Virus record (IMG/VR): IMGVR_UViG_3300023083_000107
Coordinates: 1 to 41,117 of that record
From: a virus
Direction: 5' to 3' (one strand)
Length of the DNA stretch: 41,117 nucleotides
Numbering within the stretch: the stretch's first letter is position 1; every line of letters begins with the position of its first letter. Under the pieces are notes generated by a model. The model was not told the origin of the DNA and ran no database searches. It saw only the letters and a list, made by a program, of their open reading frames with translations. A program made the position numbers and the translations under genes. This document shows positions 1-41,117 of this stretch, piece by piece.

Positions 1-432
1 TCAGGCTTTGTCATGATCGCGCACGCTGTATTTCACTACGCCCCAGATCGACAGATCATCCCCTTCCATCACATACCGCTGCGGATATTTAGGATTTTCG
101 GACTGCAGGATGAACACGTTATCGCGCATGTGCAGGCGCTTGCAGACGGGCTCGGAATTGATCGCCGCAATGACGATGTCACCGTGTACGGCGTCCAGGC
201 CACGGTTCACGATCACCAGGTCGCCAGAGTAAATCCCGGCGCCCTCCATGCTGTCGCCTTGGATCATCGCCAGGTACACATGCGGCGCACGGAGGTCGAA
301 CAGCTCATCCAGAGAGACGTGCTTTTCGATGTGGTCAGCCGCCGGGGACGGGAATCCGGCCGGAATCTGGAACGAATAAAACGGGAGCTTCTCGCCCCCT
401 GCCGACAACCGGCCAAGGATAGTGACACTCAT
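1..432 (-). CDS. umuD: UmuD-like SOS mutagenesis subunit (S24 self-cleaving protease)
   Basis: A 143-residue protein of normal UmuD length. In the family, RecA filaments trigger self-cleavage to UmuD', which joins UmuC to make error-prone DNA polymerase V. The visible parts are the cleavage dipeptide Ala25-Gly26 (context IPAGFPSP), the nucleophile Ser61 in GDSM and the general base Lys98 in PVCKRL. The gene is complete: its stop codon is the first triplet of the window, so a umuC partner is expected just outside to the left. A perfect LexA box lies 24 bases upstream of the start. Pseudomonas versions are often called rulA. Whether it belongs to the prophage or the host cannot be told here. 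Confidence 0.9.
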   Translation of the reverse strand: MSVTILGRLSAGGEKLPFYSFQIPAGFPSPAADHIEKHVSLDELFDLRAPHVYLAMIQGDSMEGAGIYSGDLVIVNRGLDAVHGDIVIAAINSEPVCKRLHMRDNVFILQSENPKYPQRYVMEGDDLSIWGVVKYSVRDHDKA

Positions 433-455
433 GATGGGAACCTTGCGATGGATGA

Positions 456-471
456 CTGTATGTATATACAG
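456..471. promoter_or_regulatory. LexA box shared by umuD-like and yedK-like genes
   Basis: CTGTATGTATATACAG is a perfect CTG-N10-CAG SOS operator with alternating T/A in the centre. It lies between the divergent umuD-like gene (starts at 432) and the yedK-like gene (starts at 532), so one LexA dimer probably represses both. Confidence 0.9.
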
Positions 472-531
472 TTAACGACGAAGGCCGGTTTCGGTCAATC
501 TCCTCTGTAGGAAATTTCGACGGGTGACACC

Positions 532-1218
532 ATGTGCGGACGCTATTCGATCTACGAATCCATGGACCACTACCTACGCGAGCTGGCCCCCAAGCAGCTG
601 GTGATCAACGGGTACGACCTCCGGCCCATTGAGCGCTACAACGTCGCGCCCTCCACTCGCGTCGAAATAATCCGACCTTTGGACGGTGGGCTCAGCGTGG
701 ACAAGGTTCGCTGGGGCTGGTCGCCGTTCTGGGCGAAAGGCAAGCGACCGGATCCGATCAACGCCCGAGTCGAGACCGTGGCCAGGGGAAAGTTTTTCAA
801 ACAGCTGTGGCCGAATGGGCGCGCGATTGCGCCTGCGAACGGGTGGTTTGAGTGGGTGAAGGATCCGGCTGATCCGAAGAAAAAGCAGCCGTACTACATT
901 CGGTTGAAGAGCCAGGCGCCGATGTTTTATGGGGTGTTGGCTCAGGTGACCCCAGGGCTTGAGCCGCGTGAGGATGATGGGTTTGTGATTATCACGGCGG
1001 CGAGTGATTCTGGGATGGTGGATATTCATGATCGACGGCCGTTGGTGTTGAGGCCGGAACATGCAAACGAGTGGCTTAATCCTGAGCTGTCGCCGTTGAG
1101 AGCGGAGGAAATTGCCAAGGAGTGCTGTCGATCGACTGATGAGTTCGAGTGGTTTGCTGTCGGCAAAGCAGTCGGCAACGTGAGAAATCAAGGACCTGAT
1201 CTGTTGAAAAAGCAGTAG
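532..1218 (+). CDS. yedK: SOS response-associated peptidase, YedK/HMCES family
   Basis: A 228-residue SRAP-domain protein. The family covalently traps abasic sites in single-stranded DNA through the amino-terminal cysteine exposed after Met removal. The key residues are present: Cys2 (MCGRYS), Asn37 (YNVAPS), Glu107 (NGWFEW) and His166 (DIHDRRP); the WGW-PFW block at 61-67 is also typical. The length is normal. It is divergent from the umuD-like gene across a shared LexA box, which fits SOS induction. The DIHDRRP motif is a small variation on the usual IH-R-P. The function is known for the family and inferred here. Confidence 0.92.
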   Translation: MCGRYSIYESMDHYLRELAPKQLVINGYDLRPIERYNVAPSTRVEIIRPLDGGLSVDKVRWGWSPFWAKGKRPDPINARVETVARGKFFKQLWPNGRAIAPANGWFEWVKDPADPKKKQPYYIRLKSQAPMFYGVLAQVTPGLEPREDDGFVIITAASDSGMVDIHDRRPLVLRPEHANEWLNPELSPLRAEEIAKECCRSTDEFEWFAVGKAVGNVRNQGPDLLKKQ

Positions 1219-1586
1219 CTCTGTTCCTATGCGTGGTGCCGAATAGCCTGCAATTGATGTAGCTTCGTCTAACGATTTATGACGGAGCTGTCTGACTAAG
1301 CTATAGCCAATTTCGGTGTCAAGAACCTCCGATCACTTTGTCACATTATCAGGTAGTCATACATTGGCAGCTCCACGATTGATGATCCGTATTGCGGCGT
1401 ACGTGATTGTTATAGGTGGTAACGAATCATGCTATGCATACAATTAGATATTCCTATTTTTTCGGGCAGAGCCTCGTTGTTGACGTCGGAGTTGTTGACG
1501 CTAAATTTGTACGCAGCGCCGGGCGGTATGTGTGGACGAGGTTCCTAACCGCTAGGCTCAACTATTATCCAGGAAGGAAATGAATC
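1219..1586. other. Noncoding gap with a 10-base direct repeat
   Basis: No convincing gene is seen in these 368 bases, which are more A/T-rich than the flanks. GTTGTTGACG occurs twice, at 1476-1485 and 1491-1500, 15 bases apart, and each copy carries a TTGACG that could act as a -35 element for the antirepressor gene. A strong ribosome site (AGGAAGGA, 1571-1578) serves that gene. This gap could hold the left prophage junction, but no attachment core was recognised. Confidence 0.5.
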
Positions 1587-2621
1587 ATGTCGGATAGCTC
1601 TACTGTTTTCCCTCACACAATGGAATTTCACAACAAAAAACTTCTACTAATCGATCACTCCGGAGCACCTTTTGTACCTGTAAATCCCATCCTTGAAGGA
1701 CTTGGGTTGCGACGTGATGGCAGAATCGCGAACCAGGCAATCGACCAATTCAAAACTCATCTCATAACCCTGTGTACGCCGTCTCCAGAAGTGAAAAATG
1801 GCTTCATGGAATGCCTACCACTTCGCAAAATATCCGCTTGGCTAATGGCGCTTGACCGTCCCACGATGGGCGTTTCCACCCGGAAGAAGCTGACCGTTTA
1901 CCAGAACGGTTGTGATGACACGCTCTGGGCAAAATGGACTGAGCTTCGTGAGAGCTCAAGGACAGCTGCATACCTCACCTACCAAGGACGCCCATTCAGG
2001 TTTCTGATCATTGGGGATGAGTGCTGGTATGTGGCTTCCGATGTAGTGGCCGCTCTAGGTCTACGTAATACCAAAGCGCTGCTCAGTACACTCCCCTCAG
2101 GGATGCAGGTGACTCAGCGAGTGGGCGACAGGCGATTTGTTACGATTAATCAGTCCGGGTTTGAGCACGCATGTTTAAACGCCCCTCCTTGTCTTACCGA
2201 GTGTTTACGTATGTGGTTGGCGAGCGTATCCGGACGCACGGAACAAACAGAAAGAAAACACTTTGCTAACGACCGTCTCATTCGCAGGCAAAGCGCCGAC
2301 ATGGTGTTGGATTTTCTAACGCGTTCGAGAACAGCAATGCGCGAAGCCGGTATTGGCCCAGTTGACTGGGATGAAGGACGCGCACAGCAAATTGCAGAAA
2401 ATTTGCCCTGGCTGCTGATACGTGACCGACGCTGGTTATTCACGGTTTCCGATTCCGGAGTGCCGCTTTTTTCTGTAGTACCAAGCAATGCGGGGGTATT
2501 TACCCCGGAGGCTGTAGTAAGCTGGGTAAGAGAGAGTGATGGTGCAAATATGGAAATTTTACCGCTCCTGCTACTAGCAATTGGGGAACGATTGAAAACT
2601 ATCAAAATATTTAAGACTTAA
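1587..2621 (+). CDS. Phage antirepressor-like protein (P22_AR_N plus BRO-N)
   Basis: A 344-residue protein. Residues about 10-120 read as the phage antirepressor N-terminal domain (VPVNPILEGLGL, then LPLRKISAWLMAL). Residues about 130-215 read as a BRO-N-like domain (CWYVASDVVAALGL, later CLRMWLASVSG). The C-terminal 130 residues match nothing I recognise. Antirepressors of this type bind and inactivate phage repressors, but this copy lies about 29 kb from the cI gene and at the other end of the prophage. It is a single rightward gene with its own ribosome site and no partner. It could act on another prophage's repressor, or be a leftover from another element. Confidence 0.75.
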   Translation: MSDSSTVFPHTMEFHNKKLLLIDHSGAPFVPVNPILEGLGLRRDGRIANQAIDQFKTHLITLCTPSPEVKNGFMECLPLRKISAWLMALDRPTMGVSTRKKLTVYQNGCDDTLWAKWTELRESSRTAAYLTYQGRPFRFLIIGDECWYVASDVVAALGLRNTKALLSTLPSGMQVTQRVGDRRFVTINQSGFEHACLNAPPCLTECLRMWLASVSGRTEQTERKHFANDRLIRRQSADMVLDFLTRSRTAMREAGIGPVDWDEGRAQQIAENLPWLLIRDRRWLFTVSDSGVPLFSVVPSNAGVFTPEAVVSWVRESDGANMEILPLLLLAIGERLKTIKIFKT

Positions 2622-2869
2622 CGGCTCAACCCGAGTAAATTCTCTACAGATCCAGCAAGATTATATGCACTCAACTCAAACAGCAACTTACCAGCCTGCT
2701 CGACACAAATGCATCCCCATACACATTTGTTTCGCACCGCATTTTATCTTCACTCTAAAAACTAGAAACACCTACGAAAAACAAAGCAGTTGTTGGAAGA
2801 TTTAAACACGCAGCGCTCGTAGAACCACATCCAACCGACAATAGAACATCTTGGTCGGGCCGCAGAAAA

Positions 2870-3457
2870 TTACAGCAACCTGTCAAAGCCACACTCAAGC
2901 TTTTTGGTTTTACTATAGTAAGAAAGTCGCACCCCAAAAATCTTGCGCACACTCTTTAGCTTCTCAACTAGATCAGCGTGGCTCATCCTCCTTGCATTCA
3001 GAGTGAACATTAGATGATAAATAGACACCCATGTTATGGCTGCATCCGAAAACTTTATGTTCTTATTAGGCCCCGCAACAGACAAGCACTGGGTCTGACC
3101 AATGATCTTTTCTGCAAAAATATCGTTAACCAACGCGCAAGCGGATACGAATAATCGCCGCCCCTTGAGATGAGGTTTTAAAATAGTAGCAAGCCGTTTT
3201 ATTTTAATTTCATCCTGATTAGTAGTACAAATGCCATACTTATTTGCATGCATTGAAACATGCAAATATCGATAATTTGACTTCCCAAAATCCTTCACAG
3301 CCCTTACAAATTGCTTAAGACTTCTAACATAGCGATAAATAGGATTTTTTCCATGGAACCTTAGTATCGACGAGAGCATCACACCTTCAAAACGGCCATT
3401 CCCCTCATCATCAGGACTCAAACTTTCGATAATAAACACATCCGCGATAGTCTTCAT
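2870..3457 (-). CDS. Caspase/CHAT-like putative cysteine protease
   Basis: A 195-residue protein with no signal peptide or membrane segment. It shows the two spaced motifs of caspase-like peptidases: a strand ending in the His motif YLHVSMHANKYG (candidate catalytic His70), and a strand leading to the Cys motif RLFVSACALV (candidate Cys107). A helix follows, then a third strand (CLSVAGPNK). A single compact domain with no sensor or substrate arm suggests that activation depends on a partner. The likely partner is the small gene 49 bases upstream on the same strand. Both genes are clearly A/T-rich compared with the phage genes, a sign of transfer. The start ATG is preceded by GGTAAG. The fold assignment is from motif reading only; loss of enzymatic activity is possible. 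Confidence 0.6.
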   Translation of the reverse strand: MKTIADVFIIESLSPDDEGNGRFEGVMLSSILRFHGKNPIYRYVRSLKQFVRAVKDFGKSNYRYLHVSMHANKYGICTTNQDEIKIKRLATILKPHLKGRRLFVSACALVNDIFAEKIIGQTQCLSVAGPNKNIKFSDAAITWVSIYHLMFTLNARRMSHADLVEKLKSVRKIFGVRLSYYSKTKKLECGFDRLL

Positions 3458-3506
3458 TCACTTACCAACAGAAGAATACAGGTAAAATATTTCAGACAGT
3501 CATTTT

Positions 3507-3905
3507 CTATACTTCTTCCAGCAAACAGATTTCATATTCATCAGAATTAAGTGCTGAATAATCCATACTCTCCAAAGATAGATTATCAGGAATTAAAAAC
3601 CCTAACGATCGAAAGTAATCGGCATGACCTTTAGAGATAACAGTTCCAGACGATCCATCATGACCTGTCCCATCGACATTAACTGAGTATAACTGTTTTC
3701 CACCTCCGTTAGGCTTGGCATAAACATGCGCGTGCCTTTGAGTTTTAGTAGAGGTATTGGATGAATCAAGTCGGTACGAGTTTTTTGTACCTGGGACTGA
3801 TTTGTATGTCTGATGCTCTAGCGAAAGTACTAGCTCCGAAATGATTTGGCTCTTTTTATCAGCTTCAATATCGCAGAGGTACTCTCTTAACGTTTTAATT
3901 ACCAT
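3507..3905 (-). CDS. Small protein paired with caspase-like gene
   Basis: A 132-residue protein, not assigned to a named family. A helical N-terminal third is followed by a compact polar region with RHAHVYAKPNGGGKQ (57-71) and VDGTGHDGSSG (77-87), rich in His, Gly and Asp. A helix containing HADYFRSLGF (94-103) and an acidic C-terminus follow. The His/Asp/Gly pattern suggests ligand or metal binding, but no catalytic site can be named. It is the first gene of a leftward two-gene unit with the caspase-like gene. It could be a sensor, an inhibitor or a substrate of that protein; this is inference from order only. The base composition is A/T-rich like its partner. Confidence 0.65.
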   Translation of the reverse strand: MVIKTLREYLCDIEADKKSQIISELVLSLEHQTYKSVPGTKNSYRLDSSNTSTKTQRHAHVYAKPNGGGKQLYSVNVDGTGHDGSSGTVISKGHADYFRSLGFLIPDNLSLESMDYSALNSDEYEICLLEEV

Positions 3906-4141
3906 TATCTACCCATTCCTTGTGGTGGCACCAGCGATCGCGTCGCTTGGCCTTATGAAAAATCGACTCCCCGAGCCTAGCAATTAAATATCTAATTGAC
4001 TACACCATGGGTGATTTTTTTCAGCGCAAGGTCGTTGATAAAAAACTCCACTATGTAGAATAAGACCAAGGATACGAAAAGATACGGCCGACTTTGACTG
4101 CAGTCCAACTATTTTTAGTGTTTTCTCCAACTGCACTTAGA

Positions 4142-4954
4142 TCAAAAAAGCCCCCCCATCAACCCCGGCACCCAATTCATCACCACCAACTCCCCCGCCA
4201 CCTCCGCCTTCCCTTGCCGCTGATTCGCCGTCGTATACCGAATATCCAACGTCTCGAAATGAAAACCGGCAAACACCCGCCGGATGTCTGGATGGTCGTT
4301 GATGCTGACCATCACCTTGCCCTTACACCGGCGCATGAAGTCAGCCATGCGCTCGTAGTTTTCAAACGGGAAGTCGACGCCGTAGCCCGCGGTCTGCCAG
4401 TAAGGTGGGTCCATGTAGTGGAAGGTGTGGGGGCGGTCGTAGCGTTCGGCGCAGTCGAGCCAGGGGAGGTTTTCGATGCAGGTTCCGGCGAGGCGCTGCC
4501 AGGCGCTGGAGAGGTTTTCCTCGATGCGCAGCAGGTTGATCGGGCGACCGGTTGTCGCGGTACCGAAGGTTTGGCCTGAGACTTTGCCAGCGAACGCATG
4601 GTGCTGCAGGTAGAAGAAGCGTGCGGCGCGCTGGATGTCGGTGAGGGTTTCGGGGCGTGTCATTTTTTGCCACTCAAATATCTGCCGTGAGCTGAGCGCC
4701 CATTTGAACTGGCGGACGAATTCTTCCAGGTGGTTCTGGACGACGCGGTAGAGGTTCACCAACTCGCCGTTGATGTCGTTCAACACCTCGACGGGCGCGG
4801 GCTGTGGGCGCATGAAGTACAGGGCGGCGCCACCGGCGAATACTTCGACGTAGCACTCATGAGGAGGGAAAAGCGCGATGAGACGGTCGGCAAGACGGCG
4901 CTTTCCGCCCATCCAGGGGATGATGGGTTGATTCAATTTGTAAGCAAGCCTCAA
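4142..4954 (-). CDS. dam: Dam-type DNA adenine N6-methyltransferase (D12 class)
   Basis: About 270 residues with the D12-class motifs in order: PWMGGKRRL (13-21, motif X), the AdoMet loop EVFAGGAAL (37-45, motif I) and the catalytic DPPYW (182-186, motif IV). The family transfers a methyl group to adenine N6, often at GATC. No nuclease gene is paired with it, so it is an orphan methylase, likely protecting phage DNA or altering regulation. The start is uncertain: TTG at 4954 opens the frame without a clear ribosome site, and an internal TTG at 4936 is another option. It lies at the downstream end of the leftward late operon, past the spanin genes. Confidence 0.88.
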   Translation of the reverse strand: MRLAYKLNQPIIPWMGGKRRLADRLIALFPPHECYVEVFAGGAALYFMRPQPAPVEVLNDINGELVNLYRVVQNHLEEFVRQFKWALSSRQIFEWQKMTRPETLTDIQRAARFFYLQHHAFAGKVSGQTFGTATTGRPINLLRIEENLSSAWQRLAGTCIENLPWLDCAERYDRPHTFHYMDPPYWQTAGYGVDFPFENYERMADFMRRCKGKVMVSINDHPDIRRVFAGFHFETLDIRYTTANQRQGKAEVAGELVVMNWVPGLMGGLF

Positions 4955-5136
4955 GGGGATCGATGCAAGGCGCTAGACTTCGATTGCTTTGTGCACGAAG
5001 CAGGAGCCTTGGCTGGACTTGCAGGTCATTTCTGCGGGTTAGCGGCCTACAGACCGTGTTGGCGCACGGAATGTAGGTCGCTCCTTTAATTCAAGGTTGG
5101 ATTGCATCTGGCTGACAGAGCCCAGCTGCAGCAGCG

Positions 5137-5658
5137 CTACTCTTGGCCGGATGTAGCGTTCAGTGACTGATAGCTGCGCTCACACGCCAAGCCCGCTATT
5201 CGGGCCTTGTCATAAGCCTTCGCCAGTTCTCCCGCTCGTTTGTCAGCCCTCTGGAACAGGTCGGAGAGCACCATGGCGGCGCGGCTGGCTGCCTGGCCTC
5301 GTTCGCGAGCTGCGGAATCGCTGGCGCAACTGGGCAGGACTGCCAGCTGACTGGCTGCGACGTGCAACCGCTGGCCAGCGTGATCAGCGTCAGCAGCATC
5401 CAGCCCTGCGTTTTCCAGGTGTTCTTGTGCATATCCCCTCACGTTGTTTGCCGCCAGCTGCCGCCGTAGTTCTTCAGCTCTGAGTTCGATTTCGGCTTTT
5501 GCCCGGTTTTCAGCCTCAATGGCAACTTGCTCTGCCCACTTGGCCCTCCACCGTGTGTCCATGACGCTTTGGCCGAATCGGTACGCACCGATTAGTGCAG
5601 CCACGATCAGCGTGACGAGCAACAGAACCGCAGCGCCGCGTACAGGGAGCGACGTCAT
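5137..5658 (-). CDS. Rz-like inner-membrane spanin
   Basis: A 173-residue protein with one N-terminal membrane segment (residues about 8-27) followed by a long periplasmic, charged and helical region (EAENRAKAEIELRAEELRRQ), as in i-spanins of the Rz/DUF2514 type. With its outer-membrane partner it fuses the two membranes at the last step of lysis. It overlaps the endolysin stop by 4 bases, and the o-spanin gene is nested inside it in another frame. This nested lysis layout supports the call more strongly than sequence similarity alone. Confidence 0.85.
   Translation of the reverse strand: MTSLPVRGAAVLLLVTLIVAALIGAYRFGQSVMDTRWRAKWAEQVAIEAENRAKAEIELRAEELRRQLAANNVRGYAQEHLENAGLDAADADHAGQRLHVAASQLAVLPSCASDSAARERGQAASRAAMVLSDLFQRADKRAGELAKAYDKARIAGLACERSYQSLNATSGQE
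5196..5432 (-). CDS. Rz1-like outer-membrane lipoprotein spanin nested in Rz
   Basis: A 78-residue frame wholly inside the Rz-like gene. It has a lipoprotein signal (MLLTLITLASGC) with lipobox LASGC and lipidated Cys23, followed by a short Pro-rich region (VAPAIPQLANEARQPAAPP), the usual Rz1 layout. ATG at 5432 has GAGGGG very close upstream. ATG at 5399 has AGGG at better spacing and puts the signal sequence directly at the N-terminus, so the shorter start may be the real one. Confidence 0.8.
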   Translation of the reverse strand: MHKNTWKTQGWMLLTLITLASGCTSQPVSWQSCPVAPAIPQLANEARQPAAPPWCSPTCSRGLTNERENWRRLMTRPE

Positions 5659-6092
5659 GGGACCTCCTTGAAGAACACGTGACGGCCCAGTACCAAAGTT
5701 TGCTTAGACTTGCCTGCCCACTTCGGTGGTTGGGTAAGGGCTGTTGCGAAGTAGTGAGTCGCGCCCTTGGTGGGATCCGGTAGCTGTCCCTCAATGACAG
5801 CTGTTGCAGCCTGTCGGGCGATGCGCATTTGGGCAGCGGGGATGGGCTTTTCGCCTACTAGATAAGGGAAGTTGGGATCACTGCTGTTCCAGCAGCTGAA
5901 CTGCCAGGCCTTCCTGCAGACGTCGGTGTAACCCTCGCCCCACCAGTCGGGCTTACCGTCATTGCTCAAGTCCATTTCAACGCGGTTTCTAATGGTCCAA
6001 GCGACTGCGACTTGCCCGGCAAGCCCTTCGCCGCGCGCCTCGCCCCAAAGTGTCAGGGCCAGAACATCGCGGTCTTCGTTGATAATGTTCAT
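5655..6092 (-). CDS. Endolysin, SleB-type cell-wall hydrolase
   Basis: A 145-residue single-domain hydrolase of the Hydrolase_2/SleB type. The N-terminal LTLWGEARGEG places the catalytic Glu at residue 18. WTIRNRVEM, CWNSSDPN and a C-terminal block (GATHYFATAL, KWAGKSKQTLVLGRHVFFK) follow the family pattern. The enzyme cleaves the glycan strand of peptidoglycan. There is no signal peptide, so release needs the holin, which lies about 21 kb upstream at the start of the same leftward operon. It is followed by the spanin pair with a 4-base overlap. Confidence 0.87.
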   Translation of the reverse strand: MNIINEDRDVLALTLWGEARGEGLAGQVAVAWTIRNRVEMDLSNDGKPDWWGEGYTDVCRKAWQFSCWNSSDPNFPYLVGEKPIPAAQMRIARQAATAVIEGQLPDPTKGATHYFATALTQPPKWAGKSKQTLVLGRHVFFKEVP

Positions 6093-6108
6093 CGCGTAGG
6101 CTCTAAAT

Positions 6109-6507
6109 CTAAATTTCGGGGGGAGTCGGCCAATCTATGGTGCGTGGATATCCGGGCTGATCCGAAATGCCAATCAGAGCGACTTGGTAAGTTGCCCATG
6201 CTTTGAAACGCGAGACTTCTTGATCGCTCAGAAGCCCCGCGACGAATGCGTCCGATAGGCCATCCGTTCTTAATTTCGCATCAGCCATTAATTTGGCCAA
6301 TTTTTCAGACACTTCGAAAACCGAGGGAATACCAGGATCATGGTTTTCGTATACGTGGTTCACCGCTTCAACCACAGAGGGCGGAGTATCGTGGAAAAAC
6401 TCAATATACCCAGTGTCTTGCCAAGTAAAGTGCTCCCCTATCAACCCTCCATGAACCACTAACTCGTCATAGAATGAAGCGCCTATTTTTTTCATATTCA
6501 GCACCAT
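6109..6507 (-). CDS. Tail fibre assembly chaperone
   Basis: 132 residues. The C-terminal half matches the caudoviral tail fibre assembly family: LSDQEVSRFKAWATYQVAL, then a short tail ending in IDWPTPPEI. Such proteins help fibre subunits trimerise and attach. It overlaps the end of the fibre gene by 10 bases, the usual order. The N-terminal part is divergent, as expected for a partner of a variable fibre tip. Confidence 0.82.
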   Translation of the reverse strand: MVLNMKKIGASFYDELVVHGGLIGEHFTWQDTGYIEFFHDTPPSVVEAVNHVYENHDPGIPSVFEVSEKLAKLMADAKLRTDGLSDAFVAGLLSDQEVSRFKAWATYQVALIGISDQPGYPRTIDWPTPPEI

Positions 6508-7448
6508 AAGGTAAGCATCAGTTGAACTCCAGAAGAAACCCGGCCTACTCCCGACCCAACGAATCCGTAGAGCTGACAGTTAATCAATCCGTCAGAGGGT
6601 GCAACAACATAAGTTTGAGTATTAAATGGACACAACACGTTACTGCTTAAGTTGGATGACATCGCCGCGCCTCTTGCTTGGTCTCCCGAATAAATCTGAA
6701 TATTTACTCCGCCGCCAGCGCTATGGTTCAAAAAGTTGCCATTGATGCCGACGATGCAATACTCATTTGCCCAGACAGGAGCCGTAGACCTCAACGAGCT
6801 ACTGAGCTCACGAATGGTAATGTTCGTAAAAGACAAATCCACTGACGAGCTGACGACGACGCTTCTGTAGCGGCGATTAAACCAATTCATCGTCGAGATA
6901 AAGCCCCCGTTGTCTGCTGCGAATTGGGAGGCAGCGTTTGTTCTTGTCCAGCCTACCAATGTACATCCGGCATCATCGCTCTTAACTTGGACACCGTTGG
7001 TATGCACCGTATGCCCCGTGGTTGAAAGCGTCAGGGCTAGCTCGCCGCTGCGCAAGAATGCATATACGTAATAGCCAGTACTGGCGCGCAGTCCTTCGTT
7101 GTGAATGGATACCCCGCCCACAGGTATCCGCGACGTAGCCCCGCCTACTACCAGCTTGTTACCGTTCAGAGGCAACAATCGCAGCACTGAGGGGTTGATT
7201 ACAGAAAGGCGGCATTGCCCATGCCCTGCCTGGCTGGCACTGATCCTTTGGATAGCAGGCACGAGCTGAGTATTATCGTCCTCGGCCGGCCGCTGGCCGG
7301 ACGCTTCAATAACCGTGAGCAGCTCGGCCGTTACAGCATTGCCCCACGCGGCAGGAATCAATGAACCTTGCGTACCAGCGGCGGTGTCTTCATCAACGAA
7401 TTTACCGTTAACCAGCCCGATGCCGGGGACGCTTTTTGGATAGTCCAC
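6498..7448 (-). CDS. Tail fibre protein
   Basis: 316 residues. The N-terminus (MDYPKSVPGIGLVNGKFVDE, then GSLIPAAWGNAVTAELLTVI) is the conserved virion-attachment part of Pseudomonas tail fibres of Mu-like tails. The remainder is Ser/Thr/Asn/Gly-rich beta-type sequence expected to bind the host surface. The fibre is short and probably sets host range. It sits between the gp48-like baseplate gene and its assembly chaperone. Confidence 0.85.
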   Translation of the reverse strand: MDYPKSVPGIGLVNGKFVDEDTAAGTQGSLIPAAWGNAVTAELLTVIEASGQRPAEDDNTQLVPAIQRISASQAGHGQCRLSVINPSVLRLLPLNGNKLVVGGATSRIPVGGVSIHNEGLRASTGYYVYAFLRSGELALTLSTTGHTVHTNGVQVKSDDAGCTLVGWTRTNAASQFAADNGGFISTMNWFNRRYRSVVVSSSVDLSFTNITIRELSSSLRSTAPVWANEYCIVGINGNFLNHSAGGGVNIQIYSGDQARGAAMSSNLSSNVLCPFNTQTYVVAPSDGLINCQLYGFVGSGVGRVSSGVQLMLTLWC

Positions 7449-7456
7449 GTTTTATC

Positions 7457-8056
7457 TCACTCAAAGTTGATGTGTTCAACCGTATGTGCCGGTGCTGACC
7501 GGCGAATCAAGCATTCAATAGCGGTGCCCGGGTTGACGCCGAAGCGCTCGCCCCAGTAACAAGCGCCAAATCGACGCCCCAGGCGCAGGCGTCCACCGGT
7601 ATTGAGCGTCCACATGAACTGCACGGCCCAGGTGCCAAAGTGCGTCACGCCAAAATGCGAACGCCCCATTCGAGGGGCGCGATATTCAGTGACGGTTGCG
7701 TTGGGATAACCTTGTCCGACAGCAATGGCCACGTAAAAGGCCGGGGTCTGCCCCCCCACTGCGACCAGCCTCTGGCGCACTGAAAGCCGCCGATCCTCGA
7801 ATGAGGGTTTTAGCCCCAGACAGGGATCCGGCAGGTTCATCACCGTCTCCCAATCCGGCACGAGCTCGCTGACGGTGTTGGGGTCCATTTCATTGAGTAG
7901 ATCGAAGGCTCGCGCATCGATACGCGCCAGCTCCCGAGCGAGACGGTCCATGACCTGGCTCACTTCAGGGACGCGTTCGGGGTCCCAGGCGGGACCGGTT
8001 GGCAAAAGCGCTCGCAGTTGATCGGCATACTGCTCAGCCGTTCTCAGGGCAGCCAT
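7457..8056 (-). CDS. Baseplate wedge protein, Mu gp48/YmfQ (DUF2313) type
   Basis: 199 residues. The N-terminus (YADQLRALLPTGPAWDPE) and the following block with WETVMNLPDPCLGL are typical of the YmfQ/DUF2313 family, which joins the fibre to the baseplate wedge in Mu-like tails. It overlaps the gp47-like gene by 13 bases and is followed by the fibre gene, the Mu order. Confidence 0.88.
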   Translation of the reverse strand: MAALRTAEQYADQLRALLPTGPAWDPERVPEVSQVMDRLARELARIDARAFDLLNEMDPNTVSELVPDWETVMNLPDPCLGLKPSFEDRRLSVRQRLVAVGGQTPAFYVAIAVGQGYPNATVTEYRAPRMGRSHFGVTHFGTWAVQFMWTLNTGGRLRLGRRFGACYWGERFGVNPGTAIECLIRRSAPAHTVEHINFE

Positions 8057-9084
8057 TGAACCCCTCCATAAATAAGCAGTTCGTTGACCGCCGGTTTCTG
8101 ATCGGCAGACGGAAATACCAGCCCATGATCATGTTCGCCGGTGGCGCCGCTGATGCTTTCCGCGATGTGCGTCAGAAGCAGCGTGTCGCCGAGCCCTGCT
8201 TCTCGGTTGTGCAGGTCAATCAGCTGGGATTCGACCGCCCTGCGGACTGCAGTCGTGTCTGGCTCCAGCTTGATTCGATAGACAATGGCCTTCTGTACTG
8301 GGGCGAGCACGTAAAGCTCTGCGGTCACTGGACGCCGCTCTTCTATGTGTATGCGGACGTCGGCCAGTTGTTCGGCATTGGGCACAGGATCCGGGTCATC
8401 GTCGCGCATGAAAAACAACGCAACGGTGCCAGGCCCCATGTACCTGCGGATACACCAGGCCCGGGTGACGCCGGGAACCTCGAGCGACCAGGTCACGTAA
8501 TCATCCTGGTTTCCCCCATGGGCAATGACTTGGTAGGAACGGATCACCCGTGAGCGCAACGCCTCAAGGCCTTCCAGGGCGACACCACCCGACAGACCAT
8601 CCGCGAGCACGGTGAAACGGCCGTTGATACCTTCGATGGGCTGCACAGCATTCATGACCAAGCCCGCCGATGCATTTCCCAGCGCCCCGGGATCCACTGC
8701 CTGAACGTGGGCAATATTGCTGCCCGCCAGGGTCACGACGGCATCTGTCACGCGGTAGACCCGGCCATCACCGAGTTGCATCAGCGTGTCGACATCAAGC
8801 ACCGCTCCGGAAGCAGCATCAAAGCCGACCTGACCGGACGCGGGTTGCGCGGCTTTACGAGGCTGCTGCAACCGTAGAGCAGCCAGGCGCTCCAGCGTCA
8901 TTTCATCGGCGGTATCCGGAAGGATCTGTTCGGCGATCCAGTCCAGATAACCGTAGAGCCCAAAGGCAGCGCCGCTGTGCGCACGGGCGAGTACTTGAGC
9001 ATCGGACTGACGTAACGCGTCACTGGTCAGATCAATCTGCGTACGGCTGATCAGTTGAGCAAGGGTGGGGGTTTCAAACGGCAT
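8044..9084 (-). CDS. Baseplate J-like protein (Mu gp47 type)
   Basis: 346 residues. PTLAQLISRTQIDL at the N-terminus, LERLAALRLQQPRKAAQPA and GYVTWSLEVPGVTRAW-like sequence (here YVTWSLEVPGVTRAW) identify the baseplate J/gp47 family, the main wedge subunit of contractile tails. It overlaps both neighbours by 11-13 bases, which points to coupled translation. Confidence 0.92.
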   Translation of the reverse strand: MPFETPTLAQLISRTQIDLTSDALRQSDAQVLARAHSGAAFGLYGYLDWIAEQILPDTADEMTLERLAALRLQQPRKAAQPASGQVGFDAASGAVLDVDTLMQLGDGRVYRVTDAVVTLAGSNIAHVQAVDPGALGNASAGLVMNAVQPIEGINGRFTVLADGLSGGVALEGLEALRSRVIRSYQVIAHGGNQDDYVTWSLEVPGVTRAWCIRRYMGPGTVALFFMRDDDPDPVPNAEQLADVRIHIEERRPVTAELYVLAPVQKAIVYRIKLEPDTTAVRRAVESQLIDLHNREAGLGDTLLLTHIAESISGATGEHDHGLVFPSADQKPAVNELLIYGGVQWLP

Positions 9085-9472
9085 ACATCACCTGCCACTG
9101 TTCAGATGGATCGAGACGCACGATTTGGCCGCTGGTGGTCGTCAGCACCACGCCGAGATTGAGTCGATTGATCGCCACTCGCTCGCTAGTGATGGCGATG
9201 TCACTGACTTGCTCGTCATCCAGCAACCACTGCAGCGCCTCCCGCGCGTAATATTCGGCATCACCGCGGGTCTGCGCTGTCAGCTTTACTCGCCGCAGCA
9301 ACCACAGCCGAGAACCGATACGGTCATTGGCCACGGATGGGTAGCTATCACCCCACCAGCCGTAGCGCTCTTCATCATCAAGGGGATCATCGGGCCCGGC
9401 CCTGCGCCAGGTGAACAAGCTGATGATCACCACCCGTAGCAATGCTTCTTCGAAATTGCCTGTAATCAACAT
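9074..9472 (-). CDS. Baseplate protein, Mu gp46 type
   Basis: 132 residues of the GP46 family (LFTWRRAGPDD, RYGWWGDSYP, SRLWLLRRVKLT). It has the size and place of gp25-like wedge proteins, between the spike gene and gp47. Its start touches the stop of the spike gene at 9472. Aromatic and Arg-rich blocks are as usual for the family. Confidence 0.9.
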   Translation of the reverse strand: MLITGNFEEALLRVVIISLFTWRRAGPDDPLDDEERYGWWGDSYPSVANDRIGSRLWLLRRVKLTAQTRGDAEYYAREALQWLLDDEQVSDIAITSERVAINRLNLGVVLTTTSGQIVRLDPSEQWQVMYAV

Positions 9473-9996
9473 TACCCACCTCCCACCGGTGGAGTGGTGA
9501 GTCCAGGGCCGGGGAAGATACCTCCGTGGGTATGCTTGACCTGGCTGATGCCGGCCGCGATCTGGTCGCCGTCGGAGATTATTTTTCCGCTGTGCTTGAG
9601 GACCGGTGCATCGATGTTTACTGCAGTCGCCTTGATGTTGAGAGTCTGCGTTTCGATATTTAAGGTCTGTGTTTCTATGTCGATGATCCGCCCCCGCTTG
9701 AAGTGAATCTTGTCGCCCTCGTCGGTAAAGATCGCGACCTCGCCGGGCTTCAGGGTCTGGATGCGGTATCGCCGGTCCGCGACCAGCAGCACCACGCCGT
9801 GGGAGCGGTCGCCGCCGAGGAAGGCAGCGATGCCCTCCGCCCCGGCCAGCGGCGTGCTGGTAAAACCGTAAGGCTCAAAGTGCTCAAGGCCGTCTTTGAC
9901 CTCTCCGGCGGTCAGGCGCATTTGCAAGGTGCGCATCTTTTTTGCCGAATCAGCCAGCACAACAGTGCCGCGAACCAGCAACTTCAGTAGGTTCAT
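9472..9996 (-). CDS. Baseplate spike protein V (Mu gp45 type)
   Basis: 174 residues. An OB-like N-terminal part (EHFEPYGFTSTPLAGAEG) is followed by a beta-helical stalk that contains an exact heptapeptide repeat, IETQTLN at 107-113 and 114-120. The C-terminus carries the His-X-His motif H155-T-H157, followed by a Gly/Pro-rich tip (GPGLTTPPVGGG). In related spikes the HxH motif binds iron at the membrane-piercing tip. It starts 4 bases inside the gp44-like gene. Confidence 0.88.
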   Translation of the reverse strand: MNLLKLLVRGTVVLADSAKKMRTLQMRLTAGEVKDGLEHFEPYGFTSTPLAGAEGIAAFLGGDRSHGVVLLVADRRYRIQTLKPGEVAIFTDEGDKIHFKRGRIIDIETQTLNIETQTLNIKATAVNIDAPVLKHSGKIISDGDQIAAGISQVKHTHGGIFPGPGLTTPPVGGG

Positions 9997-11108
9997 TCGG
10001 AGGATTTCCAGTCAGCAGGTAACAAGTATTCGAAGTTGTCTGCAGCGCCGCCCTTCTTCAATTTGCGCGCCTTGTGCGGGTCGAACGGCTCAGGCTCGAA
10101 ACCGTCGGGTGGACCGACCACCAGGGTGGTGACGGTGCCTTGGTCGTTGAGCGAATAGGTCACCTCGGCGATCAGCATGTCGCGGTCGAAGCCAACCAGT
10201 GGGTCAATCACTCGCACCAGCATGTTGTGCTTCCACAGCGAACCATTGGACTGGCGCCAGCCTTGGACCTTGTAGGTGGCGGTCAGGGCTTTTCCCATTC
10301 GGTTGCCGCGCTCCCAATTGGCGCGGCTTTGGGCCAGCGCATCAGTCATTTGGCCGGACTCCTGGATGATCAGCACGCGCGGGCGTGTGGTGCGAGGATC
10401 CTGCACGGTGGCCGACACGCCAGCGGCGGCTTCACCAAACGCCTCATCGTCACCACTGCGCTGACCCAGTACGCGGTATTCGGAAAACACACCCGAGAAG
10501 TCCAGCGGAGCTTCGCCGGACAGAACATTTTTGCCAACTTCGATAGCGTCCATCGCGCGGCCCTTGCTGCCGGGTTTGGCGAGCACCACGCTGCCGCTGG
10601 CATCGTCCGTGGAGAACACCCGGAACTTGGTCAACAGCCGGTCGATGGACTCAAATACGGTTTCACCGGGTTCAATGGTGTGATCGGACAAGGTACCGCT
10701 GTCAGGGATTTCACTGCGCACGAACAATCCATAAGGCGCCGCCAGCGCCTTGACGATGCTCAGCACGCCCTGCCCGCTCCACTGCCCCGGTTTATTGATC
10801 GCCGCGCAATCGACCAGGTCTGCAGCCAACGAACGCCCAGTAACCGACAGCGATATCTGCTTGTCGTCATGGCTGATCGGCGTCGCGAACACCCAGCCGG
10901 TGAGCACCAGATCGGCGCCAATGCGCACTTGACACTTGGCCCCTTGGCGGATGGGAATCGCCACCGTTTGCCCCGGCCATCGCCAAGTGATGCCCAGATT
11001 GAAGTCCCGCGCTTGTCGCTCAAGGCCTGCGGAGATTTCCACGGATTTCCAGCCGCCATAGTCCAGGCCGTCAACGGTGAGGCTGACGGCGTTCTGAGGG
11101 TCGAGCAT
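9993..11108 (-). CDS. Baseplate hub protein, Mu gp44 (gpP) type
   Basis: 371 residues. The N-terminus (AVSLTVDGLDYGGWKSVEIS) and the block GWVFATPISHDDKQISLSV are typical of the Mu P/gp44 and gp27-like hub family, which forms the channel between tail tube and spike. The strong intrinsic terminator just upstream (11123-11150) separates it from the 99-residue gene, so its expression by read-through depends on antitermination or on a promoter not recognised. Confidence 0.9.
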   Translation of the reverse strand: MLDPQNAVSLTVDGLDYGGWKSVEISAGLERQARDFNLGITWRWPGQTVAIPIRQGAKCQVRIGADLVLTGWVFATPISHDDKQISLSVTGRSLAADLVDCAAINKPGQWSGQGVLSIVKALAAPYGLFVRSEIPDSGTLSDHTIEPGETVFESIDRLLTKFRVFSTDDASGSVVLAKPGSKGRAMDAIEVGKNVLSGEAPLDFSGVFSEYRVLGQRSGDDEAFGEAAAGVSATVQDPRTTRPRVLIIQESGQMTDALAQSRANWERGNRMGKALTATYKVQGWRQSNGSLWKHNMLVRVIDPLVGFDRDMLIAEVTYSLNDQGTVTTLVVGPPDGFEPEPFDPHKARKLKKGGAADNFEYLLPADWKSSE

Positions 11109-11122
11109 GCGTTTCTCCGGGC

Positions 11123-11150
11123 GAAAAAAAACCCAGCGCTTGGCTGGGTT
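11123..11150 (-). terminator. Intrinsic terminator inside late operon
   Basis: On the minus strand, AACCCAGC, a 5-base loop and GCTGGGTT (11150-11130) are followed by a run of seven or eight T. It lies between the 99-residue gene and the gp44-like hub gene, in the middle of the leftward structural operon. Confidence 0.85.
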
Positions 11151-11183
11151 ACGTAGTACTGGCCGGATCTGATTCAGTTGAGC

Positions 11184-11483
11184 CTACTGATCAGGTCCGG
11201 GAACAAAATTATCATCTGGTGAAGCATCGCAACCTGAGCATTCGGTTTGGATATCGCTTCCTCCCGGTGTGTTTATATTTGAATGCTGGTAGTAAAGATC
11301 TCGCTGGCGAAGACAAGCTATGGCACGAGTAGCTTTTTGCAGCATCGAAGATTCATCAGCCGAAACAGCGGCATCTGACAGAGAGTTAACCTCGAACTGG
11401 CTAAGGGAGATCTTCCCCTCACGCTCCGCCGCCATGTCATCAATGCCATGCATCATTTCTTCAAAAATATTGCGCTTTTCCAT
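11184..11483 (-). CDS. Small accessory gene with antitoxin-like N-terminus
   Basis: 99 residues. The first 30 or so (KRNIFEEMMHGIDDMAAERE) resemble the start of HigA/NadS-type antitoxin regulators, but the helix-turn-helix that should follow is absent. Instead there is a short region with RATRAIACLRQRD-like sequence (here KATRAIACLRQRD) and a polar Cys-containing tail (ECSGCDASPDD). It sits between gpN and gp44 and ends at a strong terminator, so it looks like an inserted accessory gene (moron). No function is proposed. It is either a remnant of a regulator or a small protein that reuses the dimerisation part of one. Confidence 0.65.
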   Translation of the reverse strand: MEKRNIFEEMMHGIDDMAAEREGKISLSQFEVNSLSDAAVSADESSMLQKATRAIACLRQRDLYYQHSNINTPGGSDIQTECSGCDASPDDNFVPGPDQ

Positions 11484-11543
11484 AAGGGGCCTGCTGTTGC
11501 GTTCAGATTCGCGACTTCCATGAATACGGTTTCGCCTGCAAGC

Positions 11544-12797
11544 CTAACGCTGCGCAACCTTCAACGGCAACGGCGGCACAAACCCCGGGTGGGTGATGCG
11601 GTTGCGTTGCACCACCTCCCCGGCACGGGTCGCGTCGCCGAAGCGTCTGTAGGCCAGGACCAAAGCCGGTGTCGTCTCTGCAGGTTTGATTTCAACCAGA
11701 CGCACGCCCGACTTGGCCACCTCGCTCAGATGCTTGATCAGGGTCTGCCGCAAGCTGTTGAGCGCCTGATAGTGGCCCACATCTGCTTTCAACGCCGCTT
11801 GCCAGATGGCGTCAGCCAGTGTGTCGCGCAGTTCGATAACGTCATCGGCGACCGGTACTTCGGGACGTACCACGGGCTGCAGTGCCTGCTGGTCTATGGG
11901 CAGCACTGATCCCGACGACACGGGCTGATCAGTGATCGGCATCTGCGCGATGATCAACGCAACCTGCACCAGCAGCGCGTCCTGGACCAGGTTGGCAACG
12001 GCCTCTGCCACTGCACCGGTATCGGCACCGCTGGCATGGCTCACGGTATTGACGCTCTTCACCGCCGCGACGTGTCGGGTCGCACTGCCGATAGCGTTGC
12101 GATAACCCGTATCACTGGACACTGGCCGCGCACCGCCAGACAGCTCGCTGAAGTAGCCGGAGAGCATTGAACTGAGCGCAAATGGAGCGTTAACCAGCGA
12201 ATGGGCGAAGCTATCCAGGTTGGAATACAGATCGAGAAACGGCGCGAACTGGCGTTGAATCGCCATGTACGCCCCGGATAAACTGTTGCGTAGCGCTATG
12301 ACATTGATACGTGCAGCATCGACCTTGGCCATCGCCGCTCGGTAGCGGGCCAATCCCGAAGCAAGACCGCCTTCCGATGCCTTATTGACCTGCTGCTGGG
12401 TATTAACCCGAGCTGCAGGAAAGGTGCGTGGTCGTTCCGGGTAGAACGTCAGGTCAAAGCGCGCCATTCCGCCTTCGCGGCGTTCGTGCTGCAGATCGCA
12501 TTCACCGACCAGGACCTGCATGCGCCCCAGCCACGGGTGAACCAGTTCGCCTGGGCCCTCGGCTTCCAGCGCTTGGAGCAATTGATCCCGGCGCTCAAAG
12601 CAATCTTCACCGATGACAAACGCGGACAGCTTATGAACCTGCGCCCGTTTACCCAACTGTTCAAAGAACGGCTCGTCCCGCTGCGGGTATTCGTGCAGTT
12701 GGCCTTTGCGGCCGGTGGGCACCGAGGATGATTCAATCACGAAGCGCACGCCACGAAAGGACGCAGGCAGCAGGCTTTCCCGCCAGGTTGACGCCAC
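11544..12797 (-). CDS. DNA circularisation/tail protein, Mu gpN type
   Basis: 417 residues. The N-terminal region (WRESLLPASFRGVRFVIES, later HEYPQRDEPFFEQLG and HPWLGRMQVLVGEC) is the DNA_circ_N domain of Mu N (gp43-like). In Mu-like tails this protein belongs to the tail tip between tape measure and hub, despite the historical name. It follows the tape measure gene by 3 bases, the Mu order. Confidence 0.9.
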   Translation of the reverse strand: MASTWRESLLPASFRGVRFVIESSSVPTGRKGQLHEYPQRDEPFFEQLGKRAQVHKLSAFVIGEDCFERRDQLLQALEAEGPGELVHPWLGRMQVLVGECDLQHERREGGMARFDLTFYPERPRTFPAARVNTQQQVNKASEGGLASGLARYRAAMAKVDAARINVIALRNSLSGAYMAIQRQFAPFLDLYSNLDSFAHSLVNAPFALSSMLSGYFSELSGGARPVSSDTGYRNAIGSATRHVAAVKSVNTVSHASGADTGAVAEAVANLVQDALLVQVALIIAQMPITDQPVSSGSVLPIDQQALQPVVRPEVPVADDVIELRDTLADAIWQAALKADVGHYQALNSLRQTLIKHLSEVAKSGVRLVEIKPAETTPALVLAYRRFGDATRAGEVVQRNRITHPGFVPPLPLKVAQR

Positions 12798-12800
12798 GGA

Positions 12801-14717
12801 TTATCCTCCCGCGCTTAGGGTCCGGTAGCCGACCTTGGGGGTAACGGTCAGGCCGGGTTGATTGGTTTTCGGTTGTTCGACGCGGGTGCCAGGTGGTGCG
12901 CCCGTCAGGTTGATGTTGAGTTCACCCTGCAGCTTCGAAGCACTGTTGGCGGCCGACTGAGTTAACAGACTGCCCGGCGCTGGCAACGACGCCCTGCTGA
13001 GCAAGGCGCTGGACGATGGAATGCCCATTGCCTGATTGTTGGCCGCTTGAGCCGCGAGCGCAGTCTGCGGGGCGTTGACTGCGAGAAAAGCGCCAGTACC
13101 ACCACCCGCCCCTGCGTTACGTTGCCGCTGTTCGTCGGCGGCCTGTTGCACCTTGGCGGTCAACCCCGGCCCGCCCTCCTCCAGCCCCATGAGTTTCAGA
13201 ATCGGTTCAATGAACGGCTTGATGGTGTCGAACATTCCCTTGAACCAGTCGATGATCGGGCTCCAGTTTCTGACGATGATGCCCAGCGGTGACCAGTCGA
13301 ACACCTTTTTCATGAAGGCCATGAAAGGCGTGGCCATGGCGCTGATCAGATCCCACAGCGCCGTAAAAAACGGCCCGACCCGATCCCAGTTGGCGATGAT
13401 CAAACCTGCCGCTGCGGCAATCGCGATGGCGATCAGCCCGACCGGCGTTGCGGCAAAGGCGATGCCCATGATCCGCACTGCAGCGGTCGCGGCGAACACG
13501 GCCGCACGGATAACCGTGAAAGCCAGACCGGCCACTGCCAGCCCCCGGACCAGATTGGGGTTATCGGCGATCAGCCGCGCGATGGTTGAAATCATCGGTC
13601 GCAGCGCACTGGTCACGGCATTGACCCCGGGCAACATTGCATCGCCAATGGCGCGAGCGACACTGGCGGCGGCATTGCGCAGGAGCTGCAGGTTGTTCGC
13701 AGTGGTCGCGGCTCTGGCGGCATATTCCTGATCCATGGAGCCGCCGTACTGCTTCTGGTCCGTGACCTTGAGCAGGTTGTTCTGCAGCAGGTCCAGATTG
13801 GTCAGCAGCGGCGCGATGGCGCCCACAGACTCGCTGCCAAACAAGGTGGTCAGTAGCCCGGCCTGAGACTCAGGCTTGACCGCTTTGACCCGTTTCAGCA
13901 GATCAAGGATGGTGCCTTGCGCGTCGGTCTGCATGCCCTTGGCGACGGCCCTCGAATCCAGCCGCAGGGCTTTGAATGCCTGCTGCTGCCCCTTGCTGGC
14001 CGCCTTACCCTTGGTCAGGGCGAGCATGAAATTTTTAATGCCGGTGGCCGCCACTTCCTGGCCGACGCCGACACCCGCCATGGTCGCGCCCAGTGCCGCG
14101 ATCTGACCGGAAGCCAGACCCGCAATAGCCCCCAATGGCCCGATGCGGGTCACGATGTCGGAGATCTGCCGGGTGTTCGCTGGACCGGTGTTACCCAGAT
14201 AGTTGATCTTGTCCGCCAAGCCGACGACTTCAACCTGGGTGATTTTGAACGCCGTCCGCCACTTGGCCATCATGTCGCCGCTCTCTTCGGCGGTCTGGTC
14301 AAAAGCGATGCCCATTTTTACGGCGGCTTCAGCAAAACCCATCAGTTCGTCGCGGGCGATGCCCGACTGACCACCGGCCGCAACAATCTTGGCGATATCA
14401 CCCGCAGCCATGGGCAGCCGTTCGGACATCAGGGCGATGTCCTCCGCCATCTGCTTGAATTGCTCGGGCGTCTTGAAGTCGACCACCTTCTTGACGTCGG
14501 CCATTTGCGATTCAAACTCGATGGCCGCCCGCACCCCGCCCACAAAAGGCGCGGCCAGCGCGCCGCCGGAGACCAGATCACTGAAGCCGATTTTGCCCAG
14601 ACCGGTTTTATCGAGCCCCCTTTTGAAGCCTGCGATGTTCTTACGAATCCCGGCGAGTTTGGGCGATAGCTTGTCGACGCCGGTGATCAGCGCCTTGAGC
14701 TGGAACTTGTCTGCCAT
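12801..14717 (-). CDS. Tail tape measure protein
   Basis: 638 residues from ATG 14717; the frame opens one codon earlier at a GTG. It starts with a helical region, has hydrophobic segments in the middle (about 390-460, GLAFTVIRAAVFAATAAV and VGLIAIAIAAAAGLIIANW), and ends in a Pro/Ala/Gly-rich region. It sets tail length and is injected or ejected during infection. It starts inside the stop codon of the frameshifted chaperone (TGATG overlap). The length predicts a medium-length tail of roughly 95-100 nm by the usual rule of 1.5 angstroms per residue. Confidence 0.92.
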   Translation of the reverse strand: MADKFQLKALITGVDKLSPKLAGIRKNIAGFKRGLDKTGLGKIGFSDLVSGGALAAPFVGGVRAAIEFESQMADVKKVVDFKTPEQFKQMAEDIALMSERLPMAAGDIAKIVAAGGQSGIARDELMGFAEAAVKMGIAFDQTAEESGDMMAKWRTAFKITQVEVVGLADKINYLGNTGPANTRQISDIVTRIGPLGAIAGLASGQIAALGATMAGVGVGQEVAATGIKNFMLALTKGKAASKGQQQAFKALRLDSRAVAKGMQTDAQGTILDLLKRVKAVKPESQAGLLTTLFGSESVGAIAPLLTNLDLLQNNLLKVTDQKQYGGSMDQEYAARAATTANNLQLLRNAAASVARAIGDAMLPGVNAVTSALRPMISTIARLIADNPNLVRGLAVAGLAFTVIRAAVFAATAAVRIMGIAFAATPVGLIAIAIAAAAGLIIANWDRVGPFFTALWDLISAMATPFMAFMKKVFDWSPLGIIVRNWSPIIDWFKGMFDTIKPFIEPILKLMGLEEGGPGLTAKVQQAADEQRQRNAGAGGGTGAFLAVNAPQTALAAQAANNQAMGIPSSSALLSRASLPAPGSLLTQSAANSASKLQGELNINLTGAPPGTRVEQPKTNQPGLTVTPKVGYRTLSAGG

Positions 14718-14887
14718 CACGTCCCCTGCAGGGTCTGGTTAATTCGTTGCGCCTGGGTCAGCGATTCAAAGAGGATGTCCAGCGGCATCGCCATCATCGC
14801 GGCAGGATCTGCCTTCCAGAAATAGGCCAGGTCGTACACCACGGTGATCAGGTCTTGGACGTGCTCGACGCTGCGCTCATGAAAAAA
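14717..14887 (-). CDS. Frameshift extension of tail assembly chaperone (gpE' type)
   Basis: This frame has no usable start of its own. Entered by a -1 slip at the slippery heptamer, it adds HERSVEHVQDLITVVYDLAY and about 35 more residues ending at 14717. The sequence VYDLAYFWKADPAAMMAMPL is typical of the second half of P2 E+E'/Mu gp41-type chaperones. The fusion product helps assemble the tube around the tape measure protein, whose gene follows immediately. Confidence 0.85.
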   Translation of the reverse strand, partial: FFHERSVEHVQDLITVVYDLAYFWKADPAAMMAMPLDILFESLTQAQRINQTLQGT

Positions 14888-15144
14888 CCGGCGATTTCCC
14901 AGGCCAGGGTGTTGAGGTCCGAAAGGTCCAGTTGATTGACCGCCGACGGCGGGATGGCCGCGCAAACCGCGATGTATTTGGCGGCCACGTCCATGTCGAG
15001 AGCGACGGCCTCGTCTTTGTCGATCTTGTAGGGCAGCGCCTTGATGGTCCTGACTTCCTGCACGGTTGGGCGGCGCAGGGTTATTTCGGTGACCTGCTCA
15101 TCATGGGCGGTGATGGCCGTGGCCAGTTTCATGGGTGCGCTCAT
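14848..15144 (-). CDS. Tail assembly chaperone, Mu gp41/P2 gpE type
   Basis: 98 residues from ATG 15144; a TTG at 15150 would add two. TLRRPTVQEVRTIKALP and a small helical C-terminus match the tail assembly chaperone family between tube and tape measure genes. It overlaps the tube stop by 4 bases. Its last codons contain a slippery site that gives the longer fusion product, as in lambda G/GT and P2 E/E'. Confidence 0.88.
   Translation of the reverse strand: MSAPMKLATAITAHDEQVTEITLRRPTVQEVRTIKALPYKIDKDEAVALDMDVAAKYIAVCAAIPPSAVNQLDLSDLNTLAWEIAGFFMSAASSTSKT
14881..14887 (-). other. -1 ribosomal frameshift site T TTT TTC
   Basis: The minus strand reads GGT TTT TTC ATG in the upstream chaperone frame, so the heptamer TTTTTTC fits the X XXY YYZ rule exactly. 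A -1 slip gives TTT TTT CAT GAG, which is the frame of the conserved downstream half. The upstream frame ends 33 bases later at 14848. Confidence 0.85.
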
Positions 15145-15488
15145 TGCCAAATCCCTTTGTTGCCGTCGAATTGCATGTCGATGGTGCCGTCTTCGCCATT
15201 CACGCTGGGCTCGTCCACCAGGTACGCGCCAGACAGGACGTACACCTTGCCGTTCTTGAATTCGCAGGTGATGGTCATGTCGGTGTTGGTGGTCAATTGC
15301 TTGCGGGGAAAGTCAGGCGTATCGATGGCTTTGAATTTCAGATAAGGCGCCAGATCCTCCTCTTTGAAGAAGCCGGGCATGACGGTTTCGCGTTTCGTAT
15401 CGGTGAGCGGGGCTTCACCGCCGCCCATGATGGTGAGCTGGGCGCCGTCGACCTTGATGTAGCAGGTGCCCGCCACTTTTTGACCCAT
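15141..15488 (-). CDS. Major tail tube protein (Mu gpM type)
   Basis: 115 residues of the small contractile-tail tube family: GTCYIKVDGAQLTIMGGGE at the start, TITCEFKNGKVYVLSGAYL near the end. It forms the inner tube that is driven into the cell. It lies just after the sheath gene but is separated from it by an intrinsic terminator, which could set the sheath-to-tube ratio or be overridden by antitermination. Confidence 0.92.
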   Translation of the reverse strand: MGQKVAGTCYIKVDGAQLTIMGGGEAPLTDTKRETVMPGFFKEEDLAPYLKFKAIDTPDFPRKQLTTNTDMTITCEFKNGKVYVLSGAYLVDEPSVNGEDGTIDMQFDGNKGIWQ

Positions 15489-15506
15489 GGTCTTTTCTCC
15501 TAGATG

Positions 15507-15529
15507 AAAAAGCCCGCATCAGCGGGCTT
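15507..15529 (-). terminator. Intrinsic terminator between sheath and tube genes
   Basis: On the minus strand, AAGCCCGC, loop TGAT and GCGGGCTT (15529-15510) are followed by a short T run (TTTTTC). It stands between two genes that must both be expressed at high level. Confidence 0.8.
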
Positions 15530-15545
15530 GAAGGTTGGGCCGTTG

Positions 15546-17036
15546 TTACGCGTCGTACTGCAGGCGGAACTGGTTGAGCATGGCGAACACCCGCAGGCCG
15601 TTGATGTAGTCCGGCGGGAACAGGACGTTCAGGCGGTTCGGGTCGTTCATGTCGCGCTCGACGATCAGGTGTTGGGCAAAAAGCTCGGCATTCTCCACGT
15701 GCCCTTCTGTCTCAAGCTTGGCGTATTGGGCGATCAGCTCGCCCCGGATCACGCTGGGCGTGACAATGGCCGCACCGGCGCCGAAACGAGTGCCGTCACT
15801 GGCGAGCTTGTGACGGCCATACTTGCTGGTGATGACGGTGCGCAACCGACGCACGATGAACGCCGACTGGTGCAGTGTTTCGCTATCCAGATACGAGTTG
15901 TCAGCCTGGCCGTAAGCGTTTTTCTGGTAGGTAGTCACCGAGCGCTGAATACGCACGTAACCGCCTTCGTAATAGGCCGTGGCCAAGCCACAGCTGAGCA
16001 AAGACTGGCGTTCAGTCAGAGTGAAACGCTCGCTGGCCGGAGCTGGGTCAACACCGGGCATGGCGCCGCTCTGGGTCAATCGGCTCGCATCGGCGGAGAT
16101 GAACACCGCTGTGCGCGCGGCCAGCGCAGCCGCCTGTAACCACACCGGCTGAGGAACGCCCGGCTCAACCGCCTGAATGGTCACATGCTGGTCGTTGCGC
16201 AACTGCCCCGCAGCCACCAGCGTGCCGACCGTGCCGCGCTTGGCGCTGTAGACGTGCCCGAAAATCTGCTTGGACCAGCTCCAGCGGCCCACGCTGTCAT
16301 CCATGGCGGCCTTCCAGACATCCAGGGTTGTGGTGTCCGACCAGGGCACGCAGATGAATTCGAACGGTTCATCCCCCAAGGCTGCCAAGGCATTGATCTG
16401 ATCGGGAGTGCCGACCCCGCCCTTCATGGCGGAGACCTCGACGGTCAGGCCGGCCGGAGTGAATTCGCCATTGGTTTTACCCAGCCGGTTCATTTCCAGC
16501 CTGATGTCGTTGCCGCTGTCACCCGTCCATTTGCAGGTCAGCGCCAAAGCACCCTCCAACACTTCGGCTTTGACCGGGAGACCGGATGTGGCGTTGATCT
16601 TGACCAGTAGCGCAGCCATGGCCTGAGCTGCAGTTGCTCCCCTCACCACATTGGAGGTGATGCGCGTACCGCCGACGTAAAGGTTCAACAGCCCTGCTTC
16701 GGTGGCCGTGCCGGTGATCGTGATATCAGCTTTTGCGACCGCGCCATCGGTGCTTTTGAGCGGCAGGCACCAGACCTCTCCAATCGAGTCGGCCTTGCGC
16801 CACGTTTCGTACATCCCCGCCAGCATGGAACCTTGCCCGCCGATGGTTTTCGCCAGCGCGACGCTGGAGATCAGCACAAGGGAGCCGATTTCGTCGCTGT
16901 CGGCATCGTCATTGACCTGGGCGACGATCAGGCGGCGCATGGGCGAGGAAGCACTGTTAGCCGCTGAGTTATCCATTTCCGCGTAAAACAACGGCACGCG
17001 GATATCCGCCGGAATGTTGTTGAATCCGATAGCCAT
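15546..17036 (-). CDS. Contractile tail sheath protein (Mu gpL type)
   Basis: 496 residues. GFNNIPADIRVPLFYAEMDN at the start, and the C-terminal block from GELIAQYAKLETEG to NRLNVLFPPDYINGLRVFA, are characteristic of Mu L-type sheath proteins. Together with the tube it shows the phage is a myovirus. Its start overlaps the stop of the small DUF2635-type gene (TAATG). Confidence 0.94.
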   Translation of the reverse strand: MAIGFNNIPADIRVPLFYAEMDNSAANSASSPMRRLIVAQVNDDADSDEIGSLVLISSVALAKTIGGQGSMLAGMYETWRKADSIGEVWCLPLKSTDGAVAKADITITGTATEAGLLNLYVGGTRITSNVVRGATAAQAMAALLVKINATSGLPVKAEVLEGALALTCKWTGDSGNDIRLEMNRLGKTNGEFTPAGLTVEVSAMKGGVGTPDQINALAALGDEPFEFICVPWSDTTTLDVWKAAMDDSVGRWSWSKQIFGHVYSAKRGTVGTLVAAGQLRNDQHVTIQAVEPGVPQPVWLQAAALAARTAVFISADASRLTQSGAMPGVDPAPASERFTLTERQSLLSCGLATAYYEGGYVRIQRSVTTYQKNAYGQADNSYLDSETLHQSAFIVRRLRTVITSKYGRHKLASDGTRFGAGAAIVTPSVIRGELIAQYAKLETEGHVENAELFAQHLIVERDMNDPNRLNVLFPPDYINGLRVFAMLNQFRLQYDA

Positions 17037-17239
17037 TACTGGGGCTCTCCTGATTTCGCCACGGCGCTTTTGACGGGCTTGGATTTATCGGTTTTAAGGG
17101 TGATGTCGCCGTCAGCCAGACGCCGACGCCACCAGCAGTTGTCGGTGACTTCCCGTCCCTCAGCGGGCAACAGGGTGCCCGCCTCAGGGTCAGGCACGGC
17201 GCGGCCTGCGACGGGCACCACGGTGATGCGCTGGGTCAT
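17036..17239 (-). CDS. Small DUF2635-type tail protein
   Basis: 67 residues. VVPVAGRAVPDPEAGTLLP and CWWRRRLADGDI fit the DUF2635 (Mu gp38-like) family always found just before the sheath gene. Its role in the tail is not established. It overlaps both neighbours by 1-4 bases. Confidence 0.85.
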   Translation of the reverse strand: MTQRITVVPVAGRAVPDPEAGTLLPAEGREVTDNCWWRRRLADGDITLKTDKSKPVKSAVAKSGEPQ

Positions 17240-17826
17240 GGGGTTACATCTCCTGAAAATTTCACTTCAATGCGCCCATCCGGGCCAGGGGATTGCAGGT
17301 TGGGGTCTGCCGGGTCAATGCAGTCCATGTTGAAGGTCACGCCGGTAAATCCGGTCAGCCCATCTAGCTCACGCTCGTGCCAGGTTTCAGGCGGCTGAGC
17401 GCTGGTGTTGCGGCCCAGCTGGAAGGCTGCCGAAAAGCCAAAGCGGTAGATCACCCGCGCCCGGTTGATGTGCACCAGCGCACCACCGTCGTATTCCATC
17501 TGGTCGTAATCGGTGTCGGGCTTCCAGCCCACCAGGGCCAGCCACAGCTCGCAGCGGATGGCGTGTAGCAGGTCGTTGGCCGCCTGACCGCGTTCGTCGC
17601 GGGTGTCGAGCGCGATCACCACATCGATTTCGTCGGTGATGTACTGGCGGATGCCGCTCTGCAAGTCGTTGTCGCTTGCCTGATCACCGGTGGCGATCAC
17701 GTAGGCCGAGGGGTGGCTGAGCTGCGTGCTGTTGGCTACTGCATCCCAATCAATGCCAGCGGTGATGCGGCCGTCAAAGGTGGGGCATGTCGCTCGCAGA
17801 TGGGCAACGATGGGGCTGATTTTCAT
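17236..17826 (-). CDS. Tail terminator/completion-like protein
   Basis: 196 residues. Position between the head-tail genes and the sheath, and the N-terminal MKISPIVAHLRATCPTFDG with following DVVIALDTRDERGQAANDLL, fit phage tail terminator proteins of SfV-like phages, which cap the tail tube before it joins the head. Assignment rests on gene order plus recalled family features. Confidence 0.7.
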   Translation of the reverse strand: MKISPIVAHLRATCPTFDGRITAGIDWDAVANSTQLSHPSAYVIATGDQASDNDLQSGIRQYITDEIDVVIALDTRDERGQAANDLLHAIRCELWLALVGWKPDTDYDQMEYDGGALVHINRARVIYRFGFSAAFQLGRNTSAQPPETWHERELDGLTGFTGVTFNMDCIDPADPNLQSPGPDGRIEVKFSGDVTP

Positions 17827-17848
17827 GGGGTGTTCCGAACAAATGGGT

Positions 17849-18370
17849 TCAGCTCAAGGCGGCGGCAAAAGCGGCTGAAAGTATCGACTGAATGCTCGCT
17901 GACGAATCCTGCAGTGCGTCGGCCATGTAGTTATCGTGGGGCCTGATACGCCAGGCACCGGCCGTACGTTCAGACAGCGCCGCCGCGCGAGCTCCGGCTG
18001 CACGGCGGTTGGACTTGCCTCGACCTTTACCGGGTGCCAGCTTGCCGAGCCGTCGCCCCTGCTTTACGCCGTAATGCAGGTATGTGGGGTAGAACTCTTT
18101 CATGGCGCTGGTCTTGCTGGGCGCGATTTTCACCAAAAACCCGGAACGGGAGACCTTGAACTTGATCGACTCCAGGGTCGCGCCGGTGCGGTTCACCGGG
18201 TAACCCGCCTGCCCTTTGCCCAGCGCGAGATTCATTTGGGCGCGCTGGGTAACGAGCTTGCCGATCTTGCGCATCCCGGCGCGCACTTTGCGTTTGTCGA
18301 AGGCGTCACGCTGGAAGTTGTCGAAGCCTTCCAGGTGCAGGTAGCCGTCCAGCGATGCCGAGTTAGCCAT
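17849..18370 (-). CDS. HK97 gp10-like head-tail/tail completion protein
   Basis: 173 residues from ATG 18370, which has GGGAG at good spacing; a longer frame to 18439 lacks a ribosome site. The basic, helical protein with YPTYLHYGVKQGRRLG and IRPHDNYMADALQ resembles the HK97 gp10 family. It overlaps the joining-protein stop by 8 bases. A run of basic residues in the middle (GKLAPGKGRGKSNRRA) may contact DNA or an acidic surface. Confidence 0.75.
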   Translation of the reverse strand: MANSASLDGYLHLEGFDNFQRDAFDKRKVRAGMRKIGKLVTQRAQMNLALGKGQAGYPVNRTGATLESIKFKVSRSGFLVKIAPSKTSAMKEFYPTYLHYGVKQGRRLGKLAPGKGRGKSNRRAAGARAAALSERTAGAWRIRPHDNYMADALQDSSASIQSILSAAFAAALS

Positions 18371-18725
18371 AGATACTCCCGCGCGCTTTGATGACGCCCA
18401 GTTCCTCGACCTCAAGCACTGAGCATCGATGCGCGCCATTCAAATCAGTGACGCGCTGAATCCGGTACAGCTTGCTGCCGTGGACCACTTCATGGGCTTC
18501 GCTGAGCCCAGCCAGGTAATAGAGCGTAATGCGGTGCGTGACCTTGGCGTCAATCTGGATGCCCGCCGCGTATACCGCCGTGCCCACTGGGAGAATGCTC
18601 GCCCAGCGTTTTTTCTGCTCGGTGAAGACCGGCGACACGCCAAGGTCTGCGGCTGGCAGGTCGGTCCGCAGGCGCAGAGTGATGCGCCGGTTGAACTCGC
18701 CAGCAGCCGGTTCACGGATAGCCAT
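18363..18725 (-). CDS. Head-tail joining protein (SPP1 gp16-like)
   Basis: 120 residues. EFNRRITLRLRTDL near the start, KKRWASILPVGTAVYAAG and THRITLYYLAGLSEAHEVV fit the Phage_H_T_join family, a small beta-barrel stopper between connector and tail. It follows the connector gene by 2 bases and precedes the gp10-like gene. Confidence 0.88.
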   Translation of the reverse strand: MAIREPAAGEFNRRITLRLRTDLPAADLGVSPVFTEQKKRWASILPVGTAVYAAGIQIDAKVTHRITLYYLAGLSEAHEVVHGSKLYRIQRVTDLNGAHRCSVLEVEELGVIKARGSIYG

Positions 18726-18727
18726 GG

Positions 18728-19276
18728 CTAAAACCTCGCGGGGACGGTGATGTCCGCCAGCAGGTGGTCAAGCCAGGAACTGGGCAGCTGCACCAGCGTT
18801 TGCCCGGTGACCAGCGTTTCTCGCTGTTTGTAGGCAGTGGCCGCGGCCATCAACATCCAACTGCGCGCGCCGGGATGAACATCCAGATCGACACCCGCCC
18901 GGTAGCGAATCCGCAACGCGGCTGCGGGCCGCCCACCCGGAAAGTGCAGAAAGCCTTCCCGGGCGCTGCATCTCAGCTCGACCAATGGCTGGTGTGAATC
19001 CGAACCATCGGCAGCCAAAGCAACCACTGACTCGACTTCAAGCACCTGGCCGACGTCCAGCGGCCTGCCGCTGCCATGACCTTGCGGCCAGTGCTCCTCA
19101 TACAACGCGCGGCGTATTGCGGCGCCGGTCTTGGATTCGCACTGACTGGTCACGCCGGGGATGATGATCTGTTCAATCAACTCCGGCTCCATGTCTTCGG
19201 GTTCAATCTTGCACTGGTACGCGACCTCTTGCAGGGTCAGCACGGGCTCACCCTCGTATGCAATTCGCCGCGCCAT
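18728..19276 (-). CDS. Head-tail connector (gp6-like)
   Basis: 182 residues. EPVLTLQEVAYQCKIEPED, then ELIEQIIIPGVTSQCESKTG and a C-terminal helix with LMAAATAYKQRETLVTG, fit the HK97 gp6-like family that forms a ring under the portal. It lies two genes after the capsid gene, the usual place. Confidence 0.88.
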   Translation of the reverse strand: MARRIAYEGEPVLTLQEVAYQCKIEPEDMEPELIEQIIIPGVTSQCESKTGAAIRRALYEEHWPQGHGSGRPLDVGQVLEVESVVALAADGSDSHQPLVELRCSAREGFLHFPGGRPAAALRIRYRAGVDLDVHPGARSWMLMAAATAYKQRETLVTGQTLVQLPSSWLDHLLADITVPARF

Positions 19277-19278
19277 GG

Positions 19279-19503
19279 TCAGGGTTTCTCGTCGTCGTTG
19301 GGGTCTGGTGCCGGTGGTGTGTCCGGCTTGGGATCAGGGGTTGGCTTACCAGCTGGCTTGGAGGGCTTTCTGCTTTTCTTGCCCGCCTCTTCGGCGTGGC
19401 CGGATTCGATCAGCGCGGTGGCGATGGTTTCACTGAAACCCGCCGTTTCGCCCGCAGCGTAGCCGCGCCAGTTTTTGGCGAAGGTGATGATGGTTTTGCT
19501 CAT
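19279..19503 (-). CDS. Small head-module protein of unknown role
   Basis: 74 residues. The first half (IITFAKNWRGYAAGETAGFS, then IATALIESGHAEEA) is conserved-looking and folded. The second half is a Lys/Pro/Asp-rich disordered tail (PAGKPTPDPKPDTPPAP). It sits between capsid and connector, as in other SfV/HK97-type phages. It could be a capsid decoration or fibre-anchoring protein; no function is shown. Confidence 0.75.
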   Translation of the reverse strand: MSKTIITFAKNWRGYAAGETAGFSETIATALIESGHAEEAGKKSRKPSKPAGKPTPDPKPDTPPAPDPNDDEKP

Positions 19504-19545
19504 GGGTGGTTCTCGATGAATTAACAGACAAGCCCGATTAATGGG

Positions 19546-20856
19546 TTACAGGCCTTTGCCCCACACCACGTCGGTGAGCACGGCGATGGACTCGATGTGC
19601 CGTGGGCCGAAGTCGTGTTTGGCGATCACGCGCACCAGGGTCTGGTCCCGCTGGAAGGCGCTGACGACATTGCCGTTGCTGTCCTTGTAGGTCGCCTCTT
19701 TGCTGAAATCGATGACCATGGCGTCGTCTTCGCCGATGAAGCAGTCAGCGAAGTCCGCAAAGTAGATTTCCGAGGCGTCGCCGTCGTTGCCCAGGTTGAT
19801 CGGCACCTGAGTGCTGGTCGCCACCGGGAAGCCTTTGAGCATGTTCAGGTCCAGTTCCGGGTAGGCCTTGTTGCCGTTGCCATCACGCAATGCGGCCAGC
19901 CAGCGTTTGGTACGCGGGGCCATGATGAAGCCCGGCATCAACAGGTTGGAATTGGCCTCCTCAAGTCGCAGGATGATGGCTGAAAGCGCCATCTCTACGA
20001 TGTGCAGCTCTTTGTCCGCCGGGCAGACGATCACGTTGAAGGCCGGGGCCCAGAAGCGCAGTCCCTTGGGTAAATTGCCGGTACCGGCGCCGCGAATGAA
20101 CGACAGGTCTTCAGCCAGCGCCACCGAGGAGGTCAGGTCATTGACCACCAGCCGGTCGACGTTGGGGTTGGTGCCGGAGTAACTCAGCAGGTCGTTGCTG
20201 ATGGGCACCAGCGCCGCCAGCTTCTTGGCCGACAGCTTGAGGTCATCGAACTGCACGTCTGTGGTCGGCATGTCCTCTTCAGTACCGATATAGCCCACCA
20301 CAGCTCCACCTTTGATGCGCGGCACGGTGAGGTTGCCGTTGTGCAGCGGCAAGGAAACCGCGCCGAGTTTGCGCACCACCGACTTGGGCCGCAGCAGCTC
20401 GATCACTTCGCTGGAAAAGCTCTGCGGCACCAGCACGCCGCCTGCGCCCGGGGTCACGGTGCTGAGGGCCGTGGCAATCTCGGGGTTATAACCGGAGTCA
20501 TGGGCCATCTTGGCTGCAGCGTGCTGATCCCCGCGAGAAGCCGCCAGCACCCGCACCATTTGCGCCATGTTCGCGCCGGGAATCGGTTTGCCAGTAAACG
20601 GGCCGCTGATGCTCGATGGGTTGGTGATGCCTTGCACGCTTTCGCTGACCGGTACGGCGCTGGCCGTCGCGATGCGCTCGGCTGATTCGGCGCGGCTGAG
20701 CTTGTCGGTCAGCGCATTGAAGTCGATGCCGAGCTGGTCGAACTGGGCCAGTTGTTCGGCGTTCAGCGAGCCTCCGTCGACCTCAATGCGGGCCAGGGTT
20801 TGAATCTGTTCGTTGAGTTTTGCGCGTTCGCTACGCAATTGAGTCACAAGGGACAT
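19546..20856 (-). CDS. Major capsid protein, HK97 fold
   Basis: 436 residues from ATG 20856, which has AGGAGG directly upstream; the much longer open frame to 21318 is a shadow of the protease gene. An N-terminal coiled delta domain (about 1-100, LRSERAKLNEQIQTLARIE) is probably removed by the S49 protease. The body shows HK97-type blocks: GGVLVPQSFSSEVIELLRP, LGAVSLPLHNGNLTVPRI, EDLSFIRGAGTGNLPKGL and GFPVATSTQVP. A terminator lies 17 bases upstream of the start. Confidence 0.95.
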   Translation of the reverse strand: MSLVTQLRSERAKLNEQIQTLARIEVDGGSLNAEQLAQFDQLGIDFNALTDKLSRAESAERIATASAVPVSESVQGITNPSSISGPFTGKPIPGANMAQMVRVLAASRGDQHAAAKMAHDSGYNPEIATALSTVTPGAGGVLVPQSFSSEVIELLRPKSVVRKLGAVSLPLHNGNLTVPRIKGGAVVGYIGTEEDMPTTDVQFDDLKLSAKKLAALVPISNDLLSYSGTNPNVDRLVVNDLTSSVALAEDLSFIRGAGTGNLPKGLRFWAPAFNVIVCPADKELHIVEMALSAIILRLEEANSNLLMPGFIMAPRTKRWLAALRDGNGNKAYPELDLNMLKGFPVATSTQVPINLGNDGDASEIYFADFADCFIGEDDAMVIDFSKEATYKDSNGNVVSAFQRDQTLVRVIAKHDFGPRHIESIAVLTDVVWGKGL

Positions 20857-20872
20857 GCTGCCTCCTGGGCAT

Positions 20873-20894
20873 AAAAAAACCGCCAATCGGCGGT
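20873..20894 (-). terminator. Intrinsic terminator upstream of capsid gene
   Basis: On the minus strand, ACCGCC, loop GATT and GGCGGT are followed by seven T. It separates the protease gene (stop at 20918) from the major capsid gene (start 20856). Confidence 0.8.
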
Positions 20895-20917
20895 CGGGTT
20901 TACTGCCGCGAACGCGG

Positions 20918-21877
20918 TCAGAGTCGGGTTTGAATGGCGAAGGCCGAGGCCTGTACGCTGATCCGTTGTCGGTTGTGCTCGCGCGCTCGGCGGTTGAGCG
21001 CCACGGCGCGGGACAAGTTGTCGACGGCCTGTTGCGGCGTTTCCAACCGGTCAGCAAGCCCTGCCGATATCGCCTTGACGCCTCGATAGCAGGCTGCCTC
21101 GGTGGCGATGATCTCGGCCACGTCGCGGTTTCGGTAGTCGGCCACCTGGGTCGTGAACATCTGGTAGCTCTCCTGCACGATCTCGTTGAGCACCTGCAGC
21201 GATTGTTCGCTGATGGGTTCGTGAGGACTGAGGTCGTTCTTGTGCGCACCGGCAAACACGGTGGTGACTTTGACCCCCAAGCCTTCGGCCCTTTTCGACT
21301 GGTCCATGTGGCTGGCAATCACGCCAATGGAGCCGACGCCGGAGGTCTGGCTGACCACCACCTCAGAGCAGGCCGAAGCGATCAGGTAGCCCCCGGAATA
21401 CGCCATGAAGTTGACCAGCCCGGTAATCGGCTTGATGCGGCTGGCCGCGCGGATATCGGCCGCCAGCTCGAACGCGCCCACTGCGCTGCCGCCGGGGCTG
21501 TCGATGTCGAGGACGATGTGTTCGACCATCGGGTCCGCCACAGCCTTGTTCAACGCGATGCGCAGATCCTCGTAGCTGGTCATCTTTTCGCAGGCCGCCA
21601 GATGGCTGCCGCGACTGACCAGCACCCCGCTAACCGGGATCACGTCGATACCGGTTTGCAGAATGGCTGCGCGTCTCAGTTCCTCTCGGCGTCCAGCCCG
21701 ATCCACTTCGTCATCGTCGAACATGAGCTGCGAGCTGACAGCGCCCGGCATGCTCAGGTTGATGATGTTCAGGCTCATGGTCTGGTTGGCCCAGCGCACG
21801 GCCAGGTCGAGCATGTCCGGCGTGGTCAGCAATGGCTGGTTGAACAACAGGCTCGCGGCCCGTAAGTGCTGTTTCAT
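20918..21877 (-). CDS. Prohead maturation protease, S49 (SppA-like) family
   Basis: 319 residues. The Ser-Lys dyad of the S49 family is visible: Ser161 in MAYSGGY and, 52 residues later, Lys213 in AGAHKNDLSP. IVLDIDSPGGSAVGAF (121-136) and the GVGSIGV loop are also typical. Its job is to cleave scaffold and the capsid delta domain during head maturation. The C-terminal helix may serve as an attached scaffold. The start overlaps the portal stop by 4 bases. Confidence 0.93.
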   Translation of the reverse strand: MKQHLRAASLLFNQPLLTTPDMLDLAVRWANQTMSLNIINLSMPGAVSSQLMFDDDEVDRAGRREELRRAAILQTGIDVIPVSGVLVSRGSHLAACEKMTSYEDLRIALNKAVADPMVEHIVLDIDSPGGSAVGAFELAADIRAASRIKPITGLVNFMAYSGGYLIASACSEVVVSQTSGVGSIGVIASHMDQSKRAEGLGVKVTTVFAGAHKNDLSPHEPISEQSLQVLNEIVQESYQMFTTQVADYRNRDVAEIIATEAACYRGVKAISAGLADRLETPQQAVDNLSRAVALNRRAREHNRQRISVQASAFAIQTRL

Positions 21878-23145
21878 GCGGCTAGCATCCTCAGGATATC
21901 GTCACGCTGCTGCTCCAGCTGGGCACGCACGTTGGGGTTATTCGGGTCCGGCGGGCCGTTGGCGACGTCGGTCATGTTCAGCGGTTGCAGGTAGCTGTCG
22001 CCGTTGGCCACCGGCGGCATGTTTTCTAGGCGGCGGATGTCGTTGATCGACAGCCAGCCCCATTGACGGCCGACGGCATAGGCGTCGTAACGACTCTTCT
22101 GGTCGCCGCGCAGTAGCCCGGACAGGTTGAACTCAATGAAGTATTCCTTGCGCTCATCCGCCAGCAGGAAGTCGCGCATCATGGCCTGTTCGTGTCGCTT
22201 GACCCATGGCATCAGGGCGAAGATCACGTACTGGATCAGCAGCTGTTCCAGGCTTTTGTAGCTGGCCTTTTCCAGGTCGTTGACCATGTGCGGCGGGATC
22301 TTGTAGATCCTCGCGATATCGATGCCAGTCGCCTTGAGGATGCCCAGCAACTCGGCGTCCACGTTGTTCATGGAGACCGGTTTGAAGGTCATGCCTTCCT
22401 GCAGCATCGCGACCTTTTTCGCGTTGTCGATACCCGCGAACTTCTCGCCCCACTGATCAAGGATGCGGCTGATGCTCGCTTGGTCCTTGATTGGCGGTGA
22501 CTCTTTGGGCCGCTCGATGACGCCGCTGACCGCAGTACCGTTGGCAAAAGACTTTCCCGCGTATTGCCGCACTGCCTGAGCCAAGCCGACGGCATCGGCG
22601 TGCAGCTCGATGGGCGACAGGCCGGTGTAGTGATTCTTGGTGTGCCAGCGCACGTGATGCACCAGGCGCATGGGCAACGGCTCGTGCCCGCCGATGCGAT
22701 AACAGGGCAGCATGTCGCTACCCTTGAGCACTTGCACCTTGTCGTTGTGCAACGGGTACAGGCCTTTGACGGCGCCGTGGTCGTTGCGATCGATGAAGCT
22801 GAAAGCGTTGCCGCGCATACCTGCCGCCAGCTGCAAATGCTCGCGATATTCATAGGGCGTTTGCCACGGGTTGGGCTGGTAGCGGAGCACGTCATATAGC
22901 GGGTGGTGGATCGCCTGTTCGCGCTTGCCTTCCCCCAGTCGCCGGTACATCTCAAGCGGTAACTGGGCCACGCTTTCGGCGAGCAGGGTGACGCAGTTCT
23001 GAAACACGGTGAGCGCCAGTGCGCTGTCGGGTGTCACGACGACACCGGCGGCGGAGCGACCGGACCCGATCAGGCTTTGCCAGAACCCTGTCTTGCCATC
23101 AGACACCAGCCCCTCACCGGCGCCGAGCTGCTTGCTGAAAAACAT
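21874..23145 (-). CDS. Portal protein
   Basis: 423 residues from ATG 23145, with GGAGGCGG upstream; the frame continues to 23214 without a better start. It matches HK97-family portals: SALALTVFQNCVTLLAESVA, LPLEMYRRLGEG, HHPLYDVLRYQPNPWQTPYE and GLSPIELHADAVGLA. The portal is the dodecameric DNA channel at one capsid vertex and the docking point for terminase. It is flanked by a small membrane protein and the protease. Confidence 0.94.
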   Translation of the reverse strand: MFFSKQLGAGEGLVSDGKTGFWQSLIGSGRSAAGVVVTPDSALALTVFQNCVTLLAESVAQLPLEMYRRLGEGKREQAIHHPLYDVLRYQPNPWQTPYEYREHLQLAAGMRGNAFSFIDRNDHGAVKGLYPLHNDKVQVLKGSDMLPCYRIGGHEPLPMRLVHHVRWHTKNHYTGLSPIELHADAVGLAQAVRQYAGKSFANGTAVSGVIERPKESPPIKDQASISRILDQWGEKFAGIDNAKKVAMLQEGMTFKPVSMNNVDAELLGILKATGIDIARIYKIPPHMVNDLEKASYKSLEQLLIQYVIFALMPWVKRHEQAMMRDFLLADERKEYFIEFNLSGLLRGDQKSRYDAYAVGRQWGWLSINDIRRLENMPPVANGDSYLQPLNMTDVANGPPDPNNPNVRAQLEQQRDDILRMLAA

Positions 23146-23147
23146 GT

Positions 23148-23336
23148 TCAACCGCCTCCGGGTTTGCGGGTGCGCTGCATCTGCGCGGCGGCCCGATCTG
23201 CCAGCCAGGCCCAACCCAGCAGGCCGAGCCCGGCGATGATGTACGCCGCTGGCACATGAATGAGCGCAACGCCGCCCACCAGCAGGCCGAAGCCGATGGC
23301 GCCCACGATCCAGGCCGCCAGTGCAATCAGGTTCAT
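23148..23336 (-). CDS. Small two-helix membrane protein between terminase and portal
   Basis: 62 residues, almost entirely two hydrophobic helices (IALAAWIVGAIGFGLLVGGV and YIIAGLGLLGWAWLA) with a basic tail. It overlaps the terminase end by 4 bases (ATGA) and ends 2 bases before the portal start. Similar small membrane proteins occur at this place in other phages, but their role is not known. Confidence 0.75.
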   Translation of the reverse strand: MNLIALAAWIVGAIGFGLLVGGVALIHVPAAYIIAGLGLLGWAWLADRAAAQMQRTRKPGGG

Positions 23337-23581
23337 ATGCCTACCCCGTCGTCATAGATGGATTTTCCAGTGCTCACCTTGGAGCCCGAGCCGGATATGC
23401 CCGTGGCCATGATCGCGGCCACGATGCCGTCGATCCGGCCTGTGGCTCTGGATTTGTCCGCTTTGCGGTTGTTGGCCGGGTCAGTGGTGATCACGGCGTT
23501 ACCCGCGCACCAGGTCATAACCGGGTTGCCGTCGTGGCGCAGGGTTTCGACGCTGGGGGTTTCAGGTGCTTCGTTGCTCAA
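23333..23581 (-). CDS. C-terminal fragment of terminase large subunit
   Basis: 82 residues from TTG 23581. It is in the same frame as the terminase gene and separated from it only by TAA and one codon. TLRHDGNPVMTWCAGNAV and KSRATGRIDGIVAAIMATG are the standard end of HK97-type large terminases, and Asp51 in RIDG is the last metal-binding residue of the nuclease site. AGAGGA lies 8 bases before the TTG, so separate re-initiation is possible. It is either a separately made nuclease part or the result of a nonsense mutation. Confidence 0.85.
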   Translation of the reverse strand: MSNEAPETPSVETLRHDGNPVMTWCAGNAVITTDPANNRKADKSRATGRIDGIVAAIMATGISGSGSKVSTGKSIYDDGVGI

Positions 23582-23584
23582 TGC

Positions 23585-25159
23585 TTATTCCTCTGCAGTC
23601 GTGTTGGCCTCGGTCTTGTTCAGGCCTAGCAGCCGCCGCTCAAATTCATCAACCGCCGGGCCCATGGATTGGTAGCCCTGGCCGAAGCCGACCATGGGCG
23701 GCAGGGTGATGTCGTGCTCGGTCATCAGCTGCAGAAGGTCCTCAATGCGCCAACGGTCGAAGGCAATCTTGCGCACGTCGAAGTAGTTACAAATGGTCTG
23801 CATGCGTCGCAGCACATGCAGCTTGCTGATCGCCCTGCCCGGCGTGGTTTCCAGGTCGCGCGCTTTGATCCACACCGAATACGGCACCTTGTCGCGGCGC
23901 TCGCGCTCCGCCAGCTCGAAGTCGGGGATCCAGAAGTACGGCAACAAGCGCCAGTGCGGATCCTCATACGTCGGGTAGAACAGCAACACAAAAGCCGTCA
24001 GGTCGGTGGTGCTGGACAGGTCCAGTCCGCCGACACAGGCGCGGTTGCGTAGCATCGCCATGGGCACGCGTTCTGCCGCCTGGCTCCAGATCTCCCAGGA
24101 AATCCATGGCGAGGTGGCTTGAGTCCATTCGCAGAAATTCAAACGCCGCACGACCGACTCTTTGCTGGGCATGCCCCGGGCGTCGTCCACCTGTTCGCGC
24201 AGGTATTGCCGCCCCGGGATTCCGTCGGTCTGGCCTTCCTGGATAAAGTCCAGACTTGGGTTCACCTTGGGCCAGCAGCTTTCGTCCTTGAACGGGTCGT
24301 CGCCCTTGTCGAGGCTGCACACGAACGCAAAAAATGCGTCGTTCTCCACCTCGCCTTTGCAGATCCGAACGCCCAGTTCGTGGTGGTCCCAGCAAACGCT
24401 GTTCTTGTCCGAGCCGCTGTTGGTGATCATCACGATCAGGGCTTGGCGGCGACTCTTGGTACCGGCGCGAACCATGTTCACGACGGTGGCGTTGCGGTGT
24501 TCGTGAATCTCGTCCAGCAACGCGATGTGGGGCCGTGGGCCGGACTGGCCTTCGTCCGCACTGATCGGTTTGAAGAACGAATCGGTGTTGCCGTAAAACA
24601 GGTTCCAGATCTTCTCGTCGCGGCCGGACATCACGATCCGCGCACTCAACGAGGGCGACTGCTTGACCATGGCCACGGCATCACGGAACAGGATCATCGC
24701 TTGATCGCGTTTGGTTGCAGCGGCGTAGACCTCGGCGCGGGCTTCGTTGTCTGCTACCAGCCCCATTAGGCCAATCCCGGCCGCCAGTGGGCTTTTGCCG
24801 GAGCCTTTGGCGGTTTCGATGAAGGCAGTCCGAAAACGTCGGTAGCCATCGGCGCGCTTCCAGCCAAACAGGCTGCCGACGATGAACGCTTGCCAGGGTG
24901 CGAGCACGAACGGCAGGCCTTCGAACTCGCCGCCGTTCAGGCACAGCACATCTTCGAAAAAACCGATGGCGAACTGGGCTGCGGCGAGATCCCACACCAG
25001 CCCGCGTTCGTGGCCGTGCTTGAGGTCACGCAGGTGACGGCGTGCGGCGTTGCGTACATCAGGGCCTGCGACGATCTGTTTCTTGGTGACTGCTCGCGCG
25101 AAGTCGGTGGCCCGGTCCAGGTCAGCTGAAGTACTTGGCGGCGGCGTCTCTTGGCTCAT
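23585..25159 (-). CDS. terL: Terminase large subunit, truncated by in-frame stop
   Basis: 524 residues from ATG 25159 (a GTG at 25174 is possible). The ATPase carries Walker A AKGSGKS (117-123) and Walker B IALLDEIHEH (212-221). The nuclease begins with Asp380 in GGLDLSSTTD and continues with IAFDRWRIEDLLQ. The protein ends at TAA (23585-23587) shortly after GFGQGYQSMGPAVDEFERRL, just before the last conserved nuclease block, which is found in the same frame downstream. The enzyme packages DNA into the prohead and cuts it at cos. With the stop in place, packaging may be defective unless the two parts combine or the stop is read through. Confidence 0.9.
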   Translation of the reverse strand: MSQETPPPSTSADLDRATDFARAVTKKQIVAGPDVRNAARRHLRDLKHGHERGLVWDLAAAQFAIGFFEDVLCLNGGEFEGLPFVLAPWQAFIVGSLFGWKRADGYRRFRTAFIETAKGSGKSPLAAGIGLMGLVADNEARAEVYAAATKRDQAMILFRDAVAMVKQSPSLSARIVMSGRDEKIWNLFYGNTDSFFKPISADEGQSGPRPHIALLDEIHEHRNATVVNMVRAGTKSRRQALIVMITNSGSDKNSVCWDHHELGVRICKGEVENDAFFAFVCSLDKGDDPFKDESCWPKVNPSLDFIQEGQTDGIPGRQYLREQVDDARGMPSKESVVRRLNFCEWTQATSPWISWEIWSQAAERVPMAMLRNRACVGGLDLSSTTDLTAFVLLFYPTYEDPHWRLLPYFWIPDFELAERERRDKVPYSVWIKARDLETTPGRAISKLHVLRRMQTICNYFDVRKIAFDRWRIEDLLQLMTEHDITLPPMVGFGQGYQSMGPAVDEFERRLLGLNKTEANTTAEE

Positions 25160-25655
25160 TCGGGAACAGCTCACCTTGTGGCGCAGGCGTGACTTTCAGG
25201 TTGCGTCGGCTCAAGGGTGAGAATCCGAACTGCGCGCCAGCGGCGTTCGCACGTTTCTCGGCGTCGTTCGCCAGTTGGCGCCAGACCGATATCTGCTTGG
25301 CGCCGGTGGCGAAGGTCTGGATGTCGCCTTTTTCGAGGCTATCCTGCGTGGCGTTGACCTCGGTGATGCGGCGCCGAAAACGCATCCAGTCGGCGGCCGC
25401 TTCGCAGTAGGTGGCCAGCGCCATCATGTCGAGTTTGGTAATCAGGCCGAGCTGGATCAGGTCCGGCACCAGGCGCTCCCACTCGGCAATGGCCTCGGTG
25501 GTGAGGCAATCCGGCATCGGCGGCGCTTCGACGGGCACCGCCGGGTTCTGCAGTGCGTCCAGCAATTCGCTAACGTTCTTCTTGCTGCGATTGCCGTTGA
25601 GCAGATGCACATTGGCGGGCATTCCCGGGCGGCCTGAATTTGCATTCCCGGACAT
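25122..25655 (-). CDS. terS: Terminase small subunit, P27 family
   Basis: 177 residues. GRPGMPANVHLLNGNRSKK, TTEAIAEWERLVPDL and MALATYCEAAADW are the P27-type pattern. It binds DNA at the packaging site and directs the large subunit. It has a strong ribosome site (AAGGAGAG) and overlaps the start of the large subunit by 38 bases. Confidence 0.9.
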   Translation of the reverse strand: MSGNANSGRPGMPANVHLLNGNRSKKNVSELLDALQNPAVPVEAPPMPDCLTTEAIAEWERLVPDLIQLGLITKLDMMALATYCEAAADWMRFRRRITEVNATQDSLEKGDIQTFATGAKQISVWRQLANDAEKRANAAGAQFGFSPLSRRNLKVTPAPQGELFPNEPRDAAAKYFS

Positions 25656-25821
25656 AAACTCTCCTTGAAATCGTGTTGTTCTATCCCCCTCACCTCGATA
25701 CCCCCCACCCTCATTTTTCCCGCATTTTGCGAAGCGAGGGGGGCAATCGGTCTAGACGGTTTTCCCTAAAAACTTTGCATCCCCCCCTGGGGGCTGATGT
25801 GTTGCGACTGGGCGCCAAAGG
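25656..25821. other. Noncoding gap between HNH and small terminase; candidate cos region
   Basis: 166 bases without a gene. It contains G- and C-runs (around 25735-25745) and a short palindrome CCCCCCTGGGGG (25782-25793). In HK97-type cos phages with an HNH gene next to P27 terminase, the packaging site lies in this area. No cos sequence can be proven from here. Confidence 0.35.
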
Positions 25822-26139
25822 TCAGCGATTCCAGTGATGACGCGGGTCCAGCGGCTTGCCTGATGCATCACACCCCGCTTCCCGCCCGGACTTCTCCAAG
25901 CGCTGTTTGTACGAGTTGTGGCAAGGCCCGCACAGCGACTGCCAGTTGCTACGATCCCAGAACAGGACCATGTCGTTGCGGTGCGGGATGATGTGGTCGA
26001 CCACCTCGGCGGCCTGGATCAACCCGCTCTGATCGCATCGCACGCAGAGCGGATGTTTGCGTAGCCAGCCAGCGCGGGCTTGCTGCCAGCGGTAGCCGTA
26101 AGGGCTGGGTTGGTTGCAAGGCTTGGCTCGTCCACCCAT
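25822..26139 (-). CDS. HNH endonuclease next to terminase
   Basis: 105 residues from ATG 26139, with GAGGG six bases upstream; ATG 26145 directly abuts that site and is less likely. It has the full HNH zinc-finger layout: Cys32-x2-Cys35, Asp48-His49, His53, Asn near 65, Cys70-x2-Cys73-His74. In HK97 and relatives this protein works with the terminase to cut cos. Immediately upstream, in the opposite direction, is a membrane protein gene. Confidence 0.9.
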   Translation of the reverse strand: MGGRAKPCNQPSPYGYRWQQARAGWLRKHPLCVRCDQSGLIQAAEVVDHIIPHRNDMVLFWDRSNWQSLCGPCHNSYKQRLEKSGREAGCDASGKPLDPRHHWNR

Positions 26140-26172
26140 GATCATCCCTCACCCTCACGTTCAGAGACCGCC

Positions 26173-26913
26173 ATGTCTGAATCCTTCAGCATCAGCAAAG
26201 CCATCACCACCAGCACCACCTTCGTCGATAAGGCCATCGAGTTTCGGCACTTCATGTTGCTGATTTCCTTCCTGCTGGCCCTTGATTCATCTCTGATGAT
26301 TTTTTACAAAAAGAACCTGCTCCAGTCATTCGGCAGCCTGGATGCACCCGAGGTCAACGCAGCAGGGGCGCTGGTGTTCCTTGGGGTCTTTGCAATCCTG
26401 ATGGCGCTGTTCTTCCCAGTAGTGCGGCAGATCTTGCTCCTGATCGTCCAGCTCATCGCTGTCAGGCTGCCGTTACCAAGGCCAGAGATAAATCACGACG
26501 TGCGATCTGTGTATCTGGTCCGCGAGAAAGCGTTGATCGAGCGAGACAAGCTAGTAATCGAGCTGCTCGACAAGCAGCAAGATCAGAATTCCGAGCACCA
26601 CACCAACATGAATATCGGCTTCAGCCTCGTGATTATCTTCCTGGTGAACTATCTGGTGGTGGGTACCGACCAACTGCTTTCCCTGACCCAGACTGCCGTC
26701 AAGCTGGTGGACGTCATCGAAGGGTTCTGGGTCAGCGTGTTGCTCATGAGCGTCCTGGCTACCTTCGCCTGTTTCCTGACTGCCATGCTCATCAACTCGC
26801 TGACGCCACCGCCGCCGTCCCGAATTTACCTGCCGGAAACGGACGAGGAGAAGAACGCCAGATTCGACAGAGCCAACCGGATGGTGGGCTACAAAGGTCG
26901 TCACTTGGGCTGA
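26173..26913 (+). CDS. Membrane protein on opposite strand within late region
   Basis: 246 residues from ATG 26173; the upstream extension to 26080 is a shadow of the HNH gene. Hydrophobic segments are at about 25-44, 64-98 (long, possibly two), 148-164 and 185-208, with a charged loop (VREKALIERDKLVIELLDKQ) and a charged C-terminal tail. I do not recognise the family. It is the only rightward gene in the late region: divergent from HNH (33-base gap) and convergent with holin (12-base gap). This placement is typical of accessory genes expressed from the prophage, for example superinfection exclusion, which is inference only. Confidence 0.75.
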   Translation: MSESFSISKAITTSTTFVDKAIEFRHFMLLISFLLALDSSLMIFYKKNLLQSFGSLDAPEVNAAGALVFLGVFAILMALFFPVVRQILLLIVQLIAVRLPLPRPEINHDVRSVYLVREKALIERDKLVIELLDKQQDQNSEHHTNMNIGFSLVIIFLVNYLVVGTDQLLSLTQTAVKLVDVIEGFWVSVLLMSVLATFACFLTAMLINSLTPPPPSRIYLPETDEEKNARFDRANRMVGYKGRHLG

Positions 26914-26925
26914 CGAGCTTGAGCG

Positions 26926-27276
26926 TCAAAGCGGTTCGGATGGCTTGCCGGGTGAGACCGTCCGATCCAAACCCAACCGCTTAGCCGCCCACCGCTCGTA
27001 CAACCCAATGGCGATGTCAGCCCCTGCCATCGCCGTCAAACACCCCAGCCCGCCCGCCGTGAGCATCGAAGCCCCGGCGGCGATCAGCAGCATCATCGTG
27101 GTCAGCCCGCAGACAACGCATGCGCCAGAGCGTAAGGCCAGACGCCGCATCAACGACCAACCGGACATACCGTCCTTGTCGGCCCGCCACATCTCGCCGG
27201 ATACACCGCCGAGCAGCGCCAGGACAATCACCAGCCAGATCGGCATGTCAGCCAGTGCTTGTTGCTCGTTCGTCAT
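26926..27276 (-). CDS. Holin, LydA-like (phage holin superfamily III type)
   Basis: 116 residues from ATG 27276, with AAGGGG upstream. Three hydrophobic segments are seen: MPIWLVIVLALLGGVSGEMW, GACVVCGLTTMMLLIAAGA and GGLGCLTAMAGADIAIGLY. The charged loop WRADKDGMSGW and the basic tail fit pyocin-type/LydA-like holins. It forms the membrane lesion that releases the endolysin. It is the first gene of the leftward late operon, directly after a leader terminator. Confidence 0.8.
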   Translation of the reverse strand: MTNEQQALADMPIWLVIVLALLGGVSGEMWRADKDGMSGWSLMRRLALRSGACVVCGLTTMMLLIAAGASMLTAGGLGCLTAMAGADIAIGLYERWAAKRLGLDRTVSPGKPSEPL

Positions 27277-27294
27277 CACAAACCCCTTGAACGC

Positions 27295-27320
27295 AAAAAC
27301 CCGGCGCGAGGGCCGGGTTT
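27295..27320 (-). terminator. Leader terminator before the late operon
   Basis: On the minus strand, AAACCCGGC, a 6-base loop and GCCGGGTTT (27320-27297) are followed by TTTTT. It lies 19 bases before the holin start. It sits where lambda-type tR' terminators sit, downstream of the late promoter and upstream of the first lysis gene. The stem also ends in TTT on the plus strand, so it could act in both directions. Confidence 0.8.
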
Positions 27321-27798
27321 GGTGTGTTGTGCTTGCCGCTTTTTGCGGTCGCACCTATCGAAGATGGGTACTTTTTACAGGTGGATTTTCCTGCCAGCAA
27401 GCTAGTTTTAACGCCACTGACGAATATGTCGGTTACACAGCATGAACGCCTAGCGAATGTCGGCGAATACATCACTTCGGCATTAGCGCCGAAGGCGCTG
27501 TCCTTGCTGACCCAAACTCACCAAAAATCGATGGGTCAGTGGAGAGCCTTGAAATACAAGGCTCTGCCTCACTGTCCTATCTATTATTAACTTTTCCCCG
27601 TAGTAGAGAGGAATAAACACACGCTGGCGCGGAGCGCGCGTGCATGTGGGTGTGTGTGACACATACATACGCGCGGGAGGGTCGACAGTGGGACGTTGGG
27701 ACAGGCACGAACGACGTGGGCTGTAGCTGACCCACGGCGATAAACGCCATGGGTCAGCACGGACAGCGGTCGACCGTAACACGCGGAATAATCCGGCA
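27321..27798. repeat. Noncoding late leader with cluster of inverted repeats
   Basis: No convincing gene is seen. Inverted repeats: AGCGCC/GGCGCT (27485-27499); CTGACCCA/TGGGTCAG (27507-27539); AGAGCCTTG/CAAGGCTCT with 5-base loop (27543-27565); an imperfect long one with CGCGCGT arms (about 27635-27678); GCTGACCCA/TGGGTCAGC with inner GGCG/CGCC (27726-27758). The second and last share the same arms. As minus-strand RNA they would form the 5' leader of the late operon, between the Q-like gene and the leader terminator. Confidence 0.65.
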
Positions 27799-28134
27799 TC
27801 ACGCAGCCTGCTTCCTCAGCAGCACCGCAATACGCTCATGCGCATCGTGCAACCGCTGGTAGTAAGTCTTGAGGCTGCAGCCGCAATACAACACCTTCTG
27901 CGACAGAAAACTATCGCGGTTGCAGTAATGCTCCCGTACCACGACAGCCTGTTGCGGCTCCAAATGTTTATTGACGATCAGCTCGATATCCGCCGACTCA
28001 TCAAGCAGTACCCGACTGCCTCGCGTGCCTCTGATCAACTCGCCTTTGTACTCCATTAACATCGCAATCATGTTGCCCTTGCTCGGCACATCGTCGCGAT
28101 CATTATGCAGATCTTCGGCCCAGAGTTTAAGCAT
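27799..28134 (-). CDS. Q-like late gene regulator (antiterminator type)
   Basis: 111 residues from ATG 28134; a TTG at 28155 overlapping the primase stop would add seven. A helical N-terminus (MLKLWAEDLHNDRDD) is followed by a sigma/Q-like region: HLEPQQAVVVREHY, then LSQKVLYCGCSLKTYYQRLH, which reads like a helix-turn-helix of phage late regulators, and an amphipathic last helix (DAHERIAVLLRKQ). It is the last gene of the leftward early operon, directly before the hairpin-rich leader and late genes, which is the place of Q. Specific family not certain. Confidence 0.7.
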   Translation of the reverse strand: MLKLWAEDLHNDRDDVPSKGNMIAMLMEYKGELIRGTRGSRVLLDESADIELIVNKHLEPQQAVVVREHYCNRDSFLSQKVLYCGCSLKTYYQRLHDAHERIAVLLRKQAA

Positions 28135-28147
28135 CTCATCAATCCAC

Positions 28148-30361
28148 TTAATCAAAACACGGATCCTCCGCCTCAAGACGCTTAAGACACGCAGCACCTC
28201 CCCAACCTTCGGGCCGCTTGTATGCCCAAGGCCGTTTCCCGCTCTTGACCAACGCCGGTAAGCGCACCCGACGCCATCCCAGTCGGTGCATGATGGCGCC
28301 GACACGGATCTGCTCAGGCTTGCCCCAGTGACCGAAATCAAGCTTGAGCGCCTGGCTTAGCAGCTCACTCCCCGTTGTGGTCTCCCCGATCTGCGACTCC
28401 TCCAGCCACGTCAGAATCGGCCCTTCCCACTCATCCACCACAAAGCGCTCTTCCTGGGCAGCAGTAAACAGCGGCGCCTCATCCCGATTCACCCACCAGC
28501 GATCACCGGCCTCAAAACAAAACACGGCCTCTGCCAGCAACTGATCACGCATGCCGCGCAGCTTCTCCAGATCAATCGTGCTGCACGCCACCGGCCAGTA
28601 ACGACGGTTCCCCGTGGCGTCCTTTAGGTATTCATCCTGATTCGTCGTGCCCACAAAAATACACTGGCGGGGCACGTCGCAGGTTCTGCGGCCATAGCTT
28701 TCGCGATAGGTATCCACCGACGCCGAGAAAAACTGCTTAGCCTTCGTCGTATCGGCCTTGTTGAAGCTATCCAGCTCGCCGAGCTCAACGATCCACTTAC
28801 CCCGAATCGCCTGAAAAGCGTCCTTGTCACCGAGGTTGAAAGGCGTGTCCATGAACCACTTGCCGCCAATGATGCTCAGCGCCGTGGACTTGCCAGCCCC
28901 CTGCCCGCCTTCAAGAATCATCACCGCATCCGCCTTGCAGCCTGGCTCCATTGCTCGCGCAACCGCCGATATTAACCAACGCTTACCAACCTTCGACGAG
29001 TATTCGGTCGGAGCAACGCCCAACGTATCCGTCAGCCACGTATCAAGCCTGGGAATACGATCCCACTCCAACTGCCTCAGATAATCCTGAACCGGATGAA
29101 ATCTATGGTCGTGAGCCACCACGCTGACTGCCTCCATCACACTAGATGCCTTGACGCGGAAGTTATAGAACTGGGCGAGCCACTTCATCACCCGCACATC
29201 GTCAATGTCAGCCCACTCCCCGGTCTCTCCGCCATAAGGTGCGGCCCTGAGCTTGACGATCTTGGAACTGAAGGCACAGAAGTTGATGACGCCAGCCCAA
29301 CGCTCGTCGTTGCCCAGGATCAACTCAATATTCTGCATGTGCGCAATCAGGATGCCGCTATCCGTCCGAGCCAACTGATCCTTCCAGCCCCCGGCGGCCG
29401 GGGGTTTGATGACAGCCATAACCTGCCTGCGCACCGCTTCAAGCCCTTCCGCACAATGCAGATCGTTAAAATCGGTCCATTTGTCCTCACGCTTGCCGGA
29501 GAACACGGGCCCAACGACTTGGCCCCCAACGATCAACGCCGCGTTGGTCGCTTTCTCTTCACCAGGGTTCCAGGGCTCCCCGCTGAGCCGCTTGGTTTTC
29601 CAGTCATCGTCACGGCAAAAAAGCAACGGACGACCCGGAAAGCGAATACGTACAGCCTTGGCAACCGCCAGCAGATTCCCCGCATCAAATCCAATGGCCA
29701 CGGTGAAGGACGTTGCCATGTACAACGTCGCCCCCGTTGCGTACCCCTCACAAATCATGATCGGCTCGCCCGGTGAAGGGTCCGGGCCAATGAGATGAAA
29801 AGCCCCCTCCTTTGACATACCGTAAGGCCAATACATTTTGTCGCGGCCATTAGCCTGCGGTGTGGGATAGATCACCTGCACTCCAACGATCTGATCGCGG
29901 GCATTGGTCATCGGCACCAACAGCGCGCCCGAGCGCGGCGCATAACGCACGCGAAACCCACCCACCTGCTTACGCTCCAGGTATTCACTCTTGCCCTGTT
30001 GCGGCATGCGTTGAAAAAGGCTCGACGCCCGCGCAGCTGCTCGTCGCGCCCGGTCAGCCGCAACCTCGTTCGCCCTTCGCTTCCCCTCCTCCTGCCGAGC
30101 CCGCATCACCTCCCGCTCTTCAGCCGTCATCCGCCCAGCCTTGACCTTGATCTTCTGCGTCTCGCCAGAACGCCAATCACCAAAGCTACCGAAAATCAGC
30201 GTCTCGTTCTTCGCAGTGCGATACTCATGCACCACATACCAGCCGTTCTTTTCCTTGCCCTTGTCCTGAGCAGTTTTGCAGCGGGTCAGCTTGCCAAAAA
30301 TCAGTGGCTGCGTAGGCTCAAGGCCGTAGTCCGCAAATTGATTCAGCACTTCATCCAGCAT
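28148..30361 (-). CDS. Primase-helicase (Toprim plus VirE/VapE-type ATPase)
   Basis: 737 residues. A short N-terminal region is followed by a basic helical stretch (about 80-120) and a Toprim primase domain with Glu205 in MICEGYATG and Asp251-Asp253 in CRDDDW. The C-terminal VirE/VapE-like superfamily 3-type ATPase has Walker A GGQGAGKS (485-492), Walker B WIVELGELD (523-531) and the RYWPV block (about 586-590). It replicates phage DNA by priming and unwinding. It overlaps the zinc-finger gene by 11 bases and is followed at once by the Q-like gene. Confidence 0.92.
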   Translation of the reverse strand: MLDEVLNQFADYGLEPTQPLIFGKLTRCKTAQDKGKEKNGWYVVHEYRTAKNETLIFGSFGDWRSGETQKIKVKAGRMTAEEREVMRARQEEGKRRANEVAADRARRAAARASSLFQRMPQQGKSEYLERKQVGGFRVRYAPRSGALLVPMTNARDQIVGVQVIYPTPQANGRDKMYWPYGMSKEGAFHLIGPDPSPGEPIMICEGYATGATLYMATSFTVAIGFDAGNLLAVAKAVRIRFPGRPLLFCRDDDWKTKRLSGEPWNPGEEKATNAALIVGGQVVGPVFSGKREDKWTDFNDLHCAEGLEAVRRQVMAVIKPPAAGGWKDQLARTDSGILIAHMQNIELILGNDERWAGVINFCAFSSKIVKLRAAPYGGETGEWADIDDVRVMKWLAQFYNFRVKASSVMEAVSVVAHDHRFHPVQDYLRQLEWDRIPRLDTWLTDTLGVAPTEYSSKVGKRWLISAVARAMEPGCKADAVMILEGGQGAGKSTALSIIGGKWFMDTPFNLGDKDAFQAIRGKWIVELGELDSFNKADTTKAKQFFSASVDTYRESYGRRTCDVPRQCIFVGTTNQDEYLKDATGNRRYWPVACSTIDLEKLRGMRDQLLAEAVFCFEAGDRWWVNRDEAPLFTAAQEERFVVDEWEGPILTWLEESQIGETTTGSELLSQALKLDFGHWGKPEQIRVGAIMHRLGWRRVRLPALVKSGKRPWAYKRPEGWGGAACLKRLEAEDPCFD

Positions 30362-30566
30362 GACCCACCCCTTCCAGCTCTAGTTTTGTTTGGCATTGCG
30401 TACAGCGTTGACAGCCCAAGACAGCGAAGCGCCGCTGCCACGGGATCAGCCCGTAGCACTCGACGCAGAACAATGTCGAAGCTGCGACCTCAACGCGCGG
30501 GCGTGCAGCCAAGCCCAGCTCCATAGATTTGAGAGTCAGATCGTTAGCGAAATCAGCGTTATCCAT
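30351..30566 (-). CDS. TraR/DksA-type zinc-finger protein
   Basis: 71 residues from ATG 30566 (GGGGGA upstream). It has the exact DksA spacing Cys34-x2-Cys37-x17-Cys55-x2-Cys58, with IPWQRR between the pairs as in TraR. The N-terminal helix is short. Small phage and plasmid members bind in the RNA polymerase secondary channel and mimic ppGpp-DksA; this role is inferred here. Confidence 0.88.
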   Translation of the reverse strand: MDNADFANDLTLKSMELGLAARPRVEVAASTLFCVECYGLIPWQRRFAVLGCQRCTQCQTKLELEGVGHAG

Positions 30567-31077
30567 GTTCCGTCCCCCTTGTGGTCTGGTTGACGTAACG
30601 GGCGCGGTTGTACATCCCGAGAAGGGCTTGAATCCCGCGAAATACCTGGAGACGAATCTCCGCCAGCTCGCTTTCGCTGACCTTGCCGTCGCCGATGTGC
30701 TGGGCCCAGGTGTCGGACAAGTCCGCGACCTGCCTGAAGAACAACGCAATGCCGGTGGTCAGCGTTTGCGGCATCTCATCGGTATAGGCCTCAGCCAATT
30801 CCTGCCAGATCGTGTCACCCACCAGCGCGTGAACGGCGTCCAGAATGCGCCGGTCCTTGGTGAGCTCAAGGATCTCGCCGAACTCCTGAATGTTCACGAT
30901 GTGGCTTGGGTGCGTAGGGGAAAGTTTGTGCTGCAGGGTGTTCGCGTTTCTGCCGGTGGTGGCGGCAATTGCAGCGGCACCGCCGGGGTATTCCCGTGCG
31001 GCGTGATACAGCGCGAGATCGAGCGGCAGGACTTCCCGCTTGGCTCGATCAACGCAACTCAGAGCAATACGGCTCAT
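30559..31077 (-). CDS. CII-like phage regulatory protein
   Basis: 172 residues from ATG 31077, with AAGGA nine bases upstream; the frame continues further but without a better start. DLALYHAAREYPGGAAAIAA, TGRNANTLQHKLSP and VNIQEFGEILELTKD match the phage regulatory CII family, with an N-terminal DNA-binding fold. It is second in the leftward early operon after the Cro-like gene. In this family it activates lysogeny or replication functions. Confidence 0.85.
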   Translation of the reverse strand: MSRIALSCVDRAKREVLPLDLALYHAAREYPGGAAAIAATTGRNANTLQHKLSPTHPSHIVNIQEFGEILELTKDRRILDAVHALVGDTIWQELAEAYTDEMPQTLTTGIALFFRQVADLSDTWAQHIGDGKVSESELAEIRLQVFRGIQALLGMYNRARYVNQTTRGTEHG

Positions 31078-31397
31078 GGCATTAATCCTTGCATGTTGCC
31101 ACTGCCGCGCGGGATTCAATGGTGGTAAATTTGCCCGCGTGGCTGAGAGGCCCAAAACGCCGGTCAGGTCCGAGAGACCGAAACCGGCACCGTGCCGAGG
31201 CGAACAATCCATTGTTCACCTCTGGCGCAACAGCTGCCCTATCTGTGGTGGAGACGGCAGCAACCCAGGGTCATCCGTGCCCCTGAAAACGCGGCGATAA
31301 GAGGAGTTTTGCATGTGGTGTGCCCTCCTCCCTTTGCCGCGGCCCGACAGCATTGTGGTGATGCTGCTGGGGTGGAGCTAGGCGGTCGTATGACCGC
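31078..31397. other. Noncoding region between cro-like and cII-like genes
   Basis: 320 bases. It contains the 26-base palindrome at 31197-31222, a perfect CGGCAC/GTGCCG dyad (31185-31197) and a hairpin at the Cro stop. On the plus strand there is a 22-codon frame (31313-31381, starting MWCALLPLPRPDS) with AGAGGAG seven bases upstream, antisense to the early transcript. I cannot tell whether this is a small gene or part of a structured RNA. Confidence 0.45.
31197..31222. promoter_or_regulatory. 26-base near-perfect palindrome (operator-like)
   Basis: GAGG-C-GAACAAT, centre CC, ATTGTTC-A-CCTC: 11 of 12 arm positions pair. The symmetry and lack of a U-run suggest a protein binding site rather than a terminator. 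It lies 120 bases upstream of the CII-like gene. Binding partner unknown. Confidence 0.55.
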
Positions 31398-31400
31398 CTA
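31379..31400. terminator. Hairpin at end of cro-like gene
   Basis: TAGGCGGTC, loop GTAT, GACCGCCTA: a perfect 9-base stem that includes the Cro-like stop codon. No T-run follows on the minus strand. It could be a weak or Rho-assisted terminator like lambda tR1, or end an opposite transcript (plus side reads AATTCTTC). Confidence 0.5.
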
Positions 31401-31664
31401 ATTCTTCTCCCGATTGGCTCTATGTGGCGAAGACTCAGCTCTTAGCCAGTTAGCATCCAATGAATAACCTCTGGCACGAGCTGCTTTCGAAAGCCGTTCT
31501 GCATAGTCAGTCTCTCCGGTGTAGTCAGTTCGAGGCAGGCACGCGCACTGGCGCCATTTGTTCAAAGCCTGATAGCTGCGTCCACATGCCTTAGCTGCCG
31601 CCCCAATCCCCCCAGCGGCGTGAAACGCAAAAGCCAGCGCATTAGGGAAATCCAAAGGGCCCAT
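31398..31664 (-). CDS. Cro-like repressor (YdaS-type)
   Basis: 88 residues from ATG 31664 with GGAGATG upstream. Residues about 8-40 (FAFHAAGGIGAAAKACGRSY, then QALNKWRQ) form a helix-turn-helix of the YdaS/Cro type. It is the first gene of the leftward early operon and diverges from cI across an 80-base operator region. In the family it turns off the repressor promoter to favour lytic growth. Confidence 0.82.
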   Translation of the reverse strand: MGPLDFPNALAFAFHAAGGIGAAAKACGRSYQALNKWRQCACLPRTDYTGETDYAERLSKAARARGYSLDANWLRAESSPHRANREKN

Positions 31665-31688
31665 TTCATCTCCAAGAAGTTAAACCCA

Positions 31689-31726
31689 AGGTTGATATTA
31701 TCCTGCAACTGACAGTTAATCAACCT
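31689..31726 (-). promoter_or_regulatory. Leftward early promoter with flanking operator half-sites
   Basis: Minus strand: TTGATT (31723-31718), 17 bases, TAATAT (31700-31695). Inverted half-sites AGGTTGAT (31689-31696) and ATCAACCT (31719-31726) cover the -10 and -35 elements, as expected for an operator bound by CI or the Cro-like protein. Confidence 0.75.
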
Positions 31727-31744
31727 CTGTGTGACTATCAACGA

Positions 31745-32467
31745 ATGATTGATAAACAAGATATGCGAACCAAATTCAGTGCTCGTCTTCACGAAGCGCT
31801 CGACGATGCAGCCATCAGGAAGCACGGCAGGGGTACTGACATCCTAGAAAAGCTTAAAAGAAGCAGGGTCTCCAAAACACCTCAAGCCATATCCAAATGG
31901 CTCAATGGTGGTGCGATTCCCGAAGCAGATAGCATGGAAATTCTCGCTTACTGGCTGCAAGTGCGTCGTGAATGGTTGGAGTATGGTGTGCTCCCTAAGC
32001 GATCGGTATTCGAGAAATCTCACGGAAACACAAGCCAGCTCAGCCTTCTCGAGCTCCGCCAATCTTTGGGTAAAGTTCCAATAATTTCTTGGGCTCAGGC
32101 CGCCCTATGGCGCAGCAAGATGGCCGAACTGGATATTGAAAACCCAGACGAATGGATTGCCTGTCCGGTGGCGATCAGCAAGTTTGGTTATGCGCTTAAA
32201 GTCGAGGGTGACTCAATGACTAATTTAGGCATGGGACGCACCTACCCGCCTGAAAGTATCATTTTTGTTGATCCTGAAGTCCCGATTGAAGATGGTGATC
32301 GAGTAATTGCGAAACTCCCTAACGCAAGCCAAGCGACCTTTAAAGTTCTGACCTCAGATATGGAGAAACGATTTTTGAAGCCGATAAACCCCCAGTACCC
32401 TACCATTGAGATTGGGAAGGACACTGAGCTGTGCGGGAAAATAGTCGGGTTATTTGTGGCCGAATGA
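31745..32467 (+). CDS. CI-type repressor with S24 peptidase domain
   Basis: 240 residues. The N-terminal DNA-binding part has SKTPQAISKWLNGGAIP (43-59) as helix-turn-helix. The C-terminal LexA-like domain has Ser157 in EGDSMT and Lys200 in ATFKVL. The cleavage region reads SWAQAALW, so the usual Ala-Gly is Ala119-Ala120. It maintains lysogeny by repressing the leftward early promoter and probably others. The start has no clear ribosome site, as often with cI; an internal ATG at 31763 is an alternative. Confidence 0.9.
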   Translation: MIDKQDMRTKFSARLHEALDDAAIRKHGRGTDILEKLKRSRVSKTPQAISKWLNGGAIPEADSMEILAYWLQVRREWLEYGVLPKRSVFEKSHGNTSQLSLLELRQSLGKVPIISWAQAALWRSKMAELDIENPDEWIACPVAISKFGYALKVEGDSMTNLGMGRTYPPESIIFVDPEVPIEDGDRVIAKLPNASQATFKVLTSDMEKRFLKPINPQYPTIEIGKDTELCGKIVGLFVAE

Positions 32468-32493
32468 TGAGTCTACATATTCAGACTCATCAT
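32464..32493. terminator. Bidirectional hairpin between cI and OLD-like genes
   Basis: ATGATGAGTCT, 8-base loop, AGACTCATCAT: a perfect 11-base stem between two convergent genes whose stops are 37 bases apart. No long T-run on either side, so termination strength is uncertain. It partly overlaps the cI stop codon. Confidence 0.6.
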
Positions 32494-32503
32494 TAATCGA
32501 AAC

Positions 32504-34033
32504 TTACCTGAATATTGGGCCAAAAAGAGCATGCAAATCCGCAGGATCCGAATACCTGAAGCTAGCATATTCAGAAAACAACACTCGTTTTACATGCAAG
32601 TCGTCCAAGCCTGTTTTGTTCGATATTTTACCAACCAAATTCGAAAGCCGATCTTTAGCGCGATCTCGAAGATTGGCTTTAGTAAGCAATTGATAGTCTC
32701 TCAATTTCATCATTGTAGCGACATCTAATCTATTTCCAGCAAAAGCATTGTTAATTCTATCCATCAGAATCGCATCATTTAATGCATTACCTTCCAGCAT
32801 TTCAATCACCCCAAGCTCGGGAGTGCATGGCAAATACCGAAGATTATTCTCCACAGCGGCAAATAACTCTAACGCTTTAACCTCGTTATCTTTTCTATAT
32901 TTAACTAGACTCTCAGTCTTCACGTCCAGATCTAGCACGGCGTATCGCTTAACGTAATCCGGAAAAATAGAACCACCAGCGCGCAGCATCTCTAAAACCT
33001 GGATGAAGCCGCCTACGGGCATCACTTTGAAGAGAGGTTGACCTGGCCGCGTCGCCTGCACGATTTTTAGATACATTTCGCACATCAAGCCCAAGAGAAT
33101 CTGGGCATGGCGATCCTCCACATAGAAAATGAAATCGGTACCATATTCCTCGTCAAACGCGATATCACCGAGTACTTGAGCTGGGTAGGCCTGCATTTGT
33201 ACATCAACCACACCAGCGGCGTTTGGCTTCAGAAAAATCAAATTTCTTCTCTGAATATTTTTAATAAGAGTTGCTGAATGCGTGGAAAATAGCACCGTAA
33301 GTTTTTTTTCTATAGCAAAAAGGATAACCTGCTGCAGAAGTCTTACTTGGGCGAGAGGGTGCAGCGCCATCTCAACCTCATCAATTAGCAAAAGACTACC
33401 ATCTGCAGCTGCGGTAATTTTTTTTGCTAATTTGAAAACGCAAAGCTCCCCAAGACTAAAGTTCTTCTCCGAGTAAAACATCTTCTTACCGCCGGATGTG
33501 GTATATGGGACTAAGTAGGCATCACTCCCCAGACCTCTACGCGTATTTACGTAGCACAGGCGATCCCATTTAGAATCGCCCAATACCAGTGTTAGAAAGT
33601 CCTTTACGGCTTTCTTAGCAGGCTTGTGCTTGACGTCTTTGACTTCATCAGGATAAGGCTCAATTCTAGCCCCGTTAGCCTCAATATAATCTACGGTGCT
33701 AAATGGAAACTTCTTCAGAAGGTCAGCCTTACTCCTAGGCGTTGCTCGCCATCTTTGCCCACCATATCGATAAGAAACGCTGGCCCCACCGAGGAAATAC
33801 TCAATTTTTGAGTCAGCAAAGGAGTCCACTTGATCTAGGGCTGAGTTATTTCTGTAATATTTCTGAAAAGCGTTTTGGGATCCCAGCCTATATAGCGCTC
33901 CGAAAAGGCTAGTTTTTCCTGAGCCATTCAAACCGGTAATTACCCAGACACCAGGTGCGGGGATGTTGAACTCTAGTTCAGTGATACTCTTCACGTTAGT
34001 GATTTTGACTTTCATGTCCGTAATCCAATCCAT
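32504..34033 (-). CDS. OLD-like ATPase with TOPRIM nuclease domain
   Basis: 509 residues; ATG 34015 (MKVKITNVKSI) is an alternative start. An ABC-type AAA ATPase: Walker A GLNGSGKTS (34-42), signature FSLGEL (192-197), Walker B LLLIDEVEMALHP (214-226), H-loop STHSAT (250-255). The C-terminal part reads as TOPRIM: FIFYVEDRHAQ with Glu306, then AVLDLDVK with Asp368 and Asp370. This order fits OLD-family nucleases, several of which block phage growth. It is A/T-rich compared with phage genes, leftward, and convergent with cI, the classic place for a lysogenic accessory gene. No UvrD-like partner is next to it. Confidence 0.78.
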   Translation of the reverse strand: MDWITDMKVKITNVKSITELEFNIPAPGVWVITGLNGSGKTSLFGALYRLGSQNAFQKYYRNNSALDQVDSFADSKIEYFLGGASVSYRYGGQRWRATPRSKADLLKKFPFSTVDYIEANGARIEPYPDEVKDVKHKPAKKAVKDFLTLVLGDSKWDRLCYVNTRRGLGSDAYLVPYTTSGGKKMFYSEKNFSLGELCVFKLAKKITAAADGSLLLIDEVEMALHPLAQVRLLQQVILFAIEKKLTVLFSTHSATLIKNIQRRNLIFLKPNAAGVVDVQMQAYPAQVLGDIAFDEEYGTDFIFYVEDRHAQILLGLMCEMYLKIVQATRPGQPLFKVMPVGGFIQVLEMLRAGGSIFPDYVKRYAVLDLDVKTESLVKYRKDNEVKALELFAAVENNLRYLPCTPELGVIEMLEGNALNDAILMDRINNAFAGNRLDVATMMKLRDYQLLTKANLRDRAKDRLSNLVGKISNKTGLDDLHVKRVLFSEYASFRYSDPADLHALFGPIFR

Positions 34034-34099
34034 AAGCTATGACATCTAAACGCCATCATACCTCCGACCTGCGGTCGTTAGGCCAGATTTGAAAAATAT

Positions 34100-34128
34100 T
34101 TGACAATATTAAACCATTAGTTGATATT
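34100..34128 (+). promoter_or_regulatory. Rightward promoter of the small early operon
   Basis: TTGACA (34100-34105), 17-base spacer, GATATT (34123-34128), in an A/T-rich stretch 36 bases before the first small gene. The -10 lies in GTTGATATT, a 9-mer also found at the Cro promoter (31691-31699). An inverted repeat CGACC/GGTCG lies at 34065-34077. Confidence 0.7.
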
Positions 34129-34163
34129 TCTCCTCACTCTCCACCACAGAGCGAGGCATCACC

Positions 34164-34343
34164 ATGCACACCACAGCAACGTTGCACGTCCACCCGACGT
34201 GCGTTCACAAGCGGCACCTGATTGAGCAGCTGCAAGTCACCACCGGCTGCTCGGTCATCCTTCACGACGGTAAGCCACGGCTTGCCCCTCAGCGTCATCG
34301 CCCTACCCGGCCATTCGGAAGCAACGGAGGTTGGGCCGCATGA
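34164..34343 (+). CDS. Small early phage protein, unknown
   Basis: 59 residues, His- and Arg-rich (MHTTATLHVHPTCVHKRHLI at the start). It is the first gene after the rightward promoter, with GAGCGAGG upstream, and overlaps the next gene by 4 bases (ATGA). The His and Cys content suggests metal or nucleic acid binding, not shown. Confidence 0.6.
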   Translation: MHTTATLHVHPTCVHKRHLIEQLQVTTGCSVILHDGKPRLAPQRHRPTRPFGSNGGWAA

Positions 34344-34666
34344 AGAGGCTATTCGTCGAAAAAAGATCCATGCCGTTGTTCAGGGCTCAGTACAATCTCA
34401 ACGGCACGTTCAGGCACAAATGCTTTTCCCTGCATTCGGATGAAAGAGTCCCGTATCAGCTCACTGTTGAGCGCGGCGCGCAGGCCACGACTTTCGTGGT
34501 CGAGATGCTGGGCCAGCGGCACAGCCTGACGCTGCACAAGATCCCCAAGCACATCGATTTGCGCCTGGCTGATTTCGTGGAAAGCATCGCCAACGGTCAT
34601 ACCGACACAGGCGAGTCCCTCCCCCATCTGGCCCGGTCTGCAGTTCCTGCAGAACGCGCCGTATGA
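34340..34666 (+). CDS. Early phage protein, unknown
   Basis: 108 residues from ATG 34340, coupled to the previous gene by ATGA. Basic N-terminus (MKRLFVEKRSMPLFRAQYNL) followed by beta-type sequence (TTFVVEMLGQRHSLTLHKI). No family recognised. Its place in the early operon of a Pseudomonas prophage suggests a DNA- or host-takeover role, not proven. Confidence 0.65.
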   Translation: MKRLFVEKRSMPLFRAQYNLNGTFRHKCFSLHSDERVPYQLTVERGAQATTFVVEMLGQRHSLTLHKIPKHIDLRLADFVESIANGHTDTGESLPHLARSAVPAERAV

Positions 34667-34676
34667 GAAGGCTTTC

Positions 34677-34961
34677 ATGGAACGCACCCTCTTACAGACC
34701 GCCCAGTACCTCGGCATCGGCCAGAGGCAACTGATCAAGCAGATGCGTGAAAAGCAGCTGCTCAATCAGTTCAACCTGCCCGCCTACCCCACACGCGACC
34801 GCGCCTATCTCGGCGTCAAGGAAGGCCGCTGGTATCACCCGGAGGCAGGCTTGCAATACAGCCAGTCAACCCGGGTCAAGCAAGCGGGCATCCCCTGGTT
34901 GGCTAATCAGCTCGGTATCGATCTTCCGCCACCACCGGACGAGCGCCGTTATGTGGCCTAG
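34677..34961 (+). CDS. KilA-C/antirepressor C-terminal-like small protein
   Basis: 94 residues. The helix-turn-helix-like start TLLQTAQYLGIGQRQLIKQM, followed by LNQFNLPAYPTRDRAYLGVK and KQAGIPWLANQLGI, resembles the KilA-C domain found at the C-terminus of phage antirepressors, here standing alone. Ribosome site GAGAAGG. Probably binds DNA. It overlaps the next small gene by 11 bases. Confidence 0.7.
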   Translation: MERTLLQTAQYLGIGQRQLIKQMREKQLLNQFNLPAYPTRDRAYLGVKEGRWYHPEAGLQYSQSTRVKQAGIPWLANQLGIDLPPPPDERRYVA

Positions 34962-35121
34962 GGAATACGCCCGTCAGATAGTCGTCCTGAGCACGCGAGA
35001 GCAACGCAACGCCGCGCTGCTTGAGGTGCCGGAGCATCTGCGCGACATCACCAAGCGTCATTGTTTGAATAGCTGGAACCATCCAAACCGGAGAAAGAAA
35101 AATGAATCACGAAGCGATTGA
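34951..35121 (+). CDS. Small conserved-looking early protein
   Basis: 56 residues: MWPREYARQIVVLSTREQRN, then ALLEVPEHLRDITKRHC and a basic tail. Small proteins starting with this W-P-R-E pattern occur, as I recall, in many Pseudomonas prophages; function unknown. It overlaps both neighbours (11 bases before, 20 after). Confidence 0.65.
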   Translation: MWPREYARQIVVLSTREQRNAALLEVPEHLRDITKRHCLNSWNHPNRRKKNESRSD

Positions 35122-35476
35122 TCGGCAGCTTATTGAGCTGCTGAGGATGCCCATAAGGCGGCGGACCACCACGCGCCTCAGTGCTGGGCTAAATGAACTC
35201 GCAGCTGCCGCGGGGGTACATGCCGTAGGTATGAGTCCGATTCAGCAGGAGCAGGTCAAGCTGCTTGCCATCGCCGACTCACTTGCAAGCGAGCTCGGAA
35301 CGACCAAGAGTTCAGTACTACTTGATTTGACCAACCACGAAGATCACGCCTGGATAAACCCCTTAACCCTGGTAATGCACCGAAAAACGGGCGACTACTT
35401 AATGGGACATGGCCGCTCTGCACAGGAGGCCCTGAGAGACCTCCACGAATACACACCCAAGAGCACGGCTGCATGA
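35102..35476 (+). CDS. Early phage protein, unknown
   Basis: 124 residues with GGAG upstream of ATG 35102. The N-terminal half is helical (LIELLRMPIRRRTTTRLSAG); the C-terminal half contains NPLTLVMHRKTGDYLMGHGR. No family recognised. It ends in an ATGA overlap with the first PrtN-like gene, so the two are probably translated together. Confidence 0.65.
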   Translation: MNHEAIDRQLIELLRMPIRRRTTTRLSAGLNELAAAAGVHAVGMSPIQQEQVKLLAIADSLASELGTTKSSVLLDLTNHEDHAWINPLTLVMHRKTGDYLMGHGRSAQEALRDLHEYTPKSTAA

Positions 35477-35799
35477 AAGACGCTAACCAAACCCCACTGC
35501 GCCTGATGCCCGCGCCGGAGGCGGCCACCGTTGAGCTGCTCTACCGCACCTTCGGCGACGTGCTGATCCCCCTGGACAAGCTGCGCGCGCAGTACTTTCG
35601 CAACCTCAACGACCGTTCGTTCGCAGCGGAGATCGAGAGCGGCCGCATTCAGCTCCCGGTCACCACCCTGGACACCAGCCGCAAGGCACCCAAATTCGCC
35701 CACATCCGCCACGTCGCGGCCCTGATCGACATTCGTGCTTACAAGGCCGACGAAGACATGGCAGAGGCGCAAGAAGAATCACCTAACCAACCGACGTAA
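35473..35799 (+). CDS. PrtN-like pyocin activator paralog (divergent)
   Basis: 108 residues. TVELLYRTFGDVLIPLDKLR, YFRNLNDRSFAAEIESGRIQ-type sequence, LPVTTLDTSRKAP and HVAALIDIRAY follow the PrtN family layout (aromatic start, IPLD, short HTH, LPV, then a helix with DI-Y). PrtN in P. aeruginosa activates pyocin genes after DNA damage. A clearer PrtN homologue lies 2 kb downstream in the same operon, so this is a second, more diverged copy with longer ends. Confidence 0.7.
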   Translation: MKDANQTPLRLMPAPEAATVELLYRTFGDVLIPLDKLRAQYFRNLNDRSFAAEIESGRIQLPVTTLDTSRKAPKFAHIRHVAALIDIRAYKADEDMAEAQEESPNQPT

Positions 35800-35847
35800 C
35801 CCTAAAGGCTGCCACCACCGGCCGAGCAAAACGCAAGGAGCACACCC

Positions 35848-36255
35848 ATGGACACACAACAGACACTCGCCCTTATCGGGATGATCATTGCCATCGCCTT
35901 TCTGTACTGGCTCGCCTACCAGCAAGGTGTGAAGCGCGGCCATGCCCAAAGCAAGATCGCACAAAAACTTACACATACAGCAGCACTGACCGAAGCCAGG
36001 CAAGCCCTCGGCCAAGCGCGCTTTCTCAACCGTCGGATGCGAGCCCACTGCGACAGCGTCGACGCACGCTCCCGCATGGGCGAGCCCGAGCGGCAGGTCT
36101 TGATGCAGGTCGCATCGACGCTCACCCGGGCTGCAGAGAGATTGCTGAACACTCGAAATGGAGAGGCCGAGGCCGACGAGCTGATAAGGCTGCGCAACAA
36201 GACGCTGATCATCGCCAGCATGCTTGCCCCCATCGAACTGGGAGACGCAGCATGA
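35848..36255 (+). CDS. Membrane-anchored helical early protein
   Basis: 135 residues. One N-terminal membrane helix (LALIGMIIAIAFLYWLAYQQ, about 7-26) is followed by a cytoplasmic helical region rich in Ala, Arg and Glu. No family recognised. It ends with an ATGA overlap to a 22-codon frame. Confidence 0.65.
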   Translation: MDTQQTLALIGMIIAIAFLYWLAYQQGVKRGHAQSKIAQKLTHTAALTEARQALGQARFLNRRMRAHCDSVDARSRMGEPERQVLMQVASTLTRAAERLLNTRNGEAEADELIRLRNKTLIIASMLAPIELGDAA

Positions 36256-36320
36256 TCCAGCCCAACAGCGAATCCCAAACATACGGCGCCCCCGTCAACG
36301 CATGGAGGAACGGTGCATGA
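36252..36320 (+). CDS. Possible 22-residue coupling peptide
   Basis: MIQPNSESQTYGAPVNAWRN plus two residues. It starts inside the stop of the preceding gene (ATGA) and its own stop overlaps ATG 36317 of the next (ATGA). A GGAGG at 36304-36308 lies inside it. It could be a real small protein or just a link for translational coupling. Confidence 0.4.
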   Translation: MIQPNSESQTYGAPVNAWRNGA

Positions 36321-37509
36321 GCTGGCTCTTTTCGCGGGCGCTGCTGGCGGGATACTCGGCGGCCACTTGCTGGGCTGGCGCACCGTCTGCGCCGTTGAGC
36401 GTGATGCCTACGCCGCACAGGTTCTCGCGCAACGACAAAACGATGGCGCCCTCCCACCTTTCCCGATTTGGTCTGACGTGCGCAGTTTTGACGGCCGACC
36501 ATGGCGAGGAATTGTTGATGTGGTATCGGGCGGGTTTCCCTGCCAGGACATCTCAGCTGCAGGCGGCGGCGCCGGGATCGACGGCGAGCGCTCCGGGCTG
36601 TGGCGAGAAATGGCGCGAATCATCAGTGAGGTTCGATGTGAAAGCGTCCTGCTGGAAAACTCACCGCTGCTTGTGGGACGAGGCCTTGCCGTGGTCCTCG
36701 GTGACCTTACCCGCCTGGGGTATGACGCTCAATGGTGTTGTATTTCAGCAGCCGACTGCGGCGCGCCCCATAAGCGCGACCGCATCTGGCTTGTGGCCCA
36801 CGCCAACCGTGCATGGCAACCACAACCAGCCGGGCAGCAGCAAGCACGCCGGATGGGGCCTGAGCAGCGCCGTCAAACAATGGACATCCCCCAGCCACAA
36901 ACCCACCTGGTCCCGAGCTCGTTCCACGTCGACCGCCCATACGTGGCCAACGCCCGTGGCGAGCATGGCCAAGGGATCTTCACCCAACGCCCTCACCCGC
37001 AAATCTGGCGCGAGCCGCACCCGGGACCGGCTGGATCACGCTGTCATGGCCTCAGACCATGGCCACCTGAACCCGGAGTGGGTCGAGTGGCTGATGGGCT
37101 GGCCCATCGGCTGGACCGACTTAAAGCCCTTGGAAATGGCCAGGTTCCGCGAGTGGCAGCAACAGCATTCAATTTCCTGCACAACAACCCAAAGCAAGAA
37201 GGCAGCATGATGGACACACTCAAACAACTGGCCATACAAGCCAACGACATCACCTGCAGCGGGCCACTCATCCATCCCGCATGCCCTGCACCCTATCGCC
37301 TGTTTCTGGCTGCAGCGACACCGGCGGCGATCATCGATTTGTATGAGCGGATGGAGGCATCCGAACGCCAGGCCGAAAAAGCCCGGACCATCCACCAGCT
37401 CGTCGACGGCCTCGCCCAAGACGTCGAAGGCAAGGTCCGCAAGCTCCACGAGGCCATGACCACAGCCCACAAAATGCCGACGTTCGAGATCGACAAGGAG
37501 TGCAAATGA
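36313..37509 (+). CDS. C5 cytosine DNA methyltransferase (frame a)
   Basis: 398 residues from GTG 36313. C5 motifs in order: LALFAGAAGGILGG (4-17, motif I), GGFPCQDIS with catalytic Cys77 (motif IV), LLENSP with Glu115 (motif VI), RDRIWLVAHA (155-164, motif VIII), and GRVADGLAHRLDRLKALGNG then QVPRVAATAF (257-286, motifs IX-X). The methylase ends near residue 289; the frame then runs without a stop into a separate small protein (from 37207). The region between motifs VIII and IX is Gln/Pro/Arg-rich. From 36317 to 37210 the +1 frame is also open and reads like another phage protein. Orphan methylase; no cognate nuclease seen. Confidence 0.85.
   Translation: MHELALFAGAAGGILGGHLLGWRTVCAVERDAYAAQVLAQRQNDGALPPFPIWSDVRSFDGRPWRGIVDVVSGGFPCQDISAAGGGAGIDGERSGLWREMARIISEVRCESVLLENSPLLVGRGLAVVLGDLTRLGYDAQWCCISAADCGAPHKRDRIWLVAHANRAWQPQPAGQQQARRMGPEQRRQTMDIPQPQTHLVPSSFHVDRPYVANARGEHGQGIFTQRPHPQIWREPHPGPAGSRCHGLRPWPPEPGVGRVADGLAHRLDRLKALGNGQVPRVAATAFNFLHNNPKQEGSMMDTLKQLAIQANDITCSGPLIHPACPAPYRLFLAAATPAAIIDLYERMEASERQAEKARTIHQLVDGLAQDVEGKVRKLHEAMTTAHKMPTFEIDKECK
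36317..37210 (+). CDS. Overlapping phage protein in +1 frame of the methyltransferase (frame b)
   Basis: 297 residues from ATG 36317, 8 bases after GGAGG; the frame itself is open from 36224. Protein-like blocks include VLTADHGEELLMWYRAGFPA (58-77), RFDVKASCWKTHRCLW (105-120), SSVTLPAWGMTLNGVV (127-142), ASGLWPTPT (156-164), TWPTPVASMAKGSSP (209-223) and LNPEWVEWLMGWPIGWTDL (251-269). From memory, proteins with this order of motifs occur in other phages next to or merged with C5 methylases. The stop (TGA 37208-37210) overlaps ATG 37207 of the next gene, and most third positions are G or C. Both points suggest real translation. Function unknown; a target-recognition or modification partner is possible. 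Confidence 0.65.
   Translation: MSWLFSRALLAGYSAATCWAGAPSAPLSVMPTPHRFSRNDKTMAPSHLSRFGLTCAVLTADHGEELLMWYRAGFPARTSQLQAAAPGSTASAPGCGEKWRESSVRFDVKASCWKTHRCLWDEALPWSSVTLPAWGMTLNGVVFQQPTAARPISATASGLWPTPTVHGNHNQPGSSKHAGWGLSSAVKQWTSPSHKPTWSRARSTSTAHTWPTPVASMAKGSSPNALTRKSGASRTRDRLDHAVMASDHGHLNPEWVEWLMGWPIGWTDLKPLEMARFREWQQQHSISCTTTQSKKAA
37207..37509 (+). CDS. Ea22-like small early protein
   Basis: 100 residues from ATG 37207 (AAGAAGG upstream; ATG 37210 also possible). It is in frame with the methyltransferase and could be made alone or as its C-terminal extension. YRLFLAAATPAAIIDLYERM is typical of Ea22-like early proteins; a coiled helical part follows. Function unknown. It ends with ATGA overlap to the PrtN gene. 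Confidence 0.7.
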   Translation: MMDTLKQLAIQANDITCSGPLIHPACPAPYRLFLAAATPAAIIDLYERMEASERQAEKARTIHQLVDGLAQDVEGKVRKLHEAMTTAHKMPTFEIDKECK

Positions 37510-37796
37510 ACACGTTATTTCTGCTGATGGCTCAGTACGACGCCCATGCTGTCATCCCCCTCGACCGCGTGTGCGCGGACTACATGAACCTGTCGGTTGA
37601 GAAATTTAAGCGGAAGCGGCTGATGGGGGAGATTGATATTCCGGTGGTGAGGTTGGGGGCTGATACGCAAAAGGCCGGATTGGGGATATATCTTAAAGAT
37701 TTAGCGGACTACATCGATCGGCAACGAGATAAAGCTGCCAAGGAACAGAATCAATTAATGGGGCGACACTCGGAAAAGGTATCCACCCCCCCTTAA
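37506..37796 (+). CDS. prtN: PrtN-family pyocin activator
   Basis: 96 residues from ATG 37506 with AAGGAG upstream. MNTLFLLMAQYDAHAVIPLD, MNLSVEKFKRKRLMGEID, IPVVRLGADTQKAGLGIYLK and DLADYIDRQR match PrtN of P. aeruginosa along most of its length. In pyocin clusters PrtN is repressed by PrtR and activates structural genes after DNA damage. Here it is last in the rightward early operon; targets in this phage are not known. Its stop is 11 bases from the end of the opposite nuclease-like gene. Confidence 0.9.
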   Translation: MNTLFLLMAQYDAHAVIPLDRVCADYMNLSVEKFKRKRLMGEIDIPVVRLGADTQKAGLGIYLKDLADYIDRQRDKAAKEQNQLMGRHSEKVSTPP

Positions 37797-37807
37797 CCGT
37801 ATCAAAG

Positions 37808-38707
37808 CTAGCGGACTTTCTGATCGAACAAAGCTGAGCTCACTATTGCTTTACCAACACTGAGAGGCCCATCTCGATTGATAGCGATATGGGCATACTC
37901 TAAACTTTTTTTATCGTAAAACCCAGCAACTACAAAACTCCTCCCATCGTAAGAAACTTCTGATGAGTCCAACCGCCTATACTTCGACCTGTAGTTCATC
38001 ACAATAGTTATTTCAGAAGGCCTCAACAAACATCCATCCCCATCTCTGAATTCGTACTTCTCCTCAAGGTTAACGCCCACCTCAACGTAGGGACTAGCGG
38101 AAGTCTTTTCATTTTCCATCAATTCCTTGAAGTGAGTTTCCATAATCTTGCTTTGAGTGAATAGATAACCAGCAAAATCGTAGATAGGCTTCCACACACC
38201 GCCATCATATACCTCTATGAATTGGTCAGCCTTGAATCTCTCGGCCACAGGTATAGTTTTTACCACCAAGCTAAACGAATGCAACGTATAATCACGAGTA
38301 TACATTGACAGATTCTTCAATGCTTCTAGACCTTCAGACCAGTTCTCCGCCTGCGAATCATTAAATGTCAAAGTTTTGATACTATTCTTTTCAGCGTATG
38401 CCGCAGCCGCTTTCGAATATCCATTTTTTGAAACAACTATCGTCTTATTGATTCCAACTTTCCGATGCTTCTCCTTAAAGCTCTCAAGTACACGGACGTC
38501 GACAGGCCTTGCAACTTCTGTGCATTCAATACCTATCCGAATATCACAACCGTGCACTTCCATCTGCACCAAAATATCGATCTCTCGAAACGACTCGGAT
38601 TCGGAATCCCACAACATTGCAGACTCTATTATCTTGGCGTCGCCTGTTGTAAAATGGTGGTTAATCACTTTCACGAGCTTTTGATAGTTATTGGTTCTCG
38701 CAGGCAC
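37808..38707 (-). CDS. Restriction-endonuclease-like protein (PD-(D/E)xK-type fold)
   Basis: 299 residues from GTG 38707, with GAGGGG seven bases upstream. Residues 41-110 read like Mrr-type nucleases: REIDILVQM with Asp44, IRIGIECTEVARPVDVRVLE with Glu61, and NKTIVVSKNGYSKAAAAYAE. The expected Lys of E-x-K is Thr63, so the active site is altered or uses another Lys (Lys78, Lys80). The C-terminal two thirds are beta-rich and unrecognised. It is A/T-rich, leftward, and isolated between PrtN and the HEPN gene, which marks it as an accessory gene. A defence role is inference. Confidence 0.65.
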   Translation of the reverse strand: MPARTNNYQKLVKVINHHFTTGDAKIIESAMLWDSESESFREIDILVQMEVHGCDIRIGIECTEVARPVDVRVLESFKEKHRKVGINKTIVVSKNGYSKAAAAYAEKNSIKTLTFNDSQAENWSEGLEALKNLSMYTRDYTLHSFSLVVKTIPVAERFKADQFIEVYDGGVWKPIYDFAGYLFTQSKIMETHFKELMENEKTSASPYVEVGVNLEEKYEFRDGDGCLLRPSEITIVMNYRSKYRRLDSSEVSYDGRSFVVAGFYDKKSLEYAHIAINRDGPLSVGKAIVSSALFDQKVR

Positions 38708-38914
38708 CGGATTACCCCTCGCATAGAACAGCCCTGAAAATAAAACTGTATTCTCACATAGCGCCTAAGGTATCAAACAGCCAGTACAATGTCTAGACAT
38801 AGGTTCCGTGTTGCCCCTCATGACCCAACGCCCAATCCAGAGTAAAAGTGTTTTTTATAAATATAGATTTCAACCAGCCAACCTCATTAAATTAAATGCA
38901 TCCCCTTAAATTAT

Positions 38915-39994
38915 TCATTCACTAGACTTCGTAATAGAGACACCAACAACAGATTCCGCGACAGTTAATCCCACCCACCCCTTGGATATCAGATTTTGCA
39001 ATGAGAGCACGATTAGATTAAAACCAAAGCTGCACACCCGATACATGTCGCCCCTATCATCATCAAGGCGTTCGTCCAGCTGCTCATTACCCATAGGATG
39101 ATGCACGTCATAATTACCATGAACAAAAGCGCTCCGACAATCGTACAATTCCCGCAACCCCTTATTAAGTCTCTTCTGATATCTTGAATCCAGATCTAGC
39201 AGGAACATCATTCTAGCAGTGATACCTGGCACTCCTTCTCCAATTCGTGTTGAGAAAATTGACTCCAAAGCATGAAATATCCAAATAACAGTCGCAATGC
39301 TAGCCTCAGACTTACACATATGGAGTAACGCGAAGATTGCCCTCGCCGTAGAAGTATCTGCCTTTTGACTCACGCCGAGGTTTAATGCCTGATACCAATC
39401 AAATACATCCTTCAAGCACAATGGCCGGGGTGCGAAAACGTCTCCATCTAGATAATTATCATGAGCCAGCTCAAAAGAGTAAGATGAAAGATGCAAAGCT
39501 TCCGCACCACCATACTTTAGCGCAAAACCATCATTAGCCATGACGCGCGCATTTAAGAACTCACAACAGCCAGGCAGCGCAATGTTCATGACAAAAAAAA
39601 CGTCATACAGATATTTCTCTACAAGAACCTCCGCACGCCTTTGCTGTGCATCCCCGAATTTAACCACCCCTTCAAATTTCACCACACACTTTAGAATCAC
39701 CTCTGAATCAAGCCATATACTGTCACGGATCTCCTCAGAGAAACCCTGTGGATTTCGCAAGACCTTCCCTCTAGTAAGATCATGCTCATACCAACTAGTG
39801 ATCACAGACAAGTCAGAAGACACGACAACGCTGGAACCTCCATACTGATAGACGATTTTTCCAAGTAACTTTTCCGCTTCCGACCACATTGAATTATCAA
39901 GTTTACTAATATTTTCCCAGCCAGGTTCAGGCGCATTTGTTCTGCCAATACGTCCAAGTTCAACATTGATTTCATAATTCATTTCCGACCCCAT
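38915..39994 (-). CDS. HEPN-domain protein (ApeA-like)
   Basis: 359 residues; ATG 39994 has AGGG at good spacing. The C-terminal third is an ApeA-type HEPN domain: IFHALESIFSTR with Glu243, a helix with ITARMMFLLDLD, and the RNase motif RSAFVHG (Arg287-x4-His292). The N-terminal 200 residues are mixed alpha/beta and unrecognised, possibly a sensor. HEPN proteins of this kind cut RNA or tRNA in abortive infection. It is A/T-rich and starts 7 bases after the integrase stop on the same strand, so it is probably in one transcript with the integrase. Confidence 0.75.
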   Translation of the reverse strand: MGSEMNYEINVELGRIGRTNAPEPGWENISKLDNSMWSEAEKLLGKIVYQYGGSSVVVSSDLSVITSWYEHDLTRGKVLRNPQGFSEEIRDSIWLDSEVILKCVVKFEGVVKFGDAQQRRAEVLVEKYLYDVFFVMNIALPGCCEFLNARVMANDGFALKYGGAEALHLSSYSFELAHDNYLDGDVFAPRPLCLKDVFDWYQALNLGVSQKADTSTARAIFALLHMCKSEASIATVIWIFHALESIFSTRIGEGVPGITARMMFLLDLDSRYQKRLNKGLRELYDCRSAFVHGNYDVHHPMGNEQLDERLDDDRGDMYRVCSFGFNLIVLSLQNLISKGWVGLTVAESVVGVSITKSSE

Positions 39995-40001
39995 ACCAGC
40001 C

Positions 40002-41117
40002 CTATGATTTAATTACCCACGCTAACTCATTCAAACACGCATTAATCCATTTCCATCCCTGGTATTTGTCCCCCCTCCCCCGCAAATGCGTATACCGCCG
40101 CAACGAATTCCAGTCCCGATGCCCAGACACGCTCGCCACCCTCGGAATATCCCAGTCCATCTCGAACAACCGGCTAATGCCCTCATGGCGCAGATCATGA
40201 AAACGCAGGTCCTTGATCTCCAAAAACTTGCATGCCCGGGTGAACGAGGCCGAGATAGAGCTGCCGTTGTAGGGGAAGATCTCCTTGGCCACCTTCGGCA
40301 TGGTCTGCAGGATCGCCCAGGCTTCGTCGGGCAGATGGCACCAAACGTCGTTACCAATTTTCTGCCCGGGGTTCTTCATGTCGCGCACCAGCACCGCCTG
40401 ACAGTGTTCATCCAGGTCATCCCAACGGATACGCGTGATCTCTTCCTGGCGACGGGTGGAGAACAGTGCGAAGGCAGTAACCTTCGGCATATTGATCTGC
40501 GCTTTTCGACGCGCCTGCATCTCGAAGTAATGGCCCATCACTTTGTCCAGCTCCTCCAGCGTGGGGCGGCGGGTCCGCTCTTCGCTTCTCATGTTCGCAC
40601 CCAGCTTGCGCAAGGCTTTACGTGCGTCGGACATGGCGAGCGGGTTTACGTGATAACCCCATGCTGGCTTCGCGACCGAGAGCACAGCACCCAGGTGTGA
40701 AAGGTCATTGCCGACGGTTTGCGCTTTGATGCCACCGCCCGCTTCACTCATACGCCACTGCGCGTACTCCACCAGATGCTGGCTGGAGAGCTGGGAGTCC
40801 ATGATCTCACCCAGCCAGGTCTTGCCAATGGCAGTTAGTGTTGCGCGCTTGGTCTTGCCCAACGGCCGCAGCACTTCGTATTCGTCCAGGTATCGGTCAA
40901 TCATTTCCTTGATCGTGGCGCCCTTGCGGTTGGCTCTTTCAATCGCGCCAGGTGCCGCCAGTTCGGTCTCCCTACGCTTCAACCAGGCTTGGGCAATTTG
41001 CTTGCGATCAAAGCTCTGGGCTTCCTGATAAACTATGACGCCTGCCCGCCTCAATCTGATCTGCGCGGTGTACTTGGTTTCACCATTTTTGTTCTTGCGT
41101 TGGGTGATCGTGCCCAT
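40002..41117 (-). CDS. int: Tyrosine-recombinase integrase
   Basis: 371 residues, complete, with its ATG at the last base of the window. An N-terminal arm-binding part (MGTITQRKNKNGETKYTAQI) and a core-binding domain precede the catalytic domain: Arg222/223 in FSTRRQEEI, His307-x2-Arg310 in FHDLRH, His333 in SGHRDW and Tyr342 in LRRYTHL. It inserts and excises the prophage. It reads toward the prophage interior, so the attachment site is probably upstream of its start, beyond the window. Confidence 0.95.
   Translation of the reverse strand: MGTITQRKNKNGETKYTAQIRLRRAGVIVYQEAQSFDRKQIAQAWLKRRETELAAPGAIERANRKGATIKEMIDRYLDEYEVLRPLGKTKRATLTAIGKTWLGEIMDSQLSSQHLVEYAQWRMSEAGGGIKAQTVGNDLSHLGAVLSVAKPAWGYHVNPLAMSDARKALRKLGANMRSEERTRRPTLEELDKVMGHYFEMQARRKAQINMPKVTAFALFSTRRQEEITRIRWDDLDEHCQAVLVRDMKNPGQKIGNDVWCHLPDEAWAILQTMPKVAKEIFPYNGSSISASFTRACKFLEIKDLRFHDLRHEGISRLFEMDWDIPRVASVSGHRDWNSLRRYTHLRGRGDKYQGWKWINACLNELAWVIKS

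What the first reader, a model, noticed from the sequence alone, without database searches (positions are those of the whole stretch)
2870..3905. Candidate two-gene defence or toxin system: small His/Gly-rich protein plus caspase-like protease
An A/T-rich leftward pair lies at the outer edge of the prophage. The second gene has caspase/CHAT-type His (SMHANKYG) and Cys (FVSACAL) motifs in a minimal 195-residue domain. The first encodes a 132-residue unrecognised protein with RHAHVYAKPNGGG and VDGTGHDGSSG. Caspase-like proteases act in several antiphage systems, normally with a sensor. This arrangement matches none I know.
Basis: partly seen in the sequence, partly recalled or inferred. Interest (0 to 1): 0.75.

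Follow-up and report, generated by a model that had tools for sequence, protein, structure and literature searches.

The report
Minimal caspase-like protease carried by phages
A prophage carries a small, self-contained relative of the caspases (the proteases that run cell death in animals); the gene travels alone between phages, plasmids and bacterial islands, so it is probably a one-gene cargo such as a phage-defence effector and not half of a two-gene system.

Summary
Two A/T-rich leftward genes lie at 3905-3507 (132 aa) and 3457-2870 (195 aa). The caspase call is right: AlphaFold2 gives pLDDT 91, pTM 0.90; the best solved match is the bacterial SAVED-CHAT protease (Z 16.3), then caspases and relatives. 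His70 and Cys107 are invariant in 24 of 24 aligned sequences. The protein matches no Pfam, PADLOC-DB, PHROGs or NCBIfam model credibly.

The two-gene reading is not supported. None of 27 other distinct loci with the protease has the small gene (tblastn); the small protein's one close relative (56%), in a viral contig beside CBASS genes, has no protease nearby. The protease recurs in Pseudomonadota, Nitrospirota and Bacillota, in phage contigs, plasmids and defence islands, with GC below its locus in 21 of 23 loci.

Best explanation: a minimal one-domain CHAT protease, mobile as single-gene cargo, acting as an anti-phage or host-killing effector triggered by a signal not encoded beside it. Fold and mobility are shown; defence, trigger and substrate are inferred. 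New variant of a known kind.

The parts
2870..3457 (-). 195-aa single-domain caspase-like (CHAT-type, clan CD) cysteine protease gene
   Evidence: AlphaFold2 pLDDT 91/pTM 0.90; SAVED-CHAT 8tl0 Foldseek E 1.8e-7 and VIA Z 16.3, caspases Z about 12-13.6; homologues in 27 other distinct loci
3248..3250 (-). codon of His70, predicted catalytic His after strand 62-68
   Evidence: invariant in 24 of 24 aligned sequences; strand limits
3137..3139 (-). codon of Cys107, predicted catalytic Cys after strand 101-104
   Evidence: invariant in 24 of 24 aligned sequences; strand limits
3425..3427 (-). codon of Glu11, invariant acid at the end of strand 4-11; proposed S1-pocket residue (inference)
   Evidence: invariant in 24 of 24 aligned sequences; strand; S1 role from recalled metacaspase structures, not tested
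3507..3905 (-). 132-aa small protein gene, remote relative of DUF6367; upstream of and probably co-transcribed with the protease gene here, but not conserved with it
   Evidence: DUF6367 E 0.078, 13.2 bits against a cut-off of 25; 56% relative in L005; H58, H60, V61, H82, D83 shared with a true DUF6367 member
3458..3506 (-). 49-bp gap between the two genes, same strand; no terminator-like site reported in it
3917..3921 (-). AAGGA, possible ribosome-binding site of the small gene
   Evidence: sequence upstream of the ATG printed; read by eye

Best explanation
The 195-aa gene encodes a minimal, one-domain CHAT/caspase-like cysteine protease (His70/Cys107 dyad). It belongs to a sporadic family that no library searched here models, and it moves alone as accessory cargo of phages, plasmids, probably conjugative elements, and defence islands. 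Most likely it is an effector of the lysogen: kept quiet in the uninfected cell, switched on by something a superinfecting phage makes or alters, it then cleaves a phage protein or essential host proteins and stops the infection, by abortive infection or direct block. It carries no sensor domain, so the trigger must act directly on the protease or through a host- or phage-encoded partner that is not fixed beside it. The invariant Glu11 would favour a basic P1 residue (Arg/Lys), as in metacaspases and gingipains (recalled). The 132-aa neighbour is probably a separate cargo gene that shares the transcript here. Shown: fold, conserved dyad, purifying selection in the pairs that could be measured, sporadic mobile distribution, lack of a fixed partner. 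Inferred: protease activity, P1 preference, trigger, defence function.
For: Fold: model at pLDDT 91/pTM 0.90; Foldseek best hit SAVED-CHAT 8tl0 (E 1.8e-7), then caspase-11, CED-3, C11 protease, Csx29, gingipain; VIA Z 16.3 over 173 residues, rmsd 3.0, next best 13.6. Dyad: H70, C107, E11 and Y147 are the only invariant columns over 24 sequences down to 14% identity; His70 and Cys107 each follow a core strand, as in clan CD (recalled). Coding constraint: dN/dS 0.04, 0.06, 0.12, 0.21 and 0.24 in the 5 of 10 tested pairs whose dS was not saturated (the 0.12 pair has dS 3.4, nearly saturated). Mobility: the window protein groups with a Nitrospirota MAG protein (support 95/90); gene GC below locus GC in 21 of 23 loci; phage contigs L023/L031, L032, L033, L034; conjugative plasmid pBEN; 97%-identical L033/L034 genes with different flanking genes. 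Rarity: beyond the query genomes themselves only one weak match in each of two class samples, of 369 and 289 genomes; 6 of 5,426 E. coli genomes carry subfamily B. No fixed partner in the window's subfamily. Defence company: ThsA+ThsB directly upstream in L007, GmrSD 9 bp upstream in L011, GmrSD upstream in L022, an OLD/Gabija-like ATPase 71 bp downstream in L015, PDC-S02 in L020, a SIR2 gene near L003; GmrSD within 5 kb in 3 of 17 genomes.
Against: No experiment. Neighbour proteins sent to PADLOC were chosen by eye because they looked like defence genes, without a matched control. The GmrSD count was made after GmrSD had been seen there. Several loci show no obvious defence gene in the nearest ORFs (L008, L009, L010, L012, L013, by eye). 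CHAT-type proteases also do non-immune work (recalled). Fold matches share only about 10-20% identity, and activity cannot be read from a fold. Subfamily B does have a local gene module, so 'no partner' may not hold for the whole family.
Confidence: 0.5

Rival explanations
1. The two genes are a true two-gene system: the 132-aa protein is the sensor or the inhibitor of the protease.
For: Same strand, 49-bp gap, no terminator-like site reported between them, similar low GC; the small protein's only close relative also lies in a phage-type cargo region beside CBASS genes.
Against: The small gene is absent from all 27 other distinct fetched protease loci; no DUF6367 match in any of 16 genomes that hold a protease homologue (where the control genomes did not ring either); the small protein's relative has no protease within the 9.6 of 11.4 kb held. 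The two true DUF6367 members found stand among ordinary-looking genes.
Confidence: 0.15
2. Phage weapon, not defence: expressed during lytic growth, the protease cleaves a host protein (a defence protein or a regulator) to help its own phage.
For: Found in several phage contigs; in the window it lies on the same strand as the neighbouring methylase, lysis and tail genes.
Against: In phage contig L033 it lies on the strand opposite to both flanking phage genes, in L034 likewise by one ORF choice, and in L032 on its right side, which suits independent expression from the prophage; it is also found on plasmids, in bacterial islands and next to Thoeris and GmrSD genes, where no phage growth is served.
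Confidence: 0.15
3. Effector of a nucleotide-signal pathway like type IV Thoeris: a TIR-type enzyme encoded elsewhere makes a signal that activates the protease.
For: In L007 a homologue lies 108 bp downstream of a ThsA-ThsB pair on the same strand; a caspase-like protease activated by N7-cADPR is reported for type IV Thoeris (passages of PMC12847820).
Against: L007 already has its own SIR2 ThsA effector; the genes flanking the window pair are not TIR genes and no TIR gene was seen to recur among the neighbours (by eye). The published type IV protein was not available for comparison.
Confidence: 0.1
4. Regulatory or house-keeping processing enzyme, or a catalytically dead scaffold, with no immune role.
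For: Subfamily B in E. coli sits in a module with a divergent HTH regulator gene and LprI-family and small ORFs, on an island with an integrase in 4 of 5 copies viewed, which could be a stress module.
Against: Invariant dyad and invariant Glu11 speak for catalysis; the sporadic spread speaks against house-keeping.
Confidence: 0.1

Closest known systems
SAVED-CHAT protease (PDB 8tl0)
   Same: Closest solved fold (Z 16.3, rmsd 3.0, 173 of 195 residues); a CHAT protease
   Different: 8tl0 chains have 473-478 residues including a SAVED domain; the window protein is the protease domain alone; 12% identity
Borvo (BovA), CHAT protease defence system
   Same: Listed as a CHAT-protease defence system (table in PMC10952713, passages; that it is a single gene is recalled); 1 of 24 family members matches the BovA model at E 0.03
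   Different: BovA model has 711 positions; the window protein has 195 residues and no BovA match
Craspase / Csx29 (TPR-CHAT of type III-E CRISPR)
   Same: Fold match (7zoq, Z 12.3, 20% identity over 160 residues)
   Different: The 7zoq chain has 812 residues; Csx29 has TPR repeats and works with Cas7-11 (abstracts); no such partner here
Type IV Thoeris caspase-like protease
   Same: Caspase-like immune protease; one homologue lies beside Thoeris genes
Pfam DUF6642 (PF20347)
   Same: Member L006 matches residues 40-180 to profile 37-182 of 182 at E 0.0047; 4 of 20 members match at E up to 1
   Different: 17 bits, below the curated cut-off of 27; the window protein itself gives no match
Myoviridae sp. 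ctWaE18 protein A0A8S5MXG5
   Same: Predicted fold TM 0.94 over the window protein, 32% identity: evidently the same family in a phage
   Different: 320 residues, so it carries about 125 extra residues
Pfam DUF6367 (PF19894), for the 132-aa protein
   Same: HxHV ... H-D region shared
   Different: 13.2 bits, below the cut-off of 25

Membership tests
Caspase-like fold (peptidase clan CD) | Caspase/haemoglobinase alpha-beta fold | tested here: met
Caspase-like fold (peptidase clan CD) | Conserved His then Cys, each after a core strand | tested here: met
   24 of 24 sequences; strand 62-68 then H70, strand 101-104 then C107
Caspase-like fold (peptidase clan CD) | Proteolytic activity through the Cys | not testable with these tools
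   needs enzyme assay
Pfam CHAT PF12770 | Score above the curated cut-off | tested here: not met
   no match for the window protein; 15 of 20 members match weakly, best E 0.0063; the six members with a CHAT match score 11-14 bits against 24
Borvo | Full-length BovA match | tested here: not met
   no match; 195 residues against a 711-position model
Type IV Thoeris | TIR gene in the same operon | tested here: not met
   flanking genes are a small DUF6367-like gene, an antirepressor and a methylase; only the flanks were tested
Type IV Thoeris | Protease activated by N7-cADPR | not testable with these tools
   needs biochemistry
Gasdermin-protease pair | Adjacent gasdermin | tested here: inconclusive
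   the partner gives only a weak DUF6367 match in Pfam; its predicted model is too poor to judge by fold
Craspase (Csx29) | TPR domain and Cas7-11 partner | tested here: not met
   the protein is one 195-residue domain; the flanking genes scanned are not Cas genes
Two-gene system with the 132-aa protein | Conserved linkage of the two genes | tested here: not met
   0 of 27 other distinct protease loci
DUF6367 (132-aa protein) | Score above the curated cut-off | tested here: not met
   13.2 bits against 25

The most novel reading that the evidence does not exclude
A self-contained immune caspase: a one-domain protease with no sensor domain and no fixed partner that by itself confers phage defence, is directly triggered by a phage protein or by a common infection signal, and has spread alone between phyla on phages and islands.
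Probability: 0.35. Interest if true: 0.75.

Novelty: new variant of a known kind. Interest (0 to 1): 0.5.

Why it matters
Bacterial caspase-like proteases in immunity are so far known attached to or paired with a sensor (SAVED, TPR/Cas7-11, TIR signalling) or inside large proteins such as BovA (in part recalled; see Closest known systems). A 195-residue stand-alone version that moves alone would be the smallest such unit and easy to test: one gene, two catalytic residues, one plasmid. It would raise the question of how a protease without a sensor stays off until infection.

Tried and rejected
Single-sequence scans of genome contigs and viral contigs with the window protease found nothing; an alignment with plasmid hits was needed. 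Subfamily B in viral contigs: no relative. tblastn of both proteins in phage records: no match, and of the small protein in plasmids: none. Sequence search of the PDB with the protein or the profile gave no credible hit. The NCBIfam hits of the protease (diene synthase, DksA) are taken as chance. A match of the small protein in G850 (L029, E 0.0065) lies in no convincing gene and is taken as chance. The G300 match (L025/L036, E 3.4e-4, about 65 residues of a 539-aa frame) was not counted as a member. The 132-aa model is poor (pLDDT 55), so no fold search was made with it. DUF6642 rang in 0 of 185 genomes and 0 of 14 controls, so that comparison could not be deepened. BovA was sought in 20 genomes or records: 4 had matches at E up to 1, in other frames, not followed. 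Idea rejected: that the DUF6367-like gene is a known antitoxin; the two true DUF6367 members found lie among ordinary-looking genes. Paper searches for DUF6367, DUF6642, SAVED-CHAT with PCaspase and dinD/yicC hotspots gave 0 papers; one search gave one paper, not about such a protein as far as the passages show. No paper on this protein family was seen in the listings; no bioRxiv preprints as such and few subscription journals are in that library.

Rows dropped before counts: L018 (gene interrupted) was left out of the alignments; L023 and L031 (one viral contig, apparently the same gene as L009), L024 (same gene as L007) and L026 (same gene as L012) were merged in the count of 27 distinct loci; L047 (72.7% DNA identity to the Salmonella gene) and L037 (14% identity) fell below the tblastn limit, so neither is in the 27. 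Of 6 E. coli hits, 5 were fetched (H21 was not).

Full report
What is there. Two leftward ORFs at exactly the stated coordinates, 49 bp apart, GC 0.40 and 0.39 in a window of 0.567. They lie between an antirepressor-type gene and a D12 adenine methylase gene, the latter like the Dam genes of Pseudomonas phages. The window is held as a virus record of 41,117 bases; the closest phage DNA over its central 23 kb is a Stutzerimonas phage terminase region, 8% of the query at 75.7%. The host is probably a pseudomonad (inference).

The 195-aa protein. No Pfam, PADLOC or PHROGs family matches it at E up to 1; NCBIfam gives only chance-level matches. tblastn in plasmids gave 3 records of 72,556: Paracoccus versutus pBEN 50.5%, Vibrio ponticus 29.5%, a Salmonella record 26.4%; none in 50,697 phage records. 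An alignment of these with the window protein brought 17 loci from genome contigs and one viral contig; a refined alignment brought 4 viral loci, one of them the contig. E. coli carries subfamily B in 6 of 5,426 genomes. Over 24 aligned sequences only E11, H70, C107 and Y147 are invariant.

Fold. Foldseek against the PDB: SAVED-CHAT first (E 1.8e-7), then caspase-11, CED-3, caspase-8, C11 protease, Csx29, gingipain. VIA-align: SAVED-CHAT Z 16.3, then caspases, legumains, metacaspase, gingipain and separase at about 12-13.6. His70 follows strand 62-68 and Cys107 follows strand 101-104, which is the clan CD arrangement (recalled). Weak profile matches agree: CHAT in 15 of 20 members at E up to 1, best 0.0063; DUF6642 over most of its length in one member, E 0.0047. 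Glu11, invariant and at the end of strand 4-11, sits where metacaspases keep an S1 acid (recalled, not checked on a superposition), hence the guess of a basic P1.

Constraint and spread. dN/dS was 0.04-0.24 in the 5 of 10 pairs without saturation. The tree puts the window protein with a Nitrospirota MAG protein (95/90), and Bacillota and viral rows are in the same part of the tree; 9 of 21 inner branches are open and the L032 placement may be a long-branch artefact. Gene GC is below locus GC in 21 of 23 loci (exceptions L004, L019). In class samples the family is rare: apart from the query genome itself, one weak match each in 369 and 289 genomes. This is the pattern of mobile cargo.

Single gene. 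Around the homologues no neighbour family was seen to recur in the window's subfamily (read by eye). The gene is flanked on both sides by opposite-strand ORFs of at least 100 aa in L008 and L033 (2 of 23 loci, with another ORF choice, adds L034). L008 lies between two long genes that look like conjugation genes by eye. L033 and L034 carry 97% identical proteins with different flanking genes in two viral contigs. In subfamily B there is a local module: in the five E. coli loci viewed an HTH gene lies divergently upstream, and downstream lie LprI-family and small ORFs or, in EC01, two other small ORFs, beside dinD, with an integrase in four of the five; the Salmonella record has the same order. 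So a partner may exist in that branch, but it is not the window's small gene.

The 132-aa protein. Sub-threshold DUF6367 match, E 0.078. One close relative, 56%, in an 11.4-kb viral contig, downstream of a CBASS cyclase (E 1.8e-111) and a 2TM effector (E 3.6e-60) and upstream of an integrase gene. A true DUF6367 member aligns through H58, H60, V61, H82, D83. Its model is poor. In 48 fetched loci the small protein is found only in the window piece L001 and in L005/L028 (one contig); the protease is in 32 loci; both occur together only in L001. Merging duplicates leaves 27 distinct protease loci besides the window, 0 with the small gene. Also no DUF6367 in 16 genomes with a protease homologue, though the controls did not ring there either.

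Defence company. Neighbours chosen by eye matched PADLOC: ThsA 655.7 bits and ThsB 246.7 bits directly upstream in L007; GmrSD-type (Orf5/HEC-06) in L011 and L022; an OLD/GajA-like ATPase in L015; PDC-S02 in L020; SIR2 in L003; none for the L016 neighbour. GmrSD_N has 13 matches in 9 of 17 genomes; 4 of these matches, in 3 genomes (G005, G016, G496), lie within 5 kb of the protease-like gene (with positions). From the genome sizes I expect about 0.03 such matches by chance (my arithmetic), but the family was picked after I saw it there and G496 holds only a remote member. So defence is likely but not shown.

Mechanism. Shown: fold, dyad, mobility, no fixed partner in this subfamily. Inferred: it is an effector protease of the lysogen that is triggered during superinfection. 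Relatives by fold include immune proteases: type III-E CRISPR and Borvo are listed under CHAT protease (table in PMC10952713, passages read), and type IV Thoeris uses a caspase-like protease (passages of PMC12847820; the original paper, Rousset et al. 2025, was not read). The difference here is the lack of any sensor domain or linked sensor gene.

Verdict. New variant of a known kind, interest 0.5.

Noticed in passing
L005:3748-6354: CBASS cyclase and 2TM effector genes, then a 171-aa ORF with CxxC pairs, then the relative of the window's 132-aa protein, then an integrase gene, in one viral contig.
   Followed up: partly
L007:4942-7597: Thoeris ThsA and ThsB followed on the same strand, 108 bp on, by a caspase-like family member: a possible three-gene Thoeris variant.
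   Followed up: partly
L044-L048 (E. coli, beside dinD): Subfamily B member with a divergent HTH gene and LprI-family and small ORFs, on a variable island with an integrase in 4 of 5 copies; one copy (L046) has S8 peptidase plus AAA ATPase genes close by.
   Followed up: partly
L018:7001-8480: A Paracoccus aminovorans copy of the gene is interrupted by an insertion; the 210-aa ORF inside it recurs nearly identically at 8686-9318.
   Followed up: no
window:32504-34033: A/T-rich leftward gene for an AAA_21-type ATPase (E 4.6e-14), beside an S24 repressor-type gene at 31745-32467: another possible defence cargo.
   Followed up: no
window:37808-39994: A/T-rich pair next to the integrase: an Mrr_cat-like nuclease (E 0.00026) and a 359-aa protein without a Pfam match.
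   Followed up: no
L037:4754-5446: A 230-aa remote relative (14% identity to the window protein) with the same His and Cys and a GmrSD-type gene nearby.
   Followed up: partly
BFVD A0A8S5MXG5: A phage protein of 320 aa with the same fold (TM 0.94, 32% identity) plus about 125 extra residues that might be a sensor domain.
   Followed up: no

Follow-up and report, generated by a model that had tools for sequence, protein, structure and literature searches.

C5-cytosine methyltransferases that are split between two polypeptides have been described previously. M.EcoHK31I is composed of two polypeptides, the larger of which contains motifs I-VIII, motif X and a predicted recognition domain, and the smaller of which contains motif IX (PMC3404938). 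In M.AquI, motifs I-VIII are found on the large subunit and the distal recognition region, motif IX and motif X on the small subunit (PMC3404938). M.EcoHK31I recognizes YGGCCR and has a small polypeptide of 176 aa; M.AquI recognizes CYCGRG. The small M.EcoHK31I polypeptide is reportedly encoded in an alternative frame inside the gene of the large one (Lee, Kam and Shaw 1995). Long same-strand overlapping genes for which both products have been placed are rare in prokaryotes, and most candidates lack comparative support.

Here, we describe two overlapping reading frames, frames a and b, which are encoded on the same (+) strand of a virus record of 41,117 bases, hereafter the window. The closest known case is M.EcoHK31I: as judged by sequence motifs only, motifs I-VIII and X are located on the first polypeptide and motif IX on the second one in both systems. 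The second polypeptide of the window is also encoded in an overlapping frame, as is reported for M.EcoHK31I, and this layout is found in 262 loci. Unlike in M.EcoHK31I, frame b of the window starts 4 nt after the start of frame a and spans the whole gene (297 aa), frame b proteins of this type contain multiple exchangeable cassettes, and the pair is found in phages with no partner endonuclease seen. Furthermore, the recognition domain is predicted to be part of the large subunit in M.EcoHK31I (PMC3404938), whereas it apparently belongs to frame b in the window. By analogy, based on the motif layout only and without a sequence comparison, we consider it likely that the window encodes a system that works like M.EcoHK31I, except that its second gene is longer, its starts overlap and its cassettes are exchangeable. 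Two reading frames are also used inside the methylase genes of mycobacteriophages that contain the ShiLan domain; however, this domain is an inserted homing HNH endonuclease gene read in the third frame and not a methylase subunit (PMC11855218). None of the literature searched describes whole-length dual coding in phage methylases; most subscription journals were outside the scope of this search.

Layout of the locus and its two starts

The features of the locus are listed in Table 1. The initial annotation had proposed two starts (GTG 36313 and ATG 36317), a frame b of 297 codons with its stop, and an ATGA overlap; all of these coordinates check, and the peptides it quoted for both frames are exact. 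Its suggestion that one GGAGG can serve both starts holds as a position (36304-36308, with spacings of 4 and 8 nt). The claim that the stop of frame b overlaps the next gene held only in part: the ATGA at 37207-37210 does overlap this stop, but the ATG of the downstream gene (37207) lies in frame a and is read through, with no stop in frame a before 37509. Frame a of the window thus passes motif X and enters the next ORF (MMDTLKQLAIQAND..., 37180-37509), resulting in a frame of 398 aa, unlike in the closest relatives, in which frame a terminates directly after motif X.

Table 1. Positions of the sequence features of the overlapping methylase locus in the window.
Feature	Position	Strand	Remarks
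Shine-Dalgarno sequence GGAGG	36304..36308	+	Could serve both starts: 4 nt before GTG 36313, 8 nt before ATG 36317
Frame a, C5-cytosine methyltransferase catalytic subunit (I-VIII + X)	36313..37185	+	PF00145, phrog_363, M.HhaI/M.HaeIII profile match
Frame a catalytic domain, residues 1-165	36313..36807	+	Motif I FAGAAGG (AdoMet-binding), catalytic PCQ (GGFPCQDIS), ENS, motif VIII
Frame a disordered stretch, residues 174-275	36832..37137	+	pLDDT <50; usual place of recognition domain and motif IX
Frame a motif X (HRLDRLKALGNGQVPRVAATAFNFL; written also KALGNGQVPRVA)	37105..37179	+	Kept across 66 relatives
Frame b overlapping gene, 297 aa, proposed specificity subunit	36317..37210	+	ATG 36317, stop TGA 37208-37210
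Frame b N-terminal block (MSWLFS..AL..., residues 1-101)	36317..36619	+	Protected from stops
Frame b middle block (ASCWKTHRCLW...LPAWGMTLNG..., residues 102-158)	36620..36790	+	Part commonest among distant relatives
Frame b cassette 1 (WPTPTVHGNHNQPGSSKHAGWGLSSAVKQW)	36794..36883	+	Cassette cluster of this type in 29 loci, at varying array positions
Frame b cassette 2 (WPTPVASMAKGSSPNALTRKSGASRTRDRLDHAVMASDH)	36944..37060	+	Also present in other loci
Frame b motif IX (LNPEWVEWLMGWPIGW)	37067..37114	+	Nearly invariant in 66 relatives
Downstream reading frame MMDTLKQ...	37207..37509	+	In frame and continuous with frame a in the window phage

The arrangement of the starts is shared by the relatives. 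Shine-Dalgarno-like cores of at least 4 bases are present at 78% of the frame b starts in 175 loci, as compared to 9% at random positions, and the aligned spacing peaks at 8 nt to the ATG of frame b and 4 nt to the frame a codon. The codon found at the usual start of frame a was determined for 176 loci and is mostly ATG (87 loci) or GTG (55), followed by TTG (16) and TTA (15). The 15 loci with TTA prompted us to consider a frameshift near the start (CTCTTTTC), which was rejected: no such shift is needed, as most loci with TTA or CTG at this position have an upstream frame a start codon, in several TTA loci with its own Shine-Dalgarno sequence. Each of the two starts is preceded by its own Shine-Dalgarno-like sequence in L068, L079, L144 and L147. 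The N-terminus of frame a differs in L058, L069 and L157, and frame b still opens there with M/V-[ST]-W-L-[IF]-S-x-A-L, now from an upstream start, so that the WL[FI]S-x-AL peptide is encoded by the upstream extension. Independent initiation of frames a and b is the simplest reading of these observations, although it is inferred and has not been demonstrated.

Both frames are held open by selection

In the window alone, the openness of frame b is marginal and no more than expected at chance level: synonymous shuffling of frame a keeps frame b open in approximately 7% of the trials (2.1 stops expected, p=0.068). One could therefore argue that frame b is not translated and that its openness results from codon bias or from a constraint on the methylase gene at the RNA or DNA level, especially as GC-rich genes frequently have an open +1 frame merely by chance. 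The relatives speak against this explanation. Frame b is free of stops in 251 of the 262 unique loci with the layout of the window, which come from phages, prophages of several phyla and archaeal MAGs. For 129 unique loci, 3.8-5.1 stops would be expected per locus, yet almost the only stop observed is the TGA that immediately precedes the ATG of frame b. In frame c, stops are more numerous than predicted by shuffling (about 17 versus 12-14 per locus), and the openness of frame b is therefore not due to a general dislike of stops. In addition, frame b is equally open in relatives with a GC content of 46-50%.

The strongest evidence comes from the codons used in frame a. A stop in frame b arises from a Leu or Val codon ending in TG that is followed by a codon starting with A, or from a Leu, Val or Ile codon ending in TA that is followed by a codon starting with a purine. 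In 66 diverse genes, Leu/Val codons ending in TG are never used before a codon starting with A (0/219), as compared to 907/2484 (37%) elsewhere, and Leu/Val/Ile codons ending in TA are found in 3/2174 cases before a purine versus 334/1414 (24%) elsewhere. Such avoidance is absent from 196 flanking ORFs, with 46% versus 44% for TG and 14.3% versus 14.7% for TA. The avoidance of TA codons is present in every region of the gene; for residues 1-60, the numbers are 0/348 before a purine and 112/559 before a pyrimidine, and for residues 61-100, 0/314 and 48/137, respectively. As it holds in residues 1-60, the N-terminal part of frame b is protected as well. Towards the other end of the gene, the third bases of the 4-fold degenerate frame a codons P253, V258, G261 and A263, which lie under motif IX of frame b, have zero entropy in 66 sequences. 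The identity excess of frame b over synonymous shuffles looked strong at first, but we dropped it as N-terminal evidence, since the excess of frame c is nearly equal there. The claim of dual coding thus rests on stop avoidance, as the N-terminal identity excess alone proves little.

It should be kept in mind that the relatives share ancestry and are not fully independent, and that some of the loci were picked by their similarity to frame b; frame b is, however, also open in loci from viral contigs that were fetched by similarity to frame a alone. Across the relatives, chance openness of frame b is excluded and both frames are held open by selection, as shown by comparative sequence evidence. 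The view that frame b is untranslated can all but be ruled out: the stop avoidance is specific to one frame and missing in the neighbouring genes, the relatives of lower GC content do not differ, and six rearranged loci described below, in which motif X is part of frame b's ORF, require frame b to be translated.

The pair of frames is widespread. A tblastn search with frame b identified full-length matches in named Acinetobacter, Salmonella, Pseudomonas, Klebsiella and Microcystis phages, in all of which frame b is open over the whole methylase and frame c is full of stops. In a genome scan, the pair was present in Pseudomonas, Acinetobacter, Halomonas, Chromobacterium, Burkholderia, Akkermansia and other Verrucomicrobia, and also in Planctomycetota, Nitrospirae and two archaeal MAGs. 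Mycobacteriophage SG4, Lacticaseibacillus phage R23.9, Synechococcus phages and phage C72C1 are more distant relatives whose frame b contains the middle block and motif IX; in several distant relatives, including the mycobacteriophage and lactobacillus ones, frame b is only open from mid-gene. Public gene annotation mostly records the locus as a single gene, so that only one of the frames is retained. Two phage records, of Pseudomonas phage phPA-G and Vibrio phage 1.236.O, list frame b alone, labelled as a hypothetical protein, without an entry for the catalytic methylase frame (loci L003, 2001-2729, and L170, 1442-2140). The methylase of Mycobacterium phage Llama (L168, 1132-1891) is annotated as two genes, 74 and 75, with the frame change inside the catalytic domain. 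In a Gallionella MAG (L228, 2994-3990), the matches to the catalytic and frame b profiles both change frame near codon 85, as would result from a single indel that displaced the two.

Distribution of the methylase motifs between the two frames

Database searches with both translations assign frame a to PF00145 (E 6.5e-30, residues 6-182, 105 bits with a cut-off of 22) and phrog_363 (E 3e-61), and its profile matches M.HhaI and M.HaeIII. PCQ and EN are invariant in the frame a alignment, and the window has GGFPCQDIS and ENS at these positions. The initial annotation had assigned all C5 methylase motifs up to GNGQVPRVA to frame a; motifs I-VIII and X are present there, and motif IX is found in frame b instead. 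Neither motif IX nor a recognition domain is present in the frame a chain, in which the Pfam match stops at residue 182 and residues 174-275 are disordered. AlphaFold2 predicts a catalytic domain (residues 1-173) and a confident C-terminal helix, separated by residues 174-275 with a pLDDT below 50, and the best structural matches to this model, M.HaeIII and M.HhaI, align over only about 169 columns. This agrees with the earlier impression that the middle of frame a (residues 165-250) is less protein-like. For residues 166-245, identity is 0.145 in frame a versus 0.199 in frame b, and we think that residues 174-275 of frame a are probably an out-of-frame reading of the cassettes of frame b.

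Frame b matches phrog_1008, which is labelled 'DNA methyltransferase' (E 5e-20), and has no matching model in Pfam or NCBIfam. A sequence search of the PDB with frame b only returned chance matches, and frame b alone was poorly predicted by AlphaFold2 (pLDDT 57, pTM 0.27) without a fold match, so that a recognition-domain fold has not been shown. Its most conserved element is LNPxWVEWLMGWPxGW. Motif IX of M.HhaI reads LHPRECARVMGYPDSY and has the same spacing. Sequence and model together show that frame b carries a motif-IX-like element and that frame a is without one. In frame b, motif IX is preceded by one to several (W/L/F)PTP cassettes, and the same cassette types recur at different positions in different loci. 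Based on this position and exchange only, we infer that the cassettes are likely target-recognition modules. In single-chain relatives, the motif IX element lies between the cassettes and motif X. As the cassettes and motif IX occupy this place in the single-chain proteins, frame b likely contains the elements that separate motif VIII from motif X in a typical C5 methylase, which is again an inference from sequence alone. Motif IX and the recognition-like cassettes of frame b had been missed by the initial annotation, and they explain the two-frame arrangement.

Natural rearrangements provide further information on the role of frame b. For all 281 unique loci that have a catalytic domain, we determined in which frame every motif lies; as some loci were fetched by similarity to frame b, the resulting proportions should not be read as a census. 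In 262 of the 281, frame a contains motifs I-VIII and X and frame b motif IX. Seven loci are single-chain and six remained unclassified (three incomplete, three other). In the remaining six (L058, L241, L249, L269, L294 and L335), frame a has 3-18 stops between motif VIII and the position of motif X, and frame b is open and runs through motif IX into motif X. Frame b of the rearranged loci still spans the methylase; for L249 and L241, it aligns with frame b of the window (E 9e-31 and E 6e-37, respectively), and the end of frame b in L241 aligns with motif X of frame a. The six loci are scattered in a tree of the catalytic domain, with 7 layout changes in all. The motif distribution of these loci resembles that of M.AquI; in contrast to M.AquI, their second ORF overlaps the whole first ORF, and the window itself keeps motif X in frame a. 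In these loci, in which motif X no longer depends on frame a, frame a has decayed after motif VIII and frame b has not. This is hard to explain if frame b has no product that belongs to the methylase, and we regard the existence of such a product as very likely. The interpretation of L058 (2100-3520) is less straightforward, as a third-frame HNH-like sequence (CAKCGSTSTLQRHHKDRNPTNN...) lies between motifs IX and X; it recalls the hidden HNH found in the ShiLan domain (PMC11855218). L126 was considered as a natural fusion of frame a to frame b and rejected, as it reads as a single indel near motif IX.

In the single-chain layout, all elements are found in one frame. Gp5 of Gordonia phage Phinally has LLPTP cassettes, motif IX (LNAAFAEWMMMLPAGH) and motif X after motifs I-VIII; it is similar to the window with regard to motif order, cassettes and motif IX, but is made as one chain from one frame. 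One of its cassettes is identical to a frame b cassette of Salmonella phage S9-5 at 19/34 positions (56%, E 1e-7), and the frame b profile matches the C-terminal part of single-chain proteins (L179, L182, L184, L187-L189) with E-values of 1e-6 to 7e-4. Rearrangements thus place motif X in the ORF of frame b, or the cassettes, motif IX and motif X in one chain. At the Phinally locus (L179, 1703-2137), frame b is open with the middle block and LPTP cassettes, and more cassettes are found downstream in the methylase frame; this arrangement is possibly a trace of a move from the overlapping to the single-chain layout.

Two other explanations assume that at least parts of frame b are translated. 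First, a programmed +1 frameshift after motif VIII could produce one chain with motifs I-VIII, the cassettes and motif IX, and frame b would then not be an independent gene, as had been suggested initially as the alternative to true dual coding. In favour of this, the fused product of the six rearranged loci would contain every motif in the right order, and a single chain exists in Gordonia phages. However, frame b is protected from its own ATG onwards, including residues 1-160, which would never be translated by a shift after motif VIII. The third bases of frame a near motif VIII are close to random (1.93 of 2 bits for A150 and 1.66 for G149), so that there is no conserved slippery site or other conserved nucleotide signal, and motif X would be missing from the fusion product in the common layout. 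A frameshift is therefore very unlikely, and this alternative of the initial annotation is not supported. Second, frame b could be a genuine overlapping gene that does not encode a methylase subunit but has a function of its own, for example as an inhibitor of host defence or a regulator. There is no direct assay of frame b, its N-terminal block has no known homologue and two phage records annotate it merely as a hypothetical protein. Against this, single-chain methylases elsewhere include motif IX and the cassettes, six loci have motif X in frame b's ORF, and frame a is without motif IX and cassettes, and we see very little room for a separate role. The true dual coding alternative is strongly supported by the relatives, in which frame b is open and no synonymous freedom is left under motif IX. 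A search for homologues with only one open frame, which might have refuted it, also favoured dual coding, as it is frame a that decays in six loci and frame b that stays open and contains motif X.

A proposed two-subunit phage methylase

Based on these results, we propose true dual coding of a two-subunit methylase with frame a as the catalytic and frame b as the specificity subunit. We hold this with high confidence, although it is inferred from sequence alone and there are no expression, assembly or methylation data. In this model, ribosomes would be loaded by one Shine-Dalgarno sequence and initiate translation at one of two codons, GTG 36313 for frame a or ATG 36317 for frame b. The frame a product would be the catalytic subunit, providing AdoMet binding, the PCQ nucleophile loop, motifs I-VIII and the C-terminal motif X. 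The frame b product would be the specificity subunit, made up of the N-terminal and middle blocks, exchangeable (W/L/F)PTP recognition cassettes and motif IX. The two products would then assemble to form an active methylase, which may shield the phage DNA from host restriction. Independent initiation, physical assembly, the recognition role of the cassettes and the anti-restriction role are all inferred. In a bolder reading, which we still find more plausible than not, the locus belongs to a large and ancient phage-borne methylase family with whole-length dual coding, in which the subunits start a few bases apart and cassettes would be shuffled between genomes while staying open in two frames, with repeated exits from this state, either through transfer of motif X to the second frame or through fusion into one chain.

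Taken together, selection for both frames is nearly absolute across hundreds of loci, and the rearrangements point to the role of the second frame. This implies that many 'DNA methyltransferase' entries of phages and prophages describe only half of the enzyme, and that cloning the annotated gene with recoded codons would probably yield an inactive enzyme. The locus could serve as a tractable system for studying the co-evolution of two proteins that are encoded by one DNA and exchange recognition modules.
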